Position numbers and translations under genes: made by a program
The notes under the pieces: model-generated
Told to the model about the DNA's origin: nothing
Databases searched by the model: none
The model's input: only the letters and a program-made list of their open reading frames with translations
In this document: positions 1 through 64,000 of the stretch, in pieces
Layout of the letters: every line of letters begins with the position of its first letter
Position numbering within the stretch: position 1 is the first letter of the stretch
NCBI GenBank assembly: GCA_964019415.1
Contig: OZ025879.1
Coordinates: 3,972,137-4,036,136, forward strand
DNA: 64,000 nt
Source: Ianthella basta
Taxonomy: Eukaryota; Porifera; Demospongiae; Verongiida; Ianthellidae
Direction of reading: 5' to 3'

Positions 1-1087
1 TATTGCAATAAACCCTGGTGGCAGATGTGTCTACTAAGTGTTGTAGCCTGGGTAGGCTGAAGATCAAAGGGAACAAGTGGAAGATATATCTTATACACAC
101 CCTGTGTGAGTCAATAGCACGTAGTTGATACTCATAGCACCTAGTATGAGTATCAACCAGGATGTGGTTACTACTAATAGAATTTCATCATAGGGGAATG
201 TACAGTTTGTTTGCAAATGTGTATATGAGGACAAACGCACCAAATCAAAATGTCATGCAGCACTAGCATACTGGTAAGGTAATGAGTCACTATACCTTCT
301 GTTCATGAAGTTGTGGCAGTTTCGATCACAATTTATACCTTGGTAAAACGATAGAGCCCAGCCAGTATATTCAACAACGTACTGGGCAGGTACAGATCTC
401 CGTCCGATGGCCTAGCCTCCGTTATGAATTGTGGCAGCCAGTGATTCAAGCTATTGCGGGAGGCGTCTCCAAAAAATCTAACAGGCACTGCTCGCTACTC
501 CGTGTGTTGCGCTCCGCAAGGCAGATTGGAGGCGTCGGTGATCTGTTTGTGAAATGATAGCAGATTAGCCTTGGATCATTGCACAGCAATGTGGAGCATC
601 ATGGGGTACCTACGGGATGTTCTGCGCTAGGCTTGCCATGAGATGTTCAGAAGAAAAATACTAGTATCACGAGCCAACCCTAGCTTTGCATAGTCAGTCC
701 CTCAACGGACTACGTAGCTAAACAGCCTGAAGCTTGCCTCCATTCTAGATCATGTCAAGCGATGATGTAATCTGAAAATGGAGGCAAGGTAATAGTCTGG
801 CCTGCAATCGCAAGCAAGACAAGAGCATACATGCAGCTATTCTCCTGCTTGAAGCCGTTTGAGTCATTAACTATCATATGAACTTGTCGGAATAGCAGCA
901 CAGATGTTTGAAAACAGAGTGTAGACATTTGCAAATAGGGCGCAGATGCTCGCAAACGGGAGCACACGTTTCACAGTGAGCTGCTTGGCCATTCAGGGGA
1001 AATAGTACAAGCTTCCACTGAGATCCTTGGAATTTGTGTCATGTACTGTACCCTACAACAAACATGTCACAAACACACAAATCCTAC
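1..1087. other. Left-edge DNA, probably an integrin beta intron
   Basis: No convincing exon was found here on either strand. It lies downstream of the second integrin PSI exon on the minus strand, so it should be the start of the next intron of that gene. Around 893-960 there are three loose copies of a roughly 22-bp motif (cagatgtttg / agacatttgc / cagatgctcg). No further integrin exon (hybrid or beta-I domain) could be read, so the rest of the gene probably lies off the window. Confidence 0.4.
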
Positions 1088-4000
1088 CTCAGTAAAGTCG
1101 ATGCTCCCTTCTGGGTCTTCTCTGTCTTCACACACAGTATCATTGGAAGAGAAGCATCGGGGAACTGTTGAATTCTGCAGCAAACCACAGCAGAAAAGCA
1201 GTTAAGGCACAAATGCCACTGCCTAGTAACAGTGCATATCACCATGAACATTCTCTCAACAAGGCGTAATATCCAGTGATTAACCCTTGTTCATTCTCTC
1301 AACAAGTGTACACATCATAAGAGATAGAATACAATGCACTAGCAATAAAAGGTTGGAACTTACAGGAGGATAGGAAAGGCACCAACTGCACACATTGCTA
1401 CTGCGGATACAATCACCACAGGAGGTATGCACATTACAAGGGTCAGTAACACCTGCAGCAAAATGTACAAGATGTGTAAATGCAGCAAAGGTTTACAGAA
1501 TGACAGATATACAGTACACGACAGAATATAACTAGGTGAATACACAGCATTGTGGGATGAACCTGAGTGAGCACGACGTGCGTGTGCAGCGATTGTGGCC
1601 TTGAGAGTGGGCTGATACAGAAATGGATTTGGGTGGATATCACTTTTGCAAGACACTTGAGAATGGTATAGCTAGCTGACTAACCCTATCCAGGGCTAGT
1701 GCACTAGCTAACCACTAGCTAACCACACAGAGTGAAATAGAATGATCAACTTGAACAGCTGAACAGCAGTGGGTGAAGAGAAACCACTACATTCATACTA
1801 AGTCCACTGGTAGCTATCTAGCGTTGACTGCAGGCATCACAGCTAACCATGAAGAACACTCGAATGCACTGGTAGGAGCAGCTCCAATGAATGCTGGTGT
1901 TCACCCTGCCAATTTGCCTGCACTACCTTGCTGCCTCATGAAGACAATCCATACTGCTGCAGGAATACAAGTGTTTTGATAGAGTTTACACAGCACTGTA
2001 TTACTTCTGTATACTTCTTTCCCTGCAAAGTAGTATTTAGAACAGCTACACGACTAGCTGAAACTGAATGACAATCAGTACGATGCAGTGGCAGAGTTTG
2101 TCCGCAGCAAACATGTCTTGGTCAGTCTTTCAACAAACGGTCAGCAGAAAACCTCTTTACTAACCTGTGCCGCCTGCTGTTTTTGATATTCTAGGCAAGA
2201 GTGTCTTCCCTACTGACGACTACTGATGACCACTGTTGTTCCTAAGACAGGCAATGCAGCATGGTCATATGATGGAATATTACCGCATGCAAAATACTCA
2301 GTAGTCCCCACTGCCAATTACGCACAAGATTACGTCAGCATCCATTACTACACTGCATTGTGTCAAAACATCTTCCATCTTCACCAGATCCTTCCTCTTC
2401 CCGGCAGAAGGGTATGGGTATAAGTGTATTACCAAACATATCTCAGGCAGGGAGTGCATCATCTGTCAACAGGAGTACGAGCAAGAAGCAGTGGCCAGCT
2501 GTGCATCAACTCTTGACAGCTACTTCAAACAGCTGGTGGAACAGCAGTTCGATTGTATCACCTACTGCAAGTATTGAGCAGACTACATGGTGTCCAAGAC
2601 ACATGGTGTACAAGATTCCATCATGGCTGGCACAAACTAGAATTGCTGGACAGACCAGGTTATGAGCAAACAGTTCTTCATCTACCACAGGAGGACATAC
2701 GTAGGAAGGCACGATCTGCAGGATTAACATGATCCATCCTAGCTGTGGTGACATGTATTTCCTAATCTATTGGCAAGATCAGCACAATCCTTTGATTAGT
2801 CTTGGGTGGATGGCACTGTATATTCCACCTATCAACCCTTGGGCTTATGGACAACTCACAAGAGGAGTTGTGCTTCAATGACTCACCTCAGCAGCTGAGA
2901 GGATTGCTGGTGCCCTAGACCATGGAAGATACCCGTGCAAAGAGGATTCTAGAGGCCCATCAGGGCATCCTCTGCGCAGCCTTCCAAGAACATGGCATTT
3001 CACTACATGCAGCTTGGAACAGTTGCATCAGAGATGTTTCCAACCAACTTGAAGCCTTGGGTGTACCAAAAGTGACTTTGGCCTACCAAACACTGTTCGT
3101 GTCATCACCTCATCTCTCTGAGCCCTAAGGGATTTCTTCTGCTGCGCAGCCACTGGCCCCATTGCTCTTGGCCATGAAGAAGGCTCAACTGCGCACTGTG
3201 TACAAGATTCCAGTTACTGGTAATAATGAGGCCCCTCACTGCAATGTCACCCCTGCCTCCCAACAGGGAGAGGTGCTGTGCAATGCTGCTCTCCACATTT
3301 GTGAATTTCCCATGGAACATAAGAACTTTGAGCCTGTCAGTCTCTTTCATTGTGACTACTCCTTGGCAACTTTCACCAGATTCCTCCAATCATTCCAGGG
3401 GGTACCAGGACCATGACCGTGGATGCCACAACAAAGGTCTCACCACAGTGTGATGCAGAGGATGCCACCTATTCCACCTTCATTGTAATAGGTGATGAGT
3501 TGGAGGTTTCATACTCTGCCTGCAGTGACATCAGCTTGGTCACGTTGGATCACATGGACATCACGCTCAGTGAAGAAGATGCGATCACATTTGTAATCCA
3601 ACATTAATGATGCCTACGTATGCAGTAATGGTGGATTCCTAACAGGAACCAATCAGATGGTGGAGAAGATCAATGCCAAGATCATCTACAAGCTAGATGG
3701 TGCTTTGCACACTCCGTATAGTGTGACCAAGCTACCAGATGAAAGTTCTACCATGTACAACCTCCTGAGTGAGGAGTTCCTCAACTCACATACAGCACTG
3801 GACTTACCTAATCGTGCCCTAAAGCTCATGGAGAATTGCCTTTGTGTATTCATGCAAAACAAATAGGTGCTGGACTAGCATGTTTTGCTTTGCATTGCCA
3901 CACAGTGGATTAACAGTTGAGATGAGGCAGTTTCCACTTCATCCATCCTATGCAGTGGCTGTGAACATGTTCCAGGGCTAGTTTGTATGGACTTAAAAAT

Positions 4001-6806
4001 TGCTCTGCATTCCAGCTGTACAGTTTGCTTTACAATAAACTGAATGTTTAACGCCAATGCTATGTCTGTATCCGCATCACACCCATACCCATAGTCATGC
4101 TAAATGCTAACTTGGTAGAAATTGGCAGTAGCTTGAAGATATACACTGCTCATTAGGACAACCTAACATAACTGCTCAGTGGTGAGTACAATGAATATAA
4201 TTTAAGTACTATAAATAAAACTATAGTTCCTGTGTTAATGCGCAAGTACATGCAAAGGTGCAAGTTTTCAGAGAGTATGGCGAAGAGGATATCATGGTGT
4301 ATTCAAAGTATTCCAGAATGAAAGAGGAATGGAAGGTTCAGGTGAGTCTGGTCCCTATGTACTACGTATAGTCTGGGAATGACTGAGAAGGCCTGCTTTG
4401 CTTGCGTGTGGACAATGATCATTTGAAGCAGCCATACCCATACGTGGGTATCCACATGGTAGCTACTCTGTCAGTAGCAGGTAGCACTACCATAGCTGTT
4501 ACTATAGTGCACCTGAAGCTGTTACCCATGCCAGCCATAACAGTACCCATTGTACTGTTATGGGCACCAGTCACAAGACACGTTCCAACAAGTTTTCAGT
4601 CCACGAATTTACAAAAAAAACTTTTGGGGTGCCTGCAACACCAACAACCAAAATATTTGCTATCAATACCTTGTGCATGCCATGAATAGTCTGTCATTCA
4701 GTCAGTAGATGGGGAGGCAGCATTGCCAAAGGTAAATGCATACCTAGAAACCATAGATTGTACAATGGTAATGGCTTCAAGTCTCCAGGTTAGTCAGGCA
4801 GTCACCCAGGACAGCATCCTGTACCAAAACAGTTTTATTGACAGATCTACTCACTGATGTACATATCATTCTCATGGTTGATGAGGCACTATAACTTGCT
4901 TGGAGTAGTACACTGGCTAATGGCTACCCTAGATGACAATTCAAAGGTACATGACTATTGGCAACAACCATTCAACTTCTGCTGTATTTGAAGCTGTATC
5001 TTGTAGGAGCGTGTTTACATAGGCCATTAAATAACAAATAATATTAAAAATATGATTATATGATGTACACAGACAGGAGAGTCCAAGTGTCACCAATTTA
5101 CACATGTCGGTTGCTGTTCCATTTCCAGTCTTCTTCGAAGATTCAGCAAGTTTAAAGTCAGCTTGAGTTTCTGTTACTGAGAAATCATCAGTTGAGCGTA
5201 GCTGACTTGCTATTTATTTATATACGCAGGATACAAAATAGCAAGCAGAAACGGCAGCTTGGATTTTGCTCAAGACAAAATTGGCTTCATTTTACACTGC
5301 ATTCAAAAGCTTATTGGTGCAATATCAGTGGAAATTGTGTGCATTCGTGACTCTGAGCCCTTTAACAGATTGACATTGATGCTTCATTGCCTTAGCAGTT
5401 GAGTCAAAGAACTGTAAGAGGACTTCAAAAATACAAAGGCATGAACGACTTTTGCTGTCAAAAAGTACGAACTACGTATGCCTAGTATAATGTATAAGGC
5501 AAGAATAATCCATGCGCATTCACTTAAAGCATCCAAAATACCATTCAGTGCCACTTTCTGCCTATTTCCAGCACCCATTATCTGAATGTAGTGCTTTCTG
5601 CTAATCTTTGATTTCTACTGGTGAGCCTTACATATACGTATTTATCATTTATGTATATAAGATACTTACATGAAACCATTCAAACACATAAACTGAAAAC
5701 AGTATGGGGGTCATTTGGCACTTGAGGGTTGTATAACACTGATTAGTGAAGTGGTCACTCCATGCTAATGGGTTAACCATTAGCTAGGTGGCTATACTAA
5801 TGATGTCATAGTCATGAACCATACATAGGTACACTGCGAAGTGTTAAAGCATTAGATGCCTTTTCAGATAAAGTTGCAAACAGTAAGTACAACATTCGTC
5901 TTAGCCTAGGTGCAACAGAAATCACACGTACATAGGCGTTATGTGACACACTTTCCCAAGAAAGCAGTGGCTACTCTAGATTATGAGACAACAGAGTTGG
6001 CTGACCAAGTTCTACAGGCATTGAGGTGGTAGAGAATAACATACACAGCACAGTTCAGCACATTTCCAATTTGCTGTTCCCAGGTGCCAGGGTCTATGAA
6101 GTGCAACTGGGTCACATTCAGGCGAGGGAAGCTGTAGTGCCCAACAGCATGCCTTCTAAGTGGATCTGGGATCATGCACAGATTATAGGCCCACTGATAC
6201 TAGTTCTGGTGCAATTTGAGAACTATACACATACAACATTTTTTCTAGATATGCACCACATTTAGACATACAACAATAGTCACCTTACATATAATGTGCA
6301 CTCAGCTAAAGTAAACTCCACCTTAATAGCTAAGTGCAGCTTGTTGATAATGAACAGCACTCTCATAAAACTTCAGCTACACCTACTACCCACTGCCACT
6401 GTTTAATGCAGTGCACTTATGTGCTTACAGGGGTGTGTGGGGGGGGGGGGGGGGAGGGGAAGGGGGGAAGCATTCATCCCCCTTGCCGTAATCTCGACCC
6501 CCTTGAAAATTCGGCAAGCCATAATTATGTTAACACTGTACTGCACCCCTCCCTTAATTCTTGGAACCCCTTTTTCGCCTCCCCCCCTCCCCCTCCCAAA
6601 TGCACCCCCATTCAACATCTTTCTAGATACAGCACTGGCTTACAAGATCCACATCGTGCCATACAACCACCCCACCACTGCGTGAGCATAATTACAAGTA
6701 TATATTTCACATAAGCCGGACAGTCATGCCAAATTGTCGACTTACTCTGAGAGGATGAATTCTCAACTAAGAGGATTGCTACTAAACTGAGCAATATCAG
6801 TTTCAT
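1088..6806 (-). CDS. Integrin beta subunit, N-terminal exons (partial)
   Basis: Three minus-strand exons join in phase: 6746-6806 (ATG at 6806, signal peptide MKLILLSLVAILLVENSSSQ, donor gtaagt), 1364-1452 (acceptor gctgcag) and 1088-1174. The phase-1 junction gives Ser-Val-Thr-Asp-Pro-Cys. The second exon reads CNVHTSCGDCIRSS and then NVCSWC, the cysteine pattern of the integrin beta PSI domain. The third reads PRCF...CEDRED..GSIDFTE with an Asn-X-Thr site, matching the end of PSI. In integrins this knot packs against the hybrid domain of the extracellular adhesion receptor. The gene continues past the left edge, so the beta-I domain, stalk, membrane segment and tail are not visible. Intron 1 is about 5.3 kb. 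The gene is head-to-head with FBXO45. The short exons cannot exclude another PSI protein, but spacing and signal peptide fit integrin beta best. Confidence 0.82.
2226..3866 (+). pseudogene. Unidentified decayed coding-like region
   Basis: A run of plus-strand open segments (2226-2423, 2360-2665, 2922-3128, 3162-3416, 3413-3607, 3657-3866) alternates between two frames with isolated stops. The breaks look like frameshifts rather than introns; no good splice sites fit them. Phrases such as YKIPVTGNNEAPHCNV and VIGDELEVSYSACSDISLVT read like real protein, but I do not recognise the family and found no terminal repeats or known transposase or RT motif. It lies in sense-opposite orientation inside integrin beta intron 1, so it is most likely an old insertion (transposable element or processed copy). 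Confidence 0.3.
6425..6610. repeat. Poly-G-bearing dispersed repeat, copy 1
   Basis: A 16-base G run (6439-6454) is followed by gcattcatcccccttgcc and C-rich blocks. The same layout (G or C run, attcacccc, ..ttgccac.., ccccc, aaaatt) recurs near 14330-14450 and 44225-44320, so it is a dispersed short repeat rather than simple slippage. Confidence 0.5.
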
Positions 6807-6999
6807 CTCCTCTAGTCCGGGCAAAGACTGAGTTTATTCTGGGAATCGTCAGAAATGAACGGAATACTGTAGATAGTCTACGCCAATAGGTACATATTAT
6901 ACAGGTTCGGAATTCCTTCTGACCGCAAGGGTAACCACAAACATGCCAACGTTCCCAGTCTGCTTCCATAGATTCGGAGTGGATTCAGTTCCCGTAAAG
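6807..6999. promoter_or_regulatory. Putative bidirectional promoter, integrin beta / FBXO45
   Basis: Only 193 bp separate the integrin beta ATG (6806, minus) from the FBXO45 ATG (7000, plus), so both core promoters and 5' leaders must share this interval unless untranslated upstream exons exist. No TATA box is evident. Inference from gene layout only. Confidence 0.4.
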
Positions 7000-8030
7000 A
7001 TGGACTCGGTGCCTGACGACATTGTCCTGTTAATATTTTCTAACCTAGATTGGCGGGATAAGATGTCTTGCAGTCAAGTGTGTAAAGTGTGGAATCGATT
7101 AATTGTCTCTGAGTGTACGCAGGCATGGCACGTTGCTTCAAAGGATGTCCTACCAACTTCGTCACTGAACTTTGATTTGATCCGTACCCTAGCCCCAAAG
7201 GATAAAATCAGAGCATTTTACTGTGGCTTCGGAAAAGATACTGTTTCTGATAACATGTATGTTATGCCAAATGGATTTACAGTTCACAGAAAGCCTGTTG
7301 CACAGTCTTCTGATATGGCCAGGGGAAGAGTAGGCTTTTCAGATGGCATACATCATTGGATTGTGCGCTGGGAGACGAAGAGTTTGGGGTCCAGTGCTGG
7401 TGTAGGTGTTTGTACCAAAAATGCCAAATTGCATGGTGAAGGATACTACACACTTGTAGGCGAAGACAACCATTCATGGGGCTGGGACATTGTGCGCATG
7501 AACCTCAGGCACGAAGGCCAAAGTCTTCAACAATTTCCACCACAGGGTGGTAGCAAGGTAATTGTAACCATACCACTGCTGATCAGCTGTACAGTATTAA
7601 ATGCCTGCTATCTAGTTTGCACAGTAGAGGTGTATACAGTTGGTGTAGGTTGGCAGAGCTGAGTAAATGCTACAGATGTTAGTGTTCGTAAATGCCACCA
7701 GCCTAAAAATGAATAGAGCTATTGGGTAATAGGCATAGCAGCATAGCAAAGACAATTGGCTCTTGATATACTTCAAAGCTGTTTGCTAACCATGTTTATT
7801 TCACACATGGTACTAGTTTCACTTCTCATACCCTGCAGATTTCCATTGGTGATGAAATTGGAATCGTGCTGGATGCTGACAGAGGGACATTGTCATTTGA
7901 ATTTAACAGTGTGTTTCTTGGTACTGCCTTCCGTGACCTACCCCACGCCACTTTCTACCCTTGCATTTCAGCAGTATATGGCGACTCCGAGATATCACTA
8001 GTGTATTGTGGCTGGCCAATGATAGGATAG
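7000..8030 (+). CDS. FBXO45: F-box/SPRY domain protein 1 (FBXO45 / Fsn-1)
   Basis: Two exons, 7000-7557 and 7839-8030, join in phase 0 (donor aag|gtaatt, acceptor ccctgcag) into 249 aa, close to the roughly 285 aa of vertebrate FBXO45. Residues 1-45 form an F-box (PDDIVLLIFSNLDWRDKMSC then CKVWNRL). The rest is a SPRY domain (GIHHWIVRWETKS, GVGVCTKNA, GEDNHSWGWD, DRGTLSFE, then AFRDLPHATFYPCISAVYG and SLVYCGWP). In animals this protein pairs with the PHR ligase PAM/Highwire to form an atypical SKP1-based ubiquitin ligase; the F-box binds SKP1 and SPRY binds substrate. I chose ATG 7000 over the in-frame ATG at 6943 because homology begins at MDSVPDD. It is divergent from integrin beta and convergent with eRF1, with 164 bp between stops. 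Confidence 0.95.
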
Positions 8031-8194
8031 CACTTGCATACTATACTACAGTTTTACACTTATCACACAAACTTTAATCATACACTTAATTAAAATGTTA
8101 CTGTATAATAACTATTAATATGAAGATAATACATAACCAGAATATAGCCATATATCTGCTGTTACTGCTACAACTGCTGTGAAATAGTATGTGT

Positions 8195-9505
8195 TTAATA
8201 GTCATAATAATCATCATCATCTAAGGGGTCAGGTTCCATTCCCTGGAAATCAACACGATAGCGTAAAATGCCACCAATCCCACCAAAGCCTTTGCAAAAT
8301 TGCGAGCCTTCTTGTGAACGGTCAGTAACTATCTCCAGTGCAGCTCCAAACGTCTTGTAGTTGTTGGCTAACCATTCCAAAAGTGGCATTTTGTCGACAG
8401 TTTCATACTCCACACCAGAGTCTTTATCCACAAACAGCGTCCGATCCTTCTCTTGCTCAGGGGTGAGATTGAGGGTGATAAGTTCATCAGCCTCATGCTT
8501 CTTCAATATGTAACGAGTGACATTCAGATTCTCCCACACAATCAATGTTTCTATGGCACCCATTTCGAGTCCTCTCAATGTGTCATCTACACCAAAGCAA
8601 AATTTGCCAGTATCTTGAGATATCTCATCAAAGTAACGATTGATAAGCTTTTTTTCCTGAATGAATTTCACGTTAGCGAGCACTTCTGCGGATAATTCAA
8701 TTGCCTGATTGAAACCATTCTCTCCACCATAGGATACATCAACTACCTTCAGGATAACACCCTGCAAACGTGGATCAAACATATCTGACTGGCTCAGTTC
8801 GGTTTTAAAGTCAGCAGAACCTGCAATAATCAGCCCAGTTATGTTGGGTCGGTCATTGCTAATGAACAGTTGGACAGCTGTTTCAGCCACTTTTCGCAAA
8901 TAATTATGCCGTTTCTCCATTCGTAAGCGAGCAAAGCGCATTGCTGACTGACCACCACGACCATGCTTCTTAGGAAGATCAACTGTGAATTTGTGCAAAA
9001 CATCTCTTGTGTTGCCTGACAGTGTGCCAAAAAGTGCTCCATTTCCATCCATGACAATGAAAGCAAACTTGTTATCATCTGCTAAAAGAGCTTGAAGTGG
9101 TTCTGTGTGGAATTTGTTGTCACACAGGTAGAGTGAAGTATTGATTGGTTTGAATGGCTCAAAATCCATGTTGACCTTTTTTTCTTTCCCCTCCTCAGTA
9201 ACAATTGTTCCACAGTAGATGACAAGGCCATTGTGTGGTACCTTCGTGTAGAGTTTCAGTCTTTGCTGAACTGATGTAATTGCTCCTAAAACTGAAAGCC
9301 GATTAACTCGACTTTTGATGTTGGATGCAGTACCGAACTCATCTGCAAGCATCTTTGCAACCCGAGCTATTTGATCCTTTGGTGGGATGATGAGAGAGAT
9401 CATGCTTGTGCCATTGCCACGTGCAGCCTCGAGACTCTTAATGAGACGCTTGATTTTCCATATCTCCACATTGCGGTCAGCACCATCTTCCATTGCAGTG
9501 GCCAT
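8195..9505 (-). CDS. ETF1: Eukaryotic peptide chain release factor subunit 1 (eRF1)
   Basis: One uninterrupted 436-codon frame, the family's usual length (human 437), nearly co-linear with animal eRF1. It reads stop codons in the ribosomal A site and triggers peptide release with eRF3. Domain 1 carries the stop-decoding NIKS (about residues 62-65) and YxCxxxF (YLCDNKF, about 126-132) motifs. Domain 2 carries the catalytic GGQ loop (KKHGRGGQ, about residue 184). The C-terminal eRF3-binding domain ends in an acidic tail ([11 protein letters not shown]). Start ATG 9505 matches the family N-terminus. Three bases upstream is a good acceptor (ttcttgctgcag, ending at 9509), suggesting a 5'-UTR intron. 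It is the only gene here with an unbroken coding region. All key residues are intact, so it is probably functional. Confidence 0.97.
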
Positions 9506-9991
9506 ACTCTGCAGCAAGAAATGCAAAACCTCTGACCATATTATATATTCTGCACTAATGTGTTGGCTGTGAATGTGTACAAATTTGCTATGTGCATGCT
9601 TCCCAGCCAGCGTCACGTGATACGTGGCCACTCTCTTCTGGTGACCAAGAAAGAGCCAGTGGTGGCCATTTGCTTACCTAGATGGTGGTATAGTGTCTTA
9701 CAGTATACCAGAACACACCTGTACATATGTATATGCACCACTGTGTACCATATTCTGCAATTGCTATATAGCTGTACAGCCTTTTCTCATCAGTGCTTTA
9801 GTCATGCACATGGGTGTATGCATGCAGCTTGGTGGATGTGTACATGGGAAGATGCATAGCTGGAATAGGCATAAATTTTAGTTGCATGTAGTAGCCCTTT
9901 AGCTTGTTATTGCACATTCACAATTGCATAAAAATATGCAGGTGGAGAAAAAGAGGATGGTAGCAAGACCGCAAGCACAGCAAAATGTTGC

Positions 9992-10168
9992 CAGATGTAG
10001 GGATGGTGCAAATGTATTCAAAGTCAGCAAATGTTAAAGATCTGGGCTTTGCGTGGACAGGCTGGCCCTCCTCTTTGCATGGACTGGCCCTCCTCCTTGT
10101 TCCTATGGTTCTTCCGCCAGGTGGTTTGTCATGCCCTTCACAGACACACTGCACCATCCCTACATCTG
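9992..10168. mobile_element. MITE-like element with 19-bp perfect inverted ends
   Basis: cagatgtagggatggtgca (9992-10010) is exactly inverted at 10150-10168. The 177-bp unit has no coding capacity. Inside, the motif tggccctcctc is repeated. It sits in intergenic DNA upstream of eRF1. Family unknown. Confidence 0.6.
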
Positions 10169-11229
10169 CCCTTGTTTTTGGAGGAAACATTTTTACACAC
10201 TTTTCCTCTTAAACTGATTGAAAAAGTCTAAAAAGCTCATGAATTTTTAGAAGATATACAATACATTATGTACTGATGCATATAAGCACACCCTTGTGCC
10301 ACACACACACACACACACACACAAACTGATGTGTATATTTTCATTCCACAGGAGATACATGGGGTAGATCTGGCTAAAATGGCTATTCTGCACCTTCAAA
10401 AAAGCCAACATTTTCTAACCTATGTATTGTAAGTGGTTGCTTGCGAATTCCGAAAGTTAAATGTGAACATGTTCCAAATCACATCAGATGTGCATTCACA
10501 CACAGATTTCAATGTGCAGTGAAGGCACATCAAGTGCAAAAGTGCCTTTAAGAAGGTATCATTCAAGTTTATTCACACTATAATTATACCAAAAGGTTGG
10601 TACAACGCCATCAAACAAGATACTGTCCATGCAGACTTCACCTTGCTGCCTAGCATCTGGTGCACCTCTTGTGCACCTGATGCTAGCCAAGTGAAGTGCA
10701 GTTTGGTAAGGTAAAGAGAGAGTACTTGCCTGGTGGTTTACAGCATTTGCCCAGGGACTCACAGGAGTATAATAATTATGTGTACCTAGATTCTTGGCCT
10801 GGTCTCTACAGAGTACAGACTGCTCGGGAGAACACTACTGGACCATGCAAGTTGCCTGGTGAGCATCTGATGCCCAGGATTACTGGGGTGGGCTTTCTCA
10901 GGAGCATGCTCCTGGTCCCTAGATGTTGCATTTTGCTTCAGAGTATGGAATTCCATATGAGAGTCGCCAGTAATAATGCAAGATTAGTGCAAATTATTAT
11001 AGTTCAAAAATGACTACCGAAATTGACAACTTTAAATGGGCAGAGAGTGCCACTGCAAAATATTTTCGAACCCTTAAGTGAATGCACTTGGATAAGGCAT
11101 GCCTTCTGCATTATATAAACTACAGTTTGTCCCTTTATCTGTACCTGGCGCAGAGATACAGCTGGAGTGTCTACAAAATTTAGAGATCGCGAAAAGAGAC
11201 CCGTTGCCATGGTAACAAAATCTATTGGT

Positions 11230-11812
11230 GGTTAGGGCAGACTTGAAATGGAAGGACTGCAGGATCGATGGGCATTGGCACTACAAGAGTTTGATTTCAG
11301 CTCTCTCTCCACTTCTCTGAGTTGCTGCCCATTTCTGTTTTTGATGCTGGTACTTATCAATGCCAGCTACATACTAAGCTGGCACAACTGTAACACTTAG
11401 TGGATCTTTCTCTGGTGAAGGCAGGTGCTCGCCAAAAGCATGCATTTGATCAAAGCTGCCAGCCTCGTTCATTTCAACTTGGAGATCCAGTGTGGTTGTC
11501 CATACTTACATCAGAAAAACTGAGTCCTTGGTGGGAAGGGGGACGGATGATACAGACACAGAAGGGCCTGACGTATGGCATCACAGATGGATCCAGAGAG
11601 AAGGTTGTTCACATCAGCAGGCTACAGCGTCAGGTCCAACCCAGCAAGCCACCTGCACAGCCAACTCCCACAAGCCCAAGAGTGCCACCATCAGTTGACC
11701 ATGACGAGATCCCCATGGAAGACATACCACAACATCGCTGTTACCCTCAGTAGACAAGACCACCACCAGATCGCTTGCAGCTCAGGAAGAGCTGAGTCCT
11801 AGGGGGGACGTA
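11230..11812 (+). pseudogene. Ty3/Gypsy relic: RNase H tail joined to integrase C-terminus
   Basis: Near 11250 the frame reads GLQDRWALALQEFDF, typical of the end of a Gypsy RNase H domain. From 11400 a 117-aa frame reads ARQKHAFDQSCQPRSFQLGD, then SEKLSPWWEGG, VVHISRLQRQ and a proline-rich tail: the integrase C-terminal domain. The integrase core between them is absent, so there is an internal deletion. After the stop a purine-rich tract (cctaggggggacgta, about 11799) is followed by tgtagcagag, the probable 3' LTR start at about 11813. The LTR's far end could not be fixed. Confidence 0.72.
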
Positions 11813-12895
11813 TGTAGCAGAGACCTAGCACATCTATTGGTTTGCTGAGATCAGACATGTTGCTGTGTACTGTCCAGGTCCCGTAATGTCACAACATTGT
11901 ACATGTGAAGACCATTTAGGCTGTGCTGAACATTCTGATTGTTGTTGGCATTGAGACTGATCTGTGAACGAATCTGTAGATGTTCCGGTGTTACAACAGC
12001 TACAGGTGGGCTGCAATGCTGTGACCACTTGAAACCCGTGCTTCAAGGTTGTACTGTATGCTGGTAAGCTCAGCAGACAGCTAGCATGTTGCATGGGTCA
12101 GCGAGTCTGATGGATGGTAGCAGTGCAATGTCCTCTACCTCGCTATATATTTTAGATAGTGTTTACGAGCTGGCTGTACTGTGAGGCAAAGATATCCAAC
12201 TTCACAGCTCAAAGGAAGAGGTGACAGGAGGAAAATTTGCCGTGATCATTGAGCTTGAACTTGGGACTTATGCTCTAACGTTAAGTTTAGTCAAGAAAGC
12301 CACTGATCCTGGCCAAGGCAACTCGCCCTCCATTGCCTTAAGTAATAGCTATCTACTACTAGTTGAGTGCTGGTCCATGGACAGAAATAAGGGTATTGAG
12401 CGGAATCCACGCAGATCTTGCAGTGGTAGTGCATTTGTACGTACCTCAGATAAAACAAAAGTTGCCTGCCACAGTACGTATGAACAAGGAGCTGAATGCC
12501 AGATTGGCATGCTCATGCGTATGTACGTATTAAGGTCAAGCAGATGAAGTCCTGTATGATTCTGAGTCACAAAGCCCTGTATCCATCCAGGTTCATAAAT
12601 GAATATCTTCATTGATTAGTTTATGCTACTATAGAAGCCTTGAACTTTCTGCTTTCTTCAGTGTGTGCGTGCGTGTATATCAGCACTATGTAGTTTGCTA
12701 CTGTTTCTGCCATTTTCCCATCCAGTCCTTATGAATAGTCCATGTTGAACCACATAGGCGTCTGTCGATGGGGTGAGACAACCAAAGAAATCCAAGGAAA
12801 AATTAAGTTTTTGCATCACATAGAGTAAATCCAGGAAATCACTAAGTGCCAAATGTGCACTAATGTGCCAATTATACTCATGGCTCACATTATAT

Positions 12896-13075
12896 ATCCA
12901 GAAGTACAATTGTGAGCATTAGACGTAGCAGAATGAGTAGATGAGATGTACACCTCACTGCAGTTCCTCAGATTTTGTACAGCTGACGAAGGCCTATGTG
13001 GCCGAAACGTCCTGTCAATTGTCTATCACCCTTCTGCTACGTCTAATGCTCACTATTATACTTCTCTGGATTCGA
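12896..13075. repeat. Inverted repeat around a hammerhead-like core
   Basis: gtgagcattagacgtagcag (the first 20 of 22 bp, 12912-12933) is perfectly inverted at 13032-13053. The pairing continues imperfectly outward (tccagaagtac.. against ..tccagagaagtat) to give arms of about 40 bp around a 98-bp centre. The centre contains the ribozyme-like core at 12979-13015. There is no ORF. It could be the end of a Penelope-like element or a small non-autonomous element. Confidence 0.6.
12979..13015 (+). ncRNA. Hammerhead-ribozyme-like core 1
   Basis: Read as RNA: ACAG (stem I 5'), CUGACGA box, A, GGCC-UAUGU-GGCC (stem II, 4 bp), GAAACGUC, CUGU (stem I 3', pairs with ACAG). This has the order and boxes of a type I hammerhead with minimal stem III; ACGU is self-complementary, as in dimer-active forms reported in Penelope-like elements. 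One extra A between CUGANGA and stem II departs from the canonical core. Activity is untested. Confidence 0.5.
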
Positions 13076-14329
13076 TGAACATAGCAGTGAGCTTCTAAAA
13101 CTTTATATACGTACATAAGCATCATGACCACAAAACCATATGAAAACCTAACCCGGTGAGAACAGTATCGTTGTCTATGTTGGGATGGTGGTGGCAGTTT
13201 TGGAACAGTCGTGCTACTCCTGTACAGGACTGGAAAGCAACAATGAAGCATTGAACAAAAGAGAAGACACTGTACAGCTTCATAAATAACCATGCTTCTG
13301 AGCAAAAGTGTGCCTTTCTTTCGAAAGCTCTCTTGACGTTTCTGTGCTTGTGGTCTGCCGGCTGCATTCCTTTGTAGGTTAGAAGGTGCCGCATTTAGTG
13401 CCTATCATGACTCCCATAATGGCAAATGGCCAAGGGGGCCAGATGCCATTTTCAAATAACATAACACAACCAGATGAAACAAAATATCTGTCTGCATTGC
13501 AAATCGTTCATAGAACCCCTCCCAATTGTCTCTCGTAGGCCAACAGGTCGCTCAACCTCTGTTGTATTTGGGGCCGTACCTCGCAGGGGAATAGTTAGGT
13601 AAGCTACATAGTTTGGCACTACAATACTATTACTTAAACATGTTCTAGTAAGACCTTTAGTTCTTAGAATACAGGGCGAAATACGAAGAAAGATCATTTT
13701 GAGCCTAGCAAACAGAGAGTGTTGAGCGCTGCCATTTTACAATGTCCATCCATGAAAATTGGAGCTGTATCTCGCAGAAGAGTCTATTGTTAAACTTTTT
13801 ATGACTATCACTCTGTCAACACATGTTCATTAACACATTTTGTTCGACTGAGAGACGGGGAAACACTATTAGAGCTGATTTTAAGCTTTGTAAAGAACAA
13901 CATGAGAGCCGCCATTTGCAATGACAGAAATATATATATATACGCACATGAAGCCATTCGAATACATAAATCTGAAAACAATATAGGGGCGCCTTTGGCC
14001 CCCGTAAAAACTACACTCAAACTTTGGCCAGCTTCGCTCGTAGTTTAGCCAGTTTGAATTAATATTACTGCATTCTTCGTATTTTCAAATTTACTTGCGA
14101 GAGAAAGGGCCCATCAATCGCAGCGTGGTGTACCCTGTTGCAATTATGCGGTCAAAAATGAACCAAGAATCAAGACTTGAGCCTACTGCTCAGCTGATAT
14201 AGGGCGACCAAATGGCATCCAAAACGGACATAACGTCTTACATCACCCATCTCATCCACATGCCATTAAGTTAGCAATCATTATTAAACAGGGACTTCCC
14301 ACGGCTACCGGGGGTGCATTGAAGAGGGC

Positions 14330-14450
14330 TAGAATTATGGGGGAGGGCATTCACCTCCTCCTCCCCCCCCCCCCCCCCCCCCCTTAAATTTGGCAAGTCC
14401 TATTTCAACGTAGTATCCCCCCCCAAAAAGAATTTTCGAATTCAGCACCC
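14330..14450. repeat. Poly-C-bearing dispersed repeat, copy 2
   Basis: ggcattcacctcctcctc is followed by a 21-base C run (14363-14383), ttaaatttggcaagtcc and a second C run. It shares layout and words with the repeats at 6425 and 44225. Confidence 0.5.
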
Positions 14451-14782
14451 GAGACCGGCTATGCATACCTAAGTGAAGACTGTGGTTGTGCCCCGTGTTT
14501 AGCGTTTTCTATCACACTCTCTTGCTTCTGATGTAGTTATGAAGTTTCTCCCCCAATGAAGGCACTGATGTTTGAGCTGTTGGAAACAGATAGCGGGTTG
14601 TCCAATCTATCGCATCGCTTTGACTTTGAATACCAAACACAAGTATCTTATAATTTGCTACTCACCATTCACAGTTTCTGCCAACGTTAGAGTGATAGTT
14701 GGGTCAAGTAGACACTCTCTCCCCACGTGTCGGAACACGTGCTACAAGAATTTACCCCACGTGTGACTTGGTGTGTGACCCC

Positions 14783-17700
14783 ATGAAAATGGCCGCCTGC
14801 ATCGTTATTGAGCCATTCTACGGTGGTTCCCACGCTGAACTTGTGGATATACTGACTCTCACGTTTGATGCAAAAGCATTTACCTTACCTGCAAAGAAAT
14901 GGCCATGGAGAATGCGAGCGTCGGCACTGCATTTTGCCCTCACAATCCCAGCTTGCAAGCCTTCCTGCAAGTACGTACGTTATGTCATATGCACATAAAT
15001 TCATACATTTCACTCAAGTACAATCGAGTTGGGTGCACAGGAGGCATTGCCTATAAATTGTGCTTCCCAAATAGTTAAAGAATGACATGGTACAATAATA
15101 GTTACGGTTAAAACTGTGATAAGATGTACATTAGTTTCGTTACATGCCATGAATTAGTCATGCTGGTTAATGATGAAGGTGATAAAACTGTAGACAGTGG
15201 AGACATGTGATGAATGGTTATTACTTGGATTGATTGGCATGTAAATGGGTGAATAAAGCATGTTTAAAGGTTATGAAGGGTACTGAACTGGTGATATATG
15301 TTGGTAATTCATTCCACTAAAATGGAGCATTTATATAATAGGAATATCTGAATGAGTTGATTCTTGAGTTATTACACAACAATTGGTACTTGTAGCGGGT
15401 ACTTGATTGGATGTATGGTGATAAAACTGGATAGAGCTGAAGTAGAATCTTGTAGGTTAGGCAGTTGGTACTTAATAGTCGAAAGTTAGATAAAGAGAGC
15501 CATTGTGGGGATGAAAGAGAATCTATGTAGGATTTATTCCATCTTTCTCATTCCCTAGCCATCTTGCATCAACCAATCTAGCAACTCATTTCTGCACCCT
15601 CTCTATGGTCTGCTCAGCCTTACGGGTTGATGGCCTCCACGCTGGCTCCCTGTATGTTAACCCTAGTCTAACTATGGCCTCATATGCCCTAATCTTGCTT
15701 TCTCTGCTGCAACCGAACATGCTCCTTCTAAGTAAAGATAGTGTTCCATTAGTTCGTGCTACTGTAGCTTTAACGTGGTGGGTCCATTTCAACTTAGTAT
15801 CAATGATTACATCAAGGTACCAATAGGAGTCAACTTGTTTAATGGTAGCAACATTTATCTGGTAGTGGTAAGGGATGATATTTCTTTTGTTGGTCACATT
15901 CATTGCTTTGCATTTAGTTTGATTCAGTCGAATCTGCTACTTTGCACACCATGTCATTCCAGAAATCATCTTTTAGCCCTTCACAGTCACTAACACTCCT
16001 GGCTGCTTTAGATAGGACACAGTCATCTGCAAACAATCTGATGGATGAATGATGAATAGTATTAACTAAATTGTTAATTGTATTTCTCAATATCCTTGTT
16101 GCTTCTCTTCATAATTCTGTACATTCTCCTTTTACTCTTTATTTTCCTTTCTATTCTCCTTGGATAGCCACTCACTCCTATTCTTAGATTTGACAGCTAC
16201 TTTAGGGATGCAAGCATCAGATCTTTCCACTTCTCTCATACAATGTTTATATCCCTTAGTTGTGAATATAGAGTCCCATGGGGCATTCATTAATAGGGAG
16301 TGGAATTTAACATAATGTGCTTTCTTAAAACTATACACCATTCTTCTGCAACTAGAATTAGCAAGGGGGGAGGGGGCTCATTCCAAAAATTGAGAAATGG
16401 ACAGTGTCATGGTCAATTCCAGGAATGCTATTGTAACGAAGTGCTACTACGGGTCGCACAGTCTCATACACATTGAAACAACTTCGTTAGCCACAGCAGC
16501 TTACAAGTGAACTGCAAGCATTATTTATACCAAATCATTATACAGGTGACCTTGCAGTGGATTTAGGCTATCTTACAACTGGTTCCAAATCCTTGGGCAG
16601 TCGTTACCTAGGATACGGACTGTGTGACATCTTAGTTGTGTACAATTTTGGTTCGTAACCTAGGTACTGACTACAGCCAATTTACACTATCTTGCAACAG
16701 GTTCCAAACCTTCCAGCATTCATTACCTAGGATAGGACTGTGTGACATCATATGTGTGTACAGTTTTGGTTTGTAACCTAGGTAACAACTACCCACAGTT
16801 TGGGAACCTGATGCAAGATTGCATAAATCTGCTGTATCCACAGTTTGGGAACCTGTTGCAAGATTGCCTAAATCAGCTGTACACACAGCAGGAGCTAAGA
16901 ATAGTGTCAATGTCTGAACAGTGGTCTAACATAAGACATGATGGTGACAATACAACCAATTTAGGCAAACTTGCAACAGGTTCCCAAACTGTGGGTAGTC
17001 CTTACCTATGTAGGTTACGAACCAAAATTGTACACAACTATGATGTCACACAGTCCGTATCCTAGGTAACGACTGCCCAAGGATTTGGAACCTGTTGCAA
17101 GATTGCTTAAATCCACTGTACTCGAAGAATGTGACTTAAAAGTGGTGTAAACAATTAGGAATGTGTTATGTGAAAGTTCCTAATGGGGTCATCAAACTGT
17201 AACTGTCTAGATCTGTGTCTTCCTCACATCATCCTTGCCCACCAAAGGAGCTCTCCTGAGCAGTTGATTCTTCTTTCCATCTTTGTCACTGCTTCTCAAG
17301 GAGTAACGGTGCTGAGGTAACTGGCAGACTGGCAGGTAACTGGCTGTCATCATGCTCATCTCCTGGATCCAGGCTCAGGTTCTCGATTCAACTTGGCATT
17401 TGCCCAGGGCTCTTGCTCCGGGGTCCATACCAGTAGTAACCTGCAGGAAGTTCTAGGGGACATGGCTGGACTTGTGTCTGGTGTACTTGTATCGGACCGT
17501 CTTGGGCAAAGTACACTTTGGTCACAGTGACGTCTGGGTCACGGCATGATGCAATGTGGTAGGGTCCATGCCATGACTGTGAAAATTTCTGATTTGCGCC
17601 TGATTTCACATGTGGGAAACGAACTAGAACCCAGCCCCTTATGCGGCTCTGCAGTGGTTGGGCCTGCTTGTCATGCTCTGTTTTGTATTTCTGCTAGGCT

Positions 17701-20700
17701 TGCTGGATACTCTTGGCAGCTGCCTCACGTGCAGAAGACAGGGACATCACCAGCTCTTCTCTGTAGTCTCCTATGTCAGTCAGGGTGACAGGTGTTGGCG
17801 GAAACAAGGCAGCCTCGGTAAGAGCGAGGTAATCTATTCCCAACAATAGGAAAGGAGATTTCTTTCCTGTTGACTCATGGGGCATGTTGCGATATGCCCA
17901 CATATCAGCTAGAAGGGTTGTGTCCCACTGCATGCCAAACTGATCCTCTCTGTTTGGTCTTGCAGGCATGGCCTTCATTGTTCGCTTATATCTCTCGACT
18001 ATACCATCACACTGGGGATGATAGGTTGTGGTATTCAGCTTCTTGATTCCAAGCATCTGGCACACAACTAGCATGAGGTAGGAGAGCAGGTTGGTGCTTC
18101 GGTCTGACAATAGGGCTTCCAGCACTCCGAACAGAGGAACTATCTCTTCCACCAGAAGTCGTACAATGCGACTGGACTTCTGATCCAGCACTGGGAATGC
18201 TAGTGGCCACTATGTGAATAAGTCTTGGAAGATGATCACATACTGGTTCCCACGCTTCCTGTTGGGCAGTTCCATAATGTCAACACCCACAATCTGAAAT
18301 GGTTGGGAAATTGGGATAAGGTGGAGGGGAGGCCTTGACACCCTTCAACTTCCACTAGCCATAGCACATTCTGGGCAGTTCTTTCAATAGGAGAGGCTGT
18401 CAGCATACGTGCCGTCCCACCACCAGTGTTGGGCCAAGGTCTTGTGCAATCAGTTTCCAGAGAAGTGGCCAGCCATGTGACCTCCGTGATTCTCCTCCCG
18501 TATCTGTGCTCTCAGCTGCTTGGGTACGACAGCACACTTCTGGTCTCCTCTTGTGGGTCAAGATGGTACAGTATGTCATACATCAAAGTGAACAAGTGGC
18601 TCTGACCAGTCACCTTCTTAGCGTACTAGTCATCAGAGGGTAGAGTACCATCCTTGAAGAAATCAATGATTTTGGCAATGCTGCTGTCTTTTCTCTGATC
18701 TTCTCCAAAGGAACTCATACTCCAATTGCACTGTCTGAGTGGAGTCGACAACTGATGTGATGGTAGTAACTGAGGCCACTTGTACATTGGTCACTGCTTC
18801 ATCCACAACAGGAACCAGTGGTGGGAGATTCCTAGGAAGTGCATTCGCACTGTCGTTCTCCTTCTCAGGCTGATACACAATGTTCACCCATGGCACTCCA
18901 CTGCCAAAGACTTTGGTCCACCACCTTGCGTGCTTCCCACTTGGGCTGGGGGTCTCCAAGACGGCTTTCACAGCTGAGTGGTCTGTGTACACAGTCACCT
19001 TGTGATCGTACAGGTACACATGGTAACGACTGATTGCCCAGACAACTGCTAGCGTCTCAAGTTCCGAGATGCCATAGTTCTTCTCTGGTAGGGACAATGC
19101 CCAACTGGCATAGGCCACAGGAAGCAATTTCCCAATCATCTGGTCAGTGTGACAGGACGGCGCCTAGACCCTTGATTCTCGTGTTGGTCTCTAGTACAAA
19201 GGGCTCTGGGAAATTAGGATAAGCGAGCACTGGTGCTTCAATCAACTTCTGGTTCAGTGCCTTAAATGCTGCTTGATAACTGGGCATCCAATCATACACT
19301 TTGTCCTTCCGTGTCAGGGCACGAAGTGGCTCGGCTATCTTGGCAAACCCCTTGGTGAACCTCCGGTAGTGTGAGGCCATTCCCAAGAACTGTCGGACCC
19401 CCTTCACGTTCTGTGGGGCTGGATACTCTCTCACAGCTGATACTCATGCCAGATTAGGCTTCAGGCCATCTGGGGTTATCACGTGACCAAGGTATTCAAC
19501 CTCTTTCCAGATGAACTGGCACTTGGATTGCTTAAGTTTCAGTCCAGCTCTTCTCAACTGCTCAATCACAGCACGGAGATGCTCTAAGCGATCTGCATGC
19601 TAGGGTGCGAGAGAAAACAAGCACATCATCCAAGCACACAGACACAAAGTCAGGTCTTTCTGCGGGGTTCAGTCCCATCAGCATTTGCTGCATTAGGTGT
19701 TGCAACATGGAAGGGGCATTACAGAGGCCAAAAGGCATTACCTTGAATTCGAAGAGTCCTTGATAGGTGATGAATACAGTCATCTCCTGGGAATTGGGAT
19801 GCATCCTGATCTGCCAGTAACCTGAGGCAAGATCTAGTGTTGTGAAATAATTATGTCGACCCACCTAGTTGATCAAGAAGATTGTCAAGTCTGGGGAGGG
19901 GAAAGGTGACAGCTTGGTGACAGTGTTGAGAGCTCAGTTGCCTATGCAGAACCAGAGCATGCCATCCTTCTTGCGCACCAACACTACTGGACTGGACCAT
20001 GGGCTGCTGGATGGTTGGATTACACATGCATCCTGCATTCCTTTAGCCGCCTCTCTCCTGGCTTTGAATGGCACCTGTCGTGGTGGCTGCTTCATTGGAG
20101 TTGCTTCACCAGTCTCGATCTAAAACTGGACAAGGTCAGTTTCTCCTCATTCCTGTGGCTCCAGAATCACTTCCAATCTCTTGCTCTTGGAATTAGGGTC
20201 ATCTCCTGCGGGAACTGTCCTCACCTCAGTAACCAAAGCAACATTCAGTTTTCCAAACTCTGAGTCAACAGGCTCTGTCAGGGCATAGTGTTCTTCATCA
20301 ATCACATCAGCCCTGGTGGCTTGACCAAACTCCAGTCCAGGTTCCAATTGTTGGGCGAACCCTGTTGTATTCACAATCATAACCTTGGCACTACCTTTTG
20401 GTCCACTCCCTTTTTTGGGGAACCTTCAATTGCGTCACTTCCTCTGGTGAGGAATAGGCGTCACCACTAAGTGCCGCTTCTGCTACTTCCGCTTTCCGGG
20501 TAATGGCAGCCAGCTTCTCCTCTAGTGTCTGGGATGTCCGCTGGGCATCTTCAGCTCTCTGGGCAATGGAGGCTAGCTGCTCCTCCAGCATCTCAGATGT
20601 CCGCTGGGCATCCTGTAGTGCTTGCGACACGTCTTTCAGCTGCTTCTGGGTTGTTCCACTTCATTGCGGTCGGAAATGGAATTTCTCTCACGAGTTGCAG

Positions 20701-23700
20701 GAGCTGACCACCTGATCATTCCCTCGCTGTCTACCAGGTAAAGAATCATTTCAGTGCAGAGCTTCGCCTGGACGAAGACCTGGATGATCTGTGGTTCTTT
20801 ACCCATCTCTGTTAACTTCACGTCAACCATCTGACGAATCTTCTCCATGGATGCGTTGACTGGGAGCTCCAAGCACACTGCGAGCTGCTGCAGATGTCCA
20901 GCGTCTAATTGTCTCGAGTTGAGGGGTAGGGATCTCGCCTCTGGCCGTGTCTGCTCGTACTCGGCATCAACTTCTACTTCTGGATCTGTACTCTCTGTCG
21001 CCATTGCAACTGGTTCTTCAGAGTAGGGCTGTAGCACCTAGGGTTCTGTCTCGGCGGGACCTCCACTGTAATGAAGTGCTACTATGGGTCGCACGGTCTC
21101 ATGCACATTGAACCAACTTCGTTAGCCACGGCAGCTCACAAGTGAACTGCAAGCATTATTTGTACCAAATCAGTATAGAGGTGACCTTACAGCAAGGGAA
21201 CTAAGAATAGTGTCAATGCCTGAACAGTGGTCCAACAGTAAGACATGATGGTGACAATACTAGAAGGATCGTGACTAAGTGGTGTAAACAGTTATGAATG
21301 TGTTATGTGGAAGTTCCTAATGTGGTCACCAAACTGTAACTGTCTAGATCTGTGTTTCGGTCACACTATCCACCACTTCTACATCACTAGGAAGACTGTT
21401 ACTGTTGGTGAACACCAAATCAAGGATGTTTCTACCTCTAGTGGGATTTTCTACCAATTACTCAAGGCCACTGTCCAACGAAATTTCACAGAGTAATTCC
21501 TCCAGGGGAGCAGATGGTTCAACTGTCCTAGTGGTCCAGTCTACATGAGGAGCATTGAAGTTACCACAGAGTACAAAGGAAGTCATGGGAAATAGACATC
21601 AGGGTAGACTGTAGAGCTAACTGTCATGATCTTTCTCATCACTGAAAGGGGACCTATACATTATTCCTCTAAGAGCTTTAGGCCAGTTCAGTTCAAGCCA
21701 AATTGGTTCACAGTCTGGGATGAGATCACGTCTTGGGTTGCTTGAATAAAGTCCTTCACCATGAACGTAACACCACCACCAGCTCTATCTCTATCTTTAT
21801 GAAAACCTGTGTACCCGTGTGGGTTTACTTCTGAGTTAATACGTATATCACCAGATAGATGAGTTTCTGTTATTGCGAGGATATCAATGTTCTACGTGGT
21901 GAGTAGGGCTTGTAAACCATATAGCTTGTTCATTATACTTTTGGCATTATTTAGGTGACAATGGAAAGTGAGGCTCTTTATCTGTTGGGGCAGGTCAGGC
22001 ATTAGTGACAGATCAGGTGGATCCTTAGGGGATGGGAAATCAGTAGTTAGAGAGGGTGGATCTGCCATCTTCAGTATCTCACAGGACTGGCAGAACCACT
22101 GCTTATTGCTGGAGCCTAACTCATTGTAAACAACAGTGCTCGTGGCTATGCATCTACAGAGATACCAGGTGTCACACCTATCACATTGGATCCCTTTCTG
22201 GTTGTCTCTAACCGACTTACCACAAGCACCACATGGAAATTTACCAGGCCCAGGGTACATCTCCACATCACCGCACAGGCACAGATAATCAACAGGGAGC
22301 AAGTTCGATCACTCCCCTGAGCAGCTAAGGTGGCTGCAGTTGGCCTGACTCTTCTCTTACTACAGTAAGTATGTGTAATCGATAACTTCTTTCTTATGGG
22401 TACAGACAGGTAAGTAAACCGAGAGGATGAATAAAACAGGCTGCTGTTATTTCTCAGGTTTTGGCGTTGTGAACAAGAGCCTTCCTGGAGGTGGAAATCG
22501 ATATTCATGACCTGGTTTTCGTCTAAGCAATGGGATCTGGTGGTATACGAATTGACTCTAGTTGTGAACATCAGCATCATCACTGCTACAATCAATACAG
22601 TAGATCACCAAGGAGTCGATCACTCCTTTGCATGCTCTTTTGTGCCATTTTTTTTCTTAACACCATTTGCTATCACTCACCTTTGAGAGAGCCGTGTTAT
22701 ATGTGCATTCAGGAACATGGGGTGAGAGGACATGGGTTTCGAGGGCACGACAGAACCACATACATATACTGATAGGTTCGGACGTTGTCTATGGTTTTGG
22801 CATGGATGATCATTAGTGGAGTCATGTTTCAGCCTTTGGCTTCTGTGTGCATGTACTGCCAGTTAACTTTATGTGTTTGTTATTTCATGTCACAGAAATT
22901 GCATTTTCCTGATGTTCTAGAACTCTGTTCCTGAGTGCAAACATGAATCTGTGTGATTTAGTGGCTCTGAGAGATGATATGAAGTGCCTGAAAAAGGTGC
23001 TCTATTTCCATGAGAACCAACTTGTTTACCCTGTGAGAAAGCAGCAAGATAGGGATTTTCAATTTGGCTACAACCAAATACTGTCATGGTTAGTCCCTGT
23101 ATTGTATTGAAGTCCTACACATACATAATCTACTTATGGTACGTAAGAGCCTGAGCTGTCCAGCATGCCATCAAAGGGGCCAAAGTGTTCCAATAGTGTT
23201 ACCACCCCCTAACCCTAACTAACTGTAGCCCTACCGCTACAGGGGCATAGGGACTGTAGCGGCTGTTGCAGTTTGGCTGCTACACTTTTTGAGGCTTCAG
23301 CCTATTCGTTATTGTCTGCATTAGACCTTTGCCAAATAAACGTCATAATTTCTTTTGGAGCTCAGGTCTTTCCCCTTAATACATGGCCGACATAGGGATA
23401 AAACATAAAACGGTTCTTACTTCGTTCTGCAACAGGGAAGAAGCGAACAAAGAGCCTGCCGCCGAAATATCACCAGTACAGGAACACAGTGTGACCTGTC
23501 AAAGTACAAATTTGGCGGTTTTGGAAGAAGCAGGGTACTTTTTGCCCATTTCTTGGCAAGGAATATGATGTTCCCAGTGCAAAGCTGGCCGAACCATAAG
23601 GGAGATGCACCCTACACACGTAATCTGGTTCAATACTGCTTGCGGTGCTGTTTTTTTTTTTTTTACATGAACAAAACACACCAATATAATACTATAATTA

Positions 23701-26700
23701 TACATGTACAGCAGTGAAACACGAGACAAGCTAGGTCCATGCCAAATAGTGAAGTTTTGCGTGCATTGTTAAACATAGGATGAGACCCTACCCTCAACAC
23801 AGGCTACCTCCATGGTAGCAGAGGGTGAGTGGGCAGGGTTGCGGACTGAAGACCTTGACCCTCGGAGCCACATGACCGCTGAACGGAGCAGGGAGAGAGA
23901 GTGGAGCTGGTTTGCTCTCCAAACAGTCGTCGTACAAGAAGCGCTGACTGCATGTCCTATGGTGCTCCTCGATGGCAAAGTAAAAGCATAGCTTGAGAGA
24001 TATGTGTTGCAGATCCTTTCCCTTGTGATCCAGGTAAAAGAGAAAGAAACTCAGCTTCTTTCAGTGATCTTTGCTGTTAATCTGCATACTATCCAATCAT
24101 TGTTCAAACAGTACCTAAACACTGGCTGACCATGACAAAACGCCTACCAACTTGAAGGCCATCATTCACTCTACAATACTACACCAACAGAATGGAGGGC
24201 TTCTGCTTCCTGTATCTGCTACACACGAGTGGAAGTAGCCATTTTACCTATCCTTGCTGTACATAACTGGAGTTCGCCAAACTCCGGAAGTAATCAAAAT
24301 TTATTTGGCAAAAGGTCTAATCAGTCAATGAATCAGTTCGAATAGCCGTGTTCATCCACTGCATGGCTCACTGTTCTGTTCTTTGTTTCAAGGGAACATT
24401 CATAGGTTTATGAAACACTTCTAAATGATTTGCTAAATCTACAATCTACTGGTATCATTGATTTAGAAAAAATTCTACAAAAATAGTAAGGATGTTAGGA
24501 TGGCACATAAATAAGTAAAGGCTGCTACACGGTTGAGCGATTAACCATGGTCCCTACATGCAAGAATGTTGCACCTTATAGTCGTACATCCTTGAATGTA
24601 GGTGGGACGATGGTAAATTGCTCCACCGTGAAACAGCCTTTACTTATTTCTGTACTTTTTGTGCCATCCCTACATCCTTACTTTTTTTGTAGGAATTTTT
24701 ATTAATTCTAGTTTTCTGTGTTTTTATGGTGTGCACATTGCACATGCTAAGTTGCAACCACAGGACATCCATGCAGGTATAAGACCTTATTTCTGTAATC
24801 CTGCAGCTCGTCAGCTAGCACCTTTCCTCACTAGCCCACCAGAATAAGCTGAGAAATGGCGATTGGAAGCTAACCGATTATTATAATACTATTATTACTA
24901 GTGAATGCAAAGCATTGTTGGGTGAGCCTGAGGAAGCGCCACGCTGTGACTGTTTCAGTGATGCATGCATGAAACAGTAAGCAGAATAATTCCCTTCTAT
25001 TCTCTTGTGCTGTCTCTTCTGTGCACTCTTGCTTCTACCAACTTCTTTTACTAACTGGGTCAGCTTGGCGACCTTTCTCTGTTGCCTGGTTCTGCTCCCA
25101 GCGAGGAGTCTAGCTCGCTCCCTGGGGCCTGCTGCAGAGCTTGGCAACTCTTGCTGCGTTGCTTCAATGTGTGGTTTGTCTCGCACTCTCTGGTGCTGTT
25201 TCATTGGGGTGGGGGTGGGTGTTGCTGATGTCCCTGCTTCTACTCACTGCAAACCTGAGCGGGAGTGGTGTCCTTGAGCCTGTTTGGGAGGATCTAGATC
25301 AAGAGGCCTTTGCACCCAGCAGCAGATGCCAAAAAGGCAGACAGGACAAGCTGGGTGGACCTACAGATCCCCAAACCTCCTTCACCATCTGAAAGTGTGG
25401 CTTGGACCCAGGTTGAGGGAGCATCCAGATTGACGTTCAGGATGTCGGCAAGGATCAGATGCAGCTCCTGGTCAAATTTAGCCAGCACTGGTGTAATGAA
25501 ACATGGGGCAATTCTGAGGATATACAGGATCTTTGGGATAGCAAATGATTGTCTGAGCAACAGTAGAGCATCCTGCTTGTGAAAATGGTGCAGCCTGCTG
25601 CCCATGGTCTTTAGGACATTTAACCGACTTGTGATTGCTGAATTGATGGAAGTAAGCCGACCAGTGGGGGAACCAAGAAGGAATGCTTCCTCTGGGTTCA
25701 CTTTACACAAGTCAGGGGCCACTTCTAACAGCAGGCTGCCATCCGGATCCTCACAAATTAGTTCTGTCTTTGCATGGTTGAGATGCAGACCTAAGTGGGC
25801 TGCCTGGCATTCAATGAACTGAAAATCCCGTAACACCTCAGCCTCGGCCCCGCCAACTGTACTGTCATTGAGGTAGAACACCCTGAATTCTGATTTCAGG
25901 TGTGTGATAAGGGGTGGATTGTCAGGCAAAAGAGGAGGGGGCCAAGGAAATCGCCCTGTTAGACCCCTCAGCCGATTGTAGGGTGGTCTTGTGGAGGAAC
26001 AGGGTAGAAGGCGAGGAGAGACAAGAAATGACATAGGGGAAAAGCTCCAGTCTGCTCTCCCTCACTGCCTCCAACATCTTGTCCCTTCTGATGATATTGA
26101 ACGCATTCTTGAAATCAAGCTTGACTAGGATGTGATCTGGTGGGAGGTGATGAAGGTAGGTCCTGGCAGCATGGGCTGCTGCCTCTGCTCCCATAGACAT
26201 TCCAAATCCCAGTTGAAGAGATGCCAGCAGCAACCCCATCTGTTCCAGGACAGCCGTGCTTGCCACTTTTGACACCAAACATCGAAGAGTATAACCAACC
26301 CCAATGGGGCTCACTCCTCCATTCTTCTTGTTAAGTGCTATTAGGGTTGCTTCAAAAAAGAGGGGCCGCATCTGTGTAGGTGTGTCCCCAGATAGCACAA
26401 AGTTGGTGAAATACGTCAGTGCTGTTAGCAGCTTCTTGCCCTCAAACCCTGCAGAGGTACTAATCAGGTCCTTAAGGTGCTGTGGCAGGAGACCATCAGG
26501 TCCTCCCGCAGAGCCCCTAGGAAAGGACTTCTACCAGTCTTCTACCAGTGGGACTCCTAATTCTGCACAGGTGGCTATGGTGGTGGCCCAAGATCGGCTG
26601 CATTCTGATGTGCGAGGTGCCTCAATGGGGAGAATGTCATTCATGTAGTGGATGACTGCTCAAATGCCTGACTTGCATAGGACCCATTCCAGTGCCTTCC

Positions 26701-28002
26701 TGAGCGCGCTAAAAATGGCAGGGGCCAAAGCCAGTCCAAATGGAAGCTGACAACCTATATAGATGGAATCCTGCCACTAGATGCCCAAGACAATGCAGTT
26801 TTTTGGGTGTATGGGATTAATCTACAAGCTTCGCTGACATCCATCTTGGCAAGTAGCGTATTGGGGCCGAAGCAGTACATCATGTGCTCCAACAGTTGAA
26901 GCCCAACTTGATGTTGGGATCTGGGAGGCCTTGCAGCCTTGGGGGAGGATCTCCTGGACCAGTCTAGTGGTGTCAACTGGACCACACTCCTGATGCCAAT
27001 CCCTCCGGCTCTCACTGGAGTGGCCCATGCAATGTCATCCATGCAGACATTGCTGATGTCACAGACAATTTTGTGGAGTGAGTCATTATGCCTTAAGCTG
27101 GAGCAAGGAAAAGCTATGGAAAGAATAAAAAGATGTACATGACCTTGGTGATGGCAAAAGAATGCTGTAGGAGGAGCATGTTGGGACTGAAGGCTCGAGT
27201 TTTGGCCTGTCCAGCCTCAACATCCCAACCTTCCTTTGGATGTTGCCATTGACCCACTTACCCAATGGAGCACCTAAAGTCTTGCCTCATCCAACCTCAA
27301 GCCAGGGAACCTTCCTTGTCACATTCCTGGTACCTGGTCATCACGCTCCAACTCTGACTTGTGGCAGTTGAGCAGGTTGTGACTCAAAACATAAAAGTAA
27401 GTAAGTACCTATCTCTGCATAAATGTTAATGAATTGTTGAAGGTTTACCGCTGTGCTGGAAGGCCTTTTCAGAGGGTTCCACTTCTAGTCAGCAGCACTA
27501 GGCAAGCAGCGTCCAGACATCACCAAGCAACCGCTTCACCTCTTGATTGGTCAGCAACAGCTATCTGCTTTGATGCTAAAATGTTGCTATGCCCAGAATA
27601 TAGAGGATGGGGATAGTGGCAGAGGTAGAAACTATAACAAGTAGACAATGCTAGACTAACCCCATGCCTAATCACTGCCATGATGTAAGGCAGTAGATAT
27701 CATGAAAGCATGTGAGCGCTATCTGGCTCTTTTTACATTGTTTTTTCCTGTTACACAGATTTTTGCCTCATGTTACACCACTTGATAATCAGATGGTGCT
27801 CACACACCTTCGTAGTGATGTATACTGCCCTTACATCATTCCAGCAACTAAGCATGGTACTAGTGTAGTTAATATTCACTTGTTACAGTTCCATGTTTAC
27901 TTGTGAAATGGATTGGTCTATGACGTACAATACTGTTTATCACACATGCTCAGGCTTACCAGAGTGCTGTGCATTCATCTAGTAATGTGAAGCTGCTGAT
28001 AG

Positions 28003-28042
<40 letters not shown>

Positions 28043-29291
28043 TGGTGATGATGTTGATTTGTCTTTCTGCTTCAGTCTTGTAGCTGATGTTATTGTATTC
28101 AACTCCTACTTCAATATGGAATCCTTTTTGACAGCCATTCCAACATTTTTGAATCTGATGCCAGACTACCGCCCAAAGAATATCGTTGACCTCATTAAAC
28201 CAAAGTGTCAAGTTTTGTACTTCCCTCTAAACCTTGACCGTAGTTTTCCAGAAGATGCACATATTAACCCATTAAGCAAATTGGGTCGGGAACAATCATC
28301 TCAAGTTGCTGAAGCAGAAGGTGGTAAAATGAAGCAGGGTACTTTGGGCACTGAACGAGTGCTCCACATTCTCTGGCCCCATCGATGGTAAGATACATCA
28401 AACTAAAGTGTACTGTAGAGTTGTGCAATATTGTTTGTGCTGTTGTTCAACTGTAGGGAACATGACAAAGGGCCATCGGAGTTTGCTGAAGTTGTACTGA
28501 AACTCAAAGACAAAGGTTTTCGTTTTAAGGTTTCCTTGTTGGGAAAGCAGAGTGATGATATTCCAGGTAATACTGAATTTGACATTTGTACTGTATGTGT
28601 CACACAGATGTACATTTGTCTGTACATACTATAGGTAGCTCAAGCATGTATTGCTTCTTACTTGTACAAATTTTGCCCCTTTGCAGAGGATTTTGTCCAC
28701 CTGCAACAACAACTCCAAGGCCATATAGTGGCCTGTGGATATGTTGACAAGCCCATGTACTGGGAAATTCTACATGATGCAGATGTTGTTGTGTCAACAG
28801 CCAAACATGAGTTCTTTGGATTATCAATGTGATTAGGCTGATTGTGACTGATGAAAATGCTCTATCTAATCGTTGAATGTATCCTGTTACCTACAGAATG
28901 GAAGCAGTATTTGCTGGCTGTTATCCACTGTGTCCTAACAGACTGGTTTATCCAGAGCTGTACCCTAGTACGTTTTTCTCTCTGAAATGTATTGACAACT
29001 GCTTGACAGTGCTGCCGCTATGCTTGCTTGCAGAGCAGTGCTTATACAATACAACACAGCAGCTATTGAAGCGCCTTGAAAGTTTCTGTTGTAAGCCAGA
29101 AACTGCACGACAGCTGTCCATCAGAGTAAGTGTGCAAGATGTATTGCAGTATAGACTAAGCATGTACATCCATTGCTGTCCTTTGTGTTAGCCCATTCCT
29201 GTTTCTCTTGTATGCCTAGAAAGAGGTGCATATAGAGAAATTCTTGTGGACCAATTTGAAGGAGGATTTTCAGAGATTGTTACAACTGTGA
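14783..29291 (+). CDS. GTDC1: tRNA-queuosine alpha-mannosyltransferase (GTDC1/QTMAN)
   Basis: Eight exons join in phase into 384 aa: 14783-14970, 22921-23088, 28076-28387, 28457-28566, 28687-28828, 28897-28967, 29034-29125, 29220-29291. The family moves mannose from GDP-mannose onto queuosine in tRNA-Asp. The N-terminus has EPFYGGSH (residues 10-17) and TLPAKKWPWR; exon 2 has VLYFHENQLVYPV and FQFGYNQIL; exon 3 ADVIVFNSYFNMESF; then HILWPHRWEHDKGP, the GT-B donor-site region STAKHEFFG (297-304) and AGCYPLCPNRLVYPEL. Every junction restores family sequence (IPACKPSCK|TLFLSANMNL, ILS|CLVAD). Introns 1 (7.95 kb) and 2 (5.0 kb) are filled with mobile elements; the later ones are 66-120 bp. A second in-frame ATG lies two codons on (14789). 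Intact and probably functional. Confidence 0.95.
15540..16431 (-). pseudogene. LINE 3' part: endonuclease-RT linker and RT palm remnant
   Basis: Continues the LINE interrupted at 16432. From 16431 it reads SIPGIDHDTVHFSIFGMSP, the end of the endonuclease/linker region, then SLLMNAPWD..KVAVKSKNRSEWLSKENRK (pre-RT linker). Near 16080 the sequence jumps to NDLV-like text and RLFADDCVLSKAA, the FADD catalytic box of non-LTR RT, so RT blocks 1-4 are deleted. 15586-15903 gives the thumb region (YLDVIIDTKLKWTHHVKA, SLLRRSMFGCSRESKIRAYE). It carries stops at MQS and after VQK. Jockey/CR1-like; not active. Confidence 0.8.
16558..16888. mobile_element. MITE cluster in the Gypsy LTR
   Basis: Contains one truncated copy (16558 to about 16668), one complete copy (about 16673-16827) and a partial end (about 16828-16879) of an element with ends like ggattta..atcttgcaacag and internal gttacctaggataggactgtg. 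The layout suggests insertion of one copy into another, or unequal exchange. Confidence 0.7.
16954..17119. mobile_element. MITE copy in the Gypsy LTR
   Basis: About 165 bp, with ends aatttaggcaaacttgcaac and its near-inverse gttgcaagattgcttaaatc. Same family as 16558-16888 and 30160-30315. The LTR sequence resumes directly after it. Confidence 0.75.
17388..18600 (-). pseudogene. Gypsy integrase
   Basis: Read from 18600 downward: an HHCC-type zinc-binding stretch (GHFSGN..KTLAQHWW..KNCPECA), then VGVDIMELP (first catalytic Asp), ALLSDRSTN (second Asp) and GIVERYKR (catalytic Glu), then the C-terminal domain ending PLELPAGYYWYGPRSK. Open segments are 17694-18191 and 17388-17609, broken by stops near 18200 and 18350. 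No chromodomain. Confidence 0.85.
18663..19434 (-). pseudogene. Gypsy RNase H region
   Basis: 19144-19434 reads NVKGVRQFLGMASHYRRFTK and AEPLRALTRKD (connection region). 18663-19139 reads PVAYASWALSLPEKNYGISE, LAVVWAISRYHVYLY and TVYTDHSAVK (RNase H). A frame change near 19140 separates them. Confidence 0.87.
19562..20110 (-). pseudogene. Gypsy reverse transcriptase
   Basis: Reads SPWSSPVVLVRKKDG, then FTTLDLASGYWQIRM, MPFGLCNAPSMLQHLM and the catalytic box SVCLDDVLVFSR (YLDD written as CLDD). In-frame stops upstream (CIGN*ALN) and a frame break after FSRT show decay. Confidence 0.88.
20147..21037 (-). pseudogene. Gypsy N-terminal (gag/protease position) region
   Basis: 20636-21037 is an acidic 133-aa frame with a SAP-like helix pair (LDAGHLQQLAVCLELP, MEKIRQMVDVKL). 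20391-20630 is a coiled coil built from repeats of AQRTSxxLEEQLA. 20147-20380 (VMIVNTTGFAQQLEPGLEFG) occupies the protease position. No zinc knuckle and no clear DTG motif were seen. Confidence 0.6.
21067..21365 (-). repeat. Gypsy 5' LTR
   Basis: About 299 bp from tgtaatgaagtgctac to ggtcaca. It matches the 3' LTR blocks and carries none of the MITE insertions found there. Confidence 0.85.
21366..22310 (-). pseudogene. LINE 5' part: 2A-like motif, PHD-type finger, AP endonuclease
   Basis: From 22310: LLPVDYLCLCGDVEMYPGP, then a Cys-rich finger (FPCGACGKSVRDNQKGIQCD, RCDTWYL, WFCQSC), then the endonuclease (LNNAKSIMNKL, NIDILAITETHLSGDI, ILDLVFTNSNSLPSD). The GDVExYPGP string resembles the 2A ribosome-skipping motif DVExNPGP found in some sponge and sea-urchin LINEs, with Asn changed to Tyr. 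A stop lies a few codons upstream and the frame breaks again after GLN*. The ORF continues at 16431 beyond the Gypsy insertion. Confidence 0.8.
23320..24321. mobile_element. TIR element, 1.0 kb, non-autonomous
   Basis: attagacctttgccaaataa at the left is matched by the inverse ttatttggcaaaaggtctaa at the right (one-base indel), with weaker pairing further in. Internal frames are short (for example 23383-23568) and show no transposase motif. A T run lies at 23650-23663. Confidence 0.6.
24471..24700. mobile_element. Foldback MITE
   Basis: The left arm (aattctacaaaaatagtaag, then gatggcac..aaataagtaaaggctg) is the imperfect inverse of the right arm (cagcctttacttattt, then gtgccatccctacatcctta and tgtaggaatt). 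Arms are about 100 bp with a short spacer. No coding content. Confidence 0.7.
24880..26560 (-). pseudogene. Non-LTR-type reverse transcriptase relic
   Basis: From 26560: GPDGLLPQHLKDLI, RPLFFEATLIALNKKNGGV, PIGVGYTLRCLVSKVAS, LVKLDFKNAFNIIRRDKMLE, then after a frame break FRVFYLNDSTVGG (catalytic box), LGLHLNHAKTELICEDPDG and a C-terminal GPRERARLLAG stretch. Open segments 25922-26398, 25294-26034 and 24881-25204 lie in different frames. The box has Asn for the first catalytic Asp. A recurrent metazoan RT family whose formal class I cannot assign. Confidence 0.75.
26570..27140 (-). pseudogene. DIRS-like reverse transcriptase fragment
   Basis: Reads LLEHMMYCFGPNTLLAKMDV, SEACRLIP, then LPFGLALAPAIFSALRKALE and HYMNDILP. 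LAKMDVSEAxRLIP and LPFGL..AP are DIRS-type RT blocks. HYMNDIL stands at the HYLDDFL catalytic box, again with Asn for Asp. Stops and frame changes are present, and the downstream end abuts the other RT relic. Confidence 0.6.
28003..28040. repeat. (GAT)n microsatellite
   Basis: About 12 GAT units lie 36 bases upstream of the GTDC1 exon 3 acceptor, between it and the presumed branch region. Confidence 0.9.
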
Positions 29292-30762
29292 ATTATGCTA
29301 TGTGTAGCGACTTCATATGTAGTTTTGTGTATACAGCTGTACACATGCATACACTTACATATGTAGGGCATCTGTCCCATGAAGCACCATATTCTGTTCA
29401 GTCACTAGTCACTCTGTATTATAGCTCTAGGGGAATATATGTATGGCTCGACAGGGCCTGGGCAAATTCCATGGAGCAATTCAAAGGTCCCTACTGGTCT
29501 GGATTTCCTCACACTATTTGACTATTAGTAGATCAGTTGTGTTCATGCAGCAGCACCATGGCCAAAGTGGTGTGGCCAACCAATTTAATTTAAAGCAGAA
29601 TTCTGCATCTCGACTATCCAATCCACCATGCACCTGTAATTTTTCTTGAGACTACTGGCCACACTGCAGAGCTCTTCAGCTACATGCATGGATGGAGAGA
29701 TCAAAGACATACCTGGTACCTGCCCACAGCTAGTAACAAATAGACTGTATGTGCTGTTGTTAACTGTATGATTGTACATACGCTGTATATTGTTGGGTGT
29801 GTCTTGCCAAGTTCATGAGCTACCTGAATCCCGGTCATATTGAGAATGTATTATGTATGCACAAAGCTAACCCTTGATGTCTGTCTATGCATCCTTGGAG
29901 TATATCTTGATGACAGTGCCACCAGGCACACATATTGTCACTTTCCTTGTGAGTGTATTTTTAAGGACACAAGACTACACATGCAATTTGCATATACCCA
30001 TAATCTGATCAGAGGAAGTGGATTACACCTAGTTACACGTATCGCGTACTCCATGGACATTGCAACATGATCCACATTGAGAACACATTTTCACCTTGGA
30101 ATCTGAAGTTTGTTACTCAGGAGCCCATGTTGCATCAGTCAAATCATTACTCTGTACAACGGATTTACGTAATCTTGCAACAGGTTCCAAATCCTTTGAC
30201 AGTCGTTACCTAGGATACGGACTGTGTGACATCATAGTTGTGTACAATTTGGCTCGTAACCTAGGTAATGACTACCCACAGTTTGGGAACCTGTTGCAAG
30301 ATTGCGTAAATCCGCTGTACCAACAGTAGCTATACTAAACACATATCACATTACCATGGCAACTGGGATGGGATGTTATATATTTCACACTGGAGCTTGA
30401 GTGATATGTATTAGCTATACCACACTCAAATGTGATGCTAAGGGATATCCAACTTTAGCCTGGGGTGGATATCACTTATGCATCACGTCTTGAGTCATGG
30501 TAGTATAACTAATACATCTTGCCATGTAGCCCAGCATGACATGGTACTCCATTCTACTGTATAAATATACCAAAACAGTCATGTTACTTGTAAAGGACTA
30601 GAGCACAAAAGGACCATTAAATAACTTCACGGGTAGTACGTAAGTATAACATATCAGAAATGGCAGCTTTTCAATAGCAACAAAAGCTGTTATGAATAGT
30701 TAGACATCAGAATGAGAGAAAATACGAGCGATGCACCAATACTTTGCCAGTTCAAGAGGTCT
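29292..30762. other. Intergenic region GTDC1-PKN (convergent 3' ends)
   Basis: 1.47 kb between stop codons. It holds one MITE (30160-30315) and presumably both 3' UTRs. Nothing else recognisable; 30360-30500 is AT-rich and contains inverted pieces (tgatatgtattagctata / tatagctaatac-like). Confidence 0.6.
30160..30315. mobile_element. MITE copy (same family as in the Gypsy LTR)
   Basis: Ends ggatttacgtaatcttgcaa and ttgcaagattgcgtaaatcc are a near-perfect inverted pair, with gttacctaggatacggactg inside. About 156 bp. The most symmetrical copy in the window. Confidence 0.8.
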
Positions 30763-42675
<11,913 letters not shown>

Positions 42676-42741
42676 GCTTTGCTATTAGATGGAAAAGGAG
42701 AGACAACCCACACTTAGTCTGACTTCTGCCCTACCTCCCTC

Positions 42742-42744
<3 letters not shown>

Positions 42745-42785
<41 letters not shown>

Positions 42786-42838
42786 GCGCGTGCACACACA
42801 CACGCGTGCACACACACGCACGTGTGCGCGCGTGCACA
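42745..42838. repeat. (CA)n/(CG)n alternating tract
   Basis: 94 bp of almost pure alternating purine-pyrimidine, (ca)18 then cgcgcgcgtgcacac..cgtgtgcgcgcgtgcac. It starts 70 bp upstream of the PKN start codon, inside the presumed 5'-UTR intron. Such tracts can adopt Z-DNA. Confidence 0.9.
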
Positions 42839-43777
42839 GAATTTATTGTGGCTAGTGTGAATTTGTACCCATTCACTTACAACAGCACTAGCAATTGAGG
42901 GTGTACATGCATTCACAAGTAGGAATCTCCCTTGAAACACTTTAACGCAGCTAATACAAGATTAGTAGAAGCTAGTGACATGCAATCACTACCCTTTGGC
43001 AGCACAAGACAGACATGATTCAGACTACAATGTGATATACAGATACAAAAGATTAGAGGCATGATGTGAAGAGGTGAGGCCACACAACATGCCAGTAATT
43101 CAATGCATGTAATGCGCGTGGAATGGGAAATGATGAATAGGGTCACACAGAGGAAGTCAGTACAATACTAGCATACAGCAGGAATACAGGATGTTGTAAA
43201 ACAGCACTGCATGAAAGTGAGTGGCAGTGACAGAGTGACACAGACATGTCAGTCACAAGGACACATTCATACAGTGTCTGACTGACGTGGGGTATAAAAA
43301 AGTACAGTGTACAGAAGTAGGCAGCATAACATATCCCATGTGACACAGCTACTGGTGGAAAATACTACAGCACACAGTTTACCATTGCCACTCGGTGTAC
43401 TGGCTGATGCTATGCACAGACATACACTACAGGAGTGCATTCTCTAGTGTAACTCTTACGACGAACTCTAACAAAGATAAGTACCAGTGATCAGTTGTCC
43501 TCCGTCCCTCGGCCTGTCTCTCAATACTGATAGCATATTGTAGTGGGAATGTGGTTCCTAAATACACTGAGGGCCTGCGCTGTCGTTAGCTACACAAATA
43601 AGCGTTTACTTAAATCAGCCGCGCAAACATTACAAGATACTGACATTTTGATACAGTGCTCTGTCGTGAAGAACTGTGGTACAAATACGCTCGTAAGTTC
43701 TACAGTGCGACACTGGGACAGCCAGCCTAGACTAAGGACTCCGTTGTAAGCACTGACATTACATACGTAGTACGTAC

Positions 43778-43940
43778 CTCCACTTTCGACCCGAAAGGAG
43801 CCACTTGAAGAGACATCCAGTATCGGCAACGACCCACAGAAACCTTGTTCAAACTGTGTTACACTGACAGAACGACACAACGCTGGGATTATGGACGGCA
43901 GACAGCTTTCTGTTGTGGAATGTCCAGTGCCGGCCAAACA
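43778..43940 (-). other. Putative PKN 5'-UTR exon
   Basis: A strong donor (gtggag|gtacgt, exon end 43778) is paired with an acceptor (ccatctaatag, exon start 42681) six bases before the PKN ATG. The upstream end is a guess. A frame here (MAGTGHSTTESC..) does not stay in phase with PKN after splicing, so I treat it as leader, not coding. Confidence 0.35.
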
Positions 43941-44224
43941 GGGGAAATGACGACGGCATTGACGGAAGTCACGTGACTGGCCACAGGAAGAGGAAAACCC
44001 TGCATGTGTTGTACATTTTTTGCTGGAAGACCGATGACAGATCAGTTGAATCGAGTGGAAAGTGGCCTCCCTTCCTCCATCGCTTCTGGAGCAGATGGTG
44101 TATTTCGAAAGTTAATTGTACGTGAATACACTGTATTTCAGTTCTTGTAGACCTATTCTCCCACTCACTTTCGCATAACATAGAGTCGGCGTCACGATTG
44201 GACACACCCTATAGATGCCATGTA

Positions 44225-44320
44225 GTTAAGGGGGGGGGGGGGGGGGGGGCATTCACCCCTTGCTATAAACTTGCCACCTCCCCCCGAAAATGTTCTAAAT
44301 CCAGTACTTGTGCACCATGT
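44225..44320. repeat. Poly-G-bearing dispersed repeat, copy 3
   Basis: A 21-base G run (44229-44249) followed by cattcaccccttgctataa, acttgccacctcccccc and gaaaatg. Same family as 6425 and 14330. Confidence 0.55.
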
Positions 44321-44774
44321 CATCTAGTAGCTTTGACAGTGTGGCAGTGTTGCACTATTGATTATCTAATGATGTATATGGTTGCTGTCAAAAGTGCCTA
44401 TCAACCAGGGGGGGTCGGTCAAGGTCACGTGTGTCCGCAAAATGGCCGACGCGGCTGCTCTTTACTGTGTATTTTACCTATACTAGCAAAGAGCAGACAT
44501 ATTTCGAGAAACACGTAGCATCACTTGTTTCTTTGCTTCTGAGCACACAGTTGGACAAGGGCTATCAGAAAATGGACCCTTCCCCGCCCTTCCCCAGTAT
44601 CTAGATAGGTTTTGCGAGCATTTTCCAACACCGGTGTACGAGTGTTCGCTGCTGCTGGCTACGAGGCAGATGAAGCCTAATCTGGAGTACTGAGCAAGTG
44701 CTCCTGTGGAAGTGACTCCTTAGAAGCTGGTAGCGAGTCCTCATTGATCACTTCAGGACTGCAAGACTGATAGG

Positions 44775-44963
44775 TTGACTGCTTCTGCAATGGGAGTGCA
44801 ATCGGCAGCCACGTCCTTTCAATCGTCTTGGTTTTGTACACGATTTGTCACATTCGATAGCAGGGATGCTAGAAATGGCTTAAGCGTGCTGGCAATCCTC
44901 AGGAAACGCTGCGATAACTTGCAAAACTATATCGTGAAAGCGGTCAGACAATCCCAATCTACC
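44775..44963 (+). other. Candidate upstream coding exon of MAN1B1
   Basis: A 63-codon frame (MTASAMGVQSAATSFQSS.. ending VRQSQST) has a phase-0 donor (acc|gtatga) that would join to an acceptor (gttcatgtag, exon start 45624). There the frame reads RYSPLKLFA into the MAN1B1 ATG. It would supply the cytoplasmic tail expected of a type II membrane enzyme. No family similarity supports it. Confidence 0.25.
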
Positions 44964-45650
44964 GTATGACTCCTTGGCTACGTACGTACGGGTCATACCA
45001 GGGGCGCGAATGCAGTACAAGGCCCTGCCATGGGTCAGGGAATGCACAATCGGCCTTGGAGCACAGTCAGCTAACATATGGATACGCGATTGGAATGTCA
45101 GGAATGCAATTATTGAGGTGCTGATATTGCGCAATCCCAGGACTTGTCCGACCCCCCCTGCCTATCAACTATTTGCATGGTTTTTGTGTGTGCAGTGCCC
45201 ACACATAATTCAATGGCATTGGTGTGATTGTTGCATGAGGACCAATCCTATTCACAGAACATTCAACTATGTTATTGGTATATTCCGTTTTTAATGGAGA
45301 CTGCCAGCAGTGTGCCCCAGATTGTTGATCAAGCATTCCTTCCTGGGATAATGCTTAGGGTATTCAACTGTGATAGCCTGTTGTGTTACTGTAGTGCTGG
45401 GGGGAGTCTTGTACCCAGACCTACAAGTTCACTAGCCATTTATTTGTGATGTCATGCACGTAAGCTTACCGATGATGGCATTATGTAAAAGTGTGGCAAT
45501 GAAAGCGATCTTGGTACAAGATTGGGGGGATATGCATGCACATTGCATATGGGTAGTTACTGACCTCATTTAGTTTGTGTTGCACTGCCTTGTGGTGGCT
45601 TATTTCTTCTCTTGTTCATGTAGAGATACTCACCACTGAAACTGTTTGCA

Positions 45651-48600
45651 ATGTGTCTGGCACTCACACTTGTATCCTTGCTATTATTCGTCTTTGAGGG
45701 AATTCCCCTTGCTGAGACTGCCTCTAAACATGCAGTTCATACCATTGTTCCAGCAAATGGAGTGTATGCCTCAAATGGAAGCAATTTTCTCAAGGATGTG
45801 GAGAAGAAAATATCTAAAATAGAGAAACAATATGAGCAGATAGGTCGAGATTCCTTGCCAAATGTTGACCCTCCTGCTCTTGTGCAAAAGGAAGGAGGAG
45901 GTCTACAACAAGATCACCTGGTAACAGAAGATGTACTGTCAAAGAAAAGTGGAAATAACACATCTCGTCAAGAAGCTGTTGTTGATGCCTTTAGGCATGC
46001 ATGGAAAGGATACAAGGACTATGCTTGGGGTAGAGATGAGTTGTCTCCCATATCCAAAAGCTCCCACCAGTGGTTCAACCTAGGGCTGACTCTAATTGAT
46101 TCACTAGATACCATGTGGATAATGGGCCTCCATACAGAGTTCTCAGAAGCCCGTGACTGGGTTGCAAAGGAATTGAAGGTGGCCCAGGATAGGAAGGTCA
46201 ACTTCTTTGAGACCACTATTCGTGTTTTGGGGGGTCTGCTGAGTGCGTACCACCTGTCGAAAGATTCCATATTTCTGGAGAAAGCAGTAAGGCACCAGCT
46301 CTTCACATACGCAATATCAGAATGCTTGTCTGTTGTGTGTCACATATTGCTCCACTAGGAAAACCTTTATTTATAGTCAGACTTTAAAAGTGTAGTTTAT
46401 ATGTTATAGTGTTGGGCAATCCATTGACACCACCAATAGTTTTGACACCCCAAGGGTGTCCATGGATTCGTATACTGTGCTGTGTTAGACAGTCCTAAGT
46501 GTCCTAATTGTTTGTATCATCTCTGCAGACAGACCTTGGTGATCGACTGCTAGGCGCATTCAATACTCCATCAGGCATTCCTTATTCTGATGTAAACCTG
46601 AACACAAAGAAAGGCTACAGCCCAATGTGGTCATCAGATAGTTCAGTTTCAGAAGTTACTACAGTTCAATTGGAGTTTCGAGACCTTGACTGGCTCACAG
46701 GGAAGACAGGAAGGTTTCAGGTGTGCAGTTGCATTCACATGCTTCCTTTCTGGTAACTCTATAGCAGGAAGCACCATTGTTACTGATTGGTACCTGTGGC
46801 CATGTATGGGAGTGTTAGGTATCTGTGAATAGGGTGTGAGAGGAACACTACATAATGGATTGAATTGGTAGGGAGCTGTGTATTAATTGAGAGTGAGTTG
46901 AAAGTTCATAAATGAATGTACAGTAGTTGAGGTAGCAATCCATTAGCAGGGGTTGGCCCCATTTTCTTGTGTTTGCTCCCCTGACATAGCAGCTAAGTGA
47001 TTGCAATGTTTTGAGGTGGAGATGCTTCTGTCATGCCCTGATTAATGTGGTGCACAAATTTGTTACTGTACAAACTGTAGCCAAATATGGCAATGAGGCG
47101 TTCTTATGTCATTTCTTGCTATCAGTCAGTCAGTGTCTCCACACCAGCTACCTCAGGTGAGGGTTTGTGTGGTTGCTTGTAACACTGGGAAATATATTAT
47201 TCTGTGCATACACATTTTAGTTCAGTCTGTGTCCTTCTCTTCATTTTGCACTTACCTTCCCTCTTGTGTTCATCATCAGTCTTCCTGAGTGTCCCTTTCT
47301 ACTCAACGCTGACAGCACTGCTTCTAATCCTAATCTCTTTGGGCTGCTCTCAGAGTCTGTCCCACCTTGTCACATCTCTTCTGTCATGAAGTGCAGCTTA
47401 CCTCCATTGTCCGAAATGTGCTTCTGTGCCTTCTCTGTAAGGTCCAAGTCTCACTCCATAAGAATAGTAGTGCGGCTGGAACCATAGATTGGAACAATCT
47501 CAACACTGTATTCTAAGTTCTTTGTATTCAGAACCATTTTTGAGGGAGACTTGGTAGAATGTACAGTTGGGAGCAATGAAAACTGCTCCTTCAATATGTG
47601 TACACATGTACAGAAATGCAGATAGCCAGACTGCACATTGAGCCTAATGCGTGTGTTTTGGCATCACAACTAATGATAGGATATCACAGTCAGCTGGAAT
47701 GTGGAGGCTGTGGATATCACTATGAGACGATGCACTATTCTGTGACTTCTTCAGTATGAACCGTGCTCGGATGTACAGTGTTAGGCTATGGTTAGTCACA
47801 ACTCCTTGGCAACCAAATGATGTCATAGTGCCTTTGAAGTGTATTCCCAATTGAATACCTACAACTGTACACTTCACAGGGTTTAGGTCAAACCTGAGTA
47901 TTATTGGTAACATTAGAACAGACTTAGCTAACTGTTGGAGTATGTACACTATAGAAGTCCCTGCACCTTGTCCGCTTATCAGCAGTAGTGAGGGCTCTGT
48001 ATGTCAGCAGTGACAGTTGCTGTGATGACTGCTAGGACCCATTGTTAGGTGGACTGGAATGCCTGGAATGTGATTAACAGGTCTGTGTGTTTACTCCCTC
48101 ATCATATCATTGCTTTATGACCAAACTTAGTCTATCGAGCTGGACCTCTTTTGCATCTTTGCTGGCCCTTGCTTCTAGTTTGATAGAACCCAACAGAGCA
48201 GGTCTAGCTCAATAGACTAAAGCAACCCCTAACAGTAGTCTCCTCTTGTCAGTATCATGCAGTAATGCAACTGAACATGTGAGGTGCTACATCAGGCGTG
48301 TGTGCGAGGCAATATTCTGTATCGTTCTAGTCAGTAGTTTAACTCATACTGTAACTTGCTGTATTCATTCCTTTGGGAAATTACATATCATGGGTTTGTC
48401 AAATTTCATAATTTGATGATATAAGCATGTAAAGTCTGTGTATAGTGATACAAATCATGAGCAGTAGGATGAATGTCACCACATGATGGCATATGCAGAG
48501 CAGGTTAGAATCAGAAACCTGTGTCATATCAGGATTAAGAGCAAGGAGACGGATTTAGACTGTGCTAGGCAGTTTGAAGATGTTCACTGTGCAGAGACAG

Positions 48601-51600
48601 CACTAGGCGAGTCAGCAAGGGCAGATAGACAAACCAAGGTGTGCTAATACATGCAAAGAGAACACAAAAATCTCCTTTTGTAAGCTGTTCTGCTTCATGC
48701 CCTATTCTAAATGACTGGGCATAAATTATAGGACATGATCAGCACCACTTTCCAAACTAGCATTGCATGCAGCAACTAACTGTCATCTTCAGGCTTAGCC
48801 ACTGATGAGCCTTTAGCCTAGCTTCCCACTGCAATGCATTCACATCACCCCCTCTGTCTGTTATGCTCCTGTTGTTTCAGAAGTCTAACAGCCCTATGCT
48901 GTTACCACTGGCACCTACGTATAGTCTCAAGAGTGCATCTTTGCTTACAGCACAGCTGAAACTCTGGCCTTATTTCACTTTAACCAGTGCATGATGCATT
49001 TGTGCACAAACACTGGCAGTGCTAGCTCTAGTGCTCTTGTGACAACAAACAAGTGATAGTGCTTAAAACACATTGACATGATAATTGTGGGATGCGCTTG
49101 AGCAAGACCCAAGTTTTACTCTTGGAGCATTGAGTGATTTGCGTATTTTGGGGATTTGTATTTTGCAGCAACAAGTATTGAATTAGGAAGTACTGTATGC
49201 TCTTTTGCAAAACTGGTGGTCATCCTTGCTATGCATGAGTGTGTGTGTGATGATTGGGTTCAGGCAGTGTGGTGGTGATGAAAGAGACTGTCTACTAGTC
49301 TTGAGTAGCTAGACCACTTTCCAGGAGAAGCGGCTGGCTGCATGAGACTAGCCTGCTACCTAGTTGTTGCCCCTGAGTCAATCACAATGGGCTGGGTTGA
49401 TGTATCAGTGCCACTGTCCTACTAGTCTTGCCAACGTACATACATACACTGTTGGACAAGCTTCACAGGGTGTGCGTGTAGATTACTCCCATCCACTGCT
49501 GTATGTAGGGGATGTGGTTTTAAGGGAGGGGGGGGGGGGGGGGGGGGCACATGATATGTATATACATGAGTGATTATACTTGTTCTGACATGCATGCTGT
49601 GTACCACGAATAATTCTTTGCTTTGTGTTCCTTCCATGTAGGGGCCAGCAGATGCAGCACTACTCAGGGTGCAGACAGAACGGAAAGAAGACAACTTGGT
49701 TCCTCAGTTTGTTAACCCCTTAACAGGCAAGCTGAAGCCAGGGACACTCACCCTTGGTGCTCGTGCTGACAGTTACTACGAGTACCTATTAAAGCTCTGG
49801 CTGCAGAGCGGAAAACATGACGAGAAGTGAGTTATGTTTATACTGGTTGATGTAGCTTTGCTGTTTGTTCATATGGTACTCAACACAATACTACTGGTCA
49901 GAGGACAGTTTATAGCAGTTGATCTACTGCTGAGGATAGGTTGGCAAAGGTTAATCACTGGAATTTTGCGGCAACCAGCCTTCTACACCAATGGTGTCTC
50001 AGGAGGCTGGGGGGCATCAAGCCCTATCAATGGCAAATTGCCTTCCCTTACTAGTCATCCTACAAAGATGGTAGAGCCACAGACAGCTGAAACCACAAGT
50101 GTGTCACTGGTGGTGGACACAAAAGTAGCTTGTCATCCTACCAGCCATCAGTATGCCACACTGATGAGCCCCAGTTAGGGCAAAACAGCTGTCTGGCTCT
50201 ATCTTTTTTGTAGGATGGCTAGCGGGGGAAGGCAATCACTGGTTGCCATCAATAGGGCTTGATGCCCCCAGCCTACTGAGACACCATTTGTGTAGAAGGC
50301 TGGTAGGCGTAAAATTTCAGTGATTAATTGTCAACAATACTACTGGTGCAGGGACATGTGTCTGCTGACGTAGGACTAGTAGGTTGGGCACTGAAATGAC
50401 TTTGGTTGGCCTTTTCAGTGATAGTGCTCTACCACTTACTGAAGGACAAAAGTGTACACAGTTACATACGTCTGAATATCAATGGTGATGTTGTCAGGTG
50501 CTAGATAGATAATAACAGGAGGTTGTTGCGAACTTACACTGGTGATGGGAGGTGTTATGATGACTGTTGAACACACTAACGAACTGCTTTGCCACCCACT
50601 ATGGCTTCCACTCTTATGGTGTAGTATCCAGTGTGATGAGGATTTGTCTGCCCTGTTCTGTGCACAGGTATAAGAGCTGGTTTCTAGCTGCCATGGATGG
50701 TGTGGAGAAGCACCTTGTGAGACAATCAGAGCCAAGCAAGCTCACCTTTGTGGGTGAGCTACGAGGGGGGTCACAGTTTTATGCCAAAATGGTAAGTGCA
50801 GAAATGCTTACCTTCTCTCTCAGAAGTACTTCAGGTACATACATAGCTTTGAACAGGCTTTGATGTGAAAATCCAGTTGACATAAATTTGTGCACAAATG
50901 GAAACCTTCGCTGTATTGCAGAATAAAGAAGTGATTGCTAATCCCCGTACACTACGTATGTTGTTTCACATTTCTTAGCTAGCCTTTTTGCAGTGAGATT
51001 CATTGTACTTTGTGTACAGAGTGTGTAATGTTTTATTGCAATCTTTCTGAATAGAAATGTGTTCTTTGGTTTATGCCTTTATTGTAATCCCTTACGTTTG
51101 AGACTCACCCTACTGGTGTTAACAAATGCCTTCCACATCATACTATACCTGAACTCTCTCCTTAGTATAATGTGCTCTGAGGCTGCCTTACTCATGCAGC
51201 TGACTGTCCTTGCAGTATGACTCTAATGTCTGTCTCAGCTGTTCTTGTTAATATGCATTGGAGCTGCTTGGTCCTTATTCTCACATAGGAGGTTAATCCC
51301 TTGTAGTGCATTCATTGTCTGGAAGGTGCTGATGTAATGTGGCAGAGTTTCTGTGGTTAGTATTCCCATGATAATGCGGGCAAGGAGAAACTGCGGAATG
51401 GTGGAACAGCGGAAATGGCGGGAACAGCAGAAATGGCGGAAAACGGTGGAAACAGTCAGAAATGAAGTCCCATTTAAATCAAGCCCAATTATAAGCCCCA
51501 TGCACCCACATAATATGTCCTACTCACTCAGTGAATCACACTGAGTACCTCAACACAGAACAAACTCAAACTGAAACACAGCACAACAGCCAAGCTGTTG

Positions 51601-52588
51601 TGACAGAACATGGAGGAACAACTGTTTCCTCTGCCCTGTCTGTGGTAACTGCTTGATTGTTGAAGCTGTTTCTATACCACATGTCTATCACACCCTCTTT
51701 GCCTTTTTCATGTCTTCTGCATGGTGTTGTAGGACCACCTAGTGTGCTTCCTCCCTGGGACACTGGCTTTGGCTGCCAAGAATGGGCTACCATCTAAGCT
51801 GATGACACTTGCGGAAGAGCTCATGCACACATGCTACGAGATGTACAGGAAAATGCCTACCGGCTTAAGCCCAGAAATTGCCCACTTCAATACAGACCCA
51901 AGCAAAAGTGGAGATATTATAGTGAAGGTTAGCACATTGCTGTGTAAGATGCACAGTTGCTGTATAAGCAATATTCACACAAAATGATGTGCACCACACA
52001 GGAGTACTACCCATATCCATCATGCCAGTGTTCTAGCCAGGCTGTTTTTGAAGAGTGCAGAACCCCTCTTGCTCCCTAAGACCATTCCTTGAGGCTGTAA
52101 ACATGACACTGTACCTTCCTTGAAAGGCACAGTGCCACTAGTCATGTTACACCTCAATAGGTCACTGTTACATAGTAAATGTGTACAAATGCAGTGTGCC
52201 AGGTGTTACTACTCAGGACCGTTGTTGACACCTCCCTCCCTCCCAGGATGCTGATGCACATAACCTCCTCAGACCAGAAACTGTGGAGTCACTTTTTGTC
52301 ATGCACCAACTGACCAAGAATAAGCAGTACCAAGACTGGGGATGGGAAATATTTCAAGCTTTTGAAAAGCACACTAAGGTATCCACAGGTGGTTATTCTT
52401 CAATACAGTCAGTAAAGAATGCAGAAAGCCCTGGTTGGAGAGACAAAATGGAGAGCTTCTTTACTGGCGAAACACTTAAGTACTTGTACCTGTTGTTTGA
52501 AGATCCTGACTCTGTGCCTGCCCTACCTCTAGACAAGTGGGTGTTCAACACGGAGGCTCACCCCTTACCAGTAAGACCTACAGTTTAA
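45651..52588 (+). CDS. MAN1B1: ER alpha-1,2-mannosidase, GH47 (MAN1B1)
   Basis: Six exons join in phase into 557 aa: 45651-46286, 46529-46720, 49642-49826, 50668-50791, 51733-51927, 52247-52588. GH47 enzymes trim alpha-1,2-mannose from N-glycans in the ER, marking glycoproteins for folding control and ERAD. A membrane anchor near the N-terminus ([13 protein letters not shown]) precedes a variable stem. The catalytic domain starts [20 protein letters not shown] and has [30 protein letters not shown] (Glu187), [16 protein letters not shown] (Asp319), [37 protein letters not shown] and the calcium-binding NTEAHPLP at the C-terminus. The frame is open upstream to an acceptor at 45623, so the true start may be further 5'. 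It is convergent with the PAF-acetylhydrolase, 268 bp between stops. Confidence 0.95.
46721..49641 (+). other. MAN1B1 intron 2
   Basis: 2.9 kb, donor cag|gtgtgc, acceptor ttccatgtag. It holds an antisense coding-like stretch (47404-47949) and a poly-G run (49528-49547). The rest shows nothing recognisable. Confidence 0.7.
47404..47949 (-). pseudogene. Unidentified antisense coding-like region
   Basis: A minus-strand frame of about 180 codons is interrupted only by two stops. It reads [60 protein letters not shown] and [18 protein letters not shown], and ends at a good donor (tggag|gtaagc). It looks like a decayed exon of an unknown protein nested antisense in MAN1B1 intron 2. I do not recognise the family. 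Confidence 0.3.
49951..50328. mobile_element. Foldback MITE in MAN1B1 intron 3
   Basis: The left arm (ttaatcactg, accagccttctacac, atggtgtctcaggaggctgg, gcatcaagccctat, ctacaaagat) is inverted with few mismatches in the right arm, ending cagtgattaa. Arms are about 140-150 bp around a 90-bp centre, 378 bp in all. A 114-aa open frame crosses it by chance. Confidence 0.75.
50792..51732 (+). other. MAN1B1 intron 4
   Basis: 0.94 kb. Contains a small direct-repeat patch (51396-51452, units like cggaaatggcgggaacagc) and otherwise nothing recognisable. Confidence 0.6.
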
Positions 52589-52856
52589 GTGTTTTGTCTG
52601 TGAAACAAATGTAACCACTTTATTGCCACGTGATCTTGTATGTTTGTTCAGATGCACTGCCAGATGGCAGCAACTGTATATATAGAGTAACTACAAATTT
52701 CCCTTTCAAAGCACAGTTTCTTGTAATGACTATGTACATACAGGCTAGAGCATGTTTTAGTGTACATAAGGGCTAGAGCATGTTTTACTGTATTATGTAC
52801 ATTTCTAATCATTGGTCTTGGAACATGTGATAGTCATGCAGAGTTGATTAAATGCC

Positions 52857-55800
52857 TTATGATGTACTGGAGGTTTCTTCAGGAATGGGTTCTTGAGGCA
52901 TTGCTGCTTCAAGCCCAGTGGCCTGTGTTGGTGCATCAGTCAAGTGTTCGCTGGGGCTACCCTGCTTGTCAGTAGTGTCGTCTGCTGGTAGTGTGCCACT
53001 GTCGTCACCATTCACTGGCTCAGTCACAATATTGGTCCCTTCCATCACTAGCTCATGCTGGAGCTCTCCACCATCTAGTATTGGCTGCGGGGAGTCATCT
53101 GTAAGATGAAAGTACATGCTGGGTTGCCAAACGAGGATGGTGCAAGCACTAACCAACTTGCAGAATGACACAAACGCCCATAGCGATTGCAGAATTCATA
53201 TAAATTGGCAGTGTCAGCCAATATCCTTTATGGATGACAAATTCTTGGACATAACATAAAATTATAACTTAGGGGCTACCTTTCCACAACCATCTCTTCA
53301 TGAAAGCATAGCTGAGTTGTAAGCTAGCATCAAAGGCCTCATAGGGATCAGATTCACCACTGTACTTCAACATTTTCAGGAAGAAGTTTGGACTGATGAA
53401 GTGCATATCAGTGTGGGTTGTATGGACTGTTCCCCTGTTGAATCAACAGAAGATAGGGAGGTAGTAAATGAAGGCATTTGCATGCCACACAAGTGACCTA
53501 TGCAGTAGATTTGTGTGAAATGTACAACATACCGAATTGTGAGCATCTGGCAGTTGCAGCCTGCAGGCAGGGCCAGGCATTCAAGGTCATTTGCATTATA
53601 CACAAATGTTGCCCTCAAAAAACAAGGACAGGTACGTATTATGCATAAACCAACATCCATACATATAACAGACATCCAAAGATGACGAACCTGCAACCAC
53701 GTTATTGCATGCATGCACTGCTCTAATTATTCCCTGTATGTTCGTATTATTGTTAATTGGTGGCTATGGGCTCCATATAAAGTAGCCTCGGACAGTTATG
53801 CAGTCAACCTCAGCCTTTACGCCATCCCATCATAACACATTGCCATTGTAGCCATTTTAAGTACATAGCTACATATGAGCCTATGACATAGTATGTGTAA
53901 AAATAATTCATGACCAACAAATCAAAACAATTATCACAACAATTAATATACAATGCATGTTATATAGTGTCATTCATGTTAATTGTGCCATCACACACAT
54001 ACGTAGGATACATCCTCCACTGATGAGAGGTGATCTCAATGCAATATATAACCGATGGCCAGCCAATATGGACTAACAATATTATGTTTCCTTACCTGCA
54101 TGTATGACCTGTACATACCTGTTTCTGTAATCTTTCTAATTAACCTCTGCATACGCACAATGTTGTCTGGCCAATGGAAGTGCCAAGTGTTGATGAAAAT
54201 AGCAGGCCTATCCACTTGCTGATAGATTTCATCATACACTGGAAACATCCATGTATCCAGACAAACACCACAGCTACATGTACAGGAGAGCAGTAGAAGA
54301 AACACACAATCAGGCACACACAAACACTGCAGTTGAGCACTGAAAGTTGGCCTCACTGGAATCTCTTGTCAAGTGCCAATGACACAATAGTGGTGGCGGC
54401 ACCAAATGAGTGACCCATAGCCACAACATGGTCAAAGTCACATCTTTGCTGCACAGTGGAGAGCATGCACATAAGTAGTTGCAAGTGTTGTGTTAATATT
54501 GTGTCATTATGGAAGATGGCTACAGATTTAGTCAGCTAACTGTATGTGCTGTTCGTACTTTGAACTGAGTAAAATCAACATTGCCAGGCAGCAAATTGTT
54601 GATCTGACTTCCGCTGTTCAAGAGATGAAGAAAGTCCAGGGCTTCACTCATCTCCGCACTCCTCTGCTTCACCTGTGGGTATACAGCCATGTGACTACAT
54701 GCAAACAGCTGCAGAACTACCACATCCTACTGATACTTTGATACTGCAAGTACCTGGTCATGTCTGAGAGGCAGCTCCGTCTTGCGACGGTTAACATAAT
54801 CAAGCCACTTTTCCTCGTAGACTGTCTTCCCAGCCTCGTCCTCACCCTTAGTCATGGTGTATGTCAAGGCGGCAGACCCGTCTCTGCAGATAGACAGCAA
54901 ACAGTGAATACTGCTCCAGTTGGGGGAGAATATGTGCCTACTTGTGCTCCACTGCAGCTACAATGTAGCCATGGGAGGCCAGGTCACAGTGTATCATGCT
55001 GTAGATTGTTCTCATGGCAGTGAGACCATGAGAAAACACCACAATTGGCAAAGCAGCTTTAGAGTCCTTGGCATCCAGTACAGGTGCATTGTGCACAGCA
55101 GGCACATAGAGAGGAGCTGAGGAAAGAGAGGCACACTACTGCTTCATCTTCTAGCCTCCATGCCCACTAGCACTAGGGGCATAGGACAGGATCTAGTTAT
55201 GTCTGATTCACTGCTGTAGGGGCAACAGCACAATAATACAGGTGCATACTGGAAGTTTATTGTGCAGACAAGACATGGGCAGCAACACTATATCCACCTT
55301 CATGCAGGGCTTATAACGAAGCAGGGTGGTAACCATCTGTATGCTACATTCATGGGCTCACATCCTGCTGGGGGCAACACTATTGTCACAGAAGAAGCCA
55401 GCTACACAGCATTGAGCACCACAACAATACAAACTAGTAGTCTGTATTATTGGATTAGCACAACTGTGACCATGTCAATGAATCTAGTGGATCTCATGGA
55501 TAAAGAAATAGCTAGCTAGCTACTTGAAGGACCTGTATTATGACAATAATGTATAAGCATACAGATGCAGCTAGTTGTACAGATTTGAATATATACCGTC
55601 ACATTACAGTAGCTACTATCTCTGAGGATTATTATAAACACTTCATGGGTGTACTGTGAACCCGTGAGTGGGGTCAAACCCTGGGAGCTAGGACTGTCTC
55701 CAGTCAACTCAATACCAGCAGCCAGTATTGGCAAGGAGTGGGACCTGTCCTAACAAACTCACATAGGCTTGCAGCGGCTGACAGGACTGGTGCCAGTGGG

Positions 55801-56054
55801 GTAGCCAGCACAGAAGACAATCCCGCTGCGCTCGTCAGCATCGCCTTAAAGTACTTCCTATGGGGCATCCATCGAACAAGATCCGTCTGCGGGACGCTCT
55901 CTGGACGCTGGGAACTTGGGTAGTACAACCGACCCAGCAGGGCTTCATCAGACTTTCCAGTGTGTATAAGAAAATCGCTGCAACCAACTCCATGCGGTCC
56001 AGTGAATGCAGGGAAAGGAGAGACGCTGTAACGCCTGGCAGCCATTTTTAACAT
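52857..56054 (-). CDS. Platelet-activating factor acetylhydrolase (PAFAH2/PLA2G7 family)
   Basis: Nine exons join in phase into 481 aa: 55763-56054, 54942-55116, 54754-54883, 54559-54672, 54357-54448, 54109-54273, 53533-53613, 53280-53434, 52857-53098. An alpha/beta-hydrolase phospholipase that cleaves the sn-2 acetyl or short oxidised acyl chain of PAF-like lipids. Visible are [39 protein letters not shown], the nucleophile GHSFGAA (Ser251), LDTWMFP (Asp274) and GTVHTTHTD (His354). The Ser-Asp spacing of 23 equals the human enzymes. No signal peptide is seen, so it resembles the intracellular PAFAH2. Oddities: about 25 extra residues between Asp and His (including [15 protein letters not shown]), and an 80-residue acidic tail on its own exon. 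The donor of exon 6 was chosen by phase (ag|gtcata). Confidence 0.93.
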
Positions 56055-59000
56055 TGACCTCTTTGGTCATAATTTATCATTTATTTATATCCAGAAACTT
56101 TTCAAATTTCTAATGTATTAAAAAAGCACAGAAGCAAATCATATCAACCCAGTGCTTTGATACATCTCATTTCATGCATATGACAGTAGTTACTTTAATG
56201 CTAACAAAATGGTTTGCTTCCACCATTACACAGACCTTAGTGCAGCCCTTCTTTGAATACAGTAGAGGAGCATACACATGGGGGGCATACTGCTGCTAAC
56301 TATAATAGGGATACACACTGGAAAGCAGACATATCATTGGAACCCCTTGTGCAATCATACTGCCTAGTGCAAGATAATGCTTGATCAAAACAGTTTCCTA
56401 TTAGCTACATATTATGTGTGAAGCAGTGAGTCAGTGCCTTTGCCTTTGGCTCAGTGAGCCAAACAATGCCACAGCTCATTTCTGCTTGCATCTTTGGTTT
56501 GCTACTGTGGTCAAGCCAGGCCTTGAATGTTCACCATGCAGAAATGATTCAATCAGGCCAAAAACAGCTACCATGGTTCCACTGTACAATAAATTTCCAT
56601 TTAACCCCCCAATGTTCACTGTGGCATACATAAATTACATGGCTGGACGGTATGAATCTCTTATTGCATACACATGGAGTAAAATGAATTGACAATAGTA
56701 ATATTAGTAGACAAATATGTTCACAAGTTGCCCTTCAATTTAGACACCTTGAGTCTTCTATGTGCTACATACTTCATGGCCAGGAGCACAATGATCATAA
56801 CAAGTGTAGCGACTCCCTGGAAATGGACAAGATACGGTGCATGGAATCATGCAGTGCTTTACTACAACATCATGAGCAGAACGGAGATGATCATACAACT
56901 AGTCCACTATCACAGGCTAAACAAAGTGTAAAGTAATGTTTTTCACCACAAGTGCAATTCTTGCTGCTGGGTAGCTGTCCAGGAAGGAAAAACACAAATC
57001 TGTTGAACTGCCACTAGTACTGTTCACCAGTTGTGACGATGTATTACTTGCACCACCTGCAGTGGAGGAGGCAACACAACAAGGAAGTACAGTGGAACAT
57101 CTATAATGCTGCACCCTTGGGAACAAGAGAAGTGTCCTGATTATAGGGATGTCCGCATTTCAGAGGTATGGCTTATAAGCCCATTATGTTAAAACAATCA
57201 TGTAGTATGCATGAAAAAGTATCAAAAAAAGACGAATATGTAAAGGAAGAGGTGGTTCGCTCGAGTACTCAACTCACACACCATTTCTGAAGACGATTCT
57301 AAAGGGTAGCTGTTCGCGCTGAACTTTCCCATGTTAAAGACACTTTCTTAGTATAGACAATTTGCGGCACTCAACAGCTTCTGTACTGTTCCTGTCACTT
57401 GTCAGAGGTAGCGGTGCAAATCAGGGAGCAGCCATTTTCTGGCAGCTCATCAAAATGTCCGGATTATTGGGTGAGTTTTATACAGAGTTGTATAGGGCTG
57501 TGCACAGGGCGCTGTCCGCAATACGGAATAACGGGGTGTCCGCATTTCAAGGGGAACTTTATACAGGTAGCATAGGGCCAATCGTTGGGGCTTTAGAAAG
57601 TGTCCGCATAATCGTGGTGTCCGCTGTTCAGGGGTGTCCGCAAGGCGGGGTTCCACTGTACACATTACACTACACAGTATGAAATATAAATGACAACACT
57701 CAGCCCTTCCATAAACATGTCTCAAGGCTGAACTCGCTAAGTAGGCATTTTACATGCACTTGGAAGTACACTCTAACAACTAGGGCCGACTGTTCACTGG
57801 TAAGAGCAAAGAATCCCTCTGTATTACAAGGGGCACAAGTGAAAGTGGTGACCAACTCCAGTACGTGGCCAGATGATGGCACAAACAGTGGAGATGTGGT
57901 ATGGCCTATTGATCTCTAACGTAGCAACAGGACAATTACATAGGAACATAGACCATGAAAACATTTGGGAAAGCCGAGGGGAAGCTAAGGGGACAAAATA
58001 CACCCTAGAGTACAATAGAAATGTTACGAAAGCCTCCAGCACTAAGGCATTGAAAGTCTCCTTCGGGCTCAACATGCGCGAAGTGACTTCCCTTGGGCTC
58101 GTATTAATAGGCTACAGCCATTGCTTAATGATATAGCCGGTGACAACAGTCAGTATGTGGTGGAACACTCCGCGGTATCAACTCACTCATGGTACCACTC
58201 CAGGCCCGGTTCCAAGGCAGTTATAAACCTGTAGTAGCTTTGAGTTCGAGGCAATGAATCACATGTCACAGATCATGACGCGGCCATTTTAGTGGCATTG
58301 CATCATCGAAGCACACGTGAGTTCTAACATGTTTGTGGGGTTGATTTCTTCTCTGTTCATTTATCGTTTGTCTGTCGGTCATGCTACTTGTCTTCCAACT
58401 TTTGATATGCCTGTCCCTTAATAAAATTTGCTGCTCCTTTGTTTTGCTTTAACCCTGGCCCACGGGTCGATGTGTGGTATTTATATTTGATGTACGTAGC
58501 TAGCTATGTGGCAATACACCATTCAGTTATGGTGATAGGAGTCAACAAAACACCCACATCTCCGCAGCATTATCTTGTATTTGATCTATTGTACATGTAG
58601 AATCTTGAAATGGACATTAGTTGTGGGATAGCCATCCCACTTTTAGCGCTGTGCTCATCGAGGTAGCAGGACTAGTTTTTTTTCACAACACTACAGGCCT
58701 AGGGTACTGATACTGAACCATTTTCCATGTCATGATTGGGAAAACTGTACCAAACACAGCGTAGAGTGCTAAAGAAGCTTGAAATGAAGTCCATGTACCA
58801 TGGAGTAGCAAGCTAAACAGAAGAAGGGACCTACATGTTACGCCTTGACTGCAGCGCCACAAGAAAAAGTCTACTTCTGATAGTTTATAGGCATTTTGTT
58901 GTACTATGCAGTCTGATTGGTCCCGGATATGCCAGACTGTGACATGGAAAGGGTGTGTATATTACCAGACCCTTTCTACCTGTATGTTCACGTAACATGG

Positions 59001-59086
59001 TGCCATTGAATGGTTGCACTGTTACAGAGCCTGTCACTGTGCAGATTCTCTATTGTGTTTTCTCCCACTTTCAGCCACATGCAGAA
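56055..59086. other. Divergent interval PAF-acetylhydrolase / GrpE
   Basis: 3 kb between start codons. It holds a pogo/Tigger-like TIR element (57090-57658). 56060-57080 and 57660-59000 show no gene-like content. Confidence 0.55.
57090..57658. mobile_element. pogo/Tigger-like non-autonomous element
   Basis: CAGTGGAAC at 57090 and GTTCCACTG ending at 57658, flanked by TA, match the end style of pogo/Tigger (Tc1/mariner) elements. Inner ends carry repeated tgtccgcat/ggtgtccgc words on both sides. 569 bp with no transposase frame. Confidence 0.65.
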
Positions 59087-60473
59087 ATGGCCCTGTCTCT
59101 TGTCAGGGGAGGATGTCGGTTGGTTAGAGGCCTGCCACACCACTATAGGTCCAGGCCCAGTGTGGTGGTTCATGGCATTTGGTCAGATAAGTGAGGGAGC
59201 ATACACATAGGTAGATACCGTATATGTCAATTTTGAAACTGGGCTGGAATAGAGGCCTGGGTCTTGAATAGAAACTGGGGGTCTGGGTAGCTGTTCTTTA
59301 GTAGAGGCGGGGTCTAAATTGATGCCGGGTTTGGAATCCACAACTAGTTCCCTTCAACATTGAGATGGGGGCTGGAGGTTCAACTTGGTTGCGTTGTGAC
59401 CCAGGTGGCTGGTTGAAGTTCCCACTGAAGCAGCAATGCCCATGATAAAATTATAATACTACTTCCTCCAGCTAAAGGCAGTGGAAAGAGCAAAGGAGCC
59501 ACTGCGAAGGAGATGGGCATTGCTGGAGACCAGACCAAATTATAAAACCTCCACCTACGTACTAGAAAGAGCTCAGCGCTTGTGAATGTAGAAGGGCAGC
59601 CATGTGTGACACTAATGCAACAGATTTTATATACGTAGGAAACATAGCCAGGGGTCAGAATATTGTGTACCAGATTTTTTTTAGAAACTGAGCTCAAATT
59701 CCACCTCTCTTATTGTAGGCTTCTATAGTGGTGATTTTCTTATGGTTGATAGTCTTGAATGCTTCCCGTTGTGTCATGTTTTCAGGCTCTTGAGATGGAG
59801 TTCAGGGGAAAATGTGGTAGCAGCTGATGCTCAGCCACCATCAGCTCCAAGTGAGAATGCAGCTACGACGCAAGCAATGGAGCAGCTGAAGGCGCAGCTT
59901 CAGGAAAAGGACAAGGCTGTGGAAGAGCTGAATGGACAAATTCTTGACCTTGAAGTAAGCAGCAGCTTGGCGTGTGCACAGACAGCACTTGTAGTGTATT
60001 GTTTGGCACTTTTATTGCTATTTTCTCGTGGAATTGGTGTGTAGGATAAGTACAAGCGCAGTATAGCAGAGATGGAGAATGTTCGGCAGAGGATGTTCAA
60101 GCAAATTGAGGAAGCAAAGACATTTGGTATCCAATCATTCTCAAAAGACCTCCTAGAAGTTGCTGATGTTTTGAAGATGGCTGTAGACAGTGCACCAAAA
60201 GCAAGTGGAGTCAGTGAAGTCGATGTCAATAAAGTGCTATTTAACTTGATTGAAGGGCTCCAATTGACAGAGGCACAGCTCATGGCAGTGTTCAAGAGGC
60301 ATGGCCTTGAGCAGGTTTGTCCATCAGTAGGTGAAGATTTTGACCCTAACATCCATGAAGCATTGTTTCAAGTGGCTGGAGGGGATGTTGGCCAAGTGGC
60401 TGAACTCTCGCAGACTGGGTACACCTTGAATGGGAGGACTATCAGAGCTGCTAAAGTAGGAGTGTTTAAATGA
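59087..60473 (+). CDS. GRPEL1: Mitochondrial GrpE homologue (nucleotide exchange factor)
   Basis: Three exons, 59087-59190, 59786-59954 and 60045-60473, join in phase into 233 aa (human GRPEL1 217). It releases ADP from mitochondrial Hsp70 in matrix import and folding. Exon 1 is a classic targeting peptide (MALSLVRGGCRLVRGLPHHY, Arg-rich, no acids). Exon 2 begins the dimeric coiled coil (MEQLKAQLQEKDKAVEELNG). Exon 3 has KYKRSIAEMENVRQRMFKQI, SFSKDLLEVADVLKMA, FDPNIHEALFQV and the beta domain QTGYTLNGRTIRAAKVGV, the GrpE signature. The targeting exon was placed by phase (gat aa|gtgagg to ttttcag|g), giving WSDK-LLRWSSGE. GRPEL1 rather than GRPEL2 is an assumption. Confidence 0.94.
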
Positions 60474-60966
60474 ACCATAATAATATGCTGCACATGTAAG
60501 TATAGCATTGGCTTCAGTTGGCATATTTATGTTCAGCACAGTTGCAACTTGGTCAGTTCATAGCAGTTCACTTTATGCTTAAACCTGCCGGCCGCTTGAT
60601 TGAGATCAATTGGATTGATGTGAGACAGCTGTCCAATGGCAGAACCTCTTGACTTGTTTTACATGGGTACCAGAATGCATAGGTTTTAGGTAAAAGGCCT
60701 ATGCAGACAGGGCTATAGCTAAAGTTGCCTGTGTAAATCATTTGTCTTCCTATTAGAAGAATGTGTAATGAGTAGTTCAAGTATGTATTATGTAACATTC
60801 TGGGACTCAGTAAATTTAGTTATTAGCTAGTAACAATGAGTGATCTGACATTCACCTGAACAGGTAACAGCTAGCACTGTGACTGATTAGTGTGAAGGTG
60901 TTCCAAGAAGATTGCTATATAGTACAGCCCGCTCACGGTCATGGGGCAGAGATCTACGATAGGGGA

Positions 60967-61080
60967 ACATGTAAGACCTAGTAGACTAAGAGTTACATGA
61001 GGGGACATGTAAGACCTAGTAGACTAAGAGTTACATGAGGGGACATGTAAGACCTAGTAGACTAAGAGTTACATGAGGGG
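60967..61080. repeat. 38-bp tandem repeat, three copies
   Basis: Three identical units beginning acatgtaagacctagtagac and ending ttacatgagggg, at 60967-61004, 61005-61042 and 61043-61080. Identity suggests a recent expansion. Confidence 0.95.
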
Positions 61081-61149
61081 AGTCATATACGAAGGGGTAT
61101 TCCCGTTACGTAATGACGACTAACCCAGTAAATTGATTTGGACGTTAAA

Positions 61150-61239
61150 ATGGCGGATGACAGATTGCTCAAAAGAACGAGAACAGAATTTATTGAATTA
61201 GTGAAGAGGAAGAAGGCTGCTTTGACGACAGAGTTTCAG
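61150..61239 (+). CDS. Candidate short first exon, unknown gene
   Basis: An ATG in a good context (aaaatggcg) opens 30 codons (MADDRLLKRTRTEFIELVKR..ALTTEFQ) ending at a consensus donor (cag|gtatga). The peptide is charged and helical. No downstream exon could be linked, and it lies 20 bp before a hammerhead-like core, so it may belong to a mobile element. Confidence 0.3.
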
Positions 61240-61259
61240 GTATGATGCTAAGATAGCTA

Positions 61260-61304
61260 TTACCACTGAAGAAGGCAGCAGTTAGCTGCCGAAACGTTTG
61301 GTAA
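61260..61304 (+). ncRNA. Hammerhead-ribozyme-like core 2
   Basis: UUACCA (stem I), CUGAAGA, A, GGCAGC-AGUUA-GCUGCC (stem II, 6 bp perfect), GAAACGUU, UGGUAA (stem I, 6 bp perfect). It has the same order, the same extra A and the same ACGU as the core at 12979, but different stem sequences. This is the covariation expected of a conserved RNA fold. Cleavage would follow GUU. Confidence 0.55.
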
Positions 61305-61348
61305 AGAAATCAAATCGTTGGCTAGTGACTTCCAAGAGAACTACCATA

Positions 61349-62220
61349 ATCGCTGTTACTTGCGGCACTTAATCGTCCTATTGCGAACATCTTCAAGTTT
61401 TCCTGCCAGTTTGCTGGGTATTGAAGGACAGCCAAAGAAGTGCTGAACAATGCCCTGTATAGCGTATTCTGCTGCCTTTTCGTACTTCAAGTTTCAATAC
61501 CCTTTATTAACACTGTGTTTCGCCGTATTGTAGCATAGGCCTATAAATATGGCGGAAAACATTGTTAATAAAAGCTTTTAAAATGCGACGTACGAATGTG
61601 GCAGCAGAATTTGCAATACAGGACAGTGTTCTGTATTTTTTTGGCTTTCCTTCAATGCAAAGTAAACTGGCTGGAAAGCTGGGACGGGTGTGTTATGTAG
61701 CAATTTAGTATCGCCAGTGAAAGTCATCTTGCTGCCCAGAGAGTGCAAAGCAGGCTTATTGGATCATACCATACTCGCCTGGTATCCGTTCTATGCCTGT
61801 GCACTGTTCGGTAAAGATTGCTTCGGTGTCTGAGGAGAAAAAGGTTAAATACGAACGTCTATTCCAACGATGGCCGAAACCATATTTATAGGCCTATGCT
61901 ACAATATGGCGAAATACAGTGTTAATAAAGGCGTTTGAAACTTGAAGTACGAAAAAGGCAGCAGAATACGATATACAGGGCAGTGTTCAGCACTTCTTCG
62001 GCTGTCCTTCAATACCCAGCAAACTGGCAGGAAAACTTGGAGATGTTCGCTATAGGACAATTAAGTGCTGCAAGTAACAGTGATTATCTTGCCAGGAGAG
62101 CACAAAGCAGGCTAACTTGACTATACCATATTTGCCTTATGTCATTTATTCTTCCTTATCAAGTAAATTGTCACTTCTTGAAGTGTCCGAAGAGAAAAAG
62201 GCTAAATGTATTGTGAGAGT
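61349..62220. repeat. Three-copy repeat, one copy inverted
   Basis: A unit of about 200-330 bp occurs at 61545-61870, again at 61890-62220 (same orientation) and inverted at 61349-61545. Shared words: gcagcagaat, ggcagtgttc, caaactggcaggaaaactt, gttcgc. Reading the direct copies gives parallel peptides (QDSVLYFFGFPSMQSKLAGK and QGSVQHFFGCPSIPSKLAGK; then VSEEKKVKYE and VSEEKKAKCI), so it derives from a coding sequence of unknown family, now with stops. Confidence 0.65.
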
Positions 62221-62489
62221 CTTTCCCTCAAAAAAAACACTTTTCCTCGTTCCTGGTTTCCATTCCAAGCTAAGTTTCCACCATTTATATAGTGCGAAAC
62301 AGCCGTGTATGCGGAGGCTCCCAACTTTGATTACCAATCAACGCCTCCTTATCATGCAAAATTCGCAGTGTTACTAGCAATCAGCTTTGTCGGCTATGCT
62401 TCTCTGGCTTATTGACGTACGGTGGAGATAGAACACTGCTGTTTTGGGTGCCGACAAGGGGCTAACAACTAGAGATCAACATCTTTGGT

Positions 62490-62650
62490 GGACGTCCCCG
62501 TGCTAGCTCTATTACCGCAAATGGAACCCCATAGATGGGTGATTTGCCATAGCCAGTGGGAGGGGAGACGAAAACATCGCGCCCACGTACGAATTCAATC
62601 ACTGCTTGCATTTGCTCCTGCTTAGCTCTGAAATCCTGCCACAGCAGTCA
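62490..62650 (-). pseudogene. RecQ-like helicase fragment
   Basis: Minus strand reads DFRAKQEQMQAVIEFVRGRD, then VFVSPPTGYGKSPIYGVPFA, ending in a stop shortly after. PTGYGKS is the Walker A (motif I) of RecQ-type helicases, and the upstream F..KQEQ matches motif 0. Only about 50 residues are present and no further helicase motif follows. A good acceptor (ctgtggcag) precedes it. Either one exon of a gene that continues elsewhere or a relic. Confidence 0.5.
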
Positions 62651-64000
62651 CTCTTGCGTCTTCTTTGCACACCACCATACCACCTCGGGTTGAACTTGGC
62701 CCACGACAAAGAGGTGTTATAAAACACCTAGTCCAGCGTTGCCACGGATATTACACAACAGTCGAGCTAACTCCCAGACCCTTTCTCGGGCGCTTGTGCA
62801 ATACCAGAAAGGGTCTTGCCCCGCGAGACTATGTTCCGAGTAGTAGCGAGTCTAGACAAAATGTAAATGTAACTCAACCAGAGAATACTGTAGCACAGAA
62901 TTGAAGAGCAGTCTTCGAGCAATTGATTGATATGCATACTTCCGTGGCTACTATTGTCTGTACCCAGACATGTCCTTTCAAAAGTAAGAGCTACTGTAGC
63001 CATTTTTCAAAGTTGCTCCCAATAGAAACTGCAGCACCATAATGATACAGTGAATGCAGCGGATTAAGGAAGTAAGGTTCTAAATGGCTTAGATCAGTTG
63101 CAGGTGTGCAGGTGAGGCATTCAGAGTACCATCCTTAGGCTTGTACGCAGCACAGTTAATACTAAACACGGTTTCCACAGAAAGCCGACTGCTCAAGCAG
63201 TAGTTGCCTTCAAAAATAATAACATTTATGCCTCAATTTACCTAAATCTTGTAGTAAGATCTTTATACAGCTTGAAAGAACTTGAGAAGCTCCCAAATCA
63301 GTAGTAAACCGTAACCAAAAAGCTTGAAACTTTAGGGATAGCAAGTTCTTATCAGATGATTAGAAAAATACAGCTCAAGAGCTTCAATTTGATATGTGAT
63401 TCGAAGGAAACAGTTGAGAATTCGCCTGTGACCAAGATGATTTTGATTGTGCATTGTTTGTGCTGCAAATTGTCACTTTACTTCCGTTTATTGGGGTTAT
63501 GCAATAATTCACTGTCATGAATATTGTTTGAACATGCTACTAGTAGCAGCTGCATAGTGATACACTATATCCGTATGAACAGCAAAGGTGTCCCCTTGGG
63601 GCAGGTACGTACGAAGAACAGACCAGCCACACCCAAGCATGTTTTTTAGCATGTGTGTTTTGCCTGTTCCTTTTGTCTGCTCCTTCCTCCTGTTGTGCAC
63701 AGTTGTGTCTTGTGTGTATAGACAGGCCTGGTCTCTGGGAACAAGGTTGACTTAGCTATGTTGTGCCATATGAACTGGGCATATGTGGAGAAGGGAGATA
63801 AATACCCTCTGATTCACTACCAGTGACTATGGGCGCATGAAACTGAAGTGCTCCAAATAGTGGTGTTGTATCTAGTGTGTTCAAACTAAGTCCAGTGTTT
63901 CATGAAATGTATGCTCAAGTAAGCCATATGGTTGGTGCTGCATGTGTCATGATGTGGCCCCAACCCTGACAAGTGGTGGTTGTTGATTGAAGTTGTTGAG

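What the first reader, a model, noticed from the sequence alone, without database searches (positions are those of the whole stretch)
12979..13015. Hammerhead-like ribozyme core centred in a 22-bp perfect inverted repeat
CUGACGA, a 4-bp stem II, GAAACGUC and a 4-bp stem I occur in the right order, with a palindromic ACGU at stem III. Arms of about 40 bp on both sides invert each other. No ORF is present, so the unit could be a small RNA-processing mobile element, or the end of a Penelope-like element, which are known to carry minimal type I hammerheads.
Basis: partly seen in the sequence, partly recalled or inferred. Interest (0 to 1): 0.75.

Follow-up and report, generated by a model that had tools for sequence, protein, structure and literature searches.

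The report
Penelope retroelement end with hammerhead motif
This is a small, old insertion made from two copies of the end of a Penelope-like retroelement joined head to head, one of which still carries a minimal hammerhead ribozyme motif; it belongs to a known kind of element, but its relatives in this genome preserve traces of how such elements insert.

Summary
In detail: core, 4-bp stems I and II, palindromic ACGU and a perfect 22-bp inverted repeat are all present. Rfam gives no hammerhead score, but a covariance model from 14 cores of other families in this genome hits 12971-13023 at 53.3 bits. The genome has 2124 such cores against 36 for the reversed pattern. Stem changes are largely compensating.

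The unit is a Penelope-like element (PLE) remnant. Its right arm aligns to the pseudo-LTR of elements whose ORFs have RT and GIY-YIG domains. L069 has the closer pseudo-LTR on both sides, inverted, around frames matching that protein.

The window insert is probably 12897-13102, with the PLE 'tail' on the right arm and TTATATA on both sides; the left boundary is less sure. Minimal hammerheads in PLEs and head-to-head pseudo-LTRs are in print, so this is a new member of a known kind.

Activity is not shown: the monomer prefers another fold and the unit holds one core. Many copies start 10-14 nt upstream of the core, near a predicted transcription start, rather than at the cleavage site.

The parts
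12890..12896 (.). left copy of the probable target-site duplication, TTATATA
   Evidence: identical to 13103-13109; AT-rich, so weak alone; a decayed tail on the left arm, which would make this match chance, is not excluded
12897..12933 (-). left arm: inverted, 5'-truncated pseudo-LTR piece (matches the part of the pseudo-LTR downstream of the hammerhead), without a recognisable tail
   Evidence: inverted repeat of 13032-13065, 94% over 34 nt; local alignment to the L069 pseudo-LTR runs 12877-12932, but five of seven comparisons with real arms stop at 12900, one at 12896 and one at 12878
12934..12949 (.). inner junction of the two arms; origin uncertain (filler or diverged arm)
   Evidence: not aligned to the pseudo-LTR by either arm
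12950..13102 (+). right arm: pseudo-LTR piece with hammerhead core, body and tail
   Evidence: 83-88% to the arms in L069 and L070; 77-80% to the pseudo-LTR of PLE loci L059, L060, L061, L062, L064
12968..12971 (+). initiator-like TCAG; its A (12970) lies 13 nt upstream of C3, near where many other copies begin
   Evidence: the initiator reading is recalled, not from a call
12979..12982 (+). stem I, 5' strand ACAG
   Evidence: compensating changes in other families
12983..12989 (+). hammerhead core C3-A9, CUGACGA
   Evidence: CM R1 match 12971-13023, 53.3 bits, E 3.8e-12
12990..12990 (+). extra A between A9 and stem II
   Evidence: A at this place in 59 of 63 distinct cores
12991..13003 (+). 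stem II GGCC/GGCC with loop UAUGU
13004..13011 (+). GAAA, minimal 2-bp stem III (ACGU, palindromic, no loop) and C17; predicted cleavage after 13011
   Evidence: cleavage itself not tested
13012..13015 (+). stem I, 3' strand CUGU
13071..13102 (+). PLE 'tail' (left limit approximate)
   Evidence: alignment; partner arms of other copies stop at the equivalent of about 13071
13103..13109 (.). right copy of the probable target-site duplication, TTATATA

Best explanation
The unit at about 12890-13109 is a short, non-autonomous insertion of a Penelope-like element. It consists of two pseudo-LTR pieces joined by their 5' ends (head to head), with 3' ends outward, probably flanked by one 7-bp target-site duplication. 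The right arm keeps a minimal type I hammerhead core; the left arm is cut off before reaching it.

How it most likely arose (inferred): PLE RNA is transcribed from the pseudo-LTR promoter, as a rule starting about 13 nt upstream of the hammerhead. The PLE protein (RT plus GIY-YIG endonuclease) cut both strands of an AT-rich target and primed reverse transcription on each. One cDNA began at the inner start site (no tail) and the other at the outer start site (tail). The two cDNAs met at their 5' ends.

The hammerhead, if active, would work as a dimer or with the protein's help. The insertion templates mostly look uncleaved.
For: Shown here.
(1) Homology: window 12956-13052 aligns at 77-80% with a stretch 408-420 bp beyond the GIY-YIG match in L059, L060, L061 and L064, and 12973-13052 does so 435 bp beyond it in L062. 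L062 has an unbroken 602-aa frame with RVT_1 (E 1.4e-12) and GIY-YIG (E 5.7e-5). Of 30 fetched GIY-YIG loci, 19 hold an exact core on the domain's strand, 18 of them 352-405 bp and one 556 bp beyond the domain; 5 more align to the window; 6 show neither.
(2) L069 has the closer pseudo-LTR (83% and 86% to the window) as an inverted pair (535 nt, 94%) around frames that match the L062 protein: 80% over 111 aa in the RT, 75% over 36 aa in GIY-YIG.
(3) Units of the family insert whole: in 17 of 37 loci both ends were found; they share on average 8.5 nt of flank against 4.1 with shuffled pairing, 0 of 2000 shuffles as high.
(4) Orientation: of 31 neighbouring core pairs under 3 kb among the first 100 of 2124 listed sites, 27 are (-,+), 3 (+,+), 1 (-,-) and 0 (+,-).
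(5) One-sided tail: 13 of 13 partner arms stop at query 53-62 of 96, while their partners run to 89-96; 10 of the 13 loci are not among those.
(6) Covariation.
(7) Start of arms: 26 of 45 core-bearing arms begin 5-17 nt upstream of C3; in a second set 15 of 37 begin at -17 to -9 and 3 of 37 at +29 to +33.

From print: head-to-head pseudo-LTRs, a tail on one of them, TSDs (PMC3846280, passages); cutting and extension of both target strands, two RT start sites bounding the tail, AT-rich targets, protein-assisted hammerhead, uncleaved template in vitro (PMC11167929, main-text section).
Against: No Rfam hammerhead match at any threshold tried. The folded monomer prefers a GACG/CGUC extension (-14.8 kcal/mol) over open hammerhead stems (-10.8), and the co-fold of two copies is a long duplex rather than a hammerhead.

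Pfam finds only the RT piece in L069, below its cut-off (25.6 against 29.6 bits), and nothing in the other two pieces; the GIY-YIG piece rests on its match to L062.

Within the window's own family the core is no better kept than its flank: mean majority share 0.900 (12975-13022) against 0.898 (13023-13065). 22 of 45 cores are intact, a level that 17% of random flank sets reach. So the copies decay freely after insertion.

Two of the five covariation measures do not exceed the shuffles (pairs with a change on both sides, 217 of 500 as high; further pair types, 498 of 500).

The window's own left end is not firm. Its left arm is short, TTATATA is AT-rich, and one comparison of seven carries the arm on to 12878 as a decayed tail. 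Against four real tails the outward piece scores no better than shuffles in three (240 to 726 of 2000 as high) and marginally better in one (59 of 2000). The one-sided tail is partly built into its search pattern. Two of the 17 units share only 3 and 4 nt (L070, L085).
Confidence: 0.87

Rival explanations
1. The head-to-head structure comes from self-priming: one cDNA folds back on itself and copies itself, giving an inverted pair, instead of two independent target-primed cDNAs.
For: PMC3846280 (passages) argues for self-priming from palindromes at inverted junctions. Many inner gaps here are tiny: 11 of 27 (-,+) pairs have 31 bp or less between cores, and palindromic junctions can be read in L079 and L089 (sequences printed).
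Against: Fold-back copying predicts the same outer end on both arms. Here the partner arms lack the tail in 13 of 13 pairs, and the outer end of the tail-less arm corresponds in position to the inner of the two RT start sites described for the Anolis element (PMC11167929). Arm lengths differ: window -34 against +52, L003 -22 against +55.
Confidence: 0.3
2. The motif is a hammerhead relic that no longer cleaves, or is kept as a folded RNA or protein-binding site rather than as a catalyst.
For: Competing fold and loop-less stem III; an extra A next to stem II in 59 of 63 distinct cores; no clear excess of arms starting at the cleavage site (3 of 37 at +29 to +33); in the Anolis element, mutants of the hammerhead still insert (PMC11167929).
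Against: The stems change largely in pairs and N7, the free position of the core, varies among families (C, T, A and G all occur). The fixed core letters themselves say little, because the search pattern required them. The Anolis PLE hammerhead does cleave when the protein is present (PMC11167929).
Confidence: 0.3
3. It is a metazoan retrozyme: a small non-autonomous element whose RNA is cut by two hammerheads in tandem and circularised.
For: Small size, type I hammerhead, non-coding; metazoan retrozymes of about 170-400 nt co-occur with PLEs (PMC7229834, passages).
Against: Retrozymes are direct tandems. Here the neighbouring cores are inverted in 27 of 31 pairs and direct in 4 of 31, and the window unit has one core. 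The sequence is a PLE pseudo-LTR.
Confidence: 0.04
4. It is a DNA transposon remnant (MITE) with terminal inverted repeats.
For: Inverted repeats and target-site duplications.
Against: The arms are unequal, in the family only one has the tail, the shared flank words vary from 3 to 14 nt, and the arms match PLE pseudo-LTRs.
Confidence: 0.01

Closest known systems
Penelope/Poseidon-type Penelope-like elements with minimal hammerheads (Cervera and de la Pena 2014; Lunse, Weinberg and Breaker 2017; both seen only as citations in papers read here)
   Same: RT plus GIY-YIG ORF in the family, pseudo-LTRs, core without a usable stem III, 30-40 nt tail
   Different: The window copy has no ORF, is about 206 bp and holds a single core. 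The extra A after CUGANGA could not be compared with the published consensus because those two papers are not held.
Adineta vaga Pen families (PMC3846280, passages)
   Same: head-to-head inverted pseudo-LTRs, tail on one of them, TATA and initiator motifs in the pseudo-LTR, palindromes at the junction, TSDs of 8-10 bp
   Different: the word hammerhead does not occur in that paper; here short pseudo-LTR-only units are common
Poseidon from Anolis carolinensis (PMC11167929, main-text section)
   Same: hammerhead at the pseudo-LTR/ORF junction, two RT start sites that bound the tail, both target strands cut and extended
   Different: direct tandems are described there; inverted pairs prevail in the sample counted here
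Metazoan non-LTR retrozymes (PMC7229834, passages)
   Same: small, non-coding, type I hammerhead
   Different: direct tandem repeats with canonical, full hammerheads and circular RNAs

Membership tests
[quoted passage not shown]
   (for the family; the window copy itself has no ORF). Placement of the RT in the PLE clade by a tree was not done
Penelope-like elements | pseudo-LTRs, direct or inverted | tested here: met
   inverted pair in L069 and in the window
Penelope-like elements | optional 30-40 nt tail on one end | tested here: met
   family; window: tail on the right arm, none recognisable on the left, a decayed one not excluded
Penelope-like elements | target-site duplication of variable length | tested here: met
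   for the family (15 of 17 units share 5 nt or more); for the window TTATATA only, AT-rich and weak alone
minimal type I hammerhead ribozyme | invariant core CUGANGA ... GAAA ... UH in type I order with stems I and II | tested here: met
   stems covary among families
minimal type I hammerhead ribozyme | stem II starts directly after A9 (recalled as the canonical rule) | tested here: not met
   extra A at 12990; A there in 59 of 63 distinct cores. Whether the published PLE variants share it could not be read
minimal type I hammerhead ribozyme | match to an Rfam hammerhead model | tested here: not met
minimal type I hammerhead ribozyme | self-cleavage after UH | not testable with these tools
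   needs a cleavage assay
metazoan retrozyme | hammerheads in direct tandem around the unit | tested here: not met
   single core in the window unit; neighbouring cores inverted in 27 of 31 pairs

The most novel reading that the evidence does not exclude
The small head-to-head units in this genome are the direct products of a two-sided target-primed reaction. Each target strand primes its own cDNA, one from each of the two RT start sites that bound the tail, on PLE RNAs that start at the pseudo-LTR promoter 13 nt upstream of the hammerhead and are not cut by it. The hammerhead would then act at another stage, for example to split tandem read-through RNAs. If so, the one-sided tail and the arm starts are a genome-wide record of a step in PLE insertion that is still unsettled.
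Probability: 0.35. Interest if true: 0.5.

Novelty: new member of a known kind. Interest (0 to 1): 0.3.

Why it matters
Taken alone the window feature is an ordinary, decaying PLE insertion. Its relatives matter more. A 209-Mb genome with over 2000 cores, many of them in small units with readable ends, lets three open points be tested directly: how PLEs make inverted copies, where their RNA starts, and whether the hammerhead is cut before insertion. A review seen in passages calls the role of these minimal hammerheads unknown (PMC7761336).

Tried and rejected
Rfam scans at the gathering threshold and at E up to 10 gave no hammerhead. The one match in 12850-13150 (MIR8041, 17.4 bits against a gathering score of 80) and the five microRNA or lncRNA matches in six related loci (best E 1.6e-5, L086, below its gathering score) are taken as chance or palindrome effects.

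The idea that the core is under visible selection within the window's family was tested and not supported.

The idea that copies begin at the hammerhead cleavage site was tested. By alignment one arm begins exactly at the first base after it in L114 and one in L094, 3 of 37 lie at +29 to +33, against 15 of 37 at -17 to -9, so it was not adopted. alone could not test this because its 45 arms were chosen to contain the core. L104 and L105 look alike, so the arms are not all independent.

A general RT search returned only the best 150 of 3653 candidates and was not used. A PDB sequence search with the L062 protein gave nothing at E 0.01. The MITE and retrozyme readings were rejected for the reasons given under rivals.

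Limits: the first-100 listing covers only contig C1 to about 9.5 Mb and includes pairs that look like duplicates of each other, so the 27 of 31 count is not made of fully independent events. The cores were found with patterns that fix the core letters, so only the stem positions are informative; pair 1 of stem II was left out for that reason. One search used 50 cores picked by hand from the listings and gave a stronger contrast (distinct stems 71 of 90 against a shuffled mean of 59.0, maximum 70) than the full set of 63 distinct cores, which is the count reported.

Full report
OBSERVATION. The window lies in a 209-Mb genome, taken to be eukaryotic from its size and genes (G000:C12:3972137-4036136). 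The hammerhead core is present at the stated place: ACAG / CTGACGA / A / GGCC-TATGT-GGCC / GAAA / CGT / C / CTGT from 12979 to 13015. The perfect 22-bp inverted repeat is 12912-12933 / 13032-13053, inside arms of 34 nt that are 94% complementary. Folded as one RNA, 12900-13065 is far more stable than its shuffles (z -10.4); the arms form most of that structure. A pattern of the form CTGANGA...CGAAACGT is expected 0.00 times in 100 shuffles of the window and occurs twice, at 12983 and at 61266.

IT IS REPEATED. A stricter pattern, CTGACGAN{10,20}CGAAACGTC, has 170 exact hits in the genome against 2 for the reversed control. The general one, CTGANGAN{8,26}CGAAACGTH, has 2124 against 36. The first 100 listed places of each search (200 rows) fall into several sequence families with different stem II. 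They and the two window cores give 63 distinct cores. Pairs 2 to 4 of stem II are standard in 160 of 189 cells; for 33 distinct stems it is 75 of 99, against a shuffled mean of 64.5, with 4 of 5000 shuffles as high. In an alignment of 14 cores from other sequence families, 91% of cells are paired against 79% shuffled and 12-41% when slid; 21 cells change on both sides against 7.4 shuffled (0 of 500 as high); the number of pairs with such a change (5 against 4.3) and the number of further pair types (7 against 9.4) are not raised. Stem I reads ACAG/CTGT, GCAG/CTGC, ACAA/TTGT, GTAA/TTAC or ACCA/TGGT in different families; on 11 distinct stem I pairs, four of them broken somewhere or more, the total of 33 of 44 compares with a shuffled mean of 26.6 and maximum of 34. 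A covariance model from the 14 cores, none of them among the 45 aligned arms of the window's family, finds 12971-13023 (53.3 bits, E 3.8e-12) and 61254-61310 (20.3 bits, E 0.0054) in the window. Rfam does not recognise any of it as a hammerhead.

IT IS A PENELOPE-LIKE ELEMENT. GIY-YIG domains were found at 55 places. Of the 30 loci fetched, 19 carry an exact core on the strand of the domain, 18 at 352-405 bp and one at 556 bp beyond it; 5 others (L059, L060, L061, L062, L064) align to window 12956-13052 or 12973-13052 at 77-80%, 408-435 bp beyond the domain; 6 show neither. L062 has an unbroken frame of 602 aa with RVT_1 and GIY-YIG. A closer relative, L069, has a 535-nt inverted repeat at 94% around separate frames that match the L062 protein: 80% over 111 aa in the RT with a YVDD motif, 75% over 36 aa in GIY-YIG. 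Pfam sees only the RT piece of L069, below its cut-off. Its two pseudo-LTRs match the window's right arm at 83% and 86%.

ANATOMY OF THE UNIT. Alignment of 45 core-bearing arms (the window and 44 others) shows a shared body and, on part of the arms, a further stretch of about 35 nt. This equals in position and size the 'tail' that is optionally present on one of the inverted pseudo-LTRs in rotifer PLEs (PMC3846280, passages read) and that lies between two reverse-transcription start sites in the Anolis element (PMC11167929, main-text section read). Of 37 loci examined, both outer ends were found in 17, a tail but no left arm in 13, and no tail in 7. The 17 share on average 8.5 nt of flank at their ends, 3 to 14, against 4.1 when flanks are paired at random (0 of 2000 as high). 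In another search, 13 of 13 partner arms stop before the tail (query 53-62 of 96) while the other arm runs through it (89-96); 10 of these 13 loci are not in the set. In the window the tail is on the right arm. The left arm has no recognisable tail and TTATATA lies on both sides, which gives the insert 12897-13102. This left end is not firm: local alignment with L069 and L070 can be carried on to 12877-12878 as a decayed tail. Against four real tails the outward piece is no better than shuffles in three and marginally better in one (59 of 2000).

ORIENTATION. Among the first 100 of 2124 places, 31 neighbouring pairs lie within 3 kb: 27 (-,+), 3 (+,+), 1 (-,-), 0 (+,-). Shuffled strands give 7.8 (-,+) on average and at most 18 in 20000. 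Some of these pairs look like duplicates of each other, so the events are fewer than 27. Rotifer PLEs are also most often head to head (PMC3846280).

WHERE THE ARMS BEGIN. Of the 45 core-bearing arms, 26 begin 5-17 nt upstream of C3, 4 at 18-40, 10 at 41-100 and 5 beyond. In a second set of 20 loci, fetched by the part downstream of the cleavage site, 37 arms were found: 15 begin at -17 to -9 and 3 at +29 to +33, one of them exactly at the first base after the cleavage site (L114); the left arm of L094 also begins there. Copies with longer upstream sequence, such as L074, L087, L088 and L091, show TATATAA and, about 30 nt on, TCAGTT whose A is 13 nt upstream of C3 (sequences printed; reading these as TATA box and initiator is recalled knowledge, and PMC3846280 reports such motifs in a rotifer pseudo-LTR). 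The simplest reading is that arms end where the RNA ends, at the promoter start, and that the templates were mostly not cut by the hammerhead. The window's right arm is one of the exceptions: it starts about 34 nt upstream of C3.

ACTIVITY. Not shown. As a monomer the core prefers a GACG/CGUC extension (-14.8 against -10.8 kcal/mol). Stem III is two pairs with no loop, so only a dimer could form it; a co-fold of two copies gives a long duplex. The window unit has one core only. Within the family, core and flank decay alike (0.900 against 0.898) and 22 of 45 cores are intact, as expected for dead copies. In print, the Anolis PLE hammerhead cleaves only with the protein and is not needed for insertion in vitro (PMC11167929), and minimal PLE hammerheads are said possibly to self-cleave through dimeric motifs, with unknown role (PMC7761336, passages).

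VERDICT. Observation confirmed, PLE reading supported, known kind. What is worth keeping is the record of insertion in the relatives. The listings (titles and starts of abstracts) showed no study that uses the one-sided tail plus arm starts to argue for two-sided priming; the library holds open-licence papers only, so this is weak evidence of absence.

Noticed in passing
window 61266-61298 (+): A second intact minimal hammerhead core with 6-bp stem I, 6-bp stem II and the same extra A; a pattern with its stem II letters has 9 exact hits in the genome, this one included. No inverted repeat that spans it was found in 60850-61700.
   Followed up: partly
cores in the genome listings: An A sits between CUGANGA and stem II in 59 of 63 distinct cores. 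Whether this is the norm in other PLEs could not be read.
   Followed up: partly
window 8195-9631 (-): Unbroken 478-aa frame with all three eRF1 domains, so without introns in that stretch; could be a gene or a retrocopy.
   Followed up: no
window 6943-7662 (+) and 45651-46358 (+): F-box plus SPRY frame, and a frame that holds the first quarter of a glycosyl hydrolase 47 domain.
   Followed up: no
L015/L016, L019-L022: Identical cores of the GGCC-UUCG-GGCC type close together on contig C1, direct in L015/L016 and inverted in L019-L022, perhaps a locally duplicated array.
   Followed up: no
window 60961-61081: 38-bp tandem array, 3.2 copies, 98% matches, about 185 bp upstream of the second core.
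   Followed up: no
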